From Hymenobacter edaphi (GTDB lineage Bacteria; Bacteroidota; Bacteroidia; Cytophagales; Hymenobacteraceae), in NCBI RefSeq assembly GCF_003258365.1, contig NZ_QHKM01000001.1, positions 1,426,001 to 1,490,000 on the forward strand: 64,000 nucleotides of DNA, in the 5' to 3' direction. Each line of letters begins with the position of its first letter. Within the stretch, counting starts at the first letter, position 1. This document shows, one piece after another, positions 1-64,000 of this stretch. The translations under genes and the position numbers were made by a program. A model generated the notes under the pieces. It saw only the letters and a program-made list of their open reading frames with translations. It ran no database searches and was not told where the DNA came from.

Positions 1-101
1 CCGGGTTCGGGGCCGGTATGTACCTTCCGGCGCGGCTTTGCCGTATGGAAAGCCCGACAACCGGCGGTCCTCCCTAGGCCGGCGGGCCTCTTCTGCTCCG
101 C

Positions 102-1553
102 ATGTGGGATTATCAAAGTCTGTTTCGGGTTTCGGCCCAGCTGTTCGCCGAGGGCGTTTTCAACCTGCTCGACCGCAACCTGCGGCCGGAAGTGCTGCTG
201 GTGGGCCTTGCGGCCGCCCGCGAAGCCGACGTGCCCGGTGCCGTGCGCGTGGAGCCGGCCACGCACCGCTACAAGCCCGCAACCTTTGCCCACGTGAAGG
301 ACCGCGCCGCGGCCCTGGAGCTGGATGGCGCCCGGGAGCTGGTGTACCACCTGCAGCACGACGACGAGGACCGGTTTGAGAAGCTGCGCTGGTACAGCAT
401 GCTGCGCCAGGCCGTGGAGCTGGAGCTGACGCCGCTGGCCGCCGAGGAGGGCAAAAAAGCGTTCTGCGCGCTGCCGGTTCTCATCAACGGCTACCTGATC
501 ATGACGGTGCTGCAGCTCTCCACGGAGGCGCTCAAGAGCTACTACCGCCTGCCCGGCGAGGTCACCCACGAGTCCAGGGCGCAGTCGTTGCTGCACGCGG
601 TGGTGCGCGAGTTTCTGCTGGAGTGCAGCAAGGCCCTGCGCGGCTCCGACCTCGACCAGGAAGAAGACCGGCCCATTCTCGACCGCGACTACAACGAGCT
701 GCTGCGCTCGGCGGCCCGGCGCTTCATGCAGGGGCCGGCCGGCGGCAACCACGGCCTCTACGACGCCTGCAACGGCGTGGCCGGCCTGCGCCACGAGGGC
801 TCCGAGGTGCACGGCACCATGCTCATCGCCCGGCGCAACCACCCGGCCGTGGTGCCGGTGCTCACGCTGGAGGCTCCGGTGCCGCTGCGCGACCATCGCA
901 GCATCCGCAAGCTCCTGGAGATGAGCGAGGACCGCACCTCCCTGGTTTCCGACGCGGCCCACGTGTTTGGGCTGGGCTACCTGGCCGAGCCCACCGACCC
1001 GCTGTACGAGCCGCTGTTTACGGTGCGCTTCACCACCCACCACAACTGGGAGCTGAGCTACGCCGACCACATGATGATGCGCGTGGTATCGGGCACGCCG
1101 CGGCTGCCGAAGGGGCGCATCAACGAGCAGGCCTTTGCCGACACGGTGCGCCGCCTCTGGCCCGACCTGCACGACGCGGCCGTGGCCAACCTCTGGGAGC
1201 TGACCATGCAGGCCACCAACCAGACCCACGGCACCATCCTGGTGGTATCGGACAACGCCGGGCTGGAGGCCCAGCGCCTGACGCGGCAGAGCTTCCGGGT
1301 GGCGCCGCGCTACATGACGCCCTCGGTGCTGCGCCTGGTCACCAACATCGACGGGGCGGTGCTCATCGACCCGCAGGGCACCTGCTTCGCCATCGGCGCC
1401 ATCCTCGACGGGCTGGCCACCGAAAAGGGCGACTCTTCGCGCGGCTCCCGCTACAACTCGGCCGTGCGCTACGTCGAATCGGCCCGTTACGCTACGCTGG
1501 CGGTGGTGGTGAGCGAAGACGGCTGGATTGACCTGCTGCCGTCGAAGAAGTAA
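102..1553 (+). CDS. DAC (DisA_N-like) domain protein with N-terminal sensor region
   Basis: The 483-residue protein has a C-terminal stretch resembling the diadenylate cyclase (DAC/DisA_N) fold: D417-G418-A419 followed by a VLIDPQG strand, and a GSRYNSA segment at residues 448-454. DAC enzymes make c-di-AMP from two ATP using DGA and RHR motifs. Here the second motif reads R450-Y-N, so the last Arg is missing and activity is uncertain. The long N-terminal part (about 1-380) resembles the sensor regions (DACNV-type) found fused to DAC domains in Bacteroidota. No membrane segment is evident, so it is probably cytosolic. A TACCTTCC promoter-like box lies at about 26-33. It stands alone, closed by a strong hairpin. 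DAC homology is seen; the signalling role is inferred. Confidence 0.75.
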   Translation: MWDYQSLFRVSAQLFAEGVFNLLDRNLRPEVLLVGLAAAREADVPGAVRVEPATHRYKPATFAHVKDRAAALELDGARELVYHLQHDDEDRFEKLRWYSMLRQAVELELTPLAAEEGKKAFCALPVLINGYLIMTVLQLSTEALKSYYRLPGEVTHESRAQSLLHAVVREFLLECSKALRGSDLDQEEDRPILDRDYNELLRSAARRFMQGPAGGNHGLYDACNGVAGLRHEGSEVHGTMLIARRNHPAVVPVLTLEAPVPLRDHRSIRKLLEMSEDRTSLVSDAAHVFGLGYLAEPTDPLYEPLFTVRFTTHHNWELSYADHMMMRVVSGTPRLPKGRINEQAFADTVRRLWPDLHDAAVANLWELTMQATNQTHGTILVVSDNAGLEAQRLTRQSFRVAPRYMTPSVLRLVTNIDGAVLIDPQGTCFAIGAILDGLATEKGDSSRGSRYNSAVRYVESARYATLAVVVSEDGWIDLLPSKK

Positions 1554-1578
1554 ATCCGAAGCGTCCTGTAACACGACA

Positions 1579-1612
1579 AAGGGCCGGCAAACCATGTGGT
1601 TTGCCGGCCCTT
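1579..1612. terminator. Bidirectional terminator hairpin
   Basis: A 16-bp perfect inverted repeat (AAGGGCCGGCAAACCA and its complement) with a 2-nt loop lies between the DAC gene on the plus strand and the convergent small gene on the minus strand. It could end transcription from either side, although the T tract is short. Confidence 0.8.
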
Positions 1613-1665
1613 GCGGAACCTGCACCAGGGCCCGGCGCGGCTGAACGACGCGCCGGGACTTCAGG

Positions 1666-2025
1666 TTATTTCTGCTGCTCGGTGGGCTCGGCCAGCAGTT
1701 CGCCCACGTCGACGCTGTCACCGGCATCCCCTACTTCGGTGGTGACGCGGGTCACGGCGAAGGAGCCGGGGCCGGTCTGGATGACGGCAAACTGGCTGTA
1801 GGACGTGCCCGACGAGGTGTAAGGCGCGGCCTCAATCGACTGGTTGTTGACGGCTACCGTGGCCGTGATTTTGGTGACCAGGCAGACGCCGCGGCCGCCG
1901 GCCGTCCACTGCCCGTTGCCCGACATATTGTAGTTGTCGTCGCTGCAGAAGAACGTGGGATACGTAACGGTGCCCGAAACGGCGTAGGGCGTGGAATTGG
2001 TGATGTGAACGGGAGGGTAAGCCAT
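1666..2025 (-). CDS. Hypothetical small beta-rich protein
   Basis: A 119-residue protein that I do not recognise. Translation from the ATG at 2025 (MAYPPVHITN) is preferred over an upstream in-frame ATG because the extra residues look like random high-GC translation. The body is rich in Thr, Ser, Val and Tyr with alternating hydrophobic residues (TVTYPTFFC, KITATVAVN, SFAVTRVTTEV), suggesting a beta-sandwich. It has two Cys and an acidic C-terminus. There is no signal peptide or lipobox. It is monocistronic and convergent with the DAC gene. No function can be assigned. Confidence 0.6.
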   Translation of the reverse strand: MAYPPVHITNSTPYAVSGTVTYPTFFCSDDNYNMSGNGQWTAGGRGVCLVTKITATVAVNNQSIEAAPYTSSGTSYSQFAVIQTGPGSFAVTRVTTEVGDAGDSVDVGELLAEPTEQQK

Positions 2026-2167
2026 GACTGGTATGGTGTGGGGGTTAGCGGCCGGAAGACCATTTTCCGGCCGCCACAAACCTGCGCCACCTTCGCTTAC
2101 CGAACGCGGGCATAAATACCCGATTTGGCTTGCCCGTAGAAATACGGCCCAGCCCGGCGACCGGTCC

Positions 2168-3346
<1,179 letters not shown>

Positions 3347-3404
3347 CTACCTATACCGCACGCGCTGGTTTGCGTAGAATTCTCAACCTCCTCTCTACTA
3401 CCCC

Positions 3405-3917
3405 ATGGAAACCGCTCTGCCCAACAAATACAGCCGCCTGCGCTCCACCCTCAGCCCGGCCGAAACCGATGCCCGCCTGCGCTGGGTCGACCACGTGGCG
3501 CAGCTGATGGACAGCCAGTTCCGGCTGCCCGGCACCAACTTCCGCTTCGGCCTCGACCCGCTGCTGGGCCTTATCCCGGTGGTGGGCGAGCTGGGCACCT
3601 TCGCCGTTTCGGCGGCCCTGGTGCTGACGATGGTGCGCCACGGGGCCTCGCGTAAGGTGGTGGTGCTGATGGTGCTCAACATCCTGCTCGACACCGTGGT
3701 GGGCAGCATCCCGGTCATCGGCAACCTCTTCGACTTCGCCTACAAGAGCAACGAGCGGAACGTGCGCCTGCTGCGCCGCCACTACGGCGAGGCCCGCTAC
3801 CAGGGCAGCGGCAACGGCCTCATTCTGCTGGTGGTGCTGGCGCTGCTGGGCATTCTGGTGCTGGTGGGCTGGGCCAGCTACGAGCTGTTCCGCTGGGCCT
3901 GGGCGTATTTTCAGTAG
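3405..3917 (+). CDS. DUF4112 domain membrane protein
   Basis: A 170-residue protein with the DUF4112 signature: an N-terminal helix (ARLRWVDHVAQLMDS), then FGLDPLLGLIPVVGE, a hydrophobic helix and SIPVIGNLFDFAYKSN. A further C-terminal transmembrane segment (LILLVVLALLGILVLVGWA) precedes the end. It is predicted to sit in the inner membrane with two or three membrane segments. The family is widespread in bacteria and has no established biochemical function. It is divergent from the aldo/keto reductase and shares the intergenic palindrome at 3268-3322. Confidence 0.88.
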   Translation: METALPNKYSRLRSTLSPAETDARLRWVDHVAQLMDSQFRLPGTNFRFGLDPLLGLIPVVGELGTFAVSAALVLTMVRHGASRKVVVLMVLNILLDTVVGSIPVIGNLFDFAYKSNERNVRLLRRHYGEARYQGSGNGLILLVVLALLGILVLVGWASYELFRWAWAYFQ

Positions 3918-3985
3918 GGCAACGCTCATCCCTGCCTCGTGGCCGCGTCGGCAGGTGGTTGCCGCGCCGCTACACTACGTTTTCG

Positions 3986-4405
3986 ATGAAGGTGCTACTG
4001 GCGTTGCTTTTTGCGGGCCTCCTCTACTACTCGTTTTTTCGGCTGCCTCGTTACGTTAGCCGCGGGGCCCTCATTGGTGGCTCCCTGCTGATGCTGCTGG
4101 TGATGGTGCTGGGCGTGGCAGTGGCTGTTCGCTGGCTGAACGCCTCCCTGTCGCCCGGGTTAGGACAAGCCCTGTCCCTGCTCCAAACTGCGCTTGTGCT
4201 AACGCTAATGAATCAAGTCAGCCACTATATGGTCGATTACCAGCTAAGGTGGCACGAGGAAAACAATGCGGGAAATAGGCACCGCTTTCCCCTCAGCGTA
4301 CTCATCGACTATCAACGGGGCATCAAAACAACCTTTACTGTTTTCTGGCTAGTGGGAGCAGCAATGCTTGCGTTCGGCATATTGACCGGGCCCCAGCCTG
4401 GCTAG
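3986..4405 (+). CDS. Hypothetical integral membrane protein
   Basis: A 139-residue protein with four predicted membrane segments: MKVLLALLFAGLLYYSFF at the N-terminus, LIGGSLLMLLVMVLGVAVAV, a segment around LSLLQTALVLTLMNQ, and FTVFWLVGAAMLAFGIL near the end. Between the last two is a hydrophilic loop (DYQLRWHEENNAGNRHRF). The ATG at 3986 is chosen because it places a membrane segment directly at the N-terminus; an upstream in-frame start at 3959 would add nine residues. I recognise no family. It has lower GC than its neighbours, which may indicate relaxed selection or recent acquisition. Confidence 0.6.
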   Translation: MKVLLALLFAGLLYYSFFRLPRYVSRGALIGGSLLMLLVMVLGVAVAVRWLNASLSPGLGQALSLLQTALVLTLMNQVSHYMVDYQLRWHEENNAGNRHRFPLSVLIDYQRGIKTTFTVFWLVGAAMLAFGILTGPQPG

Positions 4406-4448
4406 CCCGTAGTACGAGCCCGACAACAACGTTCCGGCGTTTGGGGGC

Positions 4449-4456
4449 TACCTTTG
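4449..4456 (+). promoter_or_regulatory. -7 promoter element TACCTTTG
   Basis: This is an exact match to the Bacteroidota -7 consensus TAnnTTTG. It ends 5 nt before the GTG at 4462, so transcription would begin almost at the start codon. It therefore argues for GTG 4462, since an upstream in-frame TTG at 4441 would precede the promoter. Confidence 0.6.
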
Positions 4457-4461
4457 CGGGC

Positions 4462-4887
4462 GTGAATACCCACCGTAGTACCCTGAGCGGGTGGCAGGCG
4501 CTGCCCTTACTGGCCTTGCTGCTCGCGCCCGGCTGCCTGCAGCTGCAGAGCGACCAGGAGCAGCAAGGCTTCGTCGAGGAAAAAGTGCTGAAGCGCCACG
4601 ACGAGCTGATGGCCCGGATGGACGAGCTGTACCAGCTGCGCCAGCAGCTCGCGAAGCGCCCCGACTCGGCCGCCACCGCCCCGCGCCGCCGAGCCCTGCT
4701 CGCCGCCGATGCGGGCATGATGGCCTGGATGCACCAGTACCGCAAGCCCGCCGACACCACCCGGCACGAGGTGGCCATGGCCTACCTGAACCGCCAGTTC
4801 AAGCGCATCGACTCGGTGGGCGTGCTGATGGAGCGTAACATTGACTCGGCCCGCGCGGAGCTGTCTGCCGCCCCGGTCGCCCCCTGA
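4462..4887 (+). CDS. Lipoprotein with coiled-coil, first gene of a SCO1/cytochrome cassette
   Basis: A 141-residue protein with a type II signal peptide: hydrophobic core LPLLALLLAPGC with Cys as the lipidation site. The mature part is helical (EEKVLKRHDELMARMDELYQLRQQL) and resembles short coiled-coil lipoproteins found next to SCO1 in Bacteroidota. The GTG at 4462 is chosen because a consensus -7 box lies 5 nt upstream. Only 4 nt separate it from the SCO1-like gene, so the two are co-transcribed with the cytochrome c downstream. A role in electron transport or copper handling is inferred from context only. Confidence 0.7.
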   Translation: MNTHRSTLSGWQALPLLALLLAPGCLQLQSDQEQQGFVEEKVLKRHDELMARMDELYQLRQQLAKRPDSAATAPRRRALLAADAGMMAWMHQYRKPADTTRHEVAMAYLNRQFKRIDSVGVLMERNIDSARAELSAAPVAP

Positions 4888-4891
4888 TTCC

Positions 4892-5566
4892 ATGTCCCGA
4901 CAAGCTTTCTTCCGCCCGCTGCTGGGGCTGGCCTGCGCCGCCCTGCTGCTGCCCGCCTGCCGCCCCGGCGGCAGCCCCGACACCGCCGACCGGCCCCTGC
5001 CCACGCTGGGCTTTCCCACCGTCGTGGCCCCCGGCGACACGCTGTTTCCGCGCATTCCCACCTTCAGCGTGCTCAACCAGGACAGCGTCGTGGTCACGCC
5101 GGCCACCTTCGCCGGCAAGGTGTACATCGCCGATTTCTTTTTCGCCACCTGCCCCAGCATCTGCCCCAAGATGCAGAGCCAGATGCTGCGCGTGTACGAG
5201 AAGTACAAGGATGACCCGCGCGTCGGCTTCCTGTCCCACACCATCGACCCGGCGCACGACACGCTGCCGGTGCTGCGCGACTACGCCCAGCGCCTGGGCG
5301 TGCCCACGGCCAAGCAGTGGCACTTCGTGACGGCCCCGCGCGACACCATTTTCCGCCTCGCCGGCCAGTACATGGTGGCCGCCCAGCGCGACAGCACCGC
5401 CCCCGGCGGGGCCGTGCACAGCGGCGCCTTCGTGCTGGTGGACCCGCAGCGCCACATCCGCGGCCAGTACGACGGGGTGAACGAGAAGGAAGTGGACCGG
5501 CTGCTGGAAGAGCTGCCGCGCCTGCTGAAGGAACTGGGCCCTGCCCCCGCCACGGCCCGTAAGTAA
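4892..5566 (+). CDS. SCO1/SenC family copper chaperone lipoprotein
   Basis: A 224-residue thioredoxin-fold protein of the SCO1/SenC family, which delivers copper to the CuA centre of cytochrome oxidase. The metal ligands are present: C87 and C91 in CPSICPKM and H176 in AVHSGAF. The N-terminus has a lipoprotein signal (LACAALLLPAC), so it is anchored facing the periplasm. It lies 4 nt after the coiled-coil lipoprotein gene and 3 nt before the cytochrome c gene, a tight operon. The start ATG at 4892 places the signal peptide at residue 1; the upstream in-frame start overlaps the previous gene. Confidence 0.93.
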   Translation: MSRQAFFRPLLGLACAALLLPACRPGGSPDTADRPLPTLGFPTVVAPGDTLFPRIPTFSVLNQDSVVVTPATFAGKVYIADFFFATCPSICPKMQSQMLRVYEKYKDDPRVGFLSHTIDPAHDTLPVLRDYAQRLGVPTAKQWHFVTAPRDTIFRLAGQYMVAAQRDSTAPGGAVHSGAFVLVDPQRHIRGQYDGVNEKEVDRLLEELPRLLKELGPAPATARK

Positions 5567-5569
5567 CCG

Positions 5570-5998
5570 ATGGCCGCCGTGGTTTCCCTGACGCTGCGCA
5601 CAGCGGCCGCGCTGCTGGCCGGCGCGGCCGTGCTATCCGCCTGCTTCACCGACCGGCAAAACGAGGGCCAGCGCCTCTACGCCACGCACTGCGCCAGCTG
5701 CCACGGCGCGCAGGGCGAGGGCCTGCGCCGCCTGATGCCCCCGCTGGCCGGCTCCGACTACCTGCGCCGGCACCGCGACGAGCTGCCCTGCCTGATCCGG
5801 CGCGGGCAGAAGGGGCTAATCGTCGTCAACGGCGTAACCTACGACCAGGTGATGCCCGCCCACGAGGACCTGACCGACTCGCAGATAACCAACCTGCTGA
5901 ACTACGTGCACAACGCCTGGGGCAACCAGGGGGCCAAGCACACCATCCGGGAGGTCAGCCAGCTGCTGGAGGCCTGCCAGGGCTCCGACGGGCGCTAA
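5570..5998 (+). CDS. Membrane-anchored class I cytochrome c
   Basis: A 142-residue c-type cytochrome. Haem attachment is C41-A-S-C44-H45, and the distal Met is probably in VMPAHEDL. A lipobox (AAVLSAC, Cys25) anchors it to the membrane on the periplasmic side. It is the last gene of the lipoprotein-SCO1-cytochrome cassette. Fourteen residues separate Cys25 from the LYATHC segment, so the haem domain sits close to the membrane. It probably shuttles electrons to a terminal oxidase whose copper site SCO1 assembles, an inference from adjacency. Confidence 0.92.
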   Translation: MAAVVSLTLRTAAALLAGAAVLSACFTDRQNEGQRLYATHCASCHGAQGEGLRRLMPPLAGSDYLRRHRDELPCLIRRGQKGLIVVNGVTYDQVMPAHEDLTDSQITNLLNYVHNAWGNQGAKHTIREVSQLLEACQGSDGR

Positions 5999-6082
5999 GC
6001 CGGCCGCCCGGGCTTTCCGGGTTTTTCGGCTGGTGGTTCGGCCAAACATCCGTAGTTTGCATCTTCATCCGCTTATTGCCTC

Positions 6083-7120
6083 ATGGGTCTGTTTGACTTT
6101 CTAAAGAAAAAGGACGAGCCGGCTGCTACGCCGCCCGTTGCCCCCCAGCCTGCTGCCCCCGCCCCCACCGAAGGCAGCCCCGCCGCCGCCCAACCCGCCC
6201 CGGCCAAGCCCGAAGGCGGCCCGCGCTACCAGCGCCCGGCCTTCGCCGCGAAAAGCGCCGCCGATATTCAGCCCTCCTTCTCGTCGCAGGCGCCGGCCAT
6301 GCCGCCCATGCCCGAGCCGCAGCCCATGCTGCCGCCCTTCGAGCCCAGCAACAGCCTGGAGCAGGTGCTGCTGCTGGCCGCCCAGGATCCGCAGTACCGC
6401 CTGGCCTTCTACCACGAGCTGATGCAGGCCGAGCTCTTCGTGCTCACCAACGCGCCCGAGGGTGCCGAGGCCGGCGAAGTAACCGTGGCCGAAGGCACCG
6501 AAGTGCAGCTGCACGTGCTCCACGACGGCCGCCTGCCCATCTTCTCCTCCGAGGACCGCATCTTCGAAGGCGGCGCCCAGCGCGGCGAGGTGTCGTACCT
6601 GCGCGTGCCGGCCCCGGGCTTCTTCCAGATGACCCAGGGCGCCGAGTGCGTGCTGAACCCCTTCTCGCCCTTCGGCAAGCTGCTGGTGGCCCCCGAAATC
6701 GAGGACATGGTCACCGGCCGCATCTTCGCCCAGCCCGAGGAAGGCCAGGAAGGCGGCCCGCAGGCCCAGCTGCTGCCCATGCCCGAGCCGCCCGAGGGCC
6801 TGGCCACGGCCCTGCGCGCCTTCTGCGCCCAGCACCCGCACATCATGACGGCCTACCTGGCCCAGGTGCAGATTGAGGGCGAAGAAGCCCCGTCGCGCCT
6901 GCTGCTGGCCTTCAACGTGGAAGGCGAAGACATGGACTTCCTGCAGGAAATGGGTCCGGCCATTCAGGAGCACCTCGACCAGACGGCCATCGACGTGGCC
7001 CGCCTCAGCCCCGACCCGAACGAGCCGCTGACGGCTTTCTTCACCCAGCAGGAGCCCGTGTACCTGCGCGCCGACCTGGCCGCCACGGCCGAGGACGCCG
7101 ACGAGGACACCCTGGCCTAA
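6083..7120 (+). CDS. SseB family protein with Pro/Ala-rich N-terminal linker
   Basis: A 345-residue cytosolic protein. Residues 1-6 (MGLFDF) and a Lys run start it, followed by a low-complexity Pro/Ala segment to about residue 90. The rest matches the SseB two-part layout: an N-terminal domain with NSLEQVLLLAAQDPQYRLAFYHELMQAELFVLT, and a C-terminal domain from about 225 beginning GLATALRAFCAQHPHI. SseB (enhanced serine sensitivity) proteins have no settled biochemical role. A promoter-like TAGTTTG lies 24 nt upstream of the ATG, and an intrinsic terminator follows, so the gene is a single unit. Confidence 0.88.
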   Translation: MGLFDFLKKKDEPAATPPVAPQPAAPAPTEGSPAAAQPAPAKPEGGPRYQRPAFAAKSAADIQPSFSSQAPAMPPMPEPQPMLPPFEPSNSLEQVLLLAAQDPQYRLAFYHELMQAELFVLTNAPEGAEAGEVTVAEGTEVQLHVLHDGRLPIFSSEDRIFEGGAQRGEVSYLRVPAPGFFQMTQGAECVLNPFSPFGKLLVAPEIEDMVTGRIFAQPEEGQEGGPQAQLLPMPEPPEGLATALRAFCAQHPHIMTAYLAQVQIEGEEAPSRLLLAFNVEGEDMDFLQEMGPAIQEHLDQTAIDVARLSPDPNEPLTAFFTQQEPVYLRADLAATAEDADEDTLA

Positions 7121-7152
7121 GCTTCGGCCCTGGCTGCCCGGCTACTGACAGC

Positions 7153-7188
7153 AAAAACCCCGCGCCATTGAGTTGACGCGGGGTTTTT
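7153..7188. terminator. Intrinsic terminator between convergent genes
   Basis: The arms AAAAACCCCGCG and its complement form a 12-bp stem with a 12-nt loop. It has A and T runs on both outer flanks, so it can work on both strands. It separates sseB from the convergent DUF2062 gene. Confidence 0.88.
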
Positions 7189-7212
7189 CGCGGTTAATCC
7201 GGCAACTGAATA

Positions 7213-7725
7213 TCAGGCCTCAGCAGCCTGGGCAGCCTGCCGCCGCGCCACGCGCCGAAACAGGGGCAGCAGCAGAAAGTAGAGCACCAGTACCACCGGC
7301 ACCGAGCCCAGCAGCCAGAGCAGCAGCGCCCCGGCCTCGGCCCGCCAGAACAGTTGCAGGGCGGCCTGCCAGTCGTGGCGAAGCAGGTACTGGAGGCGCT
7401 CCAGGGTCAGGTTGTGGGTGGCCCCGCCCAGCAGCTGGGCGCCGTAGCGCAGCAGGGGGAGCAAAATCAGCAGCTGCACCGGGCTCATCAGGTGGCTCAC
7501 CAGCAGCAGGGCGCCCACGTTCAGGCGCAGCCACACGGCCACGGCCGTGCCCAGCACGGTGGTTACGCCCAGCAGCGGCACCAGCCCGAACGCGGCGCCC
7601 AGGGCCACGGTGAGGGCCAGCTGCCGGGGCGAGAGGCCCTTGCGCAGCTGCCCGAGCAGGGGCTCGACGAGACGGCGGCGGAAAAATCCGGGTTGGGGCG
7701 GGGCGGCGGCGGAGTCAGTCGACAT
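7213..7725 (-). CDS. DUF2062 domain membrane protein
   Basis: A 170-residue protein with the DUF2062 layout: a short amphipathic N-terminus (FFRRRLVEPLLGQLRKGLSPRQLALTVALG), a GAAFGLVPLLGV motif, a hairpin of hydrophobic segments with NVGALLLVSHLMSPVQ, and a C-terminal membrane helix (LLLWLLGSVPVVLVLYFLLL). The family has three or so transmembrane helices and is often found beside glycosyltransferases or lipid A genes; its function is unknown. Here it stands alone, divergent from the YihY gene. The start at 7725 (MSTDS) gives the usual length. Confidence 0.87.
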   Translation of the reverse strand: MSTDSAAAPPQPGFFRRRLVEPLLGQLRKGLSPRQLALTVALGAAFGLVPLLGVTTVLGTAVAVWLRLNVGALLLVSHLMSPVQLLILLPLLRYGAQLLGGATHNLTLERLQYLLRHDWQAALQLFWRAEAGALLLWLLGSVPVVLVLYFLLLPLFRRVARRQAAQAAEA

Positions 7726-7868
7726 CTATTCAGCAGGGGCCGCGCGAGGGCCCGGCGGTTGGAGCAGTGGCTAGCCCGGATAACTGAGCGGGGCCGCACC
7801 GCGTTTCACTCAACACTTTTACGGCCGGCCGGGTTAGGCCGGTCACGTCCCGTTCGTCGGGGTTCGGC

Positions 7869-8897
7869 ATGACAAAAGTACGCCCCACCGGCCGGCTGCA
7901 CCACCGCTGGCTTGATTTCTTTACGCTGCTGCGCCGCGCCGCCCGCGAGCTGTCGGCCCACGACCCGCTGCGGCTGGGCGCGGCCACGGCGTTTTTCACC
8001 ACGTTTGCCCTGCCGCCCATCCTGATCCTGTTTATCAGCGTGCTCGGGGCCATTTACCCGGCTTCGCAGGTGCGGGCGCTGCTGCTGGAAAAAGTGGCCG
8101 ACCTGATCAGCAGCACCGGGGCCGATTTGCTGGCCCAGATTGTGACCAACGTAACCAACGTGCAGCGCAGCCACTGGGTGACGGCCGCCGGCTTCGGCTT
8201 TCTGCTGTTCGTGGCCACCACGCTGTTCGTGGTCATTCAGAACTCGCTGAACGAGCTGTGGCAGGTGCGCCCGAAGCGCCAGACCGGCCGTTTCGGGCGG
8301 GTGCTGCGCGAGCGGGCCCGCTCCGGGGCGGCCCTGCTGGGCACGGCCGCGCTGGCCGTGGCCGCCATCCTGACCGATTCCATCCTGCACGTGTTCGGCG
8401 AAATGGTCACCGATTTCGACGCGACACTCGTGCTCATCCTCGTGCAGCTGCTCAACAACGTGGTGTCGCTGCTGATTCTGACGGCGTGGTTTGCCCTGGC
8501 CTTCCGCAACCTCAGCCACGCCCACGTGCCCCGGGCGGCGCTCTGGCGCGGGGCCCTGCTCACGGGCCTGCTGTTCGAGCTGGGCGAGCGGGTGCTGCAC
8601 CTGCTGCTGGTGCCGCGCAACCTCGGCCCGATTTACGGCCCGGCCTCCAGCATCGTGCTGCTGCTGCTGTTCGTGTTCTACTCGGCCATGATGTTCTACT
8701 TCGGCGCCAGCTTCACCAAAGTCTACGCCCAGTACAGCGGCCAGCCGCTGCGCCCCAAGCCCTCGGGCGTGCGCTACCGCCTGGTGAACGTGCCCGAGCT
8801 GGCCGCGACCGAAGAACCCGCCGCCGGGGCGCGCCACCGCCGCGCGACCGTAAGCCGGTTGCAGCGGGCCGTGCGCGGGCTGCATTTTCCGCACTAA
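7869..8897 (+). CDS. YihY/UPF0761 family (BrkB-like) inner membrane protein
   Basis: A 342-residue polytopic membrane protein of the YihY/virulence factor BrkB family. The family signature is visible near the start (DPLRLGAATAFFTTFALPPILILFI), with further membrane helices around 100, 150, 200, 230 and 260, and the segment GPIYGPASSIVLLLLFVFYSAMMFYFGASFTKVYAQ. An Arg-rich cytosolic tail ends it. The members are often called ribonuclease BN by an old misannotation; their true role is unknown. It is divergent from DUF2062 and followed by a hairpin. Confidence 0.92.
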   Translation: MTKVRPTGRLHHRWLDFFTLLRRAARELSAHDPLRLGAATAFFTTFALPPILILFISVLGAIYPASQVRALLLEKVADLISSTGADLLAQIVTNVTNVQRSHWVTAAGFGFLLFVATTLFVVIQNSLNELWQVRPKRQTGRFGRVLRERARSGAALLGTAALAVAAILTDSILHVFGEMVTDFDATLVLILVQLLNNVVSLLILTAWFALAFRNLSHAHVPRAALWRGALLTGLLFELGERVLHLLLVPRNLGPIYGPASSIVLLLLFVFYSAMMFYFGASFTKVYAQYSGQPLRPKPSGVRYRLVNVPELAATEEPAAGARHRRATVSRLQRAVRGLHFPH

Positions 8898-9041
8898 GCC
8901 GGCCGCCGCGCCGGAATGCGGCTGGTTTGCCCCGGGCGCTGGCAGGCGGAGGGTGCAGCCGGGCCGTAGGCGGGGAATTTTTGACTTGCGCCAACCCGCG
9001 CTGCTGAAATGAAAATCATCCGCTGCCCGTCGTTCAACGAC

Positions 9042-9074
9042 AGCGGTAGGACGGCGCGGAGCCGTCCTACCGCT
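9042..9074. terminator. Hairpin between YihY and RNA helicase genes
   Basis: The arms AGCGGTAGGACGGC and its complement form a perfect 14-bp stem with a 5-nt loop (GCGGA). Only a short T run follows, so termination after the YihY gene is likely but not certain. A TACCTTCG box starts about 20 nt downstream and probably belongs to the helicase promoter. Confidence 0.6.
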
Positions 9075-9125
9075 TTGCCCGGGCGGCCTTTCGTACCTTC
9101 GCGGTCTGCTTTTCGTTTTTTGATA

Positions 9126-10547
9126 ATGTCCGATACCTCCGCCACGCCCGCTCCCGCCGCTGCCCCCGCCCCCGATTTCACCGCCCTCGGGCTTAGCGAG
9201 CCGCTGCTGCAGGCCCTGGCGGAGCTGCGCTACACCCAGCCCACTGCCATTCAGGAGCAGGTAATTCCGCTGGTGCTGGCCGGGCAGGACATTGCCGGGC
9301 AGGCCCCCACCGGCTCGGGCAAAACGGCTGCCTACGGCCTGCCCCTGCTCCAGCAAATCGACGTGACGCAGGAAGCGGTGCAGGCCCTGGTGCTGGTGCC
9401 GGCCCGCGAGCTGGCCCTGCAGGTGCGCGACGAGCTGAAGCGTCTCGGCAAGTTTCTGCCCAACCTGCGCGTGGCGGCCTTCTACGGCGGGCACAGCTTC
9501 CAGGAAGAAACCAAGAGCCTCAAGCAGGCCCCGCACGTGGTGGTGGCCACGCCCGGCCGCCTGTTCGACCACCTCGACCGCCGCACGATTATTCCGAATA
9601 AGCTGCAGATGCTGGTCATCGACGAGACGGACAAGCTGCTGGAGCTGAAGTTTCAGGAGGCGCTGGCCAACATCGTGCAGCGCCTACCGCGCCGCCGCCA
9701 GACCCTGCTGTTCTCGGCCACCATGCCCGACAAAGTGCTGGAGCTGGTGCGCAAAAACCTCACCCGCCCCCGCCACGTGCAGGCCGATGCCCAGGCCGAC
9801 GCCTTGCCCGAGTCGCTGACCCTGCTGGGCCACGTGGGTACCACCGAGAAGAAGCCGGCCGCGCTGTTTCACATCCTGCAAAAGCCCGAAACCGGCCGCA
9901 CGCTGGTGTTCTGCAACACCCGCCAGCGCTGCGAGGAGCTGGCCCGCTTCCTCACCAGCCGCGGGCTGGCCGCCGTGGCCCTGCACGGCAAGCTGCCCCA
10001 GCCCGAGCGCGACAAAGCCCTGCTGAAGCTGCGCAACGGCTCGGCCCTGGCCCTGGTGGCCACCGACGTAGCCGCCCGCGGCATCGACGTGACGGACCTC
10101 GACACGGTTATCCAGTTCGAAGTGCCCGAAAAGGCCGATACCTTCCAGCACCGGGCGGGCCGCACGGCCCGCGCCGGGGCCGCCGGCACGGCCCACATCC
10201 TGGCCACGCCCGCCGAACAGGCCCTGGTGCTGCGCTGGGCCGTGGCCAAGGAAATCAAGTGGAAGCCGCTGCACGCTCCTGCCCTGCCGCCGGCCGCCAA
10301 AACGCCCAAGCCCACTACCGTGACGCTGCACGTTTCGGCCGGGCGCAAGGAGAAAGTCAGTGCCCACGACCTGGTGGGGGCGCTGGTGAACGTGGCCGGC
10401 CTGGAGCGCGAGGCCATCGGCCGCATCGAGGTGTTCGACCACTACAGCTACATCACCGTGCCCCGCGAGGCCGGCCGCGCCGTGCAGGACAGCATGGCCG
10501 GCGCCCGCATCAAGGGCCAGAAAGTGCGCGTGACGGAGGTTCGGTAG
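9126..10547 (+). CDS. DEAD-box RNA helicase, DbpA-like, with variant DETD motif
   Basis: A 473-residue ATP-dependent RNA helicase. Q motif near residue 39, motif I APTGSGKT (60-67), PARELALQ, TPGR, motif II D166-E-T-D, motif III SAT, ATDVAARGID and HRAGRTARAG are all present. Motif II is DETD instead of DEAD, a conservative change that keeps the metal-binding Asp and Glu. The C-terminus (VTLHVSAGRKEKVSAHDLVGA...) matches the DbpA RNA-binding domain that recognises 23S rRNA hairpin 92, so a role in large-subunit assembly is likely. The ATG at 9126 is chosen because it places the Q motif at a normal distance. A TACCTTCG box is about 25 nt upstream. Confidence 0.92.
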   Translation: MSDTSATPAPAAAPAPDFTALGLSEPLLQALAELRYTQPTAIQEQVIPLVLAGQDIAGQAPTGSGKTAAYGLPLLQQIDVTQEAVQALVLVPARELALQVRDELKRLGKFLPNLRVAAFYGGHSFQEETKSLKQAPHVVVATPGRLFDHLDRRTIIPNKLQMLVIDETDKLLELKFQEALANIVQRLPRRRQTLLFSATMPDKVLELVRKNLTRPRHVQADAQADALPESLTLLGHVGTTEKKPAALFHILQKPETGRTLVFCNTRQRCEELARFLTSRGLAAVALHGKLPQPERDKALLKLRNGSALALVATDVAARGIDVTDLDTVIQFEVPEKADTFQHRAGRTARAGAAGTAHILATPAEQALVLRWAVAKEIKWKPLHAPALPPAAKTPKPTTVTLHVSAGRKEKVSAHDLVGALVNVAGLEREAIGRIEVFDHYSYITVPREAGRAVQDSMAGARIKGQKVRVTEVR

Positions 10548-10568
10548 AATTTCCGAGGAGAGGGTACC

Positions 10569-10602
10569 GCCCGGCTGCGCGATGAACTCTGCGCAGTCGG
10601 GC
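10569..10602. terminator. Hairpin between convergent helicase and ABC permease genes
   Basis: The arms GCCCGGCTGCGC and GCGCAGTCGGGC form a 12-bp stem with one G-T wobble pair and a 10-nt loop. It lies in the 80-bp gap between two convergent genes and probably serves both. Confidence 0.65.
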
Positions 10603-10627
10603 CGTAGTTGTTTACCGCCATTCCCCC

Positions 10628-13600
10628 CTAGCGCCCTGCCTCAAACCGCCGCTGGTTGTTGACCCGGTTCCGGTCGAGGTAGCGCACGGCGGGGTCGACC
10701 ACCACGTACGCGGGGCGCTTCGGCAGCCGCAGCTGCAGGTGAATCTGGCTGCCGGCTACGCGCTCCTCGCCGTGGTACAGCCGCCGCCCGCGGCCGGGCG
10801 GGCCGTCCAGCACGGACACTTCTACCCGTTCGCCATCGGTGCTCAACGGCGTTTCGCGGCCGTTGCGGCTGTCGGTTTTGCGGGCGCTGATACGTATTTC
10901 GGCCTGAAACCGGCCGTCGGCCGCGGGCTTTACGAGGGCCGTGTCCACGCGCAGCTCGCGCACCACTTGCTGGGTCAGCCACTCGTCCACGGCGGCGCGG
11001 TCGGCGGGCGTTGTCGCTTCGGTGAGCAGGGCCGTCCACAGGTCGCGGGTGGTGGCCGCGCCGTGGGGGCCGCCGTACGCGGCCAGCAGCCGCCCCAGCG
11101 CCCGGTCGACGGCAGCCGGGCCGAGGCGGGCACGCAGGCTGTTCATCAGCACCGCGCCCTTGCCGTAGTACAGGTAGGCCTGGTCGTCGACGGCCAGCAT
11201 GGCGGGCTCGGTGGCGGCTTCGTCGGTGCGGCCGGCCAGGTAGCGGTCCTCGTCGAAAGCCAGCACGGCGGGCAGGGCACCGGGGCCGTGGGCATCGGCC
11301 AGCACCAGCTGCTCGGAGTGCTTGGCCAGGGTCTCAATCAGGGTGCTGCCCCCGAGCACGTCGGCCGGGTCGAGGGTGTGGCCCCACCACTGGTGCGACA
11401 CCTCGTGGGCCACGCGGCGCAGCAGCAGGTCGACATCGGCGGATTGCGGGGCGGCGGTGAAGCCGCGGTCTTCGGTGAAGAGCACCAGGCCGGGCAGCGC
11501 GTAGGCCCCGAACGGCGCCCAGGCCGGCACTTCGGCAATGCGCAGCGTGGCGTGCGGGTAGGCGCCGTACCGGGCGCTGAGCACCCGCAGGGAGTGGGTG
11601 GCGGCAGCCAGCACGCGCGCTGCATTGGCGGCGTGGGCCGGGTGATACCACACTTCCACCGTCACCGGGCCTTGCCGGGCGCGGTGCACGGCGTAGCGGG
11701 CCGAGAGGAAACCGAAGTTGGGCGTAGTGGGGCGCAGTTGCCGGTAATGGAAGTAGCGCCGGCCCGCCTGCGTCCAGCTGCGCACGAGCTGGCCGGGGCC
11801 GAGGGCCGTCTGGTCGAGGTCGGTGCCGACGGTGGCATCGAGGGTGTGCCAGGCGCGGCCGGGGCCGGCGGCGTGCACGGCGGCCAGCGCGGCGGCGGTG
11901 CGGGGCAGCGGCGCCGGGGCCGTGGGGGCCGCGCGCAGCCCCTGGCGGCGGCGGGCGGCGGGGTCGCTCAGCTCCCGGCCGGGGCGGTAGCCCAGGCTCG
12001 GGAAGACCTCGGCGCTCATCAGCATGGAGCCGTTGGCCGTCACGTCGTAGCTGAAGCCCTCGGCGCGGATGCCGCCGCGGTCGAGGGCCAGGCGGAAGTG
12101 CAGGCGCGTGCGGGCGCCGGGCGCCAGGGGCTGCGGCAGCCGCCACAGCTCCACGCCGAAGCGGGAGTCCTGGCGCAGGCGTTGGGCCCCGGGCAGCGTC
12201 AGGCGGGCCGTGGTCAGGGCTTCGGGCAGCTGCACCCACACCGTATCCAGGGGGCGGGCGGTCTGGTTTTCGAGCACGTAGTGGCCCCGGATGACGGCCC
12301 GGCGGGCCCGCGGGTACAGCTCGACGTGGGTACGCACGGCCACGATGCCGGGCTGCGGCCGGGCGGCCAAGGGGCGGTACTGCCGCTCGTAGTCGGCCTG
12401 CCAGGCTTCCTGCTGGCTTTGGCTTTGCCAGGGATGCTGCACCGAAGTCTGCCAGTACAGCCAACCAGCCACGGCAGCCAGCAGCCCGGCGCCGGCCAGC
12501 AGCCAGCGGCGGGTGTGCGGGCTCCATTGCGCGCCCAAGGTGCGCAGGCGGGCGCTCAGGCGGGCGTCGGTGCCGCGCTGCCACAGCCCCCCGCTTACGG
12601 CCGCCAGCAAGATGGCCAGCAGCGCCCAGTAGAGCATGAATGCGGCAAAGGAAGGCAGCACGGGGCCGAAGCCGTCCATTTCAGAGTAGGCGCCCGTGGG
12701 GCCGTTGCCGAAGTGCCACATGGGATGCTCCAGGCCCAGCACGCTGCCACGGTAAGCCACGAAGGCCAGCAGCAGCCCGGCCATCATGCCCAGCCAGCGG
12801 TTGGGGCTGATAACCTGCAGGGCCAGGGCGCCGAGGGCAAACAAGACCAACGGCAGGCCCGCAAACCAGAGCAGCGTGAGGTACAGGCCCACGTCGACGT
12901 GCGCGTAGCCCTGCGCCAGCTGCGTGACGGCGCCCACGGCCATGCCCGCCAGCGCCAGCAGCAGGGGCAGCGTGCTCAGGGCGGCGGCTTTGGCGAGGAA
13001 GAAGGCGGCGTTCGGGGCGGGCGTGGCATCGAGCAGGGCGGCCATGCCCAGCACCCGCTCGCGCCACACGACTTCGGCGGCGTAGTACACCACCACCACG
13101 GTGCCCAGCAGCAGCAAGGGCAGGCGGATGGCGTCGAGCATCAGGCCGGTGGTGGGTAGCAAGTGAATGCCATACTCCCCGCCGCCCGACTGGGCGCCGC
13201 ACTCCATGCCCACCACGAACACCCACAGCAGCAGCAAGGTCAGAAACGGCCAGCCGCGCAGAATGTGGCCCAGCTCCCGGCGCAGCGCCCAGCCCAGGGT
13301 GCGGCGGAACGCAGCCGCCGAGCGGGGCGCCGGCGCCACGGGCTGATAAACCACGGCCAGCGGCACTGATTCGGCTGCCGGTTGGAGCGGCCGCGCCCGG
13401 CGGCGGGGCGTTGCGTCCGGCGAAAACCGGGCGTACGTCAGCCCCAGCACCGCGGCGGCTACGCTCAGCCAGAGCAGACGGTTGAACAGCAGGTGGCCCG
13501 ACAGCGTGAGCAGGCGCGAGTCCCGCTCGGCGGGCGTCCAGTAGCGGGTTTGTTCGAAAAAGGCGGAGAGGCCGAAGGGGTCGAGCAGGGCGGCGCGGGC

Positions 13601-14221
13601 CAGGCCCTCGGGCGTGGGCGGGGCCGTGCCGGCCATCAGGGGCGAGTCGATGAGCAGGGCCGTGACCAGGTAGAGGGCGTAGATGGCCACAGCTCCGACG
13701 TAGGTGGCCAGGGTGCTGCGCGTGAGTGAGGCCACGGCAAAGAGCACCGCGCCCACCAGCAGCAGGTTGGGCAGGGCCAGCACCAGCAGGGCCCAGAGGT
13801 AGGCGGCGGGCTGCACCGCACCCAGGCGCTCGGGCGCCACGGGCAGCAGCAGCGGGGCCAGCAGCAGCACCAGCGCGGCCAGCGTGAGCACGGCCGCGCC
13901 GGCCAGCAGGGCCCCGCCCAGCCGGCTGAGCAGGTAGCGCGGCCGGCCCACCGGCGTGGCCCACACGATGCCCGTCATGCCCTGCTCGGCGTCGCGCAGG
14001 GCGGCCGGGGCGCAAAATACCGTCAGCACGAACACGCCGAGCAGGCTGAGCACGCCCAGGCTCTGGGCCACCGCGTAGGGCGAGTTGACGTGCACGTTGG
14101 CCGGGCCGTAGCCGGTCCCCACCAAAAACGCGCTAATCACGGCCAGCAGCAGCGCAGCCACCGCAAAAGTGGCGCGCCGGGTGTGGTAGCGCCACTCGAA
14201 ACTCAACAAACCGAGCAGCAT
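10628..14221 (-). CDS. ABC transporter permease fused to M1 family aminopeptidase
   Basis: A 1197-residue protein. Residues 1-540 contain two sets of about six transmembrane helices, starting MLLGLLSFEWRYHTRRATF, typical of ABC-2 permeases. After a last membrane helix near 560 comes a periplasmic M1 metallopeptidase domain: zinc motif H939-E-V-S-H943 followed by Glu963 in LIETLAKHSE. The arrangement is a known Bacteroidota family in which a peptidase is built into an ABC exporter; the substrate is unknown. Its ATG overlaps the stop of the ATPase gene by one base (TGATG), showing translational coupling. Confidence 0.92.
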   Translation of the reverse strand: MLLGLLSFEWRYHTRRATFAVAALLLAVISAFLVGTGYGPANVHVNSPYAVAQSLGVLSLLGVFVLTVFCAPAALRDAEQGMTGIVWATPVGRPRYLLSRLGGALLAGAAVLTLAALVLLLAPLLLPVAPERLGAVQPAAYLWALLVLALPNLLLVGAVLFAVASLTRSTLATYVGAVAIYALYLVTALLIDSPLMAGTAPPTPEGLARAALLDPFGLSAFFEQTRYWTPAERDSRLLTLSGHLLFNRLLWLSVAAAVLGLTYARFSPDATPRRRARPLQPAAESVPLAVVYQPVAPAPRSAAAFRRTLGWALRRELGHILRGWPFLTLLLLWVFVVGMECGAQSGGGEYGIHLLPTTGLMLDAIRLPLLLLGTVVVVYYAAEVVWRERVLGMAALLDATPAPNAAFFLAKAAALSTLPLLLALAGMAVGAVTQLAQGYAHVDVGLYLTLLWFAGLPLVLFALGALALQVISPNRWLGMMAGLLLAFVAYRGSVLGLEHPMWHFGNGPTGAYSEMDGFGPVLPSFAAFMLYWALLAILLAAVSGGLWQRGTDARLSARLRTLGAQWSPHTRRWLLAGAGLLAAVAGWLYWQTSVQHPWQSQSQQEAWQADYERQYRPLAARPQPGIVAVRTHVELYPRARRAVIRGHYVLENQTARPLDTVWVQLPEALTTARLTLPGAQRLRQDSRFGVELWRLPQPLAPGARTRLHFRLALDRGGIRAEGFSYDVTANGSMLMSAEVFPSLGYRPGRELSDPAARRRQGLRAAPTAPAPLPRTAAALAAVHAAGPGRAWHTLDATVGTDLDQTALGPGQLVRSWTQAGRRYFHYRQLRPTTPNFGFLSARYAVHRARQGPVTVEVWYHPAHAANAARVLAAATHSLRVLSARYGAYPHATLRIAEVPAWAPFGAYALPGLVLFTEDRGFTAAPQSADVDLLLRRVAHEVSHQWWGHTLDPADVLGGSTLIETLAKHSEQLVLADAHGPGALPAVLAFDEDRYLAGRTDEAATEPAMLAVDDQAYLYYGKGAVLMNSLRARLGPAAVDRALGRLLAAYGGPHGAATTRDLWTALLTEATTPADRAAVDEWLTQQVVRELRVDTALVKPAADGRFQAEIRISARKTDSRNGRETPLSTDGERVEVSVLDGPPGRGRRLYHGEERVAGSQIHLQLRLPKRPAYVVVDPAVRYLDRNRVNNQRRFEAGR

Positions 14222-15132
14222 CAGTCGGCAAAGGCTAAGATGGGCGCCGGCACGCGGCCCTCGCCCTGGGCCAGGGCGTAGAAATACACGTCTTCCAGCT
14301 CGGGCTCCACCGGCGCGAAGCCGGGCGCGGGCGGCGCGTCGGCCAGCACCCGCAGGCGCGTCTGGCCCGCGTGCAGCTGCGCCGACAGCACCCACAGCCC
14401 GTCGGCCCGCAGCGCGGCACCACTGGCCCTGGGCACGGCCTTGCTCCACACCCGGCCGCGCAGCTCGTCCACCAGCGCGTCGGGGGCGCCTTCGCGCAGC
14501 ACCCGCCCCCCGGCCAGAATGGCCATGCGCGGGCAGAGCTGGCGCACGTCCTCCACGATGTGGGTGCTCAGAATCACCACCACCTGCTCCCCTATCTCGC
14601 TGAGCAGGTTATGAAAGCGGTTGCGCTCCTCCGGGTCGAGGCCGGCGGTGGGCTCGTCGACCACCATCAGGCGGGGCTGGCCCAGCAGGGCCTGCGCAAT
14701 GCCGAAGCGCTGGCGCATGCCGCCCGAAAAGCCACTGACGGCCCGTTTGCGGTGCTCCCACAGATTGGTTTGCACCAGCAGGCCCTCGATCTGGGCGCGG
14801 CGGGCGGCTTTGTCGTGCAGGCCCTTGAGCACGGCCACGTACTCCAGCAGGTCGAAGGCCGACACGCCGGGGTACACCCCAAAATCCTGGGGCAGGTAGC
14901 CGAGGCGGGCGCGGTGGGCCTCCGCGTCGGCGAAGATGTCGTGGCCGTCGAAGGTGATGCGGCCCGCGTCGGGCGCCTGCAGGGTGGCAATGGTGCGCAT
15001 CAGGGTGGATTTGCCGGCGCCGTTGGGGCCCAGCAGGCCGTAGAGGCCGCGCGGAATGGTGAGCGTGACGCCGCGCAGGGCGGGCACGCCGTTGGGGTAG
15101 GTTTTGGTAAGGTTGTGCAGGACGAGGCTCAT
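14221..15132 (-). CDS. ABC transporter ATP-binding protein
   Basis: A 303-residue ABC-2 type ATPase. Walker A is GPNGAGKST (35-43), then the Q-loop in LGYLPQDFG, signature FSGGMRQR, Walker B LMVVDEPTAGLD and the switch His in ILSTHIVED. A C-terminal extension of about 80 residues is typical of exporters such as NatA or YtrB types. It is the first gene of a two-gene operon and powers the fused permease/peptidase encoded downstream. The ATG at 15132 is the family start; upstream residues belong to the intergenic region. A palindrome (15185-15213) lies about 50 bp upstream and may control it. Confidence 0.94.
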   Translation of the reverse strand: MSLVLHNLTKTYPNGVPALRGVTLTIPRGLYGLLGPNGAGKSTLMRTIATLQAPDAGRITFDGHDIFADAEAHRARLGYLPQDFGVYPGVSAFDLLEYVAVLKGLHDKAARRAQIEGLLVQTNLWEHRKRAVSGFSGGMRQRFGIAQALLGQPRLMVVDEPTAGLDPEERNRFHNLLSEIGEQVVVILSTHIVEDVRQLCPRMAILAGGRVLREGAPDALVDELRGRVWSKAVPRASGAALRADGLWVLSAQLHAGQTRLRVLADAPPAPGFAPVEPELEDVYFYALAQGEGRVPAPILAFAD

Positions 15133-15184
15133 GGGCAGGAGCCGGACGGCGGAAGTCACGTCGCCGGGGCCTGCAATTGTATGA

Positions 15185-15213
15185 AAAGGTACTTTGTTTT
15201 GCAAGGTACCTTT
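15185..15213. promoter_or_regulatory. AAAGGTAC palindrome in divergent promoter region
   Basis: The arms AAAGGTACTTTG (15185-15196) and CAAGGTACCTTT (15202-15213) pair with one mismatch around a 5-nt centre. The right arm overlaps an exact plus-strand -7 box TACCTTTG (15207-15214). Minus-strand TACCTTGC and TACCTTTT boxes also overlap it. Its place between the divergent ABC and phosphatase-like genes suggests an operator for a dimeric repressor, perhaps of the GntR or PadR type common with such exporters. No such regulator is encoded in the window. Confidence 0.5.
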
Positions 15214-15318
15214 GAAAATAACCAACCGAATGCTACCTTCGGCCCACCGGCCGATGTTTCCAGCCTGATCTTTCATATTTGCCGGACGCCGCCACGCCCC
15301 TACCCCAGTAGATTGCTT

Positions 15319-15681
15319 TTGCCCGATTCGCCAACGCCAACCGCCCCGCGCCAACTCCTGTTCATCTGCAGCATGAACCGCTGGCGCAGCCTCACCGCCG
15401 AGCGGCTGTTCGATGAGCACCCGCACTACGCAGCCCGTTCGGCCGGCACCGAGCCCGGGGCCCGCGTGCGCGTCACGGCCGGGCAGTTGGGCTGGGCGGA
15501 AGTGGTATTCGTGATGGAGAAACGCCACGCCGAGCGGCTGCGGGCCAAGTTTGCCGAGGCGCTGCGCGGCAAGCGCGTCGTCTGCCTGCGCATTCCGGAT
15601 CAGTACCAGTTTCAGGACCCGCAGCTGGTGGCCCTGCTGCGCGAAAAACTGGCGGAGCACCTGCCGCTGGGCGGCTTTTGA
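15319..15681 (+). CDS. Low-molecular-weight protein tyrosine phosphatase-like protein
   Basis: A 120-residue protein with the phosphatase P-loop CX5R near the N-terminus, in LLFICSMNRWRSLTAERLF, and the fold pattern RSAGTEPGARVRVT and VVFVMEKRHAERL. Small members of this family (about 110 residues) are common in Bacteroidota and are annotated as LMW phosphotyrosine phosphatases; the C-terminal acid loop of classical enzymes (DP) is not obvious, so activity is uncertain. The only ATG in frame lies inside the P-loop, so TTG 15319 or TTG 15313 must be the start. It is divergent from the ABC operon. Confidence 0.75.
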   Translation: MPDSPTPTAPRQLLFICSMNRWRSLTAERLFDEHPHYAARSAGTEPGARVRVTAGQLGWAEVVFVMEKRHAERLRAKFAEALRGKRVVCLRIPDQYQFQDPQLVALLREKLAEHLPLGGF

Positions 15682-15718
15682 GCGGAGGCGCGAAAGGATG
15701 CGCAAGACCAAACCGGAC

Positions 15719-15862
15719 GTCCTGTCGAGCTTGGCGAGACATCTCGCGGGCTTCGTTGAACGACCATACTAGGCCGTCATGCTGAGCCTGAGCGAAGCAT
15801 CTCTACTGAACGATTTCGTGCGAGAGAAGCGGTAGAGATGCTTCGGCTGCGCTTAGCATGAC
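15719..15862. repeat. Dispersed long inverted repeat, one half copy plus one full copy
   Basis: A half element (GTCGAGCTTGGCGAGACATC, from about 15724) is followed by a full copy at 15776-15862. The arms of the full copy begin GTCATGCTGAGC and end GCTTAGCATGAC, are about 31 nt long and pair with few mismatches, with a 25-nt centre. A further degenerate half (ATTCTGAGCGAAG) lies at about 15886. The rest of the 347-bp gap before the GH2 gene shows no gene. The same family recurs at 21258, 46623, 53443, 55901 and 56506. Confidence 0.8.
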
Positions 15863-16028
15863 CCAGCACTTCATTTCCTCAGCCATTCTGAGCGAAGCTG
15901 TTGGCTAAAATCCTCCGTCCTCTCCCCCGCCCCGCAAACGTTTCCGTGAGTAATTCCGGCGCTTTGCTTGCTTGCCACGGCCGGGTTTCGGAAGCTTGAA
16001 GGCACTTCCCACCATCTCGCGCTCCATC

Positions 16029-18785
16029 ATGGTTTTCTCCTGGCCCGTCGGGGCCGCGCTCCGGCCGTTGCGGGCCGCGGGGCGGCAGCTTGTTCTGTTG
16101 CTGCTGCTGGGGCTCGTGGCCACGGCCGGGCGGGCGCAGGGCCGGGTCACGCAGCGCCTAAACACAGGTTGGCTTTTTCGCAAGGACGCGGCGCGCCGCC
16201 TCAACCCCGCCGCGCCGCCCGCCGAAGGCTGGGAAGCCGTCAGCCTGCCGCACACCTGGAACGCGCAGGACGTGCTCGACGACGAGCCGGGCTACTACCG
16301 CGGCGCGGGCTGGTACCGCAAAACCCTGCACCTGCCCGCCGATTGGGCGCAGCACCGCCTGTACCTGCACTTCGAGGGCGCCAACCAGGAAACCGCGGTG
16401 TACGTGAACGGCCGGCTGGTGGGCCAGCACGCGGGCGGCTATACCGCTTTCCGGGTGCCGCTGAACGCGGCGCTGGCGGCCACCGGCGCCCCAGCCGGCA
16501 CCGCCGAGCTGCTGGTGAAAGTCGACAACCGCCACAACCCGCGCATTCCGCCGCTGTCGGCCGACTTCACCTTCTACGGCGGCCTGTACCGCGACGTGTA
16601 CCTGCTGGCGGCCCAGCCCGTGCACTTCGACCTCGACAACTACGCCTCGGCGGGTGTGTTCGTGACCACGCCGCAGGTATCGGCCGCGGCGGCCACGGTG
16701 CAGCTGCGCGGCGCGGTGCAGAACGACGCCGCTACGGCTCGCACCGTGCGGGTGCGCAGCCGCCTACTCGATGCGGCCGGGCAGACGGTGGGCGAGCACA
16801 CCACCAAGCTGAAACTGAACGCCGGGCAGCAGGCGTCCTTCGCGCAGGCGTTCAAGCCGTTGCGGCAGCCGCGGCTTTGGTCGCCGGCCGCACCCTACCT
16901 GTACCGGGCGGTATCGGAAGTGCTGGACGAGCGGGGGCAGGCGCTGGACGAGGTGACCAACCCCGTGGGGCTGCGCTGGTTTCGGTTTGATGCCGCGCAG
17001 GGCTTCTTTCTGAACGGGCAGCCGCTCAAGCTCATTGGCACCAACCGCCACCAGGACCAGCCCGGCCTGGGCAACGCCCTGCCCGAGGCCCTGCACGAGC
17101 GCGACGTGCGCCTGGTCAAGCAGCTGGGTGGCAACTTCCTGCGCGTGTCGCACTACCCGCAGCACCCCGCAGTGCTGCAGGCCTGCGACCGGCTGGGCAT
17201 CCTCGCCTCGGTGGAAATTCCCGTCGTCAACGCCATTACCGAATCGGAAGCCTTCTACCAGCGCTGCGACTCGATGCAGACGGAGATGATCCGGCAGAGC
17301 TACAACCACCCGTCGGTCATCATCTGGGCCTACATGAACGAGGTGCTGCTGCAGCTGCCGGCGGGCCTGAAAAAGGACAACGACGCCGGCCGCGCCTACC
17401 TGCAGAACGTGGCCCGCCTGGCCCGGCGCCTCGACAACCTCACCCGCCGCGAAGACCCCACGCGGGCCACCATGCTCGTCTGCCACGGCGCCTTCGAGCT
17501 GTACCGCGACGCGGGCCTGCTGCGGATTCCGACGGTGCTGGGCTGGAACCTCTACCAGGGCTGGTACTCGCCCCGACTCGAAGACTTTCCCGCGTTTCTG
17601 GAGCGTCACCGCCGCGAGCTGCCCGATAAACCTTTGCTGGTGACTGAGTACGGCGCCGATGCCGACATCCGCCTGCACAGCCCGCAGCCCCGCCGCTTCG
17701 ACAAAACCAGCGAGTACGCCACGCGCTACCACCAATACTACCTGCGGGAAATCCTGGCCCGGCCCTTCGTGGCGGGCAGCGCGGTCTGGAACCTGGCCGA
17801 GTTTAACTCCGAGAAGCGGCAGGAAGCCGTGCCGCACGTCAACAACAAGGGCCTGATGACCGGGGAGCGGCAGCCCAAGGACGCCTACCTGTTTTACCAG
17901 GCCCGGCTGCTCGCCGCTCCTTTTGTGGCCATCGGTGCCCGGGGCTGGCGGCGGCGGGCGGGTGTGGCCGCTGGCCCCGATTCGCTGTACTGCGTGCAGC
18001 CGGTGGAGGTATTTACCAACCAACCCACTGTGGAGCTGCGGCTGAACGGCCGCGTGCTGGGTATGGAGCCGGCTGCGGAGGGTGTGGCGCGCTTCCAGGT
18101 GCCGTTTGGTCCGGGAGTTAATCAACTCACGGCCAGCGTGCCGGGCCAGGCCGTTACCGATCAGGCCGACGTCGACTTTCAGCTGCTGCCCACCAAGTTG
18201 GCGTCGGCGGCCCTGCCCTTCACCGAACTGAACGTGAGTTTGGGCGACGAGCGGCAGTTCAGCGACGAAGCCCGGCAGCAGGTGTGGCTGCCCGAGCAGG
18301 CCTACCAGCCCGGCGGCTGGGGCTACGTGGGCGGCCGCGCCTACAAGCAGGAAGGCAACGGCCAGCTGCCCTACGGCTCGGCGCGCAACATTCTCGGCAC
18401 CGACTACGACGCGCTGTACCAGACCCAGCGCGTGGGCCTCAGCCAGTTTCGCCTCGACGTGCCCGCCGGTCAGTACGAGGTGACGCTGCACTTCGCCGAG
18501 CTGGAGCAGGCCCCACCCGCCGAAGCCCTGGCCTACAACCTCGAAAAAGCCGCTGCCGGCAGCGCCCCCGCCCCGGCCACCCGCCCCACCCGCAGCTTCG
18601 ACGTGCGCCTCAACGGCCAGCTGGTGCTGCCCGCCCTGGGCCCCGACAACTACCTGACGCCCCTGCAGGCGGTCAGCTTCACGTTTCCGGTGACGGTGCA
18701 GGCCGCGCAGGGCATTACGCTTGAGTTTCAAGCGCTGCGCGGGGAAGCAGTGCTGAACGGTTTGCAAGTCAAACGGCTGTACTAG
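16029..18785 (+). CDS. Secreted glycoside hydrolase family 2 enzyme with malectin-like domain
   Basis: A 918-residue secreted beta-glycosidase (beta-galactosidase/glucuronidase type). A signal peptide (LLLLLGLVATAGRAQ) starts it. The sugar-binding jelly roll includes VSLPHTWN and GWYRKTLHLP; an Ig-like domain follows; the TIM barrel holds acid/base E438 in IIWAYMNE and nucleophile E540 in LLVTEYGAD. After the barrel come a beta domain (about 640-710) and a malectin-like carbohydrate-binding domain (about 740-918, with FDVRLNG). ATG 16029 is chosen since it leads directly into the signal peptide. It lies just upstream of a second secreted glycosidase, suggesting a shared polysaccharide target. 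Confidence 0.93.
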   Translation: MVFSWPVGAALRPLRAAGRQLVLLLLLGLVATAGRAQGRVTQRLNTGWLFRKDAARRLNPAAPPAEGWEAVSLPHTWNAQDVLDDEPGYYRGAGWYRKTLHLPADWAQHRLYLHFEGANQETAVYVNGRLVGQHAGGYTAFRVPLNAALAATGAPAGTAELLVKVDNRHNPRIPPLSADFTFYGGLYRDVYLLAAQPVHFDLDNYASAGVFVTTPQVSAAAATVQLRGAVQNDAATARTVRVRSRLLDAAGQTVGEHTTKLKLNAGQQASFAQAFKPLRQPRLWSPAAPYLYRAVSEVLDERGQALDEVTNPVGLRWFRFDAAQGFFLNGQPLKLIGTNRHQDQPGLGNALPEALHERDVRLVKQLGGNFLRVSHYPQHPAVLQACDRLGILASVEIPVVNAITESEAFYQRCDSMQTEMIRQSYNHPSVIIWAYMNEVLLQLPAGLKKDNDAGRAYLQNVARLARRLDNLTRREDPTRATMLVCHGAFELYRDAGLLRIPTVLGWNLYQGWYSPRLEDFPAFLERHRRELPDKPLLVTEYGADADIRLHSPQPRRFDKTSEYATRYHQYYLREILARPFVAGSAVWNLAEFNSEKRQEAVPHVNNKGLMTGERQPKDAYLFYQARLLAAPFVAIGARGWRRRAGVAAGPDSLYCVQPVEVFTNQPTVELRLNGRVLGMEPAAEGVARFQVPFGPGVNQLTASVPGQAVTDQADVDFQLLPTKLASAALPFTELNVSLGDERQFSDEARQQVWLPEQAYQPGGWGYVGGRAYKQEGNGQLPYGSARNILGTDYDALYQTQRVGLSQFRLDVPAGQYEVTLHFAELEQAPPAEALAYNLEKAAAGSAPAPATRPTRSFDVRLNGQLVLPALGPDNYLTPLQAVSFTFPVTVQAAQGITLEFQALRGEAVLNGLQVKRLY

Positions 18786-19079
18786 AGCGGCCTTCATTCA
18801 TAGATGTTTTCTCGGACGGCAGCCCCAAAGGGGGCTTTGTTCATCGTGCCCGAACGGGTACGCCGACGCGCTGTGCCCCAAGCGCCGCACCCGGGCTCAA
18901 CTGCCGCGCACTAAGTTCCGGGTTCGGCGCGCCGGCCCTATGCCGGTAGCCACCAGTCAGTTTCTGCCCTGGCTTGTCCGCGCCGCTTGCCGGCGCCGCT
19001 GCTCCTTCCGAATCAGCTCCCGCCGGCTTGGCTGGCGGGCTGAGTGCTTCCTTTTCCCACCACAACCAACCTTCCCACC
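18786..19079. other. Gap without gene between the two glycosidases
   Basis: About 290 bases hold no convincing reading frame on either strand. Near the left end, CCCCAAAGGGG is a short palindrome. No consensus -7 box was seen close to the next ATG at 19080, so the second glycosidase may be read from the GH2 promoter. Confidence 0.5.
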
Positions 19080-21221
19080 ATGCCCAACACCTTACCGCAT
19101 TCCCGTTTGCTTACTCCCAAAGCCCTCGGCACGCCGCGCCGTTGGGGGCTTCTGCTGGTGCTACTGCTGCTGGCCGGTCCGGCCAAAATCTGGGCTCAGG
19201 CCATCAACGCCCGCTTTTTCGGGGTGAACTACTGGTACCCGGGCGCCAGCCTGACGCCCCTGCAGGCCAATCTGAAAGAGGCCGACCTGAAGTGGATGCG
19301 CATCGGCGGCAAGCTCTACGACGACACCTAGACCGCGCCCAGCCAGTACGACGCGGCCATTCAGTACGCCAAAGCCACCGGCTGTGAGCCCGTCGTGCAG
19401 GTGCCCATCACGCTCACGGCCGCCCAGCTCGACCAGTTCATCACCTACTTCAACACCACCAAGGGCTATAACATCACCTACTGGTCCATCGGCAACGAGG
19501 CCGACCCGGCCGACAACAGCGCTACTACCAACGTCAACGAGCCGCTGGCGTGGTCGGCGGGCACGTTGCAGAACCCCAAGGGCTACACCTACGCCACCTG
19601 GGTGGCGCAGTTCAAGGTGCTGGCCACGCGCCTGAAAACCACCGCGCCGGGCAGCAAGCTGGTGGGGCCGGATTTCCGGCTGTTCTACCAGCTGGTTATC
19701 AGCGACTACTACAAGAAGTTTCTGGAGGACGTGGGCGTGCAGAAGGTGGGCGCGGTGCCCATGCTCGATTACCTCGCCTTTCACTTCTACGGCGACAAAA
19801 CCGAGTCGGAGCTGGACGCGCGCTTCGACGCGCTGCAGGCCCTCATCGACGCGGCCAACGCCACGCGCACCGGCCTGGGCATCGGCTCCCCGGCCCTGCG
19901 GCTGGCGTTGATGGAGGTGAATGCCGAGGCGGGCTCGGGCAGCGGGCAGCTCAAGCCCTGGGACTTTCGCGCCGGGCAGTTTGTGGCCCTGATGGCCAAG
20001 CAGGTGATGAAGCGCAGCGGCCTGGCCGTCACGCCCTGGAGCATCTACGAAAACTCGGGCAGCCAGGGCAGCACCGACTTTTCGCTGTTCAACCCGGGCG
20101 GCTCGCGCCGCTCCACCCTGCAGCACCTGGCCCTGCTCAGCCAGCACCGCCGCGACAACGTGATGAACGGCCAGCAGAGCGGCGAAGCTGACCGCGTGGT
20201 GTTCCTCGGCATGCGCGGGCAAACGGGCCCCGCGGCCGGCTACACCGTGCTGCTGATGAACCTACAGGCGGCCACCAGCTACACCTACCGCGCCTCCCTC
20301 GACAACCTCTACCACGGCGCGGAGCAGGTGCGCATCAAGCTGGAGGGTTACTCCGGGGTGACTACGCAGCTCCACGGCACGCTGGCCCCGCGCAGCACCC
20401 ACCTCTACCACCTCGACGCCCAGGGCAAGGTGCTCAGCCAGCTCGTATACGCCGAGGGCGACGCGGCCCCGGTGGAGCAGCAGACCTTCCACGCCGTCGA
20501 CAAGCTCACCGCAGGCTACCTGCGCCCCCTGGACGGGCTCGGCACCAGCAACCTCGTGCAGGACACCAGCCCCGACCTCACGCTCAGCTCCTTCGAATGG
20601 CGGCTGCAGCCGGCCGAGCCGGGCTACTTCTACCTCGTAAACCAGTACACCGGGCGCGCCCTGCGCCCCACCGGCACCAGCGCCGAGTACAACCTCGACG
20701 GGCGCCCCATCGGCCAAATCGTGCTCGACGCCACCAACCGCTACGACTACGTGAGCCAGTGGCAGCTGCAGCCCTCGGGCGACGCGGACTACTACTGGCT
20801 GAAAAACCGCTCTTCCGGCAAGTACCTGCGCCCCCAAAGCGGCTCCACGGCCGACAACGCCGCCATCGTGCAGAACGTGCTCGACCCCAGTCTCTCCTCG
20901 TTTAAGTGGCGCCTCAACGCCCAGGGCTTCGTGCCCGCCCCGGTGGCCCGCGCCAGCAACGCTACGGCTACAACCACCGAAACGGCGGGCGCCGGGGCCG
21001 ACGTGCAACTGTACCCCAATCCGGTGCAGGACGCCTTGACGGTGGAAACCGGCGCCGAAACGGCCGAGCTGACCCTGCGCGACCTGACGGGCAAAGCCTG
21101 CCGCCGCCAAACCTTCGGCCGCCGCGGGCAGCTGGCCCTGCACGGCCTGCCAGCGGGCGTTTACACGCTGACGGTCAGCACGGCCGCCGGGCAGGTGCAC
21201 CGGCGCGTGGTGAAGCAGTAG
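19080..21221 (+). pseudogene. Secreted glycosidase with T9SS sorting domain, interrupted by in-frame TAG
   Basis: One continuous frame of 713 codons is broken only by TAG at codon 84 (19329-19331), between GGKLYDDT and TAPSQYDAA; a single base change from TAC would explain it. The signal peptide (LLLVLLLLAGPAKIWAQ) lies before the stop, so a restart downstream would yield a non-exported protein. The body is a clan GH-A-like barrel: probable acid/base E140 in WSIGNE and nucleophile E279 in ALMEVNAE. A ricin-like beta-trefoil follows (repeats around YLRP and ALRP), and the end (VQLYPNPVQDALTVETG... RRVVKQ) is a T9SS type A sorting domain. The exact GH family is not certain. A sequencing error is an alternative to true inactivation. 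Confidence 0.85.
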
Positions 21222-21257
21222 AGGCAGAGCAGAGGCGTTTCGCGGTGTAAAACGCCC

Positions 21258-21422
21258 GTCATCCTGAGCATGTCGCGCATCAAGCGAGGACGAAGGACCT
21301 TCCTCGAACCCTGCACCAACTACGAAGCGCAGCCACTAACGCCCAATCGTAAGCGTCTGCACTTCGTCGGTAGCGGCGAGGCAGGGTGCGAGAAAGGTCC
21401 TTCGGCTGCGCCTCAGGATGAC
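21258..21422. repeat. Dispersed inverted repeat (GTCATCCTGAG type)
   Basis: The ends GTCATCCTGAG (21258-21268) and CTCAGGATGAC (21412-21422) pair perfectly. Inner blocks CGAAGGACCTT and AAGGTCCTTCG, and ACCCTGC and GCAGGGT, also pair, around a non-palindromic centre of about 60 nt. It lies between the glycosidase pseudogene and the insertion sequence and is a longer relative of the GTCATGCTGAGC elements. Confidence 0.75.
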
Positions 21423-21439
21423 GTTCTATTTCTGCCCTA

Positions 21440-22266
21440 GGATCTGTTCTCAATTGAGGTATGAGGTGCTGACGCGTAGTGCTACAAATGCGTTGTAGGA
21501 GCTATCCAATTTGTCGTAGCGCGTGGCCACCCGGCGGAAATGCTTGAGTTTGTTGATCGTTTGTTCGATGTGGTGGCGTTGCGCATAGGCCAGCGGGTCG
21601 AAGTGGGGCATGTGCTTGCGCCGCGGGTTGGGCTTGATGACTGCGACGGCTCCGGCCGCCGCGATTTGCGCCCGCAAGGCGTCGCTGTCGTAAGCGGCAT
21701 CGGCCACCACTTGCTGCGCCGGGGCGGGCCACGGGGCCAGCAGGCCGGCCGCTTCCGGGCAGTCCCCCGCCGGGCCGGGCGTCAGCTGCCAGCCCAACAC
21801 GTTGCCCGCCCCGTCCGTGGTCAAATGGAGTTTGGTCGTGTTGCCGCCCCGGCTGCGGCCAACGGCTTGTGCCCCCGCTTTTTTTTCGCGCCCGTACCCT
21901 GCTGGTGCACCCGCACGCTGGTCGAGTCGAGTTGCACCTGCCGCTGGCGGGCATGCGGCACCCGGCGCTTGTGGCGAATCAGCCACACGGCGGCCCGCTC
22001 CCAGACGCCCGCGTCCCGCCAGCGGGCAAAGCGCACATACACCCGGTGCCAGTGGCCCAGGTGGGCTGGCAGGTCGCGCCACGGCGCCCCCGTCCGGCCC
22101 AGCCAGAGGACGGCTTCCACAAACCCGCGCGTGTCACGGGCCGTCACCCCACGGCTGCCGGCTTGGCCTGGCAACAAGGGCGACAACTCCGCCCACATCG
22201 CGTCCGTCAACAAGGTCCTGTCTGCGTTCATGCACCTAAAACCAGCCCGCAATTGAGAACAGTTCC
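21440..22266 (-). mobile_element. IS5-family insertion sequence (IS427-like), 827 bp
   Basis: The terminal inverted repeats GGATCTGTTCTCAATTG (21440-21456) and the complement of GGAACTGTTCTCAATTG (22250-22266) differ at one of 17 positions. A TA dinucleotide flanks both ends (21438-21439 and 22267-22268), fitting the 2-bp TA duplication of the IS427 group. The transposase fills almost the whole element and its stop lies inside the left repeat. The element looks intact. It landed 50 bp upstream of the MtfA-like peptidase gene and may have displaced its promoter. Confidence 0.9.
21450..22231 (-). CDS. IS5-family transposase made by -1 frameshifting
   Basis: Two overlapping frames encode one DDE transposase. 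The first runs from ATG 22231 (MNADRTLLTDAMWAELSPLLP) to a stop at 21821; the second carries the rest and stops at 21450. They meet at a run of eight A on the coding strand (21879-21886), where reading AAA-AAA then slipping back one base joins TGAKKK to AGAQAVGRSRGG. Catalytic Asp residues are in VQLDSTSV and VVADAAYDSD, and the Glu near HHIEQTINKLKHFRR. This is the usual expression mode of many IS5/IS427 elements, so the split is probably functional and not a mutation. Confidence 0.87.
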
Positions 22267-22316
22267 TACAGTGGCCCGGCCGCAACTATCCGCCGCGCCT
22301 GCCGTTCTTGCCCGCT

Positions 22317-23255
22317 ATGAATTACCTCGTCGGCCTGGCCGTGCTGGCCCTGGTGGCCTTCCTGATTTACCGCTTCGCTACGGCCGGCGGGCGGCAGCGC
22401 GCCGCCATCCTGCGCCAGCCCTTCCCGGAGCCCTGGCGGCAGCTGCTCACCGAGCGCGTGGCCTTCTATTCGGCCCTCACCGACACCGAAAAGCTGCGCT
22501 TCGAGAAGCAGGTGCAGCTGTTTCTGGCCCGCACGCGCATCACCGGCATCAAAACCGGCATCGACGACGCGACCCGGCTGCTGGTGGCCAGCTCGGCCGT
22601 GATTCCCATCTTCGGTTTTCGTGGTGGCTGGGAGTACGACAACCTGGGCGAGGTGCTCGTCTTCCCCGACGCCTGGCAGCTGCCGCGCGACGAAAGCCGG
22701 GAAATTGCCCCGCTGGAAGGCACCCTGCTCGGCTCGGTGCAGAACTTCCAGACCGACCACTACATGCGCCTCTCGAAGGCCGCGCTGGAGCAGGGCTTCC
22801 GCGACGCGAAGGACAAGCAGAACGTGGGCATTCACGAGTTTGCCCACCTGCTCGACGAGGCCGACGGCCAAATCGACGGGGTGCCGCTGCTGCTGCTGCC
22901 GCCGGCGCTGGTGCCCGAGTGGCAGCGCGTGATGCACCAGGAAATCGAGCAGATCCGGGCCGGCAAGTCCAGCATCGGCGACTACGGCGGCACGAGCACG
23001 GCCGAGTTTTTCGCCGTGGTGCTGGAGTATTTCTTCGAGAAGCCCGAGCAGCTGGAGCAGCACCACCCGCAGCTCTACGAGCTGCTCACCCGCACCTTCC
23101 GCCAAGACCCCGGCCTGCGCTTCGCCCGCTTCGACCCGCGCCGCCTGCTGCGCAAAGCCCCCAAGCGCCTCGGCCGCAACGACCCCTGCCCCTGCGGCTC
23201 GGGCGAGAAGTTCAAGAACTGCTGCCAGCTCAAGCAAGAGGCGGAAGCGGCGTAG
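22317..23255 (+). CDS. MtfA-like zinc peptidase with C-terminal SEC-C motif
   Basis: A 312-residue protein. It has an N-terminal membrane anchor (MNYLVGLAVLALVAFLIYRF). The MtfA (DgsA anti-repressor) domain follows, with zinc motif H173-E-F-A-H177 in VGIHEFAHLLDEADG and further conserved TSTAEFFAVVLEYFFE. MtfA is a metallopeptidase that in Escherichia coli modulates the Mlc repressor. The C-terminus carries a SEC-C zinc motif (RNDPCPCGSGEKFKNCC), a fusion seen in Bacteroidota and beta-proteobacteria. ATG 22317 is preferred to TTG 22308. The insertion sequence ends 50 bp upstream, so its native promoter may be altered. Confidence 0.9.
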   Translation: MNYLVGLAVLALVAFLIYRFATAGGRQRAAILRQPFPEPWRQLLTERVAFYSALTDTEKLRFEKQVQLFLARTRITGIKTGIDDATRLLVASSAVIPIFGFRGGWEYDNLGEVLVFPDAWQLPRDESREIAPLEGTLLGSVQNFQTDHYMRLSKAALEQGFRDAKDKQNVGIHEFAHLLDEADGQIDGVPLLLLPPALVPEWQRVMHQEIEQIRAGKSSIGDYGGTSTAEFFAVVLEYFFEKPEQLEQHHPQLYELLTRTFRQDPGLRFARFDPRRLLRKAPKRLGRNDPCPCGSGEKFKNCCQLKQEAEAA

Positions 23256-23262
23256 TACCACG

Positions 23263-23270
23263 TATTTTTG
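23263..23270 (+). promoter_or_regulatory. -7 promoter element TATTTTTG
   Basis: An exact TAnnTTTG box begins 8 nt after the stop of the MtfA-like gene and ends 5 nt before the ATG at 23276. It indicates an independent, leaderless transcript for the small membrane protein. Confidence 0.55.
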
Positions 23271-23275
23271 CCCGC

Positions 23276-23605
23276 ATGAGCCTGCTGCGCACCATCCGGG
23301 AAGGTTGTGACTGGACGCCGCGGGTGCCGGCGTGGCGACAGTTGCTGGGAATTTTCCCCCCGCAGCTGGTTGGCCTGGGCTTCATCGGCTTGGGCCTGTG
23401 GCTACAGCTACGCGGCGCAGAGTCCGTCACCTATGTTGTTCACGGCCAGCCGCCCCGCCCTACTGGCGGCCCTTGGCTGCTCTACGTACTGGGAGGGGGC
23501 ATCATGCTCCTTTCGCTGTCTTACACAGTGCAGACATTTAACTCATGGCGCCGACAGAAGCAGGTTCCGCCGGGTCGTTTGGGTCGTCGGCACCGGCTTG
23601 GGTAG
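23276..23605 (+). CDS. Small two-helix membrane protein, unknown function
   Basis: A 109-residue protein with two membrane segments, LLGIFPPQLVGLGFIGLGLWLQL (about 23-45) and PWLLYVLGGGIMLLSLSYTV (about 68-87), and basic flanks (WRRQKQ, RLGRRHRLG). The ATG at 23276 sits 5 nt behind a consensus -7 box, which supports it being real despite the short length. I recognise no family. It is followed by a minisatellite and a gene remnant, so its C-terminus may not be ancestral. Confidence 0.6.
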   Translation: MSLLRTIREGCDWTPRVPAWRQLLGIFPPQLVGLGFIGLGLWLQLRGAESVTYVVHGQPPRPTGGPWLLYVLGGGIMLLSLSYTVQTFNSWRRQKQVPPGRLGRRHRLG

Positions 23606-23640
23606 CTGCGCAGCGGGCGTCCGGGTCCTGCCAGCTTCTA

Positions 23641-23829
23641 CTAGCCGGCCGCAATGAACTACCAAGCGCCGGAAACCGACTACTGGGCACCGAAAACGGA
23701 TTACTGGCCGCGGGAAACGAACTGCGGGGCACCGGAAACGAACTGCGGAGCGCCGGAAACCTTCTGCTAGCCAGCGAAACGGACTGCTGCCGGCCAGAAA
23801 CCGATTGCTCGGCCCCAGAAATGACCTGC
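23641..23829 (+). repeat. Minisatellite of nine 21-bp units coding for heptapeptides
   Basis: Nine consecutive units of exactly 21 bp share a core close to CCGGAAACGAACTGCGGAGCG, diverging most in the last three. In one plus-strand frame (23545-24042) they read as heptads: LAGRNEL, PSAGNRL, LGTENGL, LAAGNEL, RGTGNEL, RSAGNLL, LASETDC, CRPETDC, SAPEMTC. The unit length keeps the frame open, but the flanks of that frame overlap a gene remnant on the other strand and it has no convincing start, so I do not call a gene. Slippage during replication is the likely origin. Confidence 0.8.
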
Positions 23830-24106
23830 GGAGCGGTCCGGCTGCTCGCCGTACACTTTCTCGCTCACCAAGCCCCGCACGAATGTCTCGAAGTTCGGGG
23901 CCAGGAAGTGGGAAAGCAGGTGCTGCGCGGCATGGTGCCGTTGTGCTGGCGCATCTGGTCGACGTACAAGGCCGGGAACTTGTGGCCCAGCTCGGCCTGC
24001 ACGGCGCGGATCAGCTCGTCGGCAGGCGCGGGCTCCACGTAGCTTTTCAGGGCGTAGGCGTTGTCGTCCCAGAAATCATGGAAATCGGCGGCAAAAAAGG
24101 CGGACT
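23830..24106 (-). pseudogene. SMI1/KNR4 (SUKH) family remnant with internal deletion
   Basis: On the minus strand, residues read from 24106 give DFHDFWDDNAYALKSYVE, then ELIRAVQAELGHKFPALYV, DQMRQHNGTMPRSTCFPT, and stop at 23865. This is the N-terminal half of a SUKH protein. In another frame the following bases read LAPNFETFVRGLVSEKVYGEQ, the typical C-terminal part. About 60 residues between the halves are missing and the frames do not match, so the gene is dead. No start codon remains upstream. SUKH proteins often act as immunity proteins against nuclease toxins. The minisatellite abuts its 3' end. Confidence 0.72.
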
Positions 24107-24206
24107 GGCTGGTGCAGGTAAGCGGCGGTTGGCCAAGGGACCGGCGTAGGGTTTACGGCCGGTTGCTACATTTGGCAACTCCGGCATCCCACGCCGCCCC
24201 AGCCCC

Positions 24207-26057
24207 ATGCACAAACACCTCCTGCCCCTGCTCACGGCCACGCTGCTGGCCGGCTGCGCCCAGAAAGCCACGGCCCCGGCAGCCACCACCCCGCCGCCCG
24301 CTCCCGCCGCGCCGGCTACCCCGCCCGCGCCCAGCTACCAGCAGCAGGCCGACGAGTTTCTGCGCACCTACTCGGCCAAGTACCAGCAGCTCTACACCCA
24401 GTCGAGCGAGGCGGAATGGCGCTCCAACACCCACATCGTGGCCGGCGACACCAGCAACGCCGCCGCTACGGCCCGCGCCAACGAAGCCCTGGCGGCCTTT
24501 ACCGGCAGCACCGGCAACATCCAGCGCCTGCGCGAGCTGCTGGAGCTGGAAGCGCATCTCACGCCCCTGCAGGTAAAGCAGCTGCGCACCGCCCTCTACA
24601 ACGCCGCCGCCTCGCCCCAGACGGCCGCCGAAACGGTGAAGCTGCGCATCAAGGCCGAAACCCAGCAAACCGAAAAGCTCTACGGCTTCGAGTACAAGTA
24701 CCAGGGCAAGTCGGTGACGACCAACGACCTGGACCGCGTGCTGCGCGAGGAAAAGAACCCGCAGAAGCGCCTGGCGGCCTGGCAGGCGTCCAAGGCCGTG
24801 GGCCCCACCCTCAAGGACGGCCTGCTGAACCTGCGCGGCCTGCGCAACAAGGTGGTGCAGGACCTGGGCTACCCCGACTACTTCACCTACCAGGCCTCCG
24901 ACTACGGCGTGACCCGGCCGGAAATGATGGAGATGGTGCGCAAAATCAACCAGGAGCTGCGCCCGCTCTACCGCGAGCTGCACACCTACGCCCGCTACGA
25001 GCTGGCCAAAAAATACGGCCAGCAGCAGGTGCCCGACTACCTGCCCGCCCATTGGCTGCCCAACCGCTGGGGCCAGGACTGGAGCGCCATGGTCGACGTG
25101 AAAGGCCTCAACCTCGACCCCATTCTCGCCCAGAAAGGCCCCGAATGGCAGGTGCGGCAGGCCGAGCGGTTCTACCAGAGCCTGGGCTTCCCCAACCTGC
25201 CCGAAACCTTCTGGAGCAAGAGCAGCCTCTACCCGCTGCCGGCGGGGGCGGGCTACAAGAAAAACAACCACGCCTCGGCCTGGCACCTGGACCTCGACCG
25301 GGACGTGCGCAGCCTGATGAGCGTGGAGCCCAACACCGAGTGGTACGAAACCACCCACCACGAGCTGGGCCACATCTACTACTACCTCACCTACACCAAC
25401 CCCGACGTGCCCGTGCTGCTGCGCAGCGGCGCCAACCGCGCCTACCACGAGGCCATGGGCAGCCTGATGGGCCTGGCCGCCACCCAGAAGCCCTTCCTGG
25501 CCGGCCTGGGCCTCATCGACCCCAAAGCGCAGACCAACCAGACCCAGCAGCTGCTGAAGGAGGCGCTGAACTACGTGGTGTTCATTCCCTTTGCCTCGGG
25601 CGTGATGAGCGAGTGGGAAAACAGCTTCTACGCCGACAACCTGCCCGCCGACCAGCTCAACGCCCGCTGGTGGCAGCTCACCAAGCAGTACCAGGGCATC
25701 GTGCCGCCCACCGCGCGGGGCGAAAACTACCTCGACCCGGCCACCAAAACCCACATCAACGACGACCCGGCCCAGTACTACGACTACGCGCTGTCGTACG
25801 TCATCCTGTTTCAGCTCCACGACCACATCAGCAAGCAGATTCTGAAGCAGGACCCGCACGCCACCAACTACTTCGGCAACGAGCAGGTGGGCCGGTTTCT
25901 GCGCGACATGATGTCCCCCGGCGCCTCGGCCGACTGGCGCACCTTGCTGCGCGAGAAAACCGGCGAAGACCTTTCCGCCCGCGCCATGGTCGACTACTTC
26001 CAGCCGCTGATGGCCTACCTCAAGCAGCAGAACAAGGGCCGCAAGTACACCATGTAG
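24207..26057 (+). CDS. M2 family metallopeptidase (peptidyl-dipeptidase A-like) lipoprotein
   Basis: A 616-residue zinc peptidase related to angiotensin-converting enzyme, which cuts dipeptides from peptide C-termini. The zinc motif is H385-E-L-G-H389 with Glu415 in YHEAMGS as the third ligand. The N-terminus has a lipobox (LLTATLLAGC) and a Pro/Ala-rich linker to about residue 45, so it is tethered outside the cytoplasm. Length fits single-domain bacterial homologues. A TACATTTG box (24167-24174) lies 32 nt upstream of the ATG. It is followed by a hairpin and a convergent lipoprotein gene. Confidence 0.94.
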   Translation: MHKHLLPLLTATLLAGCAQKATAPAATTPPPAPAAPATPPAPSYQQQADEFLRTYSAKYQQLYTQSSEAEWRSNTHIVAGDTSNAAATARANEALAAFTGSTGNIQRLRELLELEAHLTPLQVKQLRTALYNAAASPQTAAETVKLRIKAETQQTEKLYGFEYKYQGKSVTTNDLDRVLREEKNPQKRLAAWQASKAVGPTLKDGLLNLRGLRNKVVQDLGYPDYFTYQASDYGVTRPEMMEMVRKINQELRPLYRELHTYARYELAKKYGQQQVPDYLPAHWLPNRWGQDWSAMVDVKGLNLDPILAQKGPEWQVRQAERFYQSLGFPNLPETFWSKSSLYPLPAGAGYKKNNHASAWHLDLDRDVRSLMSVEPNTEWYETTHHELGHIYYYLTYTNPDVPVLLRSGANRAYHEAMGSLMGLAATQKPFLAGLGLIDPKAQTNQTQQLLKEALNYVVFIPFASGVMSEWENSFYADNLPADQLNARWWQLTKQYQGIVPPTARGENYLDPATKTHINDDPAQYYDYALSYVILFQLHDHISKQILKQDPHATNYFGNEQVGRFLRDMMSPGASADWRTLLREKTGEDLSARAMVDYFQPLMAYLKQQNKGRKYTM

Positions 26058-26098
26058 TACCCGGCCCGTACCGCCGCTTACCGCTCTCCCGCCAACGC

Positions 26099-26128
26099 AG
26101 CGGCCTTCCCACTGCCGGAAAGGCCGCT
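26099..26128. terminator. Hairpin between convergent lipoprotein genes
   Basis: The arms AGCGGCCTT and AAGGCCGCT form a 9-bp stem, extended by CC/GG with a bulge. It lies in the 82-bp gap between the M2 peptidase gene and the convergent small lipoprotein gene. Confidence 0.6.
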
Positions 26129-26139
26129 AACGTTGCTGC

Positions 26140-26583
26140 TTAGGGGTTGCGCCGGGCGTAGTGTTCTTCTTCGGCTAAGCGCCCGCTGCTGCGCTGGTAT
26201 TCGTGGCGGATGGTCAACTCCGCGTCCGTCAGCTGCGTGATGGCGGTGCTGCTGGGGTTGCTGGTCCAAAACCCGTCGGCCGTGAGCGTGGCCCCCGCTC
26301 GGGTGTAGGGCGTGGGCGTGAGAAAAGCGGTACCGTCGGGCAGAAAATACTGCAGCGTGGTGGGCGTGACGGCCAGGACGCTGTGCCGCCCGTTCTGCAG
26401 CGGGAAGGTTTGCGTGTATTGCGAAGCGACCGTGCCGGTGCTGTTGTACACGAAGGTGGTGACGCTGAGGTAGTCCCAGCGGCCGGTGAAGGAGGGCTCG
26501 GGCCGGGGGGCGTCCTTTTTTCCGCAGGCACTGGCCGTTACCAACAGCGCGCCGACCAACACGGCGGGTAATGAACGAAGCAT
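26140..26583 (-). CDS. Small lipoprotein, lipocalin-like
   Basis: A 147-residue protein with a lipoprotein signal (SLPAVLVGALLVTASAC). The mature part starts with FTGRWDYLSVTTFVYN and continues in alternating strands (LAVTPTTLQYFLPDGT, LTIRHEYQR), resembling the lipocalin-like domains of Bacteroidota lipoproteins that begin with a GxW motif. It has no identifiable ligand. ATG 26583 is chosen over a TTG two codons upstream. It is monocistronic and divergent from the esterase gene. Confidence 0.72.
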   Translation of the reverse strand: MLRSLPAVLVGALLVTASACGKKDAPRPEPSFTGRWDYLSVTTFVYNSTGTVASQYTQTFPLQNGRHSVLAVTPTTLQYFLPDGTAFLTPTPYTRAGATLTADGFWTSNPSSTAITQLTDAELTIRHEYQRSSGRLAEEEHYARRNP

Positions 26584-26845
26584 AGACAATGGCTAAAAAT
26601 CAGAAAGCAGTCTTCCTCCCAGGTGGCCGTTTTGCGGCCTTTCCTTTGCAGCGCCGCCGCGACCGGGAGGGTACCGGCAGTTACGCAGGGGCAATGTCAG
26701 CCAGGGCGGGCAAAAAAACAACTTGCCCGCTACTTTGCACCGGCTTTGCCGTCGTCCGCGGCCCGCGCCGGGCTGCGGTGGGCCGGCCCCGGTAGCCCGG
26801 CGCGGGCGCTCTGCTTACATTTTTGGTCTCCTTACCCGTCCTGCC

Positions 26846-27691
26846 ATGCGCTTTGGCTTGCTTAACATCTTGTTGCTGCTGTTCTGGCTGAGTGGCAGCC
26901 TGCGCGTGGCCGCCCAAACCGGCGGTGCGGCGGCCCCACTCGTCATCGGCGAGACGTTCACCGTCGACTCCAAGGTGCTCGGCGAAACCCGCCGCATCAA
27001 CGTGTACCTGCCGGCCGGCTACGCCGAATCGGCCACGCTGCGCCTGCCGGTGCTCTACATGCCCGACGGGGGCATGAACGAGGATTTTCTGCACGTGGCG
27101 GGGCTGGTGCAGGTGTCCGTCGGCAACGAAACCATGCGGCCGTTCATGCTCGTCGGCATTGCCAACACCGAGCGGCGGCGCGACCTGACGGGCCCCACCG
27201 ACGTAGCCGAGGACCGCAAAATTGCCCCGCGCGTGGGCGGCTCGGCCGCGTTCCGGCAGTTTATCCGCACCGAGCTGATGCCCGCCGTGCGCGCCCGCTA
27301 CCGCACCACCGACGAAACCGCCGTGGTGGGCGAGTCGCTGGCGGGGCTGTTCGTGGTCGAGACGCTGCTGCTGGAGCCCTCCCTGTTCACTTCCTACGTG
27401 GCCATCGACCCCAGCCTGTGGTGGAACAAAAACGCCCTGGTGCGCCAATCAGCCCAGCTGCTGCAGGCCCAGGCCGGTAAGCTGAGCTCCAAAACCGTGT
27501 ACCTGACCACCAGCAGCCAGGGCGACCTTGCGGCCATGCAGCAGCTCGCCGATGTGCTGACCACGACGGCGGCGCGCACCGGCCTGCGCAGCTACTACGA
27601 GCCGCTGCCCACCGAAACGCACGCCACCATTTATCACCCGGCAGCGCTGCGGGCCTTCCGGCTGCTGTTCAAGCCCGCCGCCTCGAAGTAG
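26846..27691 (+). CDS. Secreted alpha/beta hydrolase (esterase D / IroE-like)
   Basis: A 281-residue exported esterase-like protein. A signal peptide (ILLLLFWLSGSLRVAAQ) is followed by the Fes/IroE-type fold: RRINVYLPAGYAE, LPVLYMPDGG, nucleophile S164 in VVGESLAGLF, AIDPSLWWNKN and a C-terminal His in THATIYHP. These enzymes cut esters of siderophores or acylated sugars. ATG 26846 is taken since it begins the signal peptide. A TA-rich box with TTTTTG (26816-26825) lies about 20 nt upstream. A strong terminator follows. Confidence 0.88.
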   Translation: MRFGLLNILLLLFWLSGSLRVAAQTGGAAAPLVIGETFTVDSKVLGETRRINVYLPAGYAESATLRLPVLYMPDGGMNEDFLHVAGLVQVSVGNETMRPFMLVGIANTERRRDLTGPTDVAEDRKIAPRVGGSAAFRQFIRTELMPAVRARYRTTDETAVVGESLAGLFVVETLLLEPSLFTSYVAIDPSLWWNKNALVRQSAQLLQAQAGKLSSKTVYLTTSSQGDLAAMQQLADVLTTTAARTGLRSYYEPLPTETHATIYHPAALRAFRLLFKPAASK

Positions 27692-27721
27692 CGCCGATGC
27701 CCCGGCCCGTTAGAAAACCCA

Positions 27722-27760
27722 AAGCCCGCCCGGATGCTGCTGAAGCAACCGGGCGGGCTT
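27722..27760. terminator. Intrinsic bidirectional terminator
   Basis: The arms AAGCCCGCCCGG and CCGGGCGGGCTT form a perfect 12-bp stem with a 15-nt loop. GAAAAC and GTTTTC flank it, giving a T-rich tail in both directions. It separates the esterase and the convergent pirin gene. Confidence 0.88.
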
Positions 27761-27783
27761 GTTTTCGCCGGGCAGATGCGCGG

Positions 27784-28503
27784 CTAGTAGTTGGCTTCGG
27801 CCGCCGGCAGGTCCACCAGGATGAACTGCGCATCCTGCTCGGCGCGGAAATGGATGACGTGCTCGTCGGTCATGCGGGCCTGGTCACCGGGGCCCAGGCG
27901 GGTGCCGTTGATGAAAATGGCGCCCTCGCGCACGTACACGAAGGTCAAACGAATGGGAAAGGTTTTGAATTCCAGCTCCTTGTCGGCGCGCAGATTGCTC
28001 CAGTACACGGAGGAGTTGGAGTTGATGTAGACCACATCCTCCAGCACTTTCTGCCCCGATACCAGCGGCACCAGCTCGTTTTTCAAGTCCAGGAAGTCAA
28101 TCTCCTTTTGCTCGTAGCTGGGGGCCAGCCCTTTCTGATTCGGGATAAACCACAGCTGGTAGAACTTCAGCGGCTCGTCCTGCTGGTTCATTTCGGAGTG
28201 CGCCAGCCCGGTACCGGCCGTCATGCGCTGCACCTCGCCCGCCTTGATGGTCGTCTTGTTGCCCATCGTGTCTTCGTGGGTGATTTCGCCTTCCAGCACG
28301 ATGCTCACGATTTCCATTTCGTGGTGCGGGTGCTGCGGAAAGCCGGACTTGGCCGCTACCGTGTCGTCGTTGAACACCCGCAGCGGCCCGAAGTGCATGT
28401 TCTTGGGGTCGTAGTAGCTGGCAAAGCTGAAGAGGTGGTAGCTGTTCAGCCAGGCCACGGGCTGGGCGTGAAACCGGTCGTTGGCGGAAATGTAGGAGAG
28501 CAT
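27784..28503 (-). CDS. Pirin family protein
   Basis: A 239-residue cupin-fold protein of the pirin family. The N-terminal metal site is visible as PHHEMEIVSIVLEGEITHEDTMG with preceding HFGPLRVFNDD, and RMTAGTGLAHSEMNQ completes the pirin motif. Pirins are iron-binding; some, such as YhhW, have quercetinase activity, others act as redox sensors. It is cytosolic with no signal peptide. The start at 28503 (MLSYISANDRFHA) fits the family length. It stands alone, ending at a shared terminator. Confidence 0.93.
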   Translation of the reverse strand: MLSYISANDRFHAQPVAWLNSYHLFSFASYYDPKNMHFGPLRVFNDDTVAAKSGFPQHPHHEMEIVSIVLEGEITHEDTMGNKTTIKAGEVQRMTAGTGLAHSEMNQQDEPLKFYQLWFIPNQKGLAPSYEQKEIDFLDLKNELVPLVSGQKVLEDVVYINSNSSVYWSNLRADKELEFKTFPIRLTFVYVREGAIFINGTRLGPGDQARMTDEHVIHFRAEQDAQFILVDLPAAEANY

Positions 28504-28870
28504 AGTTGTCGGGCGTGAGGTCGGGCTGGCGACAGAAAGCCAGCAGCGCTGCCCCGCATACGCGGCGGGGCGGCCGAAAGTTAAATCAGGGATTCGACGG
28601 ATTTTTCGGTTTTCGCGGATTTCGTAGCCCATTCGGCACTGCAGCGCCCCGCCACCGCCGGGCCGTGGCCGCACCTACTTTACCCGCCCCCTGCCCGCCA
28701 GCCGGTTGAAACTACCCGGTGGGCCGGGCCGCTACCACCAAGCCCGGGGCGGGGCCACTGCGCCGCTGCCTCGTCGCGCAGCGAGTCGGCTACCCGCTGC
28801 GGCTTACCTAACGCCAGCAGCAGGCGTCAGTCCATTCCGGTAATCACGTGGCGGCGGTCATTTGCGCCAT
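28504..28870. other. Gap without gene upstream of pirin
   Basis: About 367 bases hold no convincing gene on either strand. There is a weak CTGGCGACAGAAAGCCAG hairpin near 28528. No exact TAnnTTTG box faces the pirin gene. The stretch ends at the terminator of the XRE-S24 regulator. Confidence 0.5.
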
Positions 28871-28874
28871 AAAA

Positions 28875-28909
28875 AAGCAGTGCCCCGGCTCAAAGCCGGG
28901 GCACTGCTT
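28875..28909. terminator. Intrinsic terminator of the XRE-S24 regulator gene
   Basis: The arms AAGCAGTGCCCCGGC and its complement form a perfect 15-bp stem with loop TCAAA. On the minus strand it is followed by a T run (the A run at 28871-28876 on the plus strand), fitting termination of the regulator transcript. Confidence 0.9.
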
Positions 28910-28960
28910 CGTTCGGACGGCAATCGTCCACAACATCCGGACAATCCGGCAAACCCGTCG

Positions 28961-29797
28961 TTAGGCTTTCTTCATCGTCGTCACCTGCTTCTGCAGATCG
29001 AGCACGATGCTGGCCAAGCGGTTCAGCGAGAGGTCGGCAATGGGGAAGGTGCTGCTGATGTAGCTCTTGGCTTCCCAGATTTCCAGCACGTCCTCCACGT
29101 CAATGTCGTAGGGCGAGTACACGGGGTTGTCGGAGTGCAGCGTGAGGGCGGCAGCGTCCTTCAGGCGGTTGAACACGCGCTTGAACACGATGCCTTCTTT
29201 CTTGCTGACCACGATGCAGGGCGTGCCGTCCTTCACCTCGTTCCAGTCGGCCACGTAGCGGCCCACGATAACGGTGCCCGAGGCAATGGGCAGCATGGAG
29301 TCACCGGCAATTTCGAAGGCGCGAAACGTGCCCGTCTGGCCCAGCATGGGCAGGCGGAACTTGGGCAGGTCTTCGATGTATTCCTGGTCGGCGTACCCGT
29401 TGAGGTAGCCGGCCGCGGCTTTCAGCGGCACCAGCTCGATGTTTTCCTGCTGATCCTGGCCCACGGTGAAGGCCAGCACGCGCAGGTTCTCACCTTTGGC
29501 GCGCTCGGGTTCGGCGACCGAGGCCCCGTCGGAGCCGGCGGCTTCCAGGGCGGGCGCGTTTTGCAGCTGGCGCAGCACGGCCGCCGCCTGGCGCTTTTTG
29601 GAGAAGTCCGTGGTGACCAGCGCGTCGAGCGAAATGCCGAAGAGGCGAGCCATTTTGACCAGCGTGGTCAGTTTTGGCTCGGCGCGGCCTTCCTCGTAGG
29701 CCCCGATCAGGGAGCGTTTGATGCTCAGTTTATCAGCCAGTTGCGCTTGCGTCAAGCTAAGCTCACGGCGCCAGAATTTCAGGTTGGTATTGATCAT
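28961..29797 (-). CDS. XRE family regulator with S24 (LexA-like) peptidase domain
   Basis: A 278-residue transcription factor. Residues 1-65 form an HTH_3 domain (LTQAQLADKLSIKRSLIGAYEEGRAEPKL). The C-terminal half is an S24 peptidase-like domain with the nucleophile Ser in EIAGDSMLPI and the Lys in GIVFKRVFNRL, so both members of the Ser-Lys dyad are present. Such proteins are phage-type repressors or stress regulators; no phage genes are near, so a housekeeping regulator is more likely. ATG 29797 is preferred to an earlier start that adds RPPRP. A terminator follows. Confidence 0.92.
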   Translation of the reverse strand: MINTNLKFWRRELSLTQAQLADKLSIKRSLIGAYEEGRAEPKLTTLVKMARLFGISLDALVTTDFSKKRQAAAVLRQLQNAPALEAAGSDGASVAEPERAKGENLRVLAFTVGQDQQENIELVPLKAAAGYLNGYADQEYIEDLPKFRLPMLGQTGTFRAFEIAGDSMLPIASGTVIVGRYVADWNEVKDGTPCIVVSKKEGIVFKRVFNRLKDAAALTLHSDNPVYSPYDIDVEDVLEIWEAKSYISSTFPIADLSLNRLASIVLDLQKQVTTMKKA

Positions 29798-29848
29798 GGG
29801 GCGGGGTGGCCGGCTAACGTAATTCGCCCTCAACGGCTTGCCGGCTCG

Positions 29849-29880
29849 TGAAGGTACTAACGGCTTCCTGGTTTTACTAA
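29849..29880 (-). promoter_or_regulatory. Promoter box with direct TTAGTA repeats before the XRE regulator
   Basis: On the minus strand a TACCTTC box (29856 downwards) lies about 50 nt before the ATG. TTAGTA occurs twice, at 29855-29860 and 29875-29880, spaced 20 bp, one copy overlapping the box. This could be an autoregulatory operator. The evidence is weak because only two copies exist. Confidence 0.35.
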
Positions 29881-30252
29881 TTCATTTAGCAGAAAGTTTT
29901 TTTTCCAGGCCGAACATTTCACAACCCGGCCCATGCAGTGGGCCGCCCGCCCGGATTCGGCCACGGCAACGGCCCCGCCGCAGCCCCAACTGGCGGAGCC
30001 ACGGCGGGACCGTGCAGTAGTAAGGGGCAGGTTGCTTGCCGGTTATCGGGCCGGTATGATTCGCCCCGTTCAGGCACCTCTACCATTGCTTAGGAGTCGC
30101 CGGCCCGTGGGTACCCTTGTCGGGCTTCTGGCGTTCTGCTTTCCCTGTTTCGGGCGCGATTGAGTGGGCCTTGCTGTGTGGTCCAGGAACACCCGCCGGG
30201 TATTTATCGGGCCGGCGGTCGGGGGTACATTAGCGGCTGCTCCCGGCCCCGC
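29881..30252. other. Gap without gene between XRE regulator and NDEWW operon
   Basis: About 370 bases without a convincing gene or RNA structure. A T run of eight lies near 29898. The right end borders the 3' end of the lipoprotein gene, and no clear terminator hairpin was found for that operon. Confidence 0.45.
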
Positions 30253-31119
30253 TCAGAGGCTGACGGTGGCGATTTTCGGCGTTTCGGCCCACCATTCGTC
30301 GTTTTCCCAGTAGGTATTCCAGCCCAGCCGGGCGTATTTCTCATTGATTTCGGGGCCCCGCTCGCCCACGTTGAAGTCGGCAAAAACGTCTTGGGCAATG
30401 GCAAACAGGCCGTTGCCGTCGGCCCAGAGCACAGGCTTGGTTTTGCGGGTCTGGTTGCTGATCCACTGGCCCTCGAAGCGGCTGCCGGCCCGGCGCGCCG
30501 CCATCGACTCCTCGGTGAAGCCCCAGGTGGCCAGCTCCAGTTTCTGCTCCGAGCCGCGGCCGAAATCCACGGCAAACTTGCCCCGGAACACCCCGCTCCC
30601 GTTGCCCTCAGCGCCTTCGCGCAGCTCAAACCGCCCGGTGCCAGCATAGGCGGCCGTCATGTCGCTGTTGGGGTAGTCTTTGAGTGGTTTCAGCGGCCGT
30701 AGCTGCGTCAGTTCGATGGTGCCTTCCAGCGGACTGACGCGCTTTTTGTAGCGGTCCTTGCCCCGGATGTGGTACAGCGCCGGGTTGTGGGCGTCGCGCT
30801 CCACGCGGGTGAAAACGAACTCAATGCGGTAATGATCCGAACCGAAAAAGCCGTTCATGGCCTGCCCGGCCTGCGGACCTCCTTCGTCTTCGTAGCTGGC
30901 GGGCAGCAGCAGCGGCGCCAGATCAAGCTCGCGGAGCACGGCCAGCTGCTCGGCCGGCAGCGCCGGAGCAGCCGGGGCTTCAGGCGCCGGTTTGGCCTGG
31001 TCAACGGCGTGGTTGACGGCTGTAACGGGCGCTGCTGTGGTAGGCGTTTCCGTTTCGGTGGCATGCTGGCAGGCCGCGAGCAGGCCAGCACCGAGCAACA
31101 GGTAAACGTGCGTTTTCAT
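30253..31119 (-). CDS. Lipoprotein of the NDEWW pair, unknown function
   Basis: A 288-residue protein with a lipobox (LLLGAGLLAAC). After a Pro/Ala-rich linker to about residue 55 comes a folded domain containing FFGSDHYRIEFVFTRVERDAHNP, YHIRGKDRYKK, GTGRFELRE, FEGQWISN and a C-terminal motif WNTYWENDEWWAETP. The next gene upstream encodes a paralogue with the same blocks in the same order. I recognise no described family. It is the last of three genes read on the minus strand (DUF2306 protein, exported paralogue, this lipoprotein), with 63 bp before it. An outer-surface role is inferred from the lipobox. Confidence 0.75.
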   Translation of the reverse strand: MKTHVYLLLGAGLLAACQHATETETPTTAAPVTAVNHAVDQAKPAPEAPAAPALPAEQLAVLRELDLAPLLLPASYEDEGGPQAGQAMNGFFGSDHYRIEFVFTRVERDAHNPALYHIRGKDRYKKRVSPLEGTIELTQLRPLKPLKDYPNSDMTAAYAGTGRFELREGAEGNGSGVFRGKFAVDFGRGSEQKLELATWGFTEESMAARRAGSRFEGQWISNQTRKTKPVLWADGNGLFAIAQDVFADFNVGERGPEINEKYARLGWNTYWENDEWWAETPKIATVSL

Positions 31120-31182
31120 GGCAAGGGAGCTTGGTTGAGTTCAGATTGAAGTCAGTGAACTACGCGGCAGCGCGGCGCGGCA

Positions 31183-31971
31183 TCAGAGGCTGAGGCGGGC
31201 GCTGGTGCCGGGCGTGTCGGCCCACCACTCGTCGTTGTCCCAGTAGCGGCTCCAGCCCCGCTCGGCGTACTTCGGATTGATGCTGGGCATCCGGTCACCT
31301 ATCTCGAAATCCTGAAATATCTGCCCGGCCAGCGTCCGCCAGTTATCGGCCCACACCACGCGCTCCACTTCGCCCTCGGTGCTGCGCCACTGGCCCTCAA
31401 ACTTGTAGCCGCAGAAGCCAACCGGGCTGCCCTCGATATTGGCCAGACCGAGGCGGCTGCCCTCCGGCGTCACGTCGGCGGCTACGGTGCCGCGGTAGGT
31501 GCCGGTGTTGCGGGCAATGCGCTGCTCCACGAACTCGAAGGTGCCCACGACGGTGTAGCGGGGCAGGGTGTTGGGTTCCATCGGGGCCTGGTACACCTGC
31601 TTGAGCACAATGACGCCCTGAAAGGGCACGGCCATGTTTTTCAGGCAGCGGCTTTTGCCCTCCACCCGGTAGATGTGGGGGTTGTCGGCGTCGCGCTGCA
31701 CCCGCAGCAGGGCAAAGTCGATCCGGAAGCCGCTGCGGCCGAAAAAGCCGCTGCGGGCGCTGTTGCCCGACGACGACAGCTGCCACAGCGGCGCGCAGCT
31801 GTAGCGCCGCCAGAAGCTCTGCGCGGCCGTGGCCGAGAGCAGAACGCGGGTTTTGGCGGCGGGAACGGCGCGGCCAACGGGCGGGGCAGGTGCGGCGGGG
31901 CGCGCGGCCACCAGGGCCGTCAGCAGGGCCCAGCCGCCGAGGCCGGCCAGGCAAGTGGTGCGCGAAATCAT
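31183..31971 (-). CDS. Exported protein of the NDEWW pair, unknown function
   Basis: A 262-residue protein with an N-terminal export signal (CLAGLGGWALLTALVAARPAAPAP) but no clear lipobox position. It matches its downstream neighbour across the domain: FFGRSGFRIDFALLRVQRDADNP, YRVEGKSRC, VGTFEFVE, FEGQWRST and WSRYWDNDEWWADTP near the end. Several Cys (LKNM-adjacent and SPVGFCGYKF) are unique to this copy. Its ATG overlaps the stop of the DUF2306 gene by four bases (ATGA), so the two are translationally coupled. The pair likely arose by tandem duplication; no function is known to me. Confidence 0.75.
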   Translation of the reverse strand: MISRTTCLAGLGGWALLTALVAARPAAPAPPVGRAVPAAKTRVLLSATAAQSFWRRYSCAPLWQLSSSGNSARSGFFGRSGFRIDFALLRVQRDADNPHIYRVEGKSRCLKNMAVPFQGVIVLKQVYQAPMEPNTLPRYTVVGTFEFVEQRIARNTGTYRGTVAADVTPEGSRLGLANIEGSPVGFCGYKFEGQWRSTEGEVERVVWADNWRTLAGQIFQDFEIGDRMPSINPKYAERGWSRYWDNDEWWADTPGTSARLSL

Positions 31972-32681
31972 ACCAGTTGAGGCTTAGCGTTGGAGACGGA
32001 GGAGTGGGGGGCAGCGGCGGCCAGAGCCGTGCGCAGCAGGCGGCGGGTCACGCCGGCCTGAATGAGCACTTCGGCCAGCAGCAGGTTGCCGGTCCAGGAA
32101 AGCCAGGTGACGGTGAGGTAGGTTTCGATGGGCTTGGTCTGGAACAGGTAGAACAGCCCGAAGCTTTCCAGGCGCAGGCTCATGGCGGCCAGCGTGACGA
32201 GGTAGCTGCGCAGCATCCAGTCGGTGTGGGCCTGCCACTGGCGCTGCCGGGCGGTGCGGTAGGCCTGCCAGGTACTCAGCCACCACACGATGCACTGCAA
32301 GCTGAAGCCTACCTTGGCCACCAGCCCGCCGTTGGCGTACAGGGCCAGAATCAGCCCCGATGGCGCGGCCAGCAGCAGAATCGAGGCCACATACACCTTG
32401 CCCAGGGTGCGGTGCAGGGCGCGGCGCCCGGCCCAGAGGCGCGGGAAGAACTGCACCAGCCCGGTCGCCATTACCCAGAGGCTGCTGGTGATATGCACGT
32501 AGAAGCCCAGCCGAAACAGCGCGCTGGCGTTGGTTTCAGCGGCTTTGGTGGTCAGAAAGTCAATACCGGGCTCGAAGCTGAGGTACGGCACTACTTTGGT
32601 GAGCATCAGGCCCGTAAACAGCACCACGCCCAGGCCAAGCAGGCCCTGCACAAGGCGGGGAAAGGAGGTGGCAGCAGCCAT
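31968..32681 (-). CDS. DUF2306 family membrane protein
   Basis: A 237-residue integral membrane protein. Predicted helices fall around LVQGLLGLGVVLFTGLML, FYVHITSSLWVMATGLVQFF, VYVASILLLAAPSGLILALYA, IVWWLSTWQAY and WTGNLLLAEVLIQAG. The layout with conserved His in LHRTLGKVYV and HTDWMLRSY matches DUF2306, a family related to cytochrome b561-like folds but without known function. ATG 32681 gives a normal N-terminus; the longer frame adds 19 residues. It heads the operon with the NDEWW proteins and is coupled by ATGA overlap. Confidence 0.87.
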   Translation of the reverse strand: MAAATSFPRLVQGLLGLGVVLFTGLMLTKVVPYLSFEPGIDFLTTKAAETNASALFRLGFYVHITSSLWVMATGLVQFFPRLWAGRRALHRTLGKVYVASILLLAAPSGLILALYANGGLVAKVGFSLQCIVWWLSTWQAYRTARQRQWQAHTDWMLRSYLVTLAAMSLRLESFGLFYLFQTKPIETYLTVTWLSWTGNLLLAEVLIQAGVTRRLLRTALAAAAPHSSVSNAKPQLV

Positions 32682-32904
32682 AGAAAGCGGAAAAGCGAGC
32701 TTGACGTAAAGTAGCAATTTGCCACGAGCCGTTTGCATTTGCTGAACGGATTATTGCGGCGTCATTGTATAAAGCCCCCCGAATATTTTGAATGCGCAGC
32801 GGTGGCCGCCCTTCTGGCTGTGCAGCGGGGTAGCAGCACAACAAATCAGCCGGGCCCGCACCTTACGGCACCAACCCGGCTGACAATTGAATGGCTGAGG
32901 TTTC

Positions 32905-35163
32905 TTACTCCACCGGCGGCTGCGAGGGCAGCTCCCCGCGCAGGCGCTTGTCGTAGGTGAGAGCCACGCGCAGCTGGAAGTAGTCGTACTGCTCGCGCAG
33001 GTGGTCGAATAGGTCGCGCAGGCGGAAATCGGGGCCCAGCTCCTGCACGGCGGTTTTGATGCGGGCGTAGTCGTCCTGGCTGATAAACTCCTCGGTGCGT
33101 AGCTGGTAGCCCCGCTCGTACAAGGCCTCCAGGTGCGACTTGATGGTGCTGGCAGCCAGGCCGCGCTGCTCGGCCACCTGCTCCACCGAGAGGCCCTGCC
33201 GGTGCATCTTCCAGCTGTCGAGGGCGGTGCCGCTGGGCGTGCCGGGGCTGCGCTTTTTGGCCGGCGCGGGGGCGTCGTCCTCGTCGCTGGGCACGTCGGG
33301 CACGTCGTCGGGCGAGGGGGCGCCGGCGTGCTGGGTGATGAGGTCGATAAACCGCTCCCCGTAGGTTTCAAACTTCTTCATGCCCACGCCCGACACGGCC
33401 AGCATGGCGGTGCGGGTGCGGGGCCGCTCGATGGCCATTTCCTGCAGCGTGGCGTCGGAGAAAACCACGTAGGGCGGCACGCCCTGCTCGTCGGCAATCT
33501 GCTTGCGCAGCTGGCGCAGGCGGTCGAACAGCTCGTCGGCAATGGAGGGCAGGCGCTGGCCGGTGGCGGCTTTGGCGGCGCGGCCCTTGGGGGCTTTTTC
33601 GGCCTTCTGCGGCACCTGAAACTGCTTCAGGGCCTGCTTCCTTTCGCCTTTCAGCACCTGCCAACCCAGGTCGGTGAGCTTGAGGGCGTAGCCCTGCTCG
33701 TAGGCAATGTACAGGAGGCCGTCGTTCAGCAATTGGTGCAGGTAGCTCTGCCAGTCGAGAAACGAGAGGTTGCCGCCGGCGCCGAAGGTTTTGATCTGGT
33801 CGTAGCCGCGCGAGACGACGCCCTGGTTGCGGCGGCCCAGCAGCACGTCGCAAATCATCGTGAGCGGGGCGGCTTCGCGGGTGCGGGCCACGGCCGACAG
33901 GGCTTTCTGGGCCAGCTCGGTGCCGTCGAAGGTGGTGGGCGGGTTGCGGCAGATGTCGCAGTTGCCGCAGTCTTTTTCCAGTACCTCGCCGAAGTAAGCC
34001 AGCAGGATGCGGCGGCGGCAGGAAGCGGCTTCGGCAAACTGCTGCATGCGCTCCAGCTTGGTGCTATTCAGCTGGGCCAGGCGCGGGTCGGCGTCCTTGG
34101 TAATCATGTCGCGCAGCTGGGCCACGTCGGCGTACGAGTAGAACAGCACGGCCTCGGCGGGGGCCCCGTCGCGGCCGGCGCGGCCGATTTCCTGGTAGTA
34201 GCCCTCGATGTTCTTGGGCAGGTTGTAGTGCAGCACCCAGCGCACGTTGCTCTTGTCGATGCCCATGCCGAAGGCCACCGTGGCGCAAATCACCTGCAAA
34301 TCGTCGCGCAGAAACTGCTCCTGCACGTCGGAGCGGCTGCGGTCGGTCATGCCCGCGTGGTAGAAACCGGCGCGGATGCCCTTTTCCTTAAGCTTGCCGG
34401 CCAGCGTCTCGCACTGCTTGCGCGAGAGGCAGTACACGATGCCGGCCTCGTTTTCGTGGGTCTTCAGAAAGTTCACCACCGCGTTGACGCGGTCCTGGCC
34501 CGGGCGCACGCTCAGCGAGAGGTTGGGCCGGTCGAACGAGGAGAGGAACACCTTGGGCTCGGTCAGGCGCAGCTGCTGCTGGATGTCGCGCTGGGTGAGG
34601 CGGTCGGCGGTGGCGGTGAGGGCAATGATGGGCACCTCGGGAAACTGCTCGCGCAGCACCCGCAGCTGGGTGTATTCGGGCCGGAAGTCGTGGCCCCAGG
34701 ACGAGATGCAGTGCGCCTCGTCGATGGCGAACATGCTGACTTTGAGCCGGTGCAGAAAGCTCAGGAAGCCTTCGGACAGCAGCTTTTCGGGCGAGACGTA
34801 GAGCAGCTTCAGCATCCCGGCCTGGCAGGCGCGGCCGATGCTGCTCTGCTCGGCCTGCCCGATGCTGGAGTTGATGCAGGCGGCGGATATACCGTTGGCT
34901 TTCAGCGCCTCCACCTGATCTTTCATCAGGGCAATCAGCGGGGAGACGACCACGCACACGCCCTCCTGCACCATGGCCGGTATCTGGAAACACACCGATT
35001 TGCCGCCGCCCGTGGGCATGAGCACGACGGTATCCTGGCCGGAGAGAATCGACTGGATGATATCCTGCTGCATCGGCCGGAACTGGTCGTAGCCGTAGTA
35101 CTGCTTCAAAACGCGCCGGGCCGATTCGAGCGTGGGCGTGAGGGGCTGGGTAGCTGCTAACAT
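32905..35163 (-). CDS. recQ: ATP-dependent DNA helicase RecQ
   Basis: A 752-residue 3'-5' DNA helicase for recombination and repair. Motif I MPTGGGKS, motif II DEAH, motif III ALTATA, motif V FGMGIDK and motif VI QEIGRAGRDG are intact. The zinc site has four Cys in SCRR and CGNCDIC. A winged helix (GGNLSFLDWQSYLHQLLNDG) and HRDC domain (about 535-610) follow. An acidic/Pro linker leads to a C-terminal HTH region (GLSVEQVAEQRGLAASTIKSHL), as in many Bacteroidota RecQ proteins. The ATG at 35163 lies 5 nt behind a TATTTTTA box. Confidence 0.96.
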   Translation of the reverse strand: MLAATQPLTPTLESARRVLKQYYGYDQFRPMQQDIIQSILSGQDTVVLMPTGGGKSVCFQIPAMVQEGVCVVVSPLIALMKDQVEALKANGISAACINSSIGQAEQSSIGRACQAGMLKLLYVSPEKLLSEGFLSFLHRLKVSMFAIDEAHCISSWGHDFRPEYTQLRVLREQFPEVPIIALTATADRLTQRDIQQQLRLTEPKVFLSSFDRPNLSLSVRPGQDRVNAVVNFLKTHENEAGIVYCLSRKQCETLAGKLKEKGIRAGFYHAGMTDRSRSDVQEQFLRDDLQVICATVAFGMGIDKSNVRWVLHYNLPKNIEGYYQEIGRAGRDGAPAEAVLFYSYADVAQLRDMITKDADPRLAQLNSTKLERMQQFAEAASCRRRILLAYFGEVLEKDCGNCDICRNPPTTFDGTELAQKALSAVARTREAAPLTMICDVLLGRRNQGVVSRGYDQIKTFGAGGNLSFLDWQSYLHQLLNDGLLYIAYEQGYALKLTDLGWQVLKGERKQALKQFQVPQKAEKAPKGRAAKAATGQRLPSIADELFDRLRQLRKQIADEQGVPPYVVFSDATLQEMAIERPRTRTAMLAVSGVGMKKFETYGERFIDLITQHAGAPSPDDVPDVPSDEDDAPAPAKKRSPGTPSGTALDSWKMHRQGLSVEQVAEQRGLAASTIKSHLEALYERGYQLRTEEFISQDDYARIKTAVQELGPDFRLRDLFDHLREQYDYFQLRVALTYDKRLRGELPSQPPVE

Positions 35164-35168
35164 CGGGG

Positions 35169-35176
35169 TAAAAATA
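35169..35176 (-). promoter_or_regulatory. -7-like element TATTTTTA before recQ
   Basis: Read on the minus strand, TATTTTTA matches TAnnTTTG except at the last base. It lies 5 nt upstream of the recQ ATG, so a leaderless transcript is predicted. Confidence 0.4.
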
Positions 35177-35359
35177 CGGCGGTTTTTGCGGGAGTCCTAA
35201 GCTAATAAAACTAGAGAAAAGCTAAAATGGTGCGCCGACCGTGGGCAGCAATTTTCGGCTTTGCTTCTGCCCGGCCTCGAACGCGAGGTGGCCAGCGGCA
35301 GTCGCTCAGTATCTTGCCCGCCGGCCGCGCGTTGCCTCGCCCGGCCCGACTTCCCGCTA

Positions 35360-35761
35360 ATGAAACTTGAATTGCTGGACGACCTCAGTGCCGGCGGCCG
35401 GTTTGCCGACGTTGTATCGGAGTGCCTGCTGCGCCTCTCCGACTTCGACGAAGCGCAGACAGCCGCGCTGATCGGCCTTATTGAAGCCCGCCTGCTGGGC
35501 GCCGGGCGGCCGCTGCCCTTGGCGGAAGTGCCGTTCATTCGGGCCGTAAACTGTCAGTTGACGCTGGTACTGGGCGCCGCGGATGCGGGCATCGTCGAAA
35601 CCGGGCAGCCGCAGCAGTTCATTTGCCAGCTGACGCCGGAAGCCTACCACGTGCTGCTGGTGCGCCTGCGGGCCGTGGCCGCCGGCAGCGGTTACCACTG
35701 GCTTTGCGAAACTTCAGCCGCCGACATTGATTTTTTGTACTCGCCGGGCGGTGGCTGGTAA
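35360..35761 (+). CDS. Hypothetical cytosolic protein
   Basis: A 133-residue protein I do not recognise. The first half is helical (LDDLSAGGRFADVVSECLLRLSDFDEAQTAALIGLIEARLL), the second half strand-rich (CQLTLVLGAADAGIVETG, YHWLCETSAADIDFLYS). No signal peptide or membrane segment is present. ATG 35360 is preferred over a start 33 codons earlier because the upstream residues are Arg/Ser-rich and unlike protein. A TATCTTGC box lies at about 35310. It is divergent from recQ and starts a run of four plus-strand genes with short gaps. Confidence 0.65.
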   Translation: MKLELLDDLSAGGRFADVVSECLLRLSDFDEAQTAALIGLIEARLLGAGRPLPLAEVPFIRAVNCQLTLVLGAADAGIVETGQPQQFICQLTPEAYHVLLVRLRAVAAGSGYHWLCETSAADIDFLYSPGGGW

Positions 35762-35791
35762 GCCCCGACCCGGTCCCTGCTGTTTTTTCCC

Positions 35792-36511
35792 ATGAATCAT
35801 CCGCAGCGGCTGTTCCTGGCCGCCTCCCTCCTGCTGACGGCCACGCTGGCCCAGGCCCAGTCCTCCACCCTCAAGGCCGACGACCTGCCCTACATTGAAG
35901 TGAGCGGGACGGCGGAAAAGGAGGTAGTGCCCGACGAAATCTACCTGCGCATCGCCATTCGGGAGCGGTACGCGGGCAAAACCAAGGTGACGCTGGAGGA
36001 GCAGGAAGAAAAGCTGAAGAACCTGGTTAAGGCGCTGGGCATCAGCCCGGCCAACCTGTACCTGGCCGACGCCAACGCCGACTACGTGAAGGTGCGCTGG
36101 CAGAAAAAAGACGTACTCACGCAGAAGGACTACACCCTCAAAGTAACCGATGCGGCCACGGTGGGCCGGGTGTTTCAGGAGCTGGAGAAGCTGGAAATTA
36201 CCGATGCCGCCGTGGGCCGGGTCAGCCACTCGCAGCTGGAAAGCCTGCGCAGGGAAGTCAAAATTGCTGCTATCAAAGCCGCCAAGGACAAAGCCGAGTA
36301 CCTGCTGACGGCCATCGGGGAGCATGCGGGCAAGCCCCTGATTGTGCGGGAGGAAAACAGCCAGGGCAACCCGACGCTGTCCAACGTTTCGGTCAGCAGC
36401 TACAAACTGCAGCGCAGTGGCCTGACCGAGGGCCCAGAAGAAGATGACGACCTGCAGTTTCAGAAGGTGCGGATTCAGTCGACTATCTACGTCAAGTTCG
36501 CCATCAAATAG
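35792..36511 (+). CDS. SIMPL domain (DUF541) exported protein
   Basis: A 239-residue protein with signal peptide (LFLAASLLLTATLAQAQ). The mature region matches the SIMPL/DUF541 fold: YIEVSGTAEKEVVPDEIYLRIAI at the start, a long helix (TLEEQEEKLKNLVKALG), VTDAATVGRVFQELEKL and a C-terminal strand QSTIYVKFAI. Members include the periplasmic YggE protein, linked to oxidative stress protection. It is 31 bp after the previous gene and 8 bp before the DUF4180 fusion gene, so they are likely co-transcribed. Confidence 0.92.
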   Translation: MNHPQRLFLAASLLLTATLAQAQSSTLKADDLPYIEVSGTAEKEVVPDEIYLRIAIRERYAGKTKVTLEEQEEKLKNLVKALGISPANLYLADANADYVKVRWQKKDVLTQKDYTLKVTDAATVGRVFQELEKLEITDAAVGRVSHSQLESLRREVKIAAIKAAKDKAEYLLTAIGEHAGKPLIVREENSQGNPTLSNVSVSSYKLQRSGLTEGPEEDDDLQFQKVRIQSTIYVKFAIK

Positions 36512-36519
36512 CCCGAATC

Positions 36520-37551
36520 ATGGACCTTAGCCTGCGCCCGGTAGACGGTACTAATCTGGCCGAAGTGGTGGCCGATACCGTCGTCATCAACTCGGCCACC
36601 GACGGCGCGGACCTGGTCGGCAACCTGTACTTCCAAGGCTTCGACGGCGTCATTTTGCTTGAACGACACCTCGTCCCGGCCTTTTTCGAGCTGAAAACCG
36701 GGCTGGCGGGTGAGGTGCTGCAGAAGTTTTCGACCTACCGGCTGCGGCTGGCCATTGTCGGCGACTTTAGCGCCGGTTCGGGCCGCAGCCTGCAGGAGTT
36801 TATCCGGGAAAGCAACGAGCGGGGGCAAGTCAGTTTTGTCGACTCACGGGCGGCGGCCCTGGCGCGGCTGGCTCCGCTAATATTCGGCAACGGCCAAGCC
36901 GCAACCCCCACCCCGATGGACCACCACGCCCTGAGCATTGCCGCCTTCGACCAGCTGGCCCAAGCCTACCAGGACAAGTTTATGGACCTGGACCTGTACG
37001 ACGACAGCTACGACCGGCTCGGGCAGCTGCTGCCGCCCGCGGCGCGGGTACTGGAGCTGGGCTGCGGCCCCGGCAACATCACCCGCGCCCTGCTGCGCCG
37101 CCGCCCCGACCTACGCCTCCTGGCCACCGACCCGGCCCCAAACATGCTCCGGCTGGCCCGGCAGAATAACCCCACGGCCGAGTGCCGCGTGCTTGACGCA
37201 CGCGCCCTCGACCAGCTGGCGCCCCGGCAGTTCGAGGCCGTGGTGGCCGGCTTCTGCCTGCCCTACCTCGCGCCGGCCGATACCGCCCAGCTGCTGCGCG
37301 CCGCTCACCGCCTGCTGACGCCCGGCGGCGTGGTTTACCTTAGCTTCATCGACGACGACGCGGCCCGCTCGGGCTTTGAGGCGTCGAGCAACGGGCAGGC
37401 CACGGCCTACGTGTATTATCACCCGGCCCCCGAGGTGCGGGCCGATCTGGCCGCGGCGGGCTTTGCACTGGTAGAGGAATTCCGCAAGCTCTACCCGCGG
37501 GCCGACAGGCCGGCGGATACGCACTGCATCCTTCTCGGGCGCCGGGCGTAA
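36520..37551 (+). CDS. DUF4180 domain fused to a class I SAM methyltransferase
   Basis: A 343-residue cytosolic protein in two parts. Residues 1-125 match DUF4180: DLVGNLYFQGFDGVILLERHLVPAFFELKTGLAGEVLQKFSTYRLRLAIVGDF and QVSFVDSRAAAL. From M133 (MDHHALSIAAFDQLAQAY) a methyltransferase follows, with SAM motif I VLELGCGPGNITRAL and motif II acidic LLATDPAPNML. The two normally occur as separate proteins. No stop or frameshift lies between them, so this is a true fusion in this sequence, although an internal start at 36916 could also make the methyltransferase alone. DUF4180 has no known function and the substrate is unknown. Confidence 0.85.
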   Translation: MDLSLRPVDGTNLAEVVADTVVINSATDGADLVGNLYFQGFDGVILLERHLVPAFFELKTGLAGEVLQKFSTYRLRLAIVGDFSAGSGRSLQEFIRESNERGQVSFVDSRAAALARLAPLIFGNGQAATPTPMDHHALSIAAFDQLAQAYQDKFMDLDLYDDSYDRLGQLLPPAARVLELGCGPGNITRALLRRRPDLRLLATDPAPNMLRLARQNNPTAECRVLDARALDQLAPRQFEAVVAGFCLPYLAPADTAQLLRAAHRLLTPGGVVYLSFIDDDAARSGFEASSNGQATAYVYYHPAPEVRADLAAAGFALVEEFRKLYPRADRPADTHCILLGRRA

Positions 37552-37569
37552 CCTCTGTTTTTTTCACCC

Positions 37570-37998
37570 GTGCCCGCTCCCATTTCAGCTGCCTCACCGC
37601 GCCGACTACCCGGCCTCGGCCTGCTGGTCCTGGCTGGCTTATTCGGCACGGCTGGTGTGCTGCACTTCCTGCGGCCCCAGCCTTTTGTGCGCATCGTGCC
37701 GCCGCAGCTGCCCGCGCCCGAGGCGCTGGTGTATCTGAGCGGGGCGGCTGAAATCGGGCTGGCCTTGCTCTTGCTGCCGCGCCGTACGCGCCGGCCGGCG
37801 GCCTGGGGGCTGGTGGCACTGCTGGTGGCCGTCTTTCCGGCCAACGTATACATGGCCCTGCTGCCCGGCGGCGGTATTGGGGCGCCGCAGTGGCTGCTGT
37901 GGGCGCGGCTGCCGCTGCAAGGCGTACTCATTGCCTGGGCGGGGCGCTACACGCGGCGGCCAGCGCCAGCAGCCAATGCCGGTTCCGCGTTGCGCTGA
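37570..37998 (+). CDS. DoxX-like small membrane protein
   Basis: A 142-residue protein with four predicted membrane helices: LPGLGLLVLAGLFGTAGVLHFL, ALVYLSGAAEIGLALLLL, WGLVALLVAVFPANVYMALL and WLLWARLPLQGVLIAWAG. The motifs HFLRPQPFVRIVPPQLP and SGAAEI are typical of the DoxX-like family of Bacteroidota. The family includes quinone-linked proteins, but most members are uncharacterised. Start GTG 37570 lies 18 bp after the previous gene. It is the last of the plus-strand run and is convergent with the RNA methyltransferase gene. Confidence 0.82.
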   Translation: MPAPISAASPRRLPGLGLLVLAGLFGTAGVLHFLRPQPFVRIVPPQLPAPEALVYLSGAAEIGLALLLLPRRTRRPAAWGLVALLVAVFPANVYMALLPGGGIGAPQWLLWARLPLQGVLIAWAGRYTRRPAPAANAGSALR

Positions 37999-38116
37999 AA
38001 GCCAGCACAACCGGCAGGCAGCGGCTTATGGTTTCGGCCTGAACCGCATCAGCGGCGGCAAAGCCACCGGAACGTAAACGCGGCCCCTGCTTCAACGGGG
38101 CACGGCTATTTCCCGG

Positions 38117-39298
38117 CTATTCCTCCTTCGGGCCTTTGCGCGTGCCGCGGTACAGCTCGTACTTCAGCAGGCGGCACTCGATGGGGCCGTTGTAGAGTGG
38201 GATGCGGCGCGAGGTGCGCAGCCCCACGCTCTTGGCCGCTTCCGCGTTGCCGGTGAAGATGTAGGCGTCGTAGCCCTGGAAGTTGGTTTTGAGCGTGTCG
38301 CCGATGGTTTTGTAGAGACCGGCCATTTCGGCTTCGGCCCCGATTCGCTCCCCGTAGGGCGGGTTCATCAGCACGATGCCGGGCTCCTCGGTCTTGGGCG
38401 GCTGGGCGTCGCGCACGTCGCGCACGGCCAGGCGGATGTAGTCTTCCAGGTCGGCGGCGGCCACGTTCTGGCGGGCCCGCTCCAGGGTTTCGGCCGAGAG
38501 GTCGGAGCCGGCCAGGTAGGCCTGGGGCTCTTCGAGGCGGGCCTGCTTGGCATCCATCAGCACCGAATCCCAGAGCGCCTGCTCGAAGTCGGGCCAGTGC
38601 TGGAAGGCGAAGTCGCCCTGGTGGTAGAGGCCGGGCGCAATGCGCTGGGCAATCATGGCCGCCTCGCACAGGATGGTGCCCGAGCCGCACATCGGGTCGA
38701 TGAGGGGCCGGCGGCCGTCCCAGCCGCTGAGCAGGATGAGGCCGGCGGCCAGCACTTCGTTCATCGGTGCCTCGTTGGTGAGCTGCCGGTAGCCGCGCCG
38801 GTGCAGGGATTCGCCCACCGCGTCGAGCGAGAGGATGGCTTCGTTCTCGAACAAATGTAGGTGCAGGCGCACGTCGGGCTTCACCGGGTCGACGCTGGGC
38901 CGCTGGCCGGTGCGCGCCCGGAACTGGTCGACGATGGCGTCCTTCGAGAGCTGGGCGATGTAGAGGGAGTGCTCCAGGTTGGAGCGGTTGGTCACGGCCG
39001 TAATGGCGAAGGTCTGGTCGGGGCGCAGGTACTGGCTCCAGTCGATGCGGCTAACTTCGCGGTAGAGGCTCCGCTCGTCGGGGGCGGCGAAGCTGGCGAA
39101 GGGCAGCATGATGCGCACGGCGGTGCGGCACCAGAGCACGGCTTCGTAAAGCAGCTGCTTGTTGCCCTTGAATTCCACCACGCGGGTGCCCACCTGCAGG
39201 TCGGTGGCGCCCAGCTGGCGCAGCTCTTCGGCCAGCAATTCTTCGAGGCCAAACTGAGTGGTGGCGGTCAGGTACAATTCGGCGGCGCGGGAAGCCAT
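38117..39298 (-). CDS. THUMP domain class I RNA methyltransferase (RlmL N-terminal type)
   Basis: A 393-residue protein of the RlmL/YpsC family, which methylates guanine N2 in 23S rRNA. Residues 1-160 comprise the ferredoxin-like and THUMP part (LYLTATTQFGLEELLAEELRQLG). The catalytic part has IDPMCGSGTILCEAA (SAM motif I region) and the base-flipping motif LMNPPYGER. It has the single-methyltransferase length found in Gram-positives and Bacteroidota, unlike the fused E. coli RlmL. ATG 39298 is chosen by homology of MASRAAELYLTAT. It is divergent from the sugar permease gene. Confidence 0.92.
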   Translation of the reverse strand: MASRAAELYLTATTQFGLEELLAEELRQLGATDLQVGTRVVEFKGNKQLLYEAVLWCRTAVRIMLPFASFAAPDERSLYREVSRIDWSQYLRPDQTFAITAVTNRSNLEHSLYIAQLSKDAIVDQFRARTGQRPSVDPVKPDVRLHLHLFENEAILSLDAVGESLHRRGYRQLTNEAPMNEVLAAGLILLSGWDGRRPLIDPMCGSGTILCEAAMIAQRIAPGLYHQGDFAFQHWPDFEQALWDSVLMDAKQARLEEPQAYLAGSDLSAETLERARQNVAAADLEDYIRLAVRDVRDAQPPKTEEPGIVLMNPPYGERIGAEAEMAGLYKTIGDTLKTNFQGYDAYIFTGNAEAAKSVGLRTSRRIPLYNGPIECRLLKYELYRGTRKGPKEE

Positions 39299-39413
39299 AC
39301 GCAAACGGGGAAAGGAAAACGGGGCTGCAAAGGTGCGCAAAAGCCCGCAGCAACCCGGCTTAGCGCGGCGGTTTCCTATATTTAAGGCCTTCTTCCCCGC
39401 TACCCCCGCCTCG

Positions 39414-40820
39414 ATGGCCGCTCCCACTACGTCCTCCACTCCCACCACCGTCGCCGCCGGCCCCGCCCGCAGCTACGCGCTGCCCATGGCGGCCATGACC
39501 TCGCTGTTCTTCCTGTTCGGGGCCGTCACCAACTTCAACGACGTGCTGATGCCCTACCTCAAGGACGTGTGTCAGCTCACCGACCTGCAGTCTTCGCTGG
39601 TGCAGTTTGCCTTTTTCGGGGCCTACTTCCTGATGTCGTTGCCGGCGGGCTACGTGCTGCGGCGCCTGGGCTACCAGCGCGGCATCGTGCTGGGGCTGCT
39701 GGTGATGGCGGCGGGCGCGCTGCTGTTCGTGCCGGCCGCTAACACGCGCACCTTCGCCGTGTTTCTGCTCGGCCTGGGCGTGCTCGGCGCGGGCGTGACC
39801 TTGCTGCAGGTGGCCGCTAACCCCTACGTTTCGGTGCTCGGGCCGGCCAGCCGCGCCGCCAGCCGCGTGAGCATCGTGGGCGTGGCCAACAACCTCGGCG
39901 GCACCCTCTCGCCGCTGCTCGGCGGCATGCTGCTGTTCGGCGGCTCGGCCGTGCTCAAGGCCCGCCTGGCGGCCCTGCCCGCCGCCGAACGGCTGGCCGA
40001 AGAAGCCACCTTGGTGAAAGCGCCTTACCTGGGTCTGGCCGCGTTTCTGGCCGTGCTGGCCGGGGTGTTCTTCCTGCTGAAGCTGCCCGAAATCGAAGGC
40101 ATGCAGGCCGACAACGAAGCCGACACCCCGGACCTGACGGCCGTCAGTGGCCGCAAATCGGCGCTGGACTTCCCCCACCTGCGCCTGGGCGTGGTGGCCA
40201 TTTTCCTCTACGTGGGCGTCGAAGTGGGCCTGGGCTCCTTCCTGATCCGCTACGGCGAGGCCCAGGGCATCACCCAGCTCAGCGACTTCACCCAGGCGCT
40301 GGTGCGCGGGCTAAATGTGGCTACCAACTTCCTGGCCGTGCTCTTCGGGCAGGCCCCGGCCGCCATCGACACCACTGCCGGCTTCACCAAGGCCGTGGGC
40401 GCGGTGCTGGTAGCCTCGTACTGGTTTGGCTCCTTGGTGGGCCGGGTGGTGGGCATTCCGCTGCTTACCCGCATCAACGACCGGAAAGCCCTGGCGGCCG
40501 TGTGCGCCGCCGGGGTGGTGTTCGTGCTGGCCTCCATTGCGGTGCGCGGCGAAGCCGCCCTGTGGCTGGTGGTGCTCTGCGGGCTGATGAACAGCATCAT
40601 GTGGCCGGTGATTTTCCCGCTGGCCATCAAGGGCCTCGGGCCGTTCACCAAGCAGGGGTCGTCGTACCTGATCATGGCCATCGTGGGCGGGGCCATCGTG
40701 CCGCTGCTGATGGGCTGGGCGGCCACCTACGCCGGCGGCCTGCGTGTGGCCTTCCTGCTGCCCGCCCTTTGCTACGCCTACCTGCTCTACTACGCCGTGA
40801 GCGGCTACCGCGTGCGGTAA
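39414..40820 (+). CDS. MFS sugar permease, FucP/GluP type
   Basis: A 468-residue transporter with twelve predicted membrane helices. The FucP-family features are present: MTSLFFLFGAVTNFNDVLMPYLKDVCQL near the start, FAFFGAYFLMSLPAGYVLRRLGYQRGI, LLQVAANPYVSVLG and a late MWPVIFPLAIKGLG. Such proteins import fucose, glucose or galactose with protons. A long central loop (about 220-260) is typical. ATG 39414 is preferred over an earlier frame start that would overlap the methyltransferase promoter. No sugar-catabolism genes are adjacent, so the substrate is open. Confidence 0.9.
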   Translation: MAAPTTSSTPTTVAAGPARSYALPMAAMTSLFFLFGAVTNFNDVLMPYLKDVCQLTDLQSSLVQFAFFGAYFLMSLPAGYVLRRLGYQRGIVLGLLVMAAGALLFVPAANTRTFAVFLLGLGVLGAGVTLLQVAANPYVSVLGPASRAASRVSIVGVANNLGGTLSPLLGGMLLFGGSAVLKARLAALPAAERLAEEATLVKAPYLGLAAFLAVLAGVFFLLKLPEIEGMQADNEADTPDLTAVSGRKSALDFPHLRLGVVAIFLYVGVEVGLGSFLIRYGEAQGITQLSDFTQALVRGLNVATNFLAVLFGQAPAAIDTTAGFTKAVGAVLVASYWFGSLVGRVVGIPLLTRINDRKALAAVCAAGVVFVLASIAVRGEAALWLVVLCGLMNSIMWPVIFPLAIKGLGPFTKQGSSYLIMAIVGGAIVPLLMGWAATYAGGLRVAFLLPALCYAYLLYYAVSGYRVR

Positions 40821-40844
40821 GCCCTGCATTGCCCGGATTAATGC

Positions 40845-40886
40845 GCCGCGCCCGCTGCCTCTTCGGTAGCGGGCGCGGCTGTTTTC
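40845..40886 (+). terminator. Intrinsic terminator after the sugar permease gene
   Basis: The arms GCCGCGCCCGCT and AGCGGGCGCGGC form a perfect 12-bp stem with an 11-nt loop region. TGTTTTC follows on the plus strand. It sits 24 bp after the permease stop. Confidence 0.85.
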
Positions 40887-40908
40887 GCCGCTGGCGCGCC
40901 GGCCCCGC

Positions 40909-40916
40909 TATCTTTG
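40909..40916 (+). promoter_or_regulatory. -7 promoter element TATCTTTG of murB
   Basis: An exact TAnnTTTG match ending 4 nt before the ATG at 40921, so the murB transcript would be leaderless or nearly so. Confidence 0.6.
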
Positions 40917-40920
40917 CCCC

Positions 40921-41961
40921 ATGTCTAGCGCTTCTCCCGCCCTGCAGCACGACGTGTCGCTGCGCGCCTACAATACCTTCGGCATCGACGCCAAAGCCCG
41001 CCTGTTTGCCCCCTTCCGCTCGGCCGAGGAGCTGCGCGCTCTGCTGCAGCTGCCCGAGGTGCAGCAGGCCCCGAAGCTGGTGCTCGGCGGCGGCTCCAAC
41101 CTGCTCTTCACCCAGGACTTCGACGGCGTAGTGCTCAAAAACGAAATCCGCGGGCTGGAAACCCTCGACGAGCAGGCCGACGGCACCATGCTGGTGCGGG
41201 CCGGGGCGGGGGAATCGTGGCACGGGCTGGTGGAATACACGCTGGCGCAGGGCCTGTCGGGCATCGAAAACCTGTCCCTGATTCCGGGCACGGTGGGCGC
41301 GGCCCCGCTGCAGAACATCGGGGCCTACGGCGTGGAGCTAAAAGACGCCTTTGAGTACCTCGAAGCGGTAGAAATCAGCTCGGGCCAGCTGCGGCGCTTC
41401 TCGCGCGAGGAATGCGGCTTCGGCTACCGCGAATCGGTGTTTAAGGGCCCGTTGCGGGGCCAGTACATCGTGACGGGCGTGGTGCTGCGCCTGCACCGCC
41501 GCCCCCAGGCCAACACCTCGTACGGCGCCATCCGGACCACCCTGGAGGAAATGGGCGTGACCGAGGAGCCCACCCCGCAGCAGGTCAGCCAGGCCGTCAT
41601 CAGCATCCGCCGCAGCAAGCTGCCCGACCCGGCCCAGATCGGCAACGCCGGCTCGTTTTTCAAGAACCCGGAAGTGTCGCAGGCCAAGTTCGACGCGCTG
41701 AAGGCCCAGTTTCCCGAGCTGCCCGGCTACCCGGTGCCCGGCGGCGTGAAGGTGCCCGCGGGCTGGCTGATCGAGCAGTGCGGCTGGAAGGGCCACCGCG
41801 CCGGCGAGGGCCGCTACGGCGTGCACGACCGGCAGGCGCTGGTGCTGGTCAACCACGGCGGGGCCACCGGCCACGAGGTGCGGGCCCTGGCCGAGGAAAT
41901 CATTGCCTCGGTGCGCGAAAGATTCGGCATCGAGCTGCACCCGGAGGTCAACATTATGTAG
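40921..41961 (+). CDS. murB: UDP-N-acetylmuramate dehydrogenase MurB
   Basis: A 346-residue FAD enzyme reducing UDP-GlcNAc-enolpyruvate to UDP-MurNAc in peptidoglycan synthesis. FAD-binding VLGGGSNLLF (about 58-68), the IPGTVGAAPLQNIGAYG loop, the catalytic Ser in NAGSFFKNP and a late Glu in LHPEVNIM are visible. The long form with YRESVFKG insert corresponds to type I MurB. The start is fixed by a consensus -7 box directly upstream. It is a single gene flanked by terminators. Confidence 0.96.
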   Translation: MSSASPALQHDVSLRAYNTFGIDAKARLFAPFRSAEELRALLQLPEVQQAPKLVLGGGSNLLFTQDFDGVVLKNEIRGLETLDEQADGTMLVRAGAGESWHGLVEYTLAQGLSGIENLSLIPGTVGAAPLQNIGAYGVELKDAFEYLEAVEISSGQLRRFSREECGFGYRESVFKGPLRGQYIVTGVVLRLHRRPQANTSYGAIRTTLEEMGVTEEPTPQQVSQAVISIRRSKLPDPAQIGNAGSFFKNPEVSQAKFDALKAQFPELPGYPVPGGVKVPAGWLIEQCGWKGHRAGEGRYGVHDRQALVLVNHGGATGHEVRALAEEIIASVRERFGIELHPEVNIM

Positions 41962-42088
41962 CCCAAACAGGACTTAAATAGTAGAATTCTGGAATAGCTC
42001 CCCCTCTCATTGCAATAGTGTCAGGAACTAAGCCCAAATTTGTGTAGACCTTGCCGCCCTTATACCTATTGCTGCTCCTTTGCTTCCA

Positions 42089-43132
42089 ATGAAAAAATTG
42101 ACCTTTCTGGCGCTGCTGCTCAGCAGCGCCCTGATGACGGCCCGGGCCCAGCAGACCCGGACCACCAAGCGTACCACCACGACGACTACGACCACCAAGG
42201 CGCCCGCCACCCCCGCCGCGCCGGCGGCCCCGGCGGCTCCCGCCGGCCCGCCCACGCTGGCCTCGGTGCGCACGGCCGAGCCGGGCGCCACCGTCACGGT
42301 GCGGGGCGTGGTGGTGAACGGCCCGGAGCTGGGCAACATCCGCTACATCCAGGACAAGGAAGCCGGCCTGGGTTTGTTTTCCAACACGCTTGACGCGCTC
42401 AAGAACCTGATGCCCGGCGACAGCGTGGAGGCCACCGGCACCCTGAAAAACTACAACAGCCTGCTGGAAATGGATCCGGTGCAGTCGGTGAAGAAGCTGG
42501 CCTCGGGGCGCCGGTTCGCGGCCGTGACGGTGCCCGCCGCCGAGCTGACCAAGGTGCTGAGCGAAGCCTACGAAGGCCGCCTGGTGAAAATCACCGAAGT
42601 GGAGCGCCTGAGCACCACCGGCGGCCAGCCGGCCCCGGCCCTGGTCGGCAACGTGAACTACCTCATCAACGGGCAGGCCGGCGCCATCGTGCGCATCTCG
42701 GCGCCCTCTACCGGCCCCAACGGCCTGGTGGGCTTCACCCCGCCCGAGGGCAAGTTCGACCTGGTGGGCGTGGTGGGCCAGCACTCCCCCGCCGGCACCC
42801 CCACGGGCTACCAGCTGCTGCCCCGCCTGAGCACCGATTTCGTGGTGGCCGGCGGCCTGCCCGTCATCAAGGGCGAGCCGGTGCCCGTGGCCGTGACCAA
42901 GAACAGCATCACGGTGGATTTCAGCACGATAAACCCCGGCACCACCAAGATTGAGTACGGCGCCACCCCCGCCCTGGGCGGCATGGTGGAAGACAAAACG
43001 CCCGTCACCCAGCACCAGATGACGCTGACCGACCTGCAGGCCGGCACCACTTACTACATCCGCGTGTCGTCGGGCAACAGCCAGGGCATCAGCACCCAGC
43101 CGGCTGTGCCGATGATTACCCGCAAGAAGTAA
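42089..43132 (+). CDS. Secreted OB-fold/fibronectin-like protein
   Basis: A 347-residue exported protein. The signal peptide is KKLTFLALLLSSALMTARAQ, followed by a Thr/Ala/Pro-rich linker to about 55. A nucleic-acid-binding-type OB-like domain (VRTAEPGATVTVRGVVVNG... IRYIQDKEAGLGLFSN... GDSVEATGTLKNYNSLLEM) comes next, of the kind found in Bacteroidota surface proteins. The C-terminal part (VTKNSITVDFSTINPGTTKIEYG... YYIRVSSGN) is fibronectin type III-like. There is no obvious sorting domain. ATG 42089 is preferred to TTG 42080. A terminator follows. Its role is unknown. Confidence 0.8.
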   Translation: MKKLTFLALLLSSALMTARAQQTRTTKRTTTTTTTTKAPATPAAPAAPAAPAGPPTLASVRTAEPGATVTVRGVVVNGPELGNIRYIQDKEAGLGLFSNTLDALKNLMPGDSVEATGTLKNYNSLLEMDPVQSVKKLASGRRFAAVTVPAAELTKVLSEAYEGRLVKITEVERLSTTGGQPAPALVGNVNYLINGQAGAIVRISAPSTGPNGLVGFTPPEGKFDLVGVVGQHSPAGTPTGYQLLPRLSTDFVVAGGLPVIKGEPVPVAVTKNSITVDFSTINPGTTKIEYGATPALGGMVEDKTPVTQHQMTLTDLQAGTTYYIRVSSGNSQGISTQPAVPMITRKK

Positions 43133-43158
43133 GGCGGCACCCTGCCGCAAACGCACAA

Positions 43159-43191
43159 CGGGGCGGCTCTTCCTGGTGAAGAGCCGCCCCG
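43159..43191. terminator. Intrinsic terminator hairpin
   Basis: The arms CGGGGCGGCTCTTC and its complement form a perfect 14-bp stem with loop CTGGT, followed by TTGTTT on the plus strand. It closes the secreted protein gene. Confidence 0.85.
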
Positions 43192-43200
43192 CTTGTTTAG

Positions 43201-43245
43201 GCTAGTTGCGTAGCGCGCACTTTCCGTTCGCGCTACGCAACTAGC
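43201..43245. repeat. 17-bp inverted repeat at the 3' end of mutS2
   Basis: GCTAGTTGCGTAGCGCG (43201-43217) and its exact complement (43229-43245) flank an 11-nt centre. It abuts the mutS2 stop, so it may terminate that transcript. The GCGTAGCGCG core looks like a dispersed intergenic repeat, although no second copy is in this window. Confidence 0.7.
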
Positions 43246-43248
43246 TAT

Positions 43249-45666
43249 TTACTTGAGCACGGCCACCGTCACGCCGTCGCCGCCGCGGTCGGCGTGCTCG
43301 TCGGCCACGCTGGCCACGGCGCGCTGGGAGTGGAGGTAGTCGCGCACCACCTGGCGCAGCACGCCGTTGCCGCGGCCGTGGATGAACTTCAGCTCCGGCA
43401 CGCCCAGCATGATGGCGTCGTCGACGTAGTTCATCACGCGCTGCAGGGCGTCTTCGGCCCGCTCGCCGCGCAGGTCGAGAGTGGTGCTGAAGCCGGCCAT
43501 GCGCCCGGTCACGTCCATGTTGCTGCCGCTGCGGGCTTCGGCGGCCGGGGCCTTGCGGGCGGCTTCCTTTTCCCGCTCCCGGATTTCCGAGCGCGTCACT
43601 TTTTCCAGCTGGGCTACCTTCACGATGGTTTTCAGCCCGCCAAACAGCACCTCGGCGGTATTGCCCTTCAGGCCCACCAGCTCGCCGTAGCCTTCCTGCC
43701 CGATCAGCGCCACCTTGTCGCCGGGCTTCAGGGCTTTGGGGTCGGCCACCTCGCGGGTGCCGCGGGGCTTGGGCAGTTCCGTTTTCAGCTCCTGCTGCAC
43801 GAAGGCGTCGAGCTTCTGGCGGGCGGCTTTGGTTTGCTCCTTCTCGGCCCCGGCCGTGCGGATTTCCTGGATGGTGGCCTCGATCTGGGCGTTGGTGTCC
43901 TTGAGCAGCAGCTTGGCTTTCTGCTTGGCCTCGCGGATAACGTCCTGCCGGGTTTCCTCGACGTGGTTTTTCAGGTCCTGGTATTCCTGGGCCAGCTTTT
44001 TCATGCGCCGCTCGTTTTTCTCGGCTTCGGCGCTGCGCTTTTCCAGCTGGGCCTTTTCGGCTTCCAGCTCTTCCAGCAGCCGGTCGTAGCGCACTTTTTC
44101 CTTGCCCACGAGCTGCGAAGCCCGCTCCACAATGGTCTTGGGCAGGCCGATTTTGCGGGCAATTTCCAGGGCGAAGGACGAGCCCGGCTTGCCCGTTTCC
44201 AGCCGGTAGAGCGGCTGCAGGTGCTTCGGGTCGTAGCGCATGGCCCCGTTGACGAGGCCGGGCGTGCGCTCGGCCAGGTTTTTCAGGTTGGTGTAGTGCG
44301 TGGTGATGACGCCGAAGGCCCGCACCCGGTTCAGCTCCGACAGCACGGCCTCGGCAATGGCCCCGCCGAGCACCGGCTCGGTGCCAGTGCCGAATTCGTC
44401 GATGAGCACCAGGCTGCGCTTATTCGCCAGCAGCAGAAACTGCTTCATGTGCGTCAGGTGCGAGGAGTACGTGCTCAGGTCGTTTTCCAGGCTCTGCTCG
44501 TCGCCGATGTCGAGGAAGATGTCGTCGAACACGCCGGCTTCGGAGCCCTCGCGCACGGGGATGAGCAGGCCGCACTGCAGCATGTACTGCACCAGTCCCA
44601 CCGTCTTCATGGCCACCGACTTACCGCCGGCGTTCGGCCCGGAAATGACCAGGATGCGCTGCTCCGGCGTCAATTCCAGATCCAGCGGCACCACTTCGCG
44701 GCCCTGCTCCGTGAAGTTGAGGTAAAGCAAGGGGTGACGGGCCTGCTCCCAGCGGATGAGCGGGCGCGGGTGCAGGCGCGGCAGCACGGCTTCGAGCTGC
44801 TGGGCCAGGCGGGCCTTGGCGCGGACGAAGTCCAGCAGGCCCAGGAACTGGTAGGCGCGGCGCAAGTCCGGAATGTGGGGGCGCAGCTGGTCGGTCAGGC
44901 TGATCAGGATGCGCACCAGCTCGCGGTGCCAGGCGTTTTCCAGGTCCTTGATGTCGTTGTTCAGCTCGAACACCGCTTCCGGCTCGATGTACACCGTCTG
45001 GCCCGTGGCTGATTCGTCGTGGATCAGGCCCTTGATGCGGCGCTTGTGCTCGGCCACGATGGGCAGCACCAGGCGGCCGCCGCGGATGGTGGGCTCGGCG
45101 CCCTCGGGCGTCCAGCCCTCGGAGCGCGCCTTGCGCAGCACGTCGGCAATGGAGCGGCGCAGGATGCCCTGGCGGTTGATCAGCTCCTGGCGCAGCTGCC
45201 GCAGCAGGGGCGTGGCGTCGTCGCGCACGTGGCCCTCGTCGTCCACCACCTTGTCCAGGGCCAGGAGCAGGTTGCGGTCGGCCTGCACGCCGATGCCGAG
45301 CAGGCGCAGCGTGGGGTACAGCCCCTCGGGCGACTGGGTGAAGAAGGTCAGTGCCTCGCGGATGGTGCGCAACGACATCTTGATCTGGAAAAACGCCGCC
45401 ACTTCCAGGAAGGCGCCGGGCAGCTGCGCCCGCAGCAGGTGCGGGTGCACGTCGTGGTAGTACTGGCTGGGAAAGTCGGCGCCGGCGTTGAGCAGCTGGC
45501 GGAACTCGTCGGTCTGGAGCAGCAGCTTTTTCAGCTCGTCGGCGCGGGGCTGAAACTGCATCTTCTGCACGTAGTGGCGGCCCAGCTGGCTCAGGCACAG
45601 CTCACTCAGCCGCTCACGCACCTGCTGGAAGCCGATTTTCTGCTCGAAGGTTTGCGGGTAAATCAA
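43249..45666 (-). CDS. mutS2: Endonuclease MutS2
   Basis: An 805-residue MutS2 protein. The core and clamp regions run to about 320; the ATPase has Walker A ISGPNAGGKSVAMKT, Walker B LVLIDEFGTGTEP and the TTHYTNLKNLA His. A coiled coil (KAQLEKRSAEAEKNERRMKKL) follows, then a KOW-like segment and the C-terminal Smr nuclease domain (TTLDLRGERAEDALQRV, FIHGRGNGVLRQVV). MutS2 suppresses recombination and rescues collided ribosomes. Only a TTG (45666) starts the conserved IYPQTFEQKIGF N-terminus. A TACCCTTTTG promoter-like box overlaps that TTG, so the true start deserves attention. Confidence 0.95.
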   Translation of the reverse strand: MIYPQTFEQKIGFQQVRERLSELCLSQLGRHYVQKMQFQPRADELKKLLLQTDEFRQLLNAGADFPSQYYHDVHPHLLRAQLPGAFLEVAAFFQIKMSLRTIREALTFFTQSPEGLYPTLRLLGIGVQADRNLLLALDKVVDDEGHVRDDATPLLRQLRQELINRQGILRRSIADVLRKARSEGWTPEGAEPTIRGGRLVLPIVAEHKRRIKGLIHDESATGQTVYIEPEAVFELNNDIKDLENAWHRELVRILISLTDQLRPHIPDLRRAYQFLGLLDFVRAKARLAQQLEAVLPRLHPRPLIRWEQARHPLLYLNFTEQGREVVPLDLELTPEQRILVISGPNAGGKSVAMKTVGLVQYMLQCGLLIPVREGSEAGVFDDIFLDIGDEQSLENDLSTYSSHLTHMKQFLLLANKRSLVLIDEFGTGTEPVLGGAIAEAVLSELNRVRAFGVITTHYTNLKNLAERTPGLVNGAMRYDPKHLQPLYRLETGKPGSSFALEIARKIGLPKTIVERASQLVGKEKVRYDRLLEELEAEKAQLEKRSAEAEKNERRMKKLAQEYQDLKNHVEETRQDVIREAKQKAKLLLKDTNAQIEATIQEIRTAGAEKEQTKAARQKLDAFVQQELKTELPKPRGTREVADPKALKPGDKVALIGQEGYGELVGLKGNTAEVLFGGLKTIVKVAQLEKVTRSEIREREKEAARKAPAAEARSGSNMDVTGRMAGFSTTLDLRGERAEDALQRVMNYVDDAIMLGVPELKFIHGRGNGVLRQVVRDYLHSQRAVASVADEHADRGGDGVTVAVLK

Positions 45667-45847
45667 AAGGGTATCGGGGGTACGGGGTAGTCGGAAGGAG
45701 GAACAAGGGCCAGCCGCGGACGGCAGCGGCAGCCTTCTCTAACAGCCGCTGGGGCAGAAAGATTCAGGCAAAGCTATACCATACCGGTTTCTTCGCCGGT
45801 GGCGGCGGATTATTAAATAAAGTTACGGTGCAGCTGGCCCTGCCGCC

Positions 45848-46606
45848 TCAGAACTTCTCATCGATGCCCAGCCCGAACAGGGCGAAGTCGTACTTCACCG
45901 GGTCCTGGGGGTCAAATTCGCGCAGGCGGGCGGTCAGCTCCGTGGCGGCCTGCCAGTCGGTTTGCTTGCGCTGGAGCAGGCCCAGGCGCCGGGCCACGCG
46001 CTCCACGTGCACGTCGAGCGGGCAGACGAGGTCGGCGGGCGAGAGGCGCGTCCAGAGGCCGAAGTCGACGCCGTACGCGTCGCGGCGCACCATCCAGCGC
46101 AGGTACATGTTCACGCGCTTGCAGGCCGAGTTGCGGGCCGGCGTGGCCACGTGCTTGCGGGTGCGCGCGGGCGCGTCGGGCAGGCTGAAGAACAGGTGGT
46201 GGAAGTTTTCCAGCCGCTCGCGCTGGGTCTGGCCGTGCAGGAAGGCGTCTTCCAGTGTCTCGTGCTGCCGGTAGTACTGGCTGAGCCAGTGCACGAAGTA
46301 CAGCAGGTCGGTGTCGCAGAAGGTGCGGTGGCAGAACTTTTCGAGGCGGCGCAGGTCGTCGTCCTGGTGCCCGAGGATGAACTTGTGCGGCGCGTGGTCC
46401 ATGCGCGCGAGCAGCTCGTCCATCTTCTTGAGGATGATGCTGCGCTTGCCCCAGGCCAGCAGGGCCGCAAACAGCCCGCTGATTTCGATGTCGGCCCGCG
46501 CGGAGTAGCGGTGTGGCAGGCTGATGGGGTCGGGCGCAATGAAGGCCGGCTGGTCGTAGCGCCGGTACCGGTCGTCGAGCAGGGCCTGAATTTCCTGGTG
46601 GGTCAC
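45848..46606 (-). CDS. TIGR02757 family protein
   Basis: A 252-residue cytosolic protein matching the TIGR02757 family of Bacteroidota and related phyla: RYDQPAFIAPDPISLPHRYS, DIEISGLFAALLAWGKRSIILKKMDELL, HKFILGH, CKRVNMYLRWMVRRD and LVCPLDVHVERVARRLGLL. The last parts resemble the helix-hairpin-helix and catalytic region of DNA glycosylases, so a DNA repair link is possible, but no activity is established. It begins at ATG 46606 just inside a dispersed inverted repeat region and is separated from mutS2 by about 180 bp. Confidence 0.9.
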   Translation of the reverse strand: MTHQEIQALLDDRYRRYDQPAFIAPDPISLPHRYSARADIEISGLFAALLAWGKRSIILKKMDELLARMDHAPHKFILGHQDDDLRRLEKFCHRTFCDTDLLYFVHWLSQYYRQHETLEDAFLHGQTQRERLENFHHLFFSLPDAPARTRKHVATPARNSACKRVNMYLRWMVRRDAYGVDFGLWTRLSPADLVCPLDVHVERVARRLGLLQRKQTDWQAATELTARLREFDPQDPVKYDFALFGLGIDEKF

Positions 46607-46622
46607 TTGCTTTGAAGCTAAT

Positions 46623-46753
46623 AGAACGTCATTCCGAGCGCAGCCGAGGAACCTCGCGTGCTGACGTCCGAGAGTAATTTCTTCGTTGAGCGGAGATTTT
46701 ACTATCTGGCATCAGCACGCGAGATTCCTCGACTGCGCTCGGAATGACGTTCT
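46623..46753. repeat. Dispersed inverted repeat (GTCATTCCGAGC type)
   Basis: The outer arms AGAACGTCATTCCGAGCGCA and its complement pair perfectly; inner blocks GAGGAA/TTCCTC, CTCGCGTGCTGA/TCAGCACGCGAG and AGTAA/TTACT also pair. The centre carries TTCGTTGAGCGGAG, close to the TTGTTGAACGA centre of the copy at 53443. It fills the space between the LysM and TIGR02757 genes. Confidence 0.82.
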
Positions 46754-46768
46754 GATTTGTTTCAGGCC

Positions 46769-47824
46769 CTACTCCGGCAGGTAGGACGTTTCGACGCGGA
46801 AGCGCTGGTCGGGCGTGTTCAGCTTGGCCACGGCCTTTTTGGAGAGGCGAATGAGCACCGCGCTGTTGTCGCCGGTGTCGGGCAGCTTGCCGATGACGCG
46901 CACGTACACCACCTGCCCGTTCATGATGTTGCGCACCATCATGATGGTGCCCACCGGGGCAGTTTTGTGCAGGGCCAGGTACTTTTCGGAGTTGCCGCCT
47001 TCGATGATGGCCGCCACCCCGCTTTCTGTCACCTTGCGCACGATTTCGCTGGCGCGGGTGGGCTCTTTCTCCTCGTCGGCCGTGGCTGCGGGGGCCGGAG
47101 CGGCCGGGCTGCTGGCCACCGGCGACGACGCCGGGGCGGCGGCCGTTTCGCGGGCTTTGTCGGCTTCGCGGGCGCGCTCGGCTTCCCGCTCGCGGGCCCG
47201 CTCCTTCTCGGCCTCGTCGTCGCGCTCGGGGCGACTGGTGGGCGGCGCGGGTTTGGGCGTCGGGGCGGCGGCTACGGTTTCGGCAGCGGCACCACCGGCA
47301 GCGGGCACGATGATGAGGGTCTGGCCGGCCTTCACGGCGCCGTCGGCGGGCAGCTGCTTGCTGTTGTACTTCTGCAGGGCGCTGGCGCTGACGCCGAACT
47401 TGCGGGCCACGGCAAACAGCGTCTGGCCCGGCTGCACTTTGTAGACGTGGTTGCCGGCCGCATCGGTGGGCAGGCTGCGGGCCGAGGCGCTGCTGGCGGG
47501 CGTGGCGGCCGGCTTGGCCGCCACGGTGCCCGAGGTGGCGGGCAGCACGGCCCGCACCCGCGGAATCAGCACTTCCTGCCCGGTGACGAGGGCGCCCTTG
47601 ATGCCGGGGTTGGCTTCCATGATCTGCTCCACCGAGACTTTGTAGCGGCGGGCCAGGCCGTAGAGCGTTTCACCGGGCGCTACGCGGTGCCGGACAAAGG
47701 TCTTGTTTTGCTGCACCAGCACGCCCAGCGAATCGGGGGGCGTGGGCCGGAGCACGTGGGCCGGGGCAGCGAGGGGAAGCAGGAAAAAGCAAAAGGCGGA
47801 GAGAGTCGGCGAAATTCGGGGCAT
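46769..47824 (-). CDS. Exported protein with two LysM domains and a barrel-like C-terminus
   Basis: A 351-residue protein with signal peptide (LSAFCFFLLPLAAPAH). LysM 1 is FVRHRVAPGETLYGLARRYKVSVEQIMEANPG and LysM 2 is VYKVQPGQTLFAVARKFGVSASALQKYN; these bind peptidoglycan. A charged Glu/Arg/Ala linker (about 195-255) leads to a C-terminal domain (KYLALHKTAPVGTIMMVRNIMNGQVVYVRVIGKLP) resembling the double-psi barrel of RlpA-type proteins. A role in the cell wall is likely. ATG 47824 is chosen as it starts the signal peptide. It is divergent from kdsB. Confidence 0.88.
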   Translation of the reverse strand: MPRISPTLSAFCFFLLPLAAPAHVLRPTPPDSLGVLVQQNKTFVRHRVAPGETLYGLARRYKVSVEQIMEANPGIKGALVTGQEVLIPRVRAVLPATSGTVAAKPAATPASSASARSLPTDAAGNHVYKVQPGQTLFAVARKFGVSASALQKYNSKQLPADGAVKAGQTLIIVPAAGGAAAETVAAAPTPKPAPPTSRPERDDEAEKERAREREAERAREADKARETAAAPASSPVASSPAAPAPAATADEEKEPTRASEIVRKVTESGVAAIIEGGNSEKYLALHKTAPVGTIMMVRNIMNGQVVYVRVIGKLPDTGDNSAVLIRLSKKAVAKLNTPDQRFRVETSYLPE

Positions 47825-48037
47825 ACGGAGGGAAGCGTACGGCAAGGAGCACGCGGGTTGCCAGGGTTAAAGAAGTGGTTCAGACCCGTCGGACACCGCG
47901 CTGCTTCGGCGAAAGATACGGAAAGTTGCCTGCGGCGCAGGATTTTGGCCAGCATCGTGCCAATTTTGCCGGCCTCAGTCCTACCCTCCCGTCCCGCCGC
48001 GGCGCGCCCACCGCCCGGCCTTTGTTTTTGCGCTTCT

Positions 48038-48784
48038 ATGCACAGCATCGGCATCATTCCCGCCCGCTACGCCTCCACCCGCCTGCCCGGCAAGCCGCTG
48101 GTCGACCTCGCGGGCAAGTCCATGATTCAGCGCGTGGTGGAGCAGGCCCGCCTGGCCGCCCTCGACCGCGTGGTGGTGGCCACCGACGACCAGCGGATTC
48201 TCGACCACGTCCTTGGCTTCGGCGGCGAGGCCGTGCTTACCCGCCCCGACCACCCCAGCGGCACCGACCGCGTGTGGGAGGCCTACCAGCAGCTCGGGCA
48301 GCCGGCCGATTGCGTGGTCAACATCCAGGGCGACGAACCCTTCATCCAGCCCGCCCAGATCAATGCGCTGATTGATCTGTTTGCCGATGCCGACACGCAG
48401 ATTGCCACGCTGGTGAAGCAGGTTATCAGCCAGGAGGAGCTGTTCAGCCCCCACCTGCCGAAAGTGGTGCTCGGCGCCCAGCGGGAGGCCCTGTACTTCA
48501 GCCGCCACCCCATCCCCTATCTGCGCCAGTACCCCAGCATGAGCTGGCTGGACCACCACCGCTTTCTGCGCCACATCGGCCTCTACGCCTACCGCCCCAC
48601 GGTGCTGCAGCAGCTCACCCGCCTGGCCCCCGACGCGCTGGAGCTGGCCGAGTCGCTGGAGCAGCTGCGCTGGCTGGCCCACGGCTTCCGCATCCGCACC
48701 GCCGAAACCGACCTGGCCACCCACGGCATCGACACGCCCGACGACGTGCAGCGCGCCCTGCGGCAGCTGCAAAATGAATTCTGA
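48038..48784 (+). CDS. kdsB: 3-deoxy-manno-octulosonate cytidylyltransferase KdsB
   Basis: A 248-residue cytosolic enzyme making CMP-Kdo for lipopolysaccharide core synthesis. The N-terminal nucleotide-binding motif IPARYASTRLPGKPLVDLAGKSMI, ATDD, DHPSGTDRVWEA, and NIQGDEPFIQP are diagnostic; HIGLYAYRP and LEQLRWLAHGF complete the family pattern. ATG 48038 is set by homology at MHSIGIIPARY. The upstream TTTGTTTTTGCGC stretch may contain the promoter. It is divergent from the LysM gene and convergent with the SUI1 gene. Confidence 0.96.
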   Translation: MHSIGIIPARYASTRLPGKPLVDLAGKSMIQRVVEQARLAALDRVVVATDDQRILDHVLGFGGEAVLTRPDHPSGTDRVWEAYQQLGQPADCVVNIQGDEPFIQPAQINALIDLFADADTQIATLVKQVISQEELFSPHLPKVVLGAQREALYFSRHPIPYLRQYPSMSWLDHHRFLRHIGLYAYRPTVLQQLTRLAPDALELAESLEQLRWLAHGFRIRTAETDLATHGIDTPDDVQRALRQLQNEF

Positions 48785-48838
48785 ATGCTGACTTAGGCAT
48801 TAGCCCGGTGGCCCGATTCCTAATTCAGCAGTCCTCAA

Positions 48839-49177
48839 CTATCCGCCGATTTTCTTGGCCTTGTAGCCCAGCTTGAGCAGCTCCGCCAGCACTTTTTCGC
48901 GGAAGTCGCCCTGGATTAGGATTTCGCCGTCCTTGGCATTGCCGCCCACCCCACACTTGGTCTTCAGGGTTTTGCCCAGGGTCTGCAGGTCCTCGTCGCG
49001 CCCCACGAAGCCGGTAATCAGCGTCACCTGCTTGCCGCCGCGCTGCTTTTTATCGAGCTGCACGCGCAGCTGCTGCTGCTGGGGCGGCAGGGTGGCGGCG
49101 GTGGGCTCGTCGTTGCTTTGGTACTCGAAGTCGGGGTTGGTCGAGTACACCACCCCGGTGCGGTTTTGCTTGCTCAT
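48839..49177 (-). CDS. SUI1/YciH family translation initiation factor-like protein
   Basis: A 112-residue homologue of eukaryotic eIF1. The conserved SUI1 core is [61 protein letters not shown], with the basic RGGK loop and GVGG turn intact. Bacterial members are linked to start-site selection, but their role is not settled. The full N-terminus is variable. It is separated from the lipid kinase gene by about 100 bp that hold a short inverted repeat. Confidence 0.93.
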
Positions 49178-49208
49178 CTTTTAAAATGACTGAATTGTTA
49201 AATGGCCA

Positions 49209-49254
49209 AATGGCTGGCTGTTCTGCCGTGTACAGTTCAAAACGGCCAGCCATT
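49209..49254. terminator. Hairpin downstream of the lipid kinase gene
   Basis: AATGGCTGGC (49209-49218) and its complement GCCAGCCATT (49245-49254) flank a 26-nt centre. The surrounding sequence has AAATGGCCAAATGG repeats. It lies between two minus-strand genes and may terminate the lipid kinase transcript. Confidence 0.4.
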
Positions 49255-49277
49255 CAACCATCTGACCAGCTGACAAT

Positions 49278-50177
49278 TTATCTGAACGCCGTGCCGACTA
49301 CCACCGGCAGGGCCAGCGGCTCCAGTTCCACCTGAATTTCGCGGGCTTCGCCGGCAAAGTCGCCGTCGAGGTGGAAGCCCAGGGGATGCGGCGCCGTGAC
49401 GCGCACGGTGCGGGCGGTGTGGTACACCACGGCCCCGGAGCTGGGCAGGGAGCCGGCGGCCAGGCCGTAGGCCACCCGGATGGCCCGGCTCAGCGGCATA
49501 TGGTCGATCAGGCAGAGGTCCAGCAACCCGTCGCGGATGTCGGCCAGGGGGGCAATGTAGGCGTTGTTGCCGTACTGGGCGGCATTGGCGAAGGCCAGCA
49601 TGTAGCAGTCGGACTGCAGCTGCTGCCCGCCCAGCTCGATGGTGACGGGCGTGGGGCGGTAGCGGCCGTACTCGCGCAGGGCCACGCGCACGTAGGTGGC
49701 CAGGCCACGGGTGCCGGCTTCGGCGAAGCAGCGGCTCACGTGGGCATCGAAGCCCAGGCCGGCGGTGCAGAAAAAAGGCCGCCCGTTCAGCCGGCCCACG
49801 TCGATGGGCAGCACCCGGGGGCGGCGCAGCAGGCTGACGGCCGCCGCCGCGTCCATCGGAATGCCCAGGTGCCGGGCCAGGCCGTTGCCGGAGCCCCGGG
49901 GCAGCACGGCCATAGCCGCGCCGGTGCCCAGCAGCCCGCGGCCCACCTCGTTCACCGTCCCGTCGCCGCCCACCGCCACCACGATGCCGAAGCCCTCCGC
50001 CGCGGCCGTGCGGGCCAGCTCCTCGGCATGGCCGGCGTACTCGGTGGGGCGGATTTCATAACTCAGGGCGTACTGCTTGCCCAGCTGCCGGTGCAGCAGC
50101 CCGCGCAGGTCAAAACGCCGGTTGGTGCCCGAAATCGGGTTGAAGATAAAGCACAGGCGCGACAGGTTGGCGGGCAT
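49278..50177 (-). CDS. Diacylglycerol kinase/sphingosine kinase-like lipid kinase
   Basis: A 299-residue cytosolic kinase of the DAGK catalytic family (YegS/DgkB-like). The nucleotide-binding motif VVAVGGDGTVNEVGRGLLG and the PRGSGNGLARHLGIP motif are diagnostic; AGLGFDAHVSRCF and DGLLDLCLIDHMPLSRAI complete the fold. It probably phosphorylates a lipid such as diacylglycerol or a sphingoid base, the latter being plausible in Bacteroidota. ATG 50177 lies 7 nt after an exact TATCTTTG box. It follows gapA on the same strand but has its own promoter. Confidence 0.93.
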   Translation of the reverse strand: MPANLSRLCFIFNPISGTNRRFDLRGLLHRQLGKQYALSYEIRPTEYAGHAEELARTAAAEGFGIVVAVGGDGTVNEVGRGLLGTGAAMAVLPRGSGNGLARHLGIPMDAAAAVSLLRRPRVLPIDVGRLNGRPFFCTAGLGFDAHVSRCFAEAGTRGLATYVRVALREYGRYRPTPVTIELGGQQLQSDCYMLAFANAAQYGNNAYIAPLADIRDGLLDLCLIDHMPLSRAIRVAYGLAAGSLPSSGAVVYHTARTVRVTAPHPLGFHLDGDFAGEAREIQVELEPLALPVVVGTAFR

Positions 50178-50184
50178 AGGGCGG

Positions 50185-50192
50185 CAAAGATA
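50185..50192 (-). promoter_or_regulatory. -7 promoter element TATCTTTG of the lipid kinase gene
   Basis: On the minus strand TATCTTTG matches TAnnTTTG exactly and ends 7 nt before the ATG, so the 5' leader would be only a few bases. Confidence 0.6.
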
Positions 50193-50198
50193 GAAGGG

Positions 50199-50241
50199 GC
50201 TGGCGCCGGTTACACGACTTCGTCGCTAAACCGGCGCCAGC
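50199..50241. repeat. 13-bp inverted repeat upstream of the lipid kinase promoter
   Basis: GCTGGCGCCGGTT and its exact complement flank a 17-nt centre. It sits between the gapA terminator and the kinase promoter and overlaps where the -33 element should be. It might be a second terminator or a binding site; there is no T tract on either side. Confidence 0.5.
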
Positions 50242-50259
50242 TTTGTCGCCAACAGCAAA

Positions 50260-50291
50260 AAAGCCAGCCCCGCCGAAACGGAGCTGGCTTT
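50260..50291 (-). terminator. Intrinsic terminator of gapA
   Basis: The arms AAAGCCAGC and GCTGGCTTT form a 9-bp stem around 14 nt. On the minus strand it is followed by a run of T, as expected for a Rho-independent terminator 20 bp behind the gapA stop. Confidence 0.88.
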
Positions 50292-50310
50292 CAAATCAGC
50301 TAGGCGAAGC

Positions 50311-51501
<1,191 letters not shown>

Positions 51502-51602
51502 TTATATAAAAAGGAGTCCCGGCCCCGCGGAGCCGGATTCTGCCGCTTAAACCGCCTGGCAGCCCGGCTTGTTTACCGAAATTTTCGGGCACCGGGCTCT
51601 TA

Positions 51603-51616
51603 CGAACACTTGTTAG
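51603..51616. promoter_or_regulatory. Putative PaaR operator before the TetR gene
   Basis: CGAACACTTGTTAG keeps both outer half-sites of CNAACGNNCGTTNG, with A and T in place of the inner G and C. It overlaps a TTG that could serve as -33 element; TAACTTGC (51626-51633) would be the -7 box, 12 nt after TTG's operator. This position suits autorepression by the TetR protein encoded downstream. Confidence 0.55.
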
Positions 51617-51661
51617 AAAAAGCAGTAACTTGCCTGCTCCGACCCGCACTTCCCTCCCTGC

Positions 51662-52243
51662 ATGCTCACGACCAAGAAAACCATCAGGCGCCAGTTTATT
51701 CTGGACGAGGCGGCCAAGCTCTTCAAGGAGAAGGGCTACGGCGGCACGTCCATGCGCGACTTGGCCGGCAACGTGGGGCTGGAAGCGGCCAGCATGTACA
51801 ACTACATCAAGTCGAAGGACGAAATCCTGGAGCTGATCTGCTCGCGCATTGCCGGCATCTACATCTCGCAGCTGCACGACATCGAGCAGACGGCCGCTTC
51901 CTACGCCGACAAGGTGAAGGCGCTGATCCGGCTGCACATCCGGCTGATGGTGGAGGAGGGCCCGGCCGTGTCGGTGGCCAACCACGACTGGAAATACCTG
52001 CCCGAGCCCCAGCTGACGGCGTTCAAACAGGCCCGTAAGGACTACGAAAAAGGCTTTGCGCAGCTAATTGAGCAAGGCATGGCGGCCGGCGAGTTTCAGC
52101 CGCTGAACGTGTCGGTAGCCTTGTTTACCATCCTCTCGGCGGTGCGCTGGGTAGAGCTCTGGTACCGCCCCGGCCGCGGGCTGTCGGCCGAAGAACTGGA
52201 AGAGGACATTATCACCATGCTGCTGAGCGGTTTGGCGAAATGA
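51662..52243 (+). CDS. TetR family regulator, PaaR-like
   Basis: A 193-residue TetR-type repressor. The N-terminal HTH reads FILDEAAKLFKEKGYGGTSMRDLAGNVGLEAASMYNYIKSKDEIL; the C-terminal ligand domain is of the AcrR/KstR-like kind. It is the first gene before paaE and paaABCD. Operator-like CNAAC-N4-GTTNG sites precede it and paaA. In Thermus and some proteobacteria TetR-type PaaR is released from DNA by phenylacetyl-CoA; the same effector is inferred here. ATG 51662 fits the family length. It is separated from paaE by a small inverted repeat, so read-through may be partial. Confidence 0.9.
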   Translation: MLTTKKTIRRQFILDEAAKLFKEKGYGGTSMRDLAGNVGLEAASMYNYIKSKDEILELICSRIAGIYISQLHDIEQTAASYADKVKALIRLHIRLMVEEGPAVSVANHDWKYLPEPQLTAFKQARKDYEKGFAQLIEQGMAAGEFQPLNVSVALFTILSAVRWVELWYRPGRGLSAEELEEDIITMLLSGLAK

Positions 52244-52257
52244 GTTGACAGTTTTTG

Positions 52258-52320
52258 AGTTGTCGGTTGTCAGTTTGTGCTGACGCCTGCCTGACAACTT
52301 GCAACTGACAACTGACAACT
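52258..52320. repeat. Inverted repeat of GTTGTC units between paaR-like gene and paaE
   Basis: AGTTGTCGGTTGTCAGTT (52258-52275) pairs at 17 of 18 positions with the complement of 52303-52320 (AACTGACAACTGACAACT). The arms are themselves built from GTTGTC/GACAAC units. It fills nearly the whole 85-bp gap between the regulator and paaE and may attenuate read-through. Confidence 0.65.
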
Positions 52321-52328
52321 AAAACACC

Positions 52329-53411
52329 ATGAGCCGTTTTCATAAAGTCAAGATTAAGAGCATTGTGCGCGAGACGCCGGACTGCGTATCGGTGGCGCTG
52401 GACGTGCCCGCCGACTTGCAGGACACGTTCCGCTTCACCCAGGGGCAGTACCTCACGTTTCGGCGCGAGCTGAACGGCGAGGAGCTGCGCCGCTCCTACT
52501 CCATCTGCAGCAGCCCGCTCGACGGGGAGTGGCGCGTGGCCATCAAGCAGGTGCCGGAGGGGCGGTTTTCCTCGCACGCCGTGCAGCAGCTGCGCGTGGG
52601 CGAGGAGCTGGAGGTAATGCCGCCGATGGGCCATTTCTACACCGACCTGCACCCCGGGCACCAGAAGCTGTACGTGGCCTTCGCCGCCGGCTCGGGCATC
52701 ACGCCGGTCATGTCCATCCTGAAAACCATCCTGCTCACCGAGCCGGGCAGCCAGGTGTATCTGATTTACGGCAACCGGGGCCGCAACTCCATCATCTTCA
52801 AGGAGCAGATTGAGGCCCTGAAGAACAAGTTCGTGGACCGGCTGAGCGTGTACCACATCCTGAGCCGGGAGCACGGCGAGGCGGACCTCTTTTTCGGCCG
52901 CATCGACAAGCACAAGGCCCAGCAGTTTCTGCAGAAAATCATTCCGCCCCAGGAAATCGACGAGGCCTTCCTCTGCGGCCCGGAGGACATGATTCTGGGC
53001 GTGAAGGAAGCCCTGACCGAAGCCGGCGTGGCGCCCGAAAAGGTGCACTTCGAAATGTTCACCGCCGGCGAAGAAGGGCAGAAGCGGAAGGCGGAGCGGC
53101 AGCAGCAGCGTCCCGCGGGCGAAGACGACAAACACAGCCGCGTGACGGTGCAGCTGGAAGGCACGAAGTACCCGCTGGAAATGTCGTACTACGGCGACAC
53201 GGTGCTGGACGCGCTGCTGGAAATCGGCGTCGACGCGCCCTACTCCTGCAAGAACGGCATGTGCAGCACCTGCCGCTGCCGCGTGACGGAGGGCACGGTG
53301 GAAATGGACGTAAACTACTCCCTCTCCGACACCGAAGTGGCCAAAGGCTACGTACTTAGCTGCCAGGCCCGCCCCACGTCGGAGAAAGTGAGCGTGGATT
53401 TCGACCAGTAG
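52329..53411 (+). CDS. paaE: 1,2-phenylacetyl-CoA epoxidase reductase subunit PaaE
   Basis: A 360-residue NAD(P)H oxidoreductase that feeds electrons to the PaaABC epoxidase. The FAD domain has RRSYSICSSP, the NAD domain GSGITPVMSI and AFLCGPEDMI, and the C-terminal plant-type 2Fe-2S ferredoxin domain has C307, C312 and C315 in SCKNGMCSTCRC plus a late Cys in VLSCQA. A linker with Lys/Gln/Arg runs between (about 250-275). It lies before paaABCD, not after them as in E. coli, and is separated from paaA by a dispersed repeat and the putative PaaR operator. Confidence 0.95.
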   Translation: MSRFHKVKIKSIVRETPDCVSVALDVPADLQDTFRFTQGQYLTFRRELNGEELRRSYSICSSPLDGEWRVAIKQVPEGRFSSHAVQQLRVGEELEVMPPMGHFYTDLHPGHQKLYVAFAAGSGITPVMSILKTILLTEPGSQVYLIYGNRGRNSIIFKEQIEALKNKFVDRLSVYHILSREHGEADLFFGRIDKHKAQQFLQKIIPPQEIDEAFLCGPEDMILGVKEALTEAGVAPEKVHFEMFTAGEEGQKRKAERQQQRPAGEDDKHSRVTVQLEGTKYPLEMSYYGDTVLDALLEIGVDAPYSCKNGMCSTCRCRVTEGTVEMDVNYSLSDTEVAKGYVLSCQARPTSEKVSVDFDQ

Positions 53412-53442
53412 AACAGATTTGTTGGAACGCGTAGCAATGGCC

Positions 53443-53547
53443 GTCATGTCGAGCGAAGTCGAGACATCTCGCGTGCTGATGCCAGATAGTAAGCTCTTTG
53501 TTGAACGAGAGAATTACTATCAAGCCAGATTCTTCGCTCTGAATGAC
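53443..53547. repeat. Dispersed inverted repeat (GTCATGTCGAGC type), degenerate
   Basis: The left arm begins GTCATGTCGAGCGAAG and the right arm ends CTTCGCTCTGAATGAC. The arms match in blocks only, showing decay. The central part holds GTGCTGATGCCAGATAGTAA and TTACTATCAAGCC, with TTTGTTGAACGAG between them. It lies between paaE and the paaA operator. Confidence 0.75.
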
Positions 53548-53585
53548 AGTTCTGGTAAGCCCAGCAGAAATATTTCCCACTTTTG

Positions 53586-53599
53586 CTAACGCCCGTTAG
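53586..53599. promoter_or_regulatory. Putative PaaR operator before paaA
   Basis: CTAACGCCCGTTAG matches the PaaR consensus CNAACGNNCGTTNG, recalled from Thermus thermophilus, at every fixed position. It lies 20 bp before the paaA ATG, directly upstream of an AATCTTTG box, where a bound repressor would block the promoter. Confidence 0.7.
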
Positions 53600-53619
53600 T
53601 AAATCTTTGTTAGCCTCCT

Positions 53620-54573
53620 ATGGAAACGGCTGAACTCACCCAGGAAGAACAATTTCAGGCCCGCATCGACGCCGACGTGCGCATCGAGCCCAAGGACTGG
53701 ATGCCCGAGGCGTACCGCAAGACGCTGATCCGGCAGATTTCCCAGCACGCGCACTCCGAGCTGGTGGGCATGCTGCCGGAAGGCAACTGGATTACGCGGG
53801 CTCCCTCGCTCAAGCGCAAATCCATCTTGCTGGCCAAGGTGCAGGACGAAGCCGGTCACGGCCTCTACCTGTACAGCGCCGCCGAAACCCTGGGCGCCTC
53901 CCGCGACCAGATGCTGGCCGACCTGCACTCGGGCAAGGCCAAGTACAGCAGCATCTTCAACTACCCCACCCTGAGCTGGGCCGACATGGGCACCATCGGC
54001 TGGCTGGTGGATGGGGCGGCCATTCTGAACCAGGTGCCGCTGTGCCGCACCTCGTACGGACCCTATGCCCGGGCCATGGTGCGGGTGTGCAAGGAGGAAA
54101 GCTTCCACCAGCGCCAGGGCTTCGAAATCATGCAGACCCTGTGCGAAGGCGCGCCGGCCCAGAAGCAGATGGCCCAGGAGGCGCTGAACCGCTGGTGGTG
54201 GCCCACGCTGATGATGTTCGGCCCCAAGGACGCCGACTCGCCCAACACCGAGCAGTCGATGAAGTGGCGCATCAAGCGCTTCACCAACGACGAGCTGCGC
54301 CAGAAATTCGTGGACATGATGGTGCCCCAGGCCGAGTTCCTGGGCCTCACCGTGCCCGACGACAAGCTCAAGTGGAACGAAACCAAGCAGGGCTACGACT
54401 TCGGTGACGTGGACTGGGCCGAGTTCTGGGACGTGGTGAAGGGCAACGGCCCCTGCTCCCGCGAACGGTTGCAGGCCCGCGTGCAGGCCCACGAAGACGG
54501 CGCCTGGGTGCGCGAAGCGGCCCTGGCCCACGCCGAAAAGCGCCGGCAGCGGGCCGAAACTGTTGCGGCGTAG
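53620..54573 (+). CDS. paaA: 1,2-phenylacetyl-CoA epoxidase catalytic subunit PaaA
   Basis: A 317-residue diiron monooxygenase subunit that epoxidises the ring of phenylacetyl-CoA. The ferritin-like fold has the two metal motifs [17 protein letters not shown] and [13 protein letters not shown] (ExxH), with [11 protein letters not shown] typical of PaaA. Its partners PaaB and PaaC are encoded downstream and PaaE upstream. Control by the PaaR-like repressor is suggested by a consensus operator just before it. A 175-bp nested inverted repeat separates it from paaB. The start at 53620 fits the family N-terminus. Confidence 0.97.
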
Positions 54574-54595
54574 TTGCCTGACGGACGCCTCGTTT

Positions 54596-54770
54596 CGCCT
54601 CACCCCTAGCCCCTCTCCGAAAAGGAGAGGGGAACTAGCAAGTAGTTTTAGCTTCCTCCTTTCCCCAAACCCTTAATACCTCTGCCACCTGGCATAGACA
54701 TAGTTTCTAGACTAAAAACTAGAGCTAGTCCCCCCTCTCCTTTTCGGAGAGGGGGCTAGGGGGTGAGGCG
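54596..54770. repeat. Nested inverted repeat between paaA and paaB
   Basis: The outer ends CGCCTCACCCCTAG and CTAGGGGGTGAGGCG pair with one extra G. Each arm also folds on itself through CCCCTCTCC-GAAAA-GGAGAGGGG on the left and its counterpart on the right. Between them lies about 75 bp of lower-GC sequence. The element fills nearly the whole gap, ending 9 nt before the paaB ATG, and could act as a processing or attenuation site. Confidence 0.8.
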
Positions 54771-54778
54771 ACTACAAC

Positions 54779-55066
54779 ATGTCCCAGAAAGAATGGCCGC
54801 TGTGGGAAGTTTTCATCCGCAGCAAGCAGGGCCTCGACCATAAGCACGTGGGCTCACTGCACGCCGCCGACGCCGAAATGGCCGTCCAGAACGCCCGCGA
54901 CGTGTACACCCGCCGCCTCGAAGGCGTGAGCATCTGGGTGGTAGAGTCCAAGCACGTGCACGCCTCCAACCCCGACGACGCGGCCGCCTTCTACGAGCCG
55001 GCCAACGACAAAATCTACCGCCACCCCACGTTCTACACGGTGCCGGACTCCATCAAGCACATGTAA
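54779..55066 (+). CDS. paaB: 1,2-phenylacetyl-CoA epoxidase subunit PaaB
   Basis: A 95-residue structural subunit of the epoxidase. The family core WPLWEVFIRSKQGLDHKHVGSLHAADAEMAVQNARDVYTRR and GVSIWVVES are present. PaaB joins two PaaAC heterodimers into the larger complex in E. coli. The ATG lies 9 nt after the nested repeat, and 11 nt separate its stop from paaC, so paaB and paaC are surely co-transcribed. Confidence 0.96.
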   Translation: MSQKEWPLWEVFIRSKQGLDHKHVGSLHAADAEMAVQNARDVYTRRLEGVSIWVVESKHVHASNPDDAAAFYEPANDKIYRHPTFYTVPDSIKHM

Positions 55067-55077
55067 TCCGGCTGACC

Positions 55078-55875
55078 ATGCAGGAAACCCACACCATCGT
55101 CGTGCCCGACGTGTCGGCCGAAGTGCGCCAGCAGCTGCTTGACTACGTGCTGCAGCTGGCCGATACCAGCCTGATCCTGGCCCACCGCCTCTCGGAGTGG
55201 TGCGGGCACGGCCCCATTCTGGAGCAGGACCTGGCCATGGCCAATATCTCGCTCGACCTGCTGGGCGAGGCGCGCAGCTACTACCAGTACGCCGCCGAGC
55301 TGGAAGGCCGGGGCCGCACCGAGGACGACCTGGCCTACCTGCGCAGCGCTGTGGAGTACCGCAACCCCTTGCTGGTGGAGCAGCCCAACGGGGACTTCGC
55401 CCACACCATCGTGCGGCAGTTTCTGTACGACGCCTTCCACTACCACCTGCTGCTGCAGCTGCAGGCCGGCCCCGATCAGCAGCTGGCCGCCATTGCCGAA
55501 AAATCGGTGAAGGAAGCCGCCTACCACGTGAAATGGAGCGCCGAGTGGATCATCCGCCTCGGCGACGGCACCAACGAAAGCCGCCGCCGCGTGGAAGCTG
55601 CCATCAACGCCCTCTGGCGCTACAGCGGCGAGCTGACCACGCCCTCGGCCACCGAGCAGGCCCTGCAACAGGCCGGCTTCGTGCCCGATTACGCCGCCAT
55701 TCAAGGGCAGATCGACGAGCACGTGGCGCGGGTATTCGCGGAAGCCACGCTGCCGGTGCCGCAGGGCGTATTTATGCAGAAGGGCGGCAAAACCGGCCGC
55801 CACTCCGAGCACCTGGGCTACCTACTGGCCGAGCTGCAGTACCTGCAGCGCACCTATCCGGGCCTGACCTGGTAG
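55078..55875 (+). CDS. paaC: 1,2-phenylacetyl-CoA epoxidase subunit PaaC
   Basis: A 265-residue ferritin-like subunit that pairs with PaaA. The pattern YVLQLADTSLILAHRLSEWCGHGPILEQDLAMANISLDLLGEAR and AEKSVKEAAYHVKWSAEWIIRLGDGT is characteristic. The subunit keeps the fold but does not hold the catalytic iron centre in characterised systems. It is followed by a 92-bp dispersed repeat that runs into the start of paaD. Confidence 0.96.
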   Translation: MQETHTIVVPDVSAEVRQQLLDYVLQLADTSLILAHRLSEWCGHGPILEQDLAMANISLDLLGEARSYYQYAAELEGRGRTEDDLAYLRSAVEYRNPLLVEQPNGDFAHTIVRQFLYDAFHYHLLLQLQAGPDQQLAAIAEKSVKEAAYHVKWSAEWIIRLGDGTNESRRRVEAAINALWRYSGELTTPSATEQALQQAGFVPDYAAIQGQIDEHVARVFAEATLPVPQGVFMQKGGKTGRHSEHLGYLLAELQYLQRTYPGLTW

Positions 55876-55900
55876 AGCCCGAACGCTAATCCATTCTGAA

Positions 55901-55992
55901 CGTCATGCTGAGCGAAGTCGAAGCATCTCTACTGATAGTAATTTCTTATTCAACGAAGCGGGAGAGATGCTTCGACTTCGCTCAGCATGACG
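55901..55992. repeat. Dispersed inverted repeat with perfect 30-bp arms between paaC and paaD
   Basis: The left arm (55901-55930), beginning CGTCATGCTGAGCGAAGTCG, is perfectly complementary to the right arm (55963-55992). A 32-nt centre holds AGTAATTTCTTATTCAACGA. It is the best preserved copy in the window. The right arm ends in CAGCATGACG, and its ATG is the start codon of paaD. Confidence 0.9.
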
Positions 55993-56496
55993 CCCAATAA
56001 CAACTCACCCTTCCCCACCGAGGACCGCATCTGGCAGCTGCTGGAAGAAGTATCCGACCCCGAGGTGCCGGTGCTCAGCATCCTGGACCTGGGCATCGTG
56101 CGCGGGGTGCGGCTGGAGGGCGAGGAGGTGCACGTGACCATCACGCCGACGTATTCGGGCTGCCCGGCCATGAACACCATTGCCACCGATATCCGGCTGC
56201 GGCTGCTGGCCGAGGGCATCACCAAGCTGCACATCCATAACCAGCTCAGTCCGGCCTGGACGACGGCCTGGATGTCGGAGGCCGGCAAGCAGAAGCTGGA
56301 GGCCTACGGCATTGCCCCGCCCCAGGACGCCACCGGCCACGTGCTGAACCTGTTCGGGCAGGACCCGGTGCTGCGCTGCCCGCACTGCCAGTCCACCAAC
56401 ACCCGGCTCATCAGCCAGTTCGGCTCCACCGCCTGCAAAGCGCATTACCAGTGCAACGACTGCCTGGAGCCTTTTGATTACTTCAAGTGCCACTGA
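55987..56496 (+). CDS. paaD: Phenylacetate degradation protein PaaD (MIP18/DUF59 domain)
   Basis: A 169-residue protein needed for phenylacetyl-CoA epoxidation, probably by supporting Fe-S assembly in PaaE. The DUF59 part has IWQLLEEVSDPEVPVLSILDLGIVRGV and TPTYSGCPAMNTIATDI; the C-terminal zinc ribbon has Cys pairs CPHC and CNDC. The only plausible start, ATG 55987, lies inside the right arm of the dispersed inverted repeat, so the first residues (MTP) come from repeat DNA. This implies the repeat inserted at or defines the gene's 5' end. A strong hairpin would occlude the start. Confidence 0.94.
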   Translation: MTPNNNSPFPTEDRIWQLLEEVSDPEVPVLSILDLGIVRGVRLEGEEVHVTITPTYSGCPAMNTIATDIRLRLLAEGITKLHIHNQLSPAWTTAWMSEAGKQKLEAYGIAPPQDATGHVLNLFGQDPVLRCPHCQSTNTRLISQFGSTACKAHYQCNDCLEPFDYFKCH

Positions 56497-56505
56497 TTGG
56501 CCTTC

Positions 56506-56623
56506 AGCCCGTCATGTCGAGCTTGCCGAGACATCTCGCGTGCTGACTTCCACAAGTAACTTCTGTTCAACGAGCAGAATACTATCAGGCGAGATGTCTC
56601 GGCTGCGCTTGACATGACGGGCT
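56506..56623. repeat. Dispersed inverted repeat between paaD and paaH
   Basis: The outer arms AGCCCGTCATGTCGAGCTTG and its near complement (ending GACATGACGGGCT) enclose inner arms CCGAGACATCTCGC and GCGAGATGTCTCGG. The centre has TTCTGTTCAACGAGCAGAA, itself a small palindrome, and shares the TTCAACGA motif with the copy at 55901. It begins 10 nt after the paaD stop. Confidence 0.85.
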
Positions 56624-56665
56624 AATGACCTGACTCCTGACCCTTCCCTCCTACCTTATTCCCGC

Positions 56666-57862
56666 ATGGAAAAGATTACCATCGGCATCATCGGCAGCGG
56701 CGCCATGGGCGCGGGCATTGCGCAGGTGGTAGCCCAGGCCGGCCACCCCGTGTTCCTGTTCGACCTGAACGCCGCCGCCCTGCAGCGCGCCACCGTCGGT
56801 ATCGGCACCAACCTGCGCAAGCTCGCCGAAAAGGGCAAGCTCGATTCGGCCGACGCGGAGGCCGCCATTGCCCGCGTGCGCACCTGCTCCGAGCTGCAGT
56901 GCTTCGCCGCCTGCGGGCTGGTCATCGAGGCCATTGTGGAGGAATTGGGCGTGAAGCAGGCCGTGTTCCGCGACGTGGAGGCGGTGGTACCGGCCAGCTG
57001 CGTACTGGCCACGAATACCTCGTCCCTCTCCATTGCCAGCATTGCCGCGGCCTGCCAGCGGCCCGAGCGGTTTATCGGCATCCACTTCTTCAACCCTGCC
57101 CCGCTGATGCAGCTGGTGGAAGTTATTCCGGCGGTGCAGACCCGCGCCGGGCTGGCCGACGAAACCAAGGCGCTGGTGCAGAGCTGGGGCAAGCTGCCGG
57201 TGGTCTGCAAGGACACGCCGGGCTTTATCGTCAACCGCATTGCCCGGCCCTACTACGGCGAGGCCATCCGGCTGCTGGAAGAAGGCGTGGCCGACGCGGC
57301 CACCATCGATTGGGCCCTGACCGAGTTGGGCGGCTTCCGCATGGGCCCGTTCGCGCTGATGGACTTCATCGGCCACGACGTGAACTACCGCGTCACCGAG
57401 TCGGTCTTCACCGCTTTCTTCTTCGACCCGCGCTTCAAGCCCTCGTTCACCCAGAAGCGCCTGTTCGAGGCCGGCTACTACGGCCGCAAATCGGGCCGCG
57501 GCTTCTACGACTACCGCGACGGCGCCACCACGCCCGAGCCCACCCGCGACCCGGCCCTGGGCCACCAGATTCTGCAGCGCGTGCTGGCCATGCTCATCAA
57601 CGAAGCCGTGGACGCGCTGGCGCTGAACGTGGCCTCGCAGGACGACCTGGAGCTGGCCATGACCAAGGGCGTGAACTACCCCAAAGGCCTGCTGCGCTGG
57701 GCCGACGAGCTGGGCCTGCCCGCCGTGCTCCAAACCCTCGACGCACTCTACGACGAATACCACGAGGACCGCTACCGCGCCAGCCCGCTGCTGCGCCGCC
57801 GCGTCAGAGCCGGTCAGACGTTCTTTCCCGCGCCGGTAGCCGCCGGCACCCACTCCGCATGA
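56666..57862 (+). CDS. paaH: 3-hydroxyacyl-CoA dehydrogenase (PaaH-type)
   Basis: A 398-residue NAD-dependent dehydrogenase that oxidises 3-hydroxyadipyl-CoA late in phenylacetate degradation. The Rossmann motif GIIGSGAMGAGIAQVVAQAGH starts it; HFFNPAPLMQLVEVI and KDTPGFIVNRI, with the catalytic His-Glu region, are intact. The C-terminal domain is duplicated in part (FIGHDVNYRVTESVF and later MTKGVNYPKGLLRWADELG). The shorter length than E. coli PaaH (475) reflects a reduced C-terminus. Its stop overlaps the paaY ATG (ATGA). A TACCTTAT box lies 7 nt upstream, a weak own promoter. Confidence 0.93.
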   Translation: MEKITIGIIGSGAMGAGIAQVVAQAGHPVFLFDLNAAALQRATVGIGTNLRKLAEKGKLDSADAEAAIARVRTCSELQCFAACGLVIEAIVEELGVKQAVFRDVEAVVPASCVLATNTSSLSIASIAAACQRPERFIGIHFFNPAPLMQLVEVIPAVQTRAGLADETKALVQSWGKLPVVCKDTPGFIVNRIARPYYGEAIRLLEEGVADAATIDWALTELGGFRMGPFALMDFIGHDVNYRVTESVFTAFFFDPRFKPSFTQKRLFEAGYYGRKSGRGFYDYRDGATTPEPTRDPALGHQILQRVLAMLINEAVDALALNVASQDDLELAMTKGVNYPKGLLRWADELGLPAVLQTLDALYDEYHEDRYRASPLLRRRVRAGQTFFPAPVAAGTHSA

Positions 57863-58461
57863 TTTATTCCTTCAACGGTATCGTACCGGTCGTGCACGAA
57901 ACGGCCTTTGTGCACCCGCAGGCCACGGTGACCGGCAACGTTATCATCGGCCGGCAGGTGTACATCGGTCCTGGCGCGGCCATTCGCGGCGACTGGGGCC
58001 AGATTATCATCGAGGACGGCTGCAACGTGCAGGAAAACTGCACGTTGCATATGTTTCCGGGCACCACCGTGCGCCTGATGGAAATGGCCCACATCGGGCA
58101 CGGGGCCATCATTCACGGCGCCACCGTGGGCCGCAACGTGCTGGTGGGCATGAACGCCGTCGTCATGGACCGCGTGGTCATCGGCGACGAAAGCATCATC
58201 GGCGCGCTGAGCTTTATCCGGGCCGACGAGGTGATTCCGCCGCGCAGCCTGGTGGTGGGCAATCCGCACAAGATTATCCGCCAGGTGAGCGACGACATGC
58301 TGGCCTGGAAAACCGAGGGCACGCAGGTATACATGCAGCTCCCGGCCGACCTGCACGCCACCCTGCAGCCCTGCGAGCCGCTGCGCGAAGTGCCCGCCGA
58401 CCGCGCCGTGCAGGCCGGCGGCTACGGCACCTGGGCCGAGCGCAAGGCTCAGTCGGAATAA
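57859..58461 (+). CDS. paaY: PaaY-like hexapeptide-repeat thioesterase
   Basis: A 200-residue left-handed beta-helix protein of the gamma-carbonic anhydrase/PaaY group. PaaY in E. coli hydrolyses stalled CoA thioesters of the pathway. Hexapeptide turns run through ATVTGNVIIGRQVYIGPGAAIRGD, with metal-binding His in MAHIGHGAIIHGA. The end (GGYGTWAERKAQ) is typical of PaaY. ATG 57859 overlaps the paaH stop by four bases, so translation is coupled. It is the last gene before the operon terminator. Confidence 0.93.
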   Translation: MIYSFNGIVPVVHETAFVHPQATVTGNVIIGRQVYIGPGAAIRGDWGQIIIEDGCNVQENCTLHMFPGTTVRLMEMAHIGHGAIIHGATVGRNVLVGMNAVVMDRVVIGDESIIGALSFIRADEVIPPRSLVVGNPHKIIRQVSDDMLAWKTEGTQVYMQLPADLHATLQPCEPLREVPADRAVQAGGYGTWAERKAQSE

Positions 58462-58509
58462 CCACGGCCGGCCCGAACGGCAGTGCTTTCATCAGCCGAT
58501 GCAACAACC

Positions 58510-58540
58510 AAAGGCCGCTCAGCTTGCTGAGCGGCCTTTT
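58510..58540 (+). terminator. Intrinsic terminator of the paa cluster
   Basis: The arms AAAGGCCGCTCAGC and GCTGAGCGGCCTTT form a perfect 14-bp stem with a 2-nt loop and a following T run. It lies about 50 bp after the paaY stop. Confidence 0.93.
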
Positions 58541-58849
58541 TCGTAACCTTTAGGCAGCTATTATCCGCCCTTGCCGTAGTCAGTGCTTTTGCGTTGAGAA
58601 ACCTCTGGCCAGGCCCTTATCAATCTGCTGGCCGCGTCACGTTGTCGAATCCAGCCTGATTATTTGAAATTCTTACTGGTTGCTTTGATTGTCGTTACCC
58701 GCTCCGCTGCAAGGCAGGGGACCTTTGTGTTGTGCTTTTCGAGTCGGCGGCACGCATTGCAAGTCACCTTAGCTGGCGCCGATGGTATTGCTTAAGCATC
58801 TGGCCTTAAGCCAGCCGCCGATGCGCCCTCCTACTCGTATTTACCTCTT
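58541..58849. other. Gap without gene before the cupin cluster
   Basis: About 310 bases of lower GC than the surroundings contain no convincing gene or RNA. A TATTTACC box at 58838-58845 lies just before the first cupin ATG and may be a weak leaderless promoter. No repeat family was recognised. Confidence 0.5.
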
Positions 58850-59260
58850 ATGAGCAACCCAACCAACACTCCTCAGTCGCTGGCCGGCACCAAGCGCGGC
58901 CCGGCCGAATACTTCACCGGCACCGCCTGGGTGACCATGCTCGTCGGGGCCAACCCCACCGACTGCACCGTGGGCGACGTGACCTTTGAGCCAGGGGCGC
59001 GCAACAACTGGCACGCCCACCCGGCCGGGCAGCTGCTGGTGGTGACGGCCGGCCGGGGCTACTACCAGGAGCAGGGTCAGCCAGCCCGCCTGCTACGGCC
59101 CGGCGACGCGGTGAGCATTGCCCCTGGCGTGGTGCACTGGCACGGCGCCACCGCCGACAGCCTCTTTACTCACCTGGCCGTCAATCCTGGCGTCGGCCAG
59201 GGCGTGGCCGACTGGCGGCAGCCCGTCACGGACGAAGAATACCGCGCCGCACACCAGTAA
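58850..59260 (+). CDS. Cytosolic single-domain cupin protein
   Basis: A 136-residue cupin with both metal-binding motifs: GARNNWHAHPAGQLLVVTAGRGYYQEQGQ (His, His and Gln) and VVHWHGAT (His). No signal peptide is present. It resembles cupins found with carboxymuconolactone decarboxylases and reductases under AraC control. A second, exported cupin (60045) shares the WHxHPAGQ, GYYQE and VxHWHGA blocks, so they are paralogues. The substrate is unknown. Confidence 0.88.
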   Translation: MSNPTNTPQSLAGTKRGPAEYFTGTAWVTMLVGANPTDCTVGDVTFEPGARNNWHAHPAGQLLVVTAGRGYYQEQGQPARLLRPGDAVSIAPGVVHWHGATADSLFTHLAVNPGVGQGVADWRQPVTDEEYRAAHQ

Positions 59261-59432
59261 GGCCCTCTTAAGAACGCCTCGCGCGCAGCTGCCGCTTCAG
59301 TTCACCTCAGCATCGGACTTCCCGGCGGGCAGAGCACTCCGCAGCGGGTACCACCCATCATAGCGAAACGGCGGTGGGTGAGCCGCAGACCGACGCGGCG
59401 CGTGCTGAAGCAATACCCTACCAGCCGAACCC

Positions 59433-60005
59433 ATGGAACCCCAAGCCCGAACCATTTTTGAGCGGGAGCTGGCCGGCGAGCTTATTTCCCTCGACGACCC
59501 GGACTACCCGCTGATTTACGCCGTCATCCGTAAGGCCATCCGGCTCACCTCGGAGCTGAACGCCATGCCGGTGGACGACAACGCGCAGGTTAACCGCGCG
59601 TTCAGCCAGCTCATCGACCGGCCCGTCGACGACACGTTCTTCCTGATTCCGCCCTTCTACACCGACTTCGGCCACAACATCCGCATCGGCCGGAACGTGT
59701 TCGTGAACCACGCCTGTACCTTCATGGACCGCGGCGGTATCACGCTGGAAGACAACGTGCTGATCGGGCCGAAGGTGAACCTCATCACCACCAACCACCC
59801 CACCGAGCCGGGGCAGCGCCGCAGCACCTATTCCAGGCCCATCGTCATCCGGCAGGGCGCCTGGCTAGGGGCCAACGCGACGGTGATGCCCGGCGTGACC
59901 ATCGGCGAAAACGCCATTGTGGGCGCTGGCGCGGTGGTGACCAAGGATGTGCCGGCCGGCTGCATCGTGGCGGGCGTACCGGCTCGGGTGGTTAAGCACC
60001 TGTAA
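59433..60005 (+). CDS. Maltose/galactoside O-acetyltransferase-like enzyme
   Basis: A 190-residue hexapeptide acetyltransferase of the LacA/Maa type. N-terminal helices (MEPQARTIFERELAGELISLDDPDY) precede the left-handed beta-helix with FYTDFGHNIRIGRNVFVNHACTFMDRG, catalytic His in ITTNHPTEP and the usual end VAGVPARVVKHL. It transfers acetyl from acetyl-CoA to a sugar. It lies between the two cupin genes, with gaps of 172 and 39 bp, and shares the plus strand. Confidence 0.92.
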   Translation: MEPQARTIFERELAGELISLDDPDYPLIYAVIRKAIRLTSELNAMPVDDNAQVNRAFSQLIDRPVDDTFFLIPPFYTDFGHNIRIGRNVFVNHACTFMDRGGITLEDNVLIGPKVNLITTNHPTEPGQRRSTYSRPIVIRQGAWLGANATVMPGVTIGENAIVGAGAVVTKDVPAGCIVAGVPARVVKHL

Positions 60006-60044
60006 GCAGCCGACCCTACAGAACGCACCACTTAATCCCCGACC

Positions 60045-60539
60045 ATGAAACGCATTGCACTGACTTCTGTCCTGGCCGTAAGTACCGGCCTGGCCACTTT
60101 CGCCCAGACCACTCCGCCGGCGCCCGCCGCCAAATCAGCCGCGGCCCCGGGCGCCATCTTTCCCAAGGGCGAGCGGGCGCCGGCCCAGAATTTCACCGGT
60201 GAGGTGCACGTGTATCCGCTGGTGAAGGACGAGCCGGCTTTCAACTGCACGAGCAGCAGCGTGAGCTTTTCGCCCGGCGCCCGCTCGAACTGGCACCGGC
60301 ACCCGGCGGGCCAGATTCTGATGGTGACCGGCGGCGTGGGCTACTACCAGGAAAAGGGCCAGCCGGTGCGGCTGCTGCGCCAGGGCGAGGTGGTGAAGGC
60401 CCGGCCCGGCGTGGAGCACTGGCACGGGGCCTCGCCCCGGCAGGCCATGACGCACATTGCCCTCAACGTCAACACCGAACAGGGCGTCGTGACCTGGGGC
60501 CGGGCGGTGACCGACCAGGAATACAATAGCTACAAGTGA
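60045..60539 (+). CDS. Exported cupin protein
   Basis: A 164-residue cupin with a signal peptide (ALTSVLAVSTGLATFAQ). Metal-binding motifs are GARSNWHRHPAGQILMVTGGVGYYQEKGQ and VEHWHGAS. It is a paralogue of the cytosolic cupin 790 bp upstream but is exported. The pair may act on related compounds in two compartments, an inference. Its stop is 12 bp before the cyclophilin-like gene, so they form one transcript. Confidence 0.9.
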   Translation: MKRIALTSVLAVSTGLATFAQTTPPAPAAKSAAAPGAIFPKGERAPAQNFTGEVHVYPLVKDEPAFNCTSSSVSFSPGARSNWHRHPAGQILMVTGGVGYYQEKGQPVRLLRQGEVVKARPGVEHWHGASPRQAMTHIALNVNTEQGVVTWGRAVTDQEYNSYK

Positions 60540-60551
60540 CTGTCCAGCCCG

Positions 60552-60911
60552 ATGGAGCCGCCCAAACTGCGCATTAGCGTGGGCGCGCAGGTGCTGACCG
60601 CCACGCTGTACGACAACGCCGCGGCCCGCGACTTTGCCGCCCTGCTGCCGCTCACGCTTACCCTGCAGGACTACGCCGGCACCGAGAAAATCAGCGACTT
60701 GCCCGCGCGGCTCTCAACCCAGGGCGCCCCTGCCGGGCACACGCCCGCGGCCGGTGAACTGGCCTACTACGCGCCCTGGGGCAATCTGGCCTTGTTTTAC
60801 CGCGACTTCCGCTACTCCGCCGGCTTAGTGGTGCTGGGCAAGCTGGAGGGCGACGTGGAGGCGTTTCGCGCGGCCGGCCCGGTGACGGTGAAGCTGGAAT
60901 TGCTGCCTTGA
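60552..60911 (+). CDS. Cyclophilin-like fold protein
   Basis: A 119-residue cytosolic protein matching the cyclophilin-like family that is fused or linked to flavodoxins: LRISVGAQVLTATLYDNAAARDFAALLPLTLTLQDYAGTEKISDLP, YYAPWGNLALFYRDFRYSAGLVVLGKLEG. No signal peptide is seen. The function is not established. It commonly co-occurs with cupins and oxidoreductases under AraC regulators, as here. Confidence 0.9.
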   Translation: MEPPKLRISVGAQVLTATLYDNAAARDFAALLPLTLTLQDYAGTEKISDLPARLSTQGAPAGHTPAAGELAYYAPWGNLALFYRDFRYSAGLVVLGKLEGDVEAFRAAGPVTVKLELLP

Positions 60912-60996
60912 CGCGGCGGCTCGGCAGGGCCAGGCGCCTGTTCCCACTGCCCGCCTGGTAAAAGCCATTGTTCCCCTTCTCCTTTCGTTTGCGCTT

Positions 60997-61971
60997 ATGT
61001 CGGCAACAAAACCCCAGCTGCCCGCGTCTGTTATAGGCTTACAGCAACGCCGCCGGTTGGCCAAAGCGCTGAGCAACCCCATGACCACGTCACGCGCCTT
61101 CTCGCAGCCGGCTACGGACTTCGCCACCACGGACATCGAAGTGCTGACCATGCACGAAGCCCGCTGCGGCATGAGCAACTTCGACCGCCGCGACATGTTC
61201 AAGGTGGTGCTGGTGGTGGAGGGCGCCAATGAGCTGCACTACACCACCCGTAGCTACGCCGTCGACCGGCCCGCGCTGGTGTTTACCAACCGCCTGATTC
61301 CTTACGCCTGGGAAGTAGTCGAAGGCTCCACCGACCAACAGGGCCACCTGTGCTGCTTCTCCGAGTCATTTCTGCATTCGGCCATGCGCGGCGTGAGCCT
61401 GAAAGACACCGTGCTCTACAAGGTGGAAGGCAACCCGGTGTACTTTCTCGACGCGGAGCAACTGCGCTACTTCACCGACGCCTTCACCCGCATGCGCCGG
61501 GATTTGCAGTCGGACTACGCCCACAAGGACGATTTGCTGCGCAACCAGCTTTCCATCATCATTCACGAAGCGGCCCGCCTGCAGCCGGCCACGGCCCAGC
61601 ACGCGCCGGCTAATGCAGCCGAGCGCATCACCTCGCTGTTTCTGAACCTGCTGGAGGTGCAGTTCCCGGTCACGGCGCAGCTGCGGGAGCCGGTGCTGAA
61701 ATCCGCCAGCGACTACGCCGACCGCATGGCCGTGCACGTCAACCACCTGAATGCCATGGTGAAGGAGGTGACGGGCAAGTCGACCACCAGCCACATCAAC
61801 GAGCGGCTGGTAATGGAAGCCAAGCTGCTGCTGGCCCACACTGCCTGGAGCGTGGGCGAAATTGCCTACAGCCTGGGCTTTGAGTACCCCACATACTTCA
61901 ACAACTTCTTCAAGAAGCACACCGGCATCACCCCACTCACTTTCCGCCGCGCCCACCTGGCCGTGGCCTGA
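60997..61971 (+). CDS. AraC family transcriptional regulator
   Basis: A 324-residue regulator. The C-terminal HTH_18 domain (about 220-320) has MAVHVNHLNAMVKEVTGKSTTSHINERLVMEAKLLLAHTAWSVGEIAYSLGFEYPTYFNNFFKKHTGITPLTFR. The N-terminal part is an AraC-type cupin-like sensor (FKVVLVVEGANELHYTTRSYAVDRPALVFTN). ATG 61081 is an alternative start. It follows the cupin cluster on the same strand, 85 bp after the cyclophilin-like gene, and is the obvious candidate regulator of it. Confidence 0.93.
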   Translation: MSATKPQLPASVIGLQQRRRLAKALSNPMTTSRAFSQPATDFATTDIEVLTMHEARCGMSNFDRRDMFKVVLVVEGANELHYTTRSYAVDRPALVFTNRLIPYAWEVVEGSTDQQGHLCCFSESFLHSAMRGVSLKDTVLYKVEGNPVYFLDAEQLRYFTDAFTRMRRDLQSDYAHKDDLLRNQLSIIIHEAARLQPATAQHAPANAAERITSLFLNLLEVQFPVTAQLREPVLKSASDYADRMAVHVNHLNAMVKEVTGKSTTSHINERLVMEAKLLLAHTAWSVGEIAYSLGFEYPTYFNNFFKKHTGITPLTFRRAHLAVA

Positions 61972-62268
61972 CGAGCCTTTTCGGCGGGCGTTTCACCCGT
62001 AGCTGGCGCGGCCAGCACGGCCCGTCGTCGGCCCCTCGCTCGAAATGACAGGGGCCGTCTGTTCGTCGCTGCGCTGCTCCAGCCCTGCTGGTACCGGCCA
62101 GATCCGTTGACCAGAGCCTAGCGGCTATCCAAGCGCCGGCCGGGCAGAATGCGCCGCCTGCACGGGCGCGGTTTGGTGCCGGCCCGCCAGTGCGGCTGGC
62201 AGCAATTGGGCGGAGTGCCCAATTACCGCATTTCGTCTCCTTCTTTCTGACCCGGAGGCTATAAAAAG
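61972..62268. other. Gap without gene between AraC and tRNA genes
   Basis: About 297 bases with no convincing gene. A small hairpin, GGCCCCT (62030-62036) and AGGGGCC (62050-62056), encloses CGCTCGAAATGAC, which resembles a decayed end of the dispersed repeat family. Confidence 0.5.
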
Positions 62269-62300
62269 AAACCACCCTGCAAATGCTTGCAGGGTGGTTT
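62269..62300 (-). terminator. Terminator of the tRNA-Glu operon
   Basis: The arms AAACCACCCTGCAA and its complement form a perfect 14-bp stem with a 4-nt loop. On the minus strand the stem is followed by TCTTTTTAT. It lies 12 nt after the second tRNA. Confidence 0.92.
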
Positions 62301-62312
62301 CTTTTGTTGAAG

Positions 62313-62384
62313 TAGTCCGTAGGGGAATCGAACCCCTGTTGGCAGAATGAAAATCTGCAGTCCTAACCCCTAGACGAACGGACC
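62313..62384 (-). tRNA. tRNA-Glu (anticodon TTC), second copy
   Basis: A 72-nt cloverleaf on the minus strand: acceptor GGTCCGT pairs with ACGGACT (G1-U72 wobble), D-arm with TAGGGGTTAGGAC, anticodon stem GCAGA/TCTGC with loop TTTTCAT giving anticodon TTC, and T-arm AGGGG-TTCGATT-CCCCT. CCA is not encoded. It is identical to the upstream copy. Confidence 0.96.
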
Positions 62385-62405
62385 AGGTTCAAACGGCAAT
62401 CGGAG

Positions 62406-62477
62406 TAGTCCGTAGGGGAATCGAACCCCTGTTGGCAGAATGAAAATCTGCAGTCCTAACCCCTAGACGAACGGACC
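62406..62477 (-). tRNA. tRNA-Glu (anticodon TTC), first copy
   Basis: A 72-nt tRNA identical over its full length to the copy 21 nt downstream, with anticodon TTC. A complete promoter lies upstream (62507-62536) and the terminator after the second copy, so both come from one precursor. Confidence 0.96.
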
Positions 62478-62506
62478 AGATAACCAGCCGCTGCCGTTTG
62501 ATGGTG

Positions 62507-62536
62507 CAAAGATAGACAGACCGACTTTCACCGCAA
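62507..62536 (-). promoter_or_regulatory. Promoter of the tRNA-Glu pair
   Basis: On the minus strand TTG (62536-62534) is followed after 19 nt by TATCTTTG (62514-62507), an exact match to the Bacteroidota promoter. It lies about 30 nt before the first tRNA. Confidence 0.75.
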
Positions 62537-62693
62537 TACCATGCCGTAAAAAAAGTGCCTTTGCAGATAAATTGACCTGATTTTCAGGCTGAAATTTTTC
62601 CAAGGGGCGCAATACCCCGCTCCACGGCCGTACCAGCGGCCCCGCAAGCCGGGCCGGCGCCGGGGACAAACCGGGCCAGTCGTAAAAAAAGCA

Positions 62694-62758
62694 GGCTGCC
62701 TGTCATGACGTGACACCACACCTGAGGCCACGTCAGTTGCCGCATTTGACAGGCAGCC
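62694..62758. repeat. Two-part inverted repeat upstream of the STAS-like gene
   Basis: GGCTGCCTGTCA (62694-62705) pairs perfectly with TGACAGGCAGCC (62747-62758), and the inner TGACGTG (62706-62712) pairs with CACGTCA (62729-62735). The right side holds 11 extra nt, leaving a bulge. The rest of the stretch 62541-63005 shows no gene or other element. Confidence 0.6.
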
Positions 62759-63005
62759 CACTCCGGCAAAGAACGGCGCCGGGGGCGGCCCCGCGGCGGG
62801 CGCCGATACGGATTTGGGGCCGCAATAAATACGGATTTTGCAGTCGACGAGTCCCGGCTTGCCAATCCGGCAAAGCGGCACTTACCCAGCCACTGATTTC
62901 GCAATCAAAGGCTTATCTTTTCTGAAGCTTCGTGCGTATCAACCGTACCGGTTGCTTCCCGCGGCCGGCATTGCCTCCGCTCACTTGCTCCGCCCCTTCC
63001 CACCC

Positions 63006-63332
63006 ATGGATGTCTACCACGAAATTCTGCCCGACCGCTACGTCCTGCTGCTGACGGACAGCGCCTCGCCCGCCGCCGGCTCGGCCGCCGACAACCTCGC
63101 CCGCTGCCTGCTGCAGGCCTACCGCAGCGGCAAGGCCAGCGTCTGGATTGACTGCAGCCGCCTGCACCACCTGCCCGCCGCCGCCCGCGACCTGCTGCTG
63201 CGCTACCAGAAGCGCCTGGGCCGCCAATCGGTGCGCCTCGTGCTTGGCCCGGCCTCCCTGGCCGTGCGCCAGGCCTTTGCCGACGTGGCCCCGGAAGCCC
63301 GGCCCGAAATGGCCGAGGAGGAGCCGGCCTGA
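63006..63332 (+). CDS. STAS-like domain protein
   Basis: A 108-residue cytosolic protein. The pattern YVLLLTDSAS... ADNLARCLLQAYRSGKASVWIDCSRLHHLPAAARDLLLRYQKRLGRQSVRLVLGPASLAVRQAF follows the alpha/beta layout of STAS/anti-anti-sigma domains, although the usual phosphorylatable Ser is replaced around LHHLP. The C-terminus is Glu-rich. ATG 63006 gives the normal start. No anti-sigma kinase is adjacent, so its partner is unknown. It precedes the ABC exporter gene by 73 bp. Confidence 0.65.
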   Translation: MDVYHEILPDRYVLLLTDSASPAAGSAADNLARCLLQAYRSGKASVWIDCSRLHHLPAAARDLLLRYQKRLGRQSVRLVLGPASLAVRQAFADVAPEARPEMAEEEPA

Positions 63333-63405
63333 GCACGCCGGCCGCGGGAAAACTTCTACCGGTGCGGCTGGTTGTTGGGGGACCGTTCTCCCCTACCTTC
63401 CTCCC

Positions 63406-64000
63406 ATGAAACTGCTGTTTGGTTACCTGCGCCACTACTGGGGCTTGTTGGCGCTGGCGTTGCTGCTGGCGGCCATCAACCAGGTTTTCTCCCTGCTCGA
63501 CCCGTATATTTTTCGGCAGATCATCGACCGGCACGTGACGCCCGCGCTGGGCAGCCCGGTGCTGCCCACGCTGAGCGCGTTTCTGCTGGGCGGCGCGGGC
63601 CTGCTCGTGCTCAAAGCCATGGGCGTGGCCATGGTATCGCGCATTGCCAAGAACTTCCAGGACTACTACGTCAACGTCATCACCCAGCGCCTGGGCGCGC
63701 AGCTCTACGCCGACGGGCTGAGCCACTCGCTGGATCTGCCCTACCAGGTATTCGAGGATCAGCGCTCGGGCGAGACGCTGGGCAAGCTGCAGAAGGTGCG
63801 CACCGACGTGGAGAAGCTCATCCAGAACTTCGTGAACGTGCTGTTCACCTCGCTGGTGGGCATCATCTTCGTGATGTGGTACGCCGCTACGGTGTACTGG
63901 CCCATCGCGCCGGTGTACTTCCTGACGATTCCGCTGCTGGGCACCGTCAGTTCCCTGCTGAGCAAGAAAATCAAGGTGGTGCAGAAAACCATCGTGGCTG
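63406..64000 (+). CDS. ABC transporter transmembrane/ATP-binding protein, cut by window end
   Basis: The first 198 codons of an exporter of the MsbA/multidrug type. The visible part is the ABC membrane domain: MKLLFGYLRHYWGLLALALLLAAINQVFSLLDPYIFRQIIDRHV, a second helix pair around LSAFLLGGAGLLVLKAMGVAM, the coupling region LDLPYQVFEDQRSGETLGKLQKVRTDVEKLIQNF and a third helix pair (LFTSLVGIIFVMWYAAT and WPIAPVYFLTIPLLG). The nucleotide-binding domain lies beyond the window. A TACCTTCC box ends 4 nt before the ATG, so it may be leaderless. Confidence 0.9.
   Translation, partial: MKLLFGYLRHYWGLLALALLLAAINQVFSLLDPYIFRQIIDRHVTPALGSPVLPTLSAFLLGGAGLLVLKAMGVAMVSRIAKNFQDYYVNVITQRLGAQLYADGLSHSLDLPYQVFEDQRSGETLGKLQKVRTDVEKLIQNFVNVLFTSLVGIIFVMWYAATVYWPIAPVYFLTIPLLGTVSSLLSKKIKVVQKTIVA

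Follow-up and report, generated by a model that had tools for sequence, protein, structure and literature searches.

The closest described relatives of the repeat treated here are the CGTC-tagged REPs, a class reported in Bacteroidetes in which a single unit has an 8-9 bp stem, a 4-5 nt loop and a short unpaired tail (Di Nocera et al., 2013, PMC3733652). They share with the repeat of our locus the outer CGTC tag, the adjacent A-T pair, the arrangement as head-to-head dimers and the dispersed occurrence. REPs inside ORFs and GTAG ends that give stop codons are described there as well, many N-terminal cases being regarded as probably extragenic, whereas a CGTC end acting as sole start codon is not described in the sections considered. 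The REPINs likewise consist of two inverted REPs and a spacer that form one hairpin (Bertels and Rainey, 2011, PMC3116915); however, they accompany a RAYT transposase, while no such repeat lies near the one Y1 transposase gene identified here. Similar to the repeat at paaD, the palindromic elements of Rickettsia add codons to conserved genes (PMC2229807, PMC10969869), but these are in-frame peptide insertions, whereas our repeat gives a start codon plus two residues. The pneumococcal BOX elements contribute the stop codons of 36 CDSs and the start codons of some expressed ORFs, but the latter match only hypothetical CDSs (PMC3049150), while paaD is a conserved enzyme-maturation gene. Moreover, coupling by overlapping genes (PMC10666635, PMC6728339) has its counterpart in the apparently ancestral 7-nt overlap of paaC and paaD, which the window has lost. 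The repeat class is known, but the literature searched, which covered few subscription journals, yielded no account of its use as start codon in conserved genes of two families, or of any CGTC repeat that is the sole start codon.

The window, the 64,000-nt stretch of the Hymenobacter edaphi genome analysed here, carries such a repeat between paaC and paaD (Table 1). The perfect 30-bp arms claimed in the initial annotation are indeed present, being 30 nt long, 100% complementary and 32 nt apart, and their match goes beyond chance, as the control counts show: the 22-mer TTCGACTTCGCTCAGCATGACG with up to three mismatches hits both arms and one three-mismatch site in the window (mean of 100 shuffles 0.00), the 30-mer arm with up to three mismatches has 20 genome-wide matches including both arms (control 0), and the 12-mer end GCTCAGCATGAC occurs 109 times in the genome versus twice for the reversed pattern. 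Many of these ends lie in outward-facing pairs, 36 distinct dimers of the window subtype and a sister subtype were recovered among the loci read, and a stricter form of the repeat end is present in 11 of the 12 related genomes searched. The junction repeat is a dispersed CGTC-tagged REP in a head-to-head dimer: CGTC is outermost with an adjacent A-T pair, the tags are on the outside of the dimer, the copies are many (109 ends versus 2), and no dedicated transposase of the PF01797/Y1 family, which the search covered, stands beside the repeats; judged by eye, the single unit looks like an imperfect stem. An inverted REP pair forming a hairpin is also what defines a REPIN, but no RAYT bordered by this REP was seen at the PF01797 locus examined, since GCTCAGCATGAC and CTCGACATGAC are absent from the 3,216 bases around the one PF01797 (Y1 transposase) gene found in the genome. 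Rfam gave no match above threshold at the repeat, the best being RF02901 with 57 bits (gathering threshold 97) and the remaining ones miRNA-type models. Further CGTC-type repeats occur in the paa cluster at 53442-53463 of the window (paaE/paaA gap) and at 56499-56630, between paaD and the next gene, and the paaA/paaB gap (54595-54771) is filled by a long inverted repeat of a different kind, with 23-nt perfect and outer imperfect arms. Elsewhere, two dimers contain a second repeat nested in their loop (L100, G000:C6, ~40136-40282; L220, G000:C7, ~35127-35280), so that dimers themselves serve as insertion sites.

Table 1. Features at the paaC/paaD junction of H. edaphi, in positions of the window.
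Feature	Position	Strand	Basis
paaC, 1,2-phenylacetyl-CoA epoxidase subunit; stop TAG 55873-55875	55078..55875	+	TIGR02158, 294 bits vs 133.35; ORF
Putative relic of ancestral paaD start, CTGGTAG; frame now ends after 6 codons at TAA	55869..55889	+	Comparison with 103 relatives
Left arm of REP dimer, start CGTCAT	55901..55930	+	Inverted-repeat match
Possible leader ORF (putative translation); left-arm ATG, 31 codons, stop 11-13 nt past the A of the paaD start	55905..56000	+	
Inter-arm loop, 32 nt	55931..55962	+	Inverted-repeat match
Right arm of REP dimer, end ATGACG, holds paaD start codon	55963..55992	+	Inverted-repeat match
Possible 7-codon leader ORF (putative translation); TGA overlaps paaD ATG	55967..55990	+	
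ATGA: paaD start codon and overlapping out-of-frame TGA	55987..55990	+	Sequence
paaD, 169 aa, start is the repeat's ATG	55987..56496	+	TIGR02159, PF01883, PF23451

The paa genes were named by NCBIfam profiles, and PaaD reaches 190.3 bits with TIGR02159 (cut-off 108.15), its closest counterpart among the named genome contigs, a set that possibly omits the genome of the window itself, being that of Hymenobacter jeollabukensis (97%). That the start codon of paaD is repeat sequence, as initially annotated, was confirmed: the ATG (55987-55989) lies inside the right arm, three bases before its last base at 55992. The accompanying statement that these repeats can supply coding sequence is correct as well, but here it is limited to ATG ACG, that is Met-Thr. 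ORF reading revealed no in-frame ATG, GTG or TTG between the upstream stop and 55987, and the next in-frame candidate is a GTG at codon 27, inside the conserved domain, which is matched from residue 12. From the paaC stop to the paaD start there are 111 nt, and a coupling stop/start overlap is therefore absent from the window. As judged from dN and dS, PaaD is still under purifying selection (dN 0.0112 and dS 0.165 versus L082, dN 0.0297 and dS 0.423 versus L109; the rows versus L083 and L084 were misaligned and left out).

Of 204 genomes in the family, 104 have a PaaD match with an E value of 1e-50 or better; 103 of these loci were analysed, a partial match in G126 being left out. In 64 of these 103 relatives the first 7 nt of paaD are also the last 7 nt of paaC, reading A/GTGGTAR in 63 loci and ATGGTGA in one, and 39 have a spacer. 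When the outer group of the tree is set aside (17 rows, two with the overlap), the numbers are 62/86 and 24/86. Among three more distant Bacteroidota, L036 and L037 have the same overlap, and L035 has the start directly after the stop. We read the 7-nt overlap as ancestral. All 64 overlap loci have A or G as first letter of the start codon, and six of the 39 spacer loci, among them the window and L082, have C at this position, so that CTG stands in the window where the 64 relatives have ATG or GTG. On a quick tree, built from PaaC and PaaD and thus from the same genes whose junction is scored, at least 18 changes between overlap and spacer are needed, 13 of them forced by well-supported branches, and gene transfer may contribute to this pattern. 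PaaC and PaaD of the window are closer to the proteins of G058 and G070, which carry another genus code, than to those of G005 and G006 of its own genus (loci in that grouping: L081 and L082 versus L109, L110, L083 and L084), possibly by gene transfer or as a grouping effect.

Outside the outer group, a repeat was recognisable by motif in 23 of the 24 spacers, six being CGTC-REPs, three GAGACGC palindromes and 14 AGCT-type repeats, of which L149 combines the AGCT type with a CATTGCGAGC palindrome; in the L083 spacer the motif scan matched none of the repeat types, and in the outer group it matched 4 of 15 spacers. The GAGACGC type has 127, 33 and 28 genome-wide matches in its three genomes, and the AGCT type is less well supported, its exact 17-mer being present in 11 of 13 genomes and only once in some. 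Gaps above 60 nt occur in 36 of the 103 loci between paaC and paaD versus two between paaB and paaC, by the same kind of measure, and therefore either paaC/paaD is unusually tolerant to insertion or paaB/paaC is intolerant. AGCT-type heptamers were seen both before the paaD start and in the first codons of L140, L159, L163, L165, L166, L181, L183-L187, L189 and L194, where the N-terminus thus seems to be repeat-derived, too.

The repeat's ATG is the paaD start in three of the six CGTC-REP spacers, namely the window, L082 and L116 (G080), and in the other three (L111, L113, L114) paaD starts downstream of the repeat. H. jeollabukensis (L082), the sister of the window, has the same donated start, but most of its copy is lost and a lone GCGCTCAGCATGAC remnant stands beside a second repeat. 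L116 branches outside the group that includes the window, L083 and three overlap loci, and is probably a separate case, so that at least two start donations to paaD are likely. Parsimony alone does not decide this, as three gains cost the same as one gain and two losses in the 7-row clade; separate gains are preferred because the overlap sequence of L084, L109 and L110 resembles the one found in L115 and L118, which lie outside the clade. The comparison of paaD 5' ends proposed in the initial annotation showed another start and another N-terminus in relatives without the repeat, and therefore did not yield the shared N-terminus that had been named as speaking against a repeat-borne start. An awkward relative is G006, whose paaD (L083) starts with ATGACG at +112 and in which no inverted arms of at least 10 bp were found; it may be a decayed repeat copy or an independent start.

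By reading repeat ends in the relatives we found a second family with a repeat-end start, an FkbH-domain gene (L287, L288, L290), although the TIGR01686 score was below the curated cut-off in all three FkbH-domain proteins tried. Orthologues at E 1e-80 or better are present in 68 of the 204 genomes, and among the best 30 loci, which were examined, the repeat end is the only ATG before the WDLDDT motif in ten. Seven of them have a GCATGAC-type start (L327, L328, L332, L341, L342, L343, L356) and three start with a different repeat ending in GGATGAC (L331, L335, L336); L352, with a wrong automatic 'REP' label, and L340 and L345, with another ATG at -14, were not counted. In L332, L341 and L356 the repeat ATG is also the only ATG, GTG or TTG, whereas a GTG or TTG lies further upstream in the other seven. 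Between left arm and right end, 12 of 12 letters agree for L327, L328 and L332, 11 for L335, L336 and L342, 10 for L343, 8 for L341 and 7 for L331 and L356, with L342 as the exception in which the right arm, not the left, has changed. Thus, in these few cases, as in paaD of L082, left arms appear to decay while the ATG is kept. Such retention is expected for any ATG in use. GACAACT-like heptamers were also noticed in or near the first FkbH codons of L329, L330, L334, L346 and L352-L354.

Donation is rare: of the 134 repeat ends that were read in the window genome, one is a clear case. Reading 100 of the 109 GCTCAGCATGAC ends outward gave at least 100 open codons in 16 for the ATG frame and in 21 for the control frame, and paaD is the only recognisable gene without another start before its domain among these 100 ends (7 of the 16 long frames were checked with Pfam and the rest judged by eye); the 34 CTCGACATGAC ends showed no clear donated start by eye. 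As repeat ATGs yield no surplus of long frames over the control frame in this genome, a general excess of repeat-borne starts was rejected. In the relatives (12 genomes, 11 of them with the repeat), 166 ends of five variants at 78 loci were surveyed, giving 24 open frames of at least 80 codons versus 29 in the control frame. FkbH is the only clear gene among the inspected ends; for L263-L292 only the GCTCAGCATGAC ends were inspected singly and those of other variants merely counted. The protein of L357, which presumably resembles MoaE, is ambiguous as a donation due to an in-frame TTG 13 codons further on.

The RNA from 55860 to 56060 is predicted to fold with -80.6 kcal/mol (z -6.63; none of 200 shuffles was as good), and the predicted probability that the paaD start codon is unpaired is 0.0005. 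The cost of freeing positions -15 to +15 around the start, computed with 120-nt flanks, is 39.7 kcal/mol, the highest of all 103 loci, versus 13.0 (median) and at most 18.6 kcal/mol in the 64 overlap loci; these energies leave out ribosomes, co-transcriptional folding and RNases. The 39 spacer loci, whose starts were mostly picked automatically, have a median of 6.9 kcal/mol, which argues that the burial is due to this particular repeat and not to a spacer as such. The other two donated starts cost 26.9 (L116) and 6.7 kcal/mol (L082), and L196, with an automatically picked and possibly wrong start, comes close to the window with 33.7 kcal/mol. The initial idea that a hairpin buries the start codon is hence supported by the predicted fold, and it is likely from this model that the hairpin throttles PaaD translation. 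The suggestion that the repeat couples PaaD to paaC translation fared the opposite way, as the overlap exists already in 64 of 103 relatives and the two genes are separated in the window: the repeat thus appears to have removed an ancestral coupling rather than created one. Coupling drops steeply with distance in both organisms tested, E. coli and Haloferax, neither of which belongs to the Bacteroidetes, and is nearly lost at ~20-38 nt (PMC10666635). Furthermore, Bacteroidetes make little use of Shine-Dalgarno sequences, even at overlaps (PMC6728339).

With moderate confidence we favor the explanation that a REP dimer inserted at the paaC/paaD junction, donated the start and left PaaD uncoupled and reduced. 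Each intact repeat end carries an outward ATG and an overlapping TGA, since CGTCAT reads ATGACG on the other strand, and an in-frame end near a gene start could substitute for a lost start. The CGTC-tagged dimer would have inserted at a junction with the ancestral overlap, the old start would have turned into CTG, and the outward terminal ATGACG would have taken over, yielding Met-Thr and a new, short N-terminal segment. The sequences compared here show the repeat, the loss of the overlap, the start within the repeat, the continued purifying selection and the predicted burial; for lower translation, the route of the ribosome to the start and the reason for tolerance we infer the following. As the start lies in a 30-bp stem far behind the paaC stop, PaaD synthesis is probably uncoupled from that of PaaC and reduced, and the limiting step would be that the stem opens or is cleaved, with access perhaps returning by translation of leader ORFs across the hairpin or by RNase III cleavage of the duplex. 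PaaD is reportedly indispensable in vivo, dispensable in vitro and similar to SufT (PMC4498308), and therefore small amounts may suffice; the reduction may be tolerated since PaaD presumably acts as a maturation factor and not as a subunit of the enzyme complex.

Two alternatives concern how ribosomes reach the start. Termination and reinitiation could have kept a coupling anew, a leader ORF through the hairpin handing ribosomes to paaD at or near the ATGA. Frames of this kind are present at the three donated paaD starts and are clearest in L116 and L082: in L116 a 41-codon frame begins at the old start (GTG at -7), crosses the hairpin and ends with a TGA that overlaps the paaD ATG, in L082 an ATG at +19 leads over 39 codons to a TAA, directly followed by an ATG and seven codons up to a TGA overlapping the paaD ATG, and in the window an ATG at +29 leads over 31 codons to a stop just beyond the paaD start. 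However, such through-frames are a by-product of the repeat, as 23 of 72 readings of the 36 dimers end at ATGA versus 25.7% with shuffled loops, and with frequencies this similar selection for through-ORFs is not supported; moreover, the first step in the window spans 29 nt, a distance that largely abolishes coupling in other organisms (PMC10666635), so that we regard such a relay as unlikely. Alternatively, the hairpin could be a processing site at which RNase III cuts the duplex and frees the start on the processed mRNA. A perfect stem of 30 bp and the reported cutting of Correia-element transcripts (PMC10969869, PMC2229807) are in line with this, but the left arms have decayed in some FkbH loci and the L082 copy is mostly lost, hence the duplex is not generally kept, and processing of this kind seems quite improbable to us.

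The remaining alternatives concern the start codon itself and the purpose of the hairpin. It is very improbable that the ATG is native and the repeat merely landed alongside with a coincidental match; L083, which starts with ATGACG in the absence of a recognisable palindrome, speaks for this, but in the window ATGACG belongs to a perfect 30-nt arm and to the other genome copies of the repeat, and paaD starts elsewhere in 64 of 103 relatives. We give hardly any credence to a non-standard or downstream PaaD start that leaves the repeat untranslated: repeats at ORF N-termini were often judged extragenic in other genomes (PMC3733652), but 55987 is the only ATG, GTG or TTG in frame from the upstream stop to codon 27, and a downstream start is opposed by the conserved domain, which has already begun at residue 12. 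Equally hard to credit is a hairpin selected as regulatory switch for PaaD, despite the exceptional opening cost, because unrelated repeats occupy the same junction in other species and the FkbH orthologues keep the ATG although several of them have a decayed left arm (in L342 the right arm has changed).

Taken with the FkbH-domain gene, insertion with start donation at paaD hints, as a tentative generalization that we hold to be somewhat less probable than its opposite, that CGTC-tagged repeat ends act as portable start codons which replace a lost native start and rewrite the N-terminus. Repeat-end start codons should not be written off as annotation errors. Furthermore, the window offers a direct test case for initiation inside a 30-bp stem in a phylum that is sparing with Shine-Dalgarno signals. 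A conserved stop/start overlap was lost many times to spacers, mostly in Hymenobacter-type genomes with one or another of several unrelated repeats, which makes this junction a natural experiment on the evolution of gene starts, and the repeat itself has turned into the start codon in two gene families. If portable starts also hold in other phyla with CGTC repeats, start codons would be replaced from this source recurrently and with too little notice in annotation.
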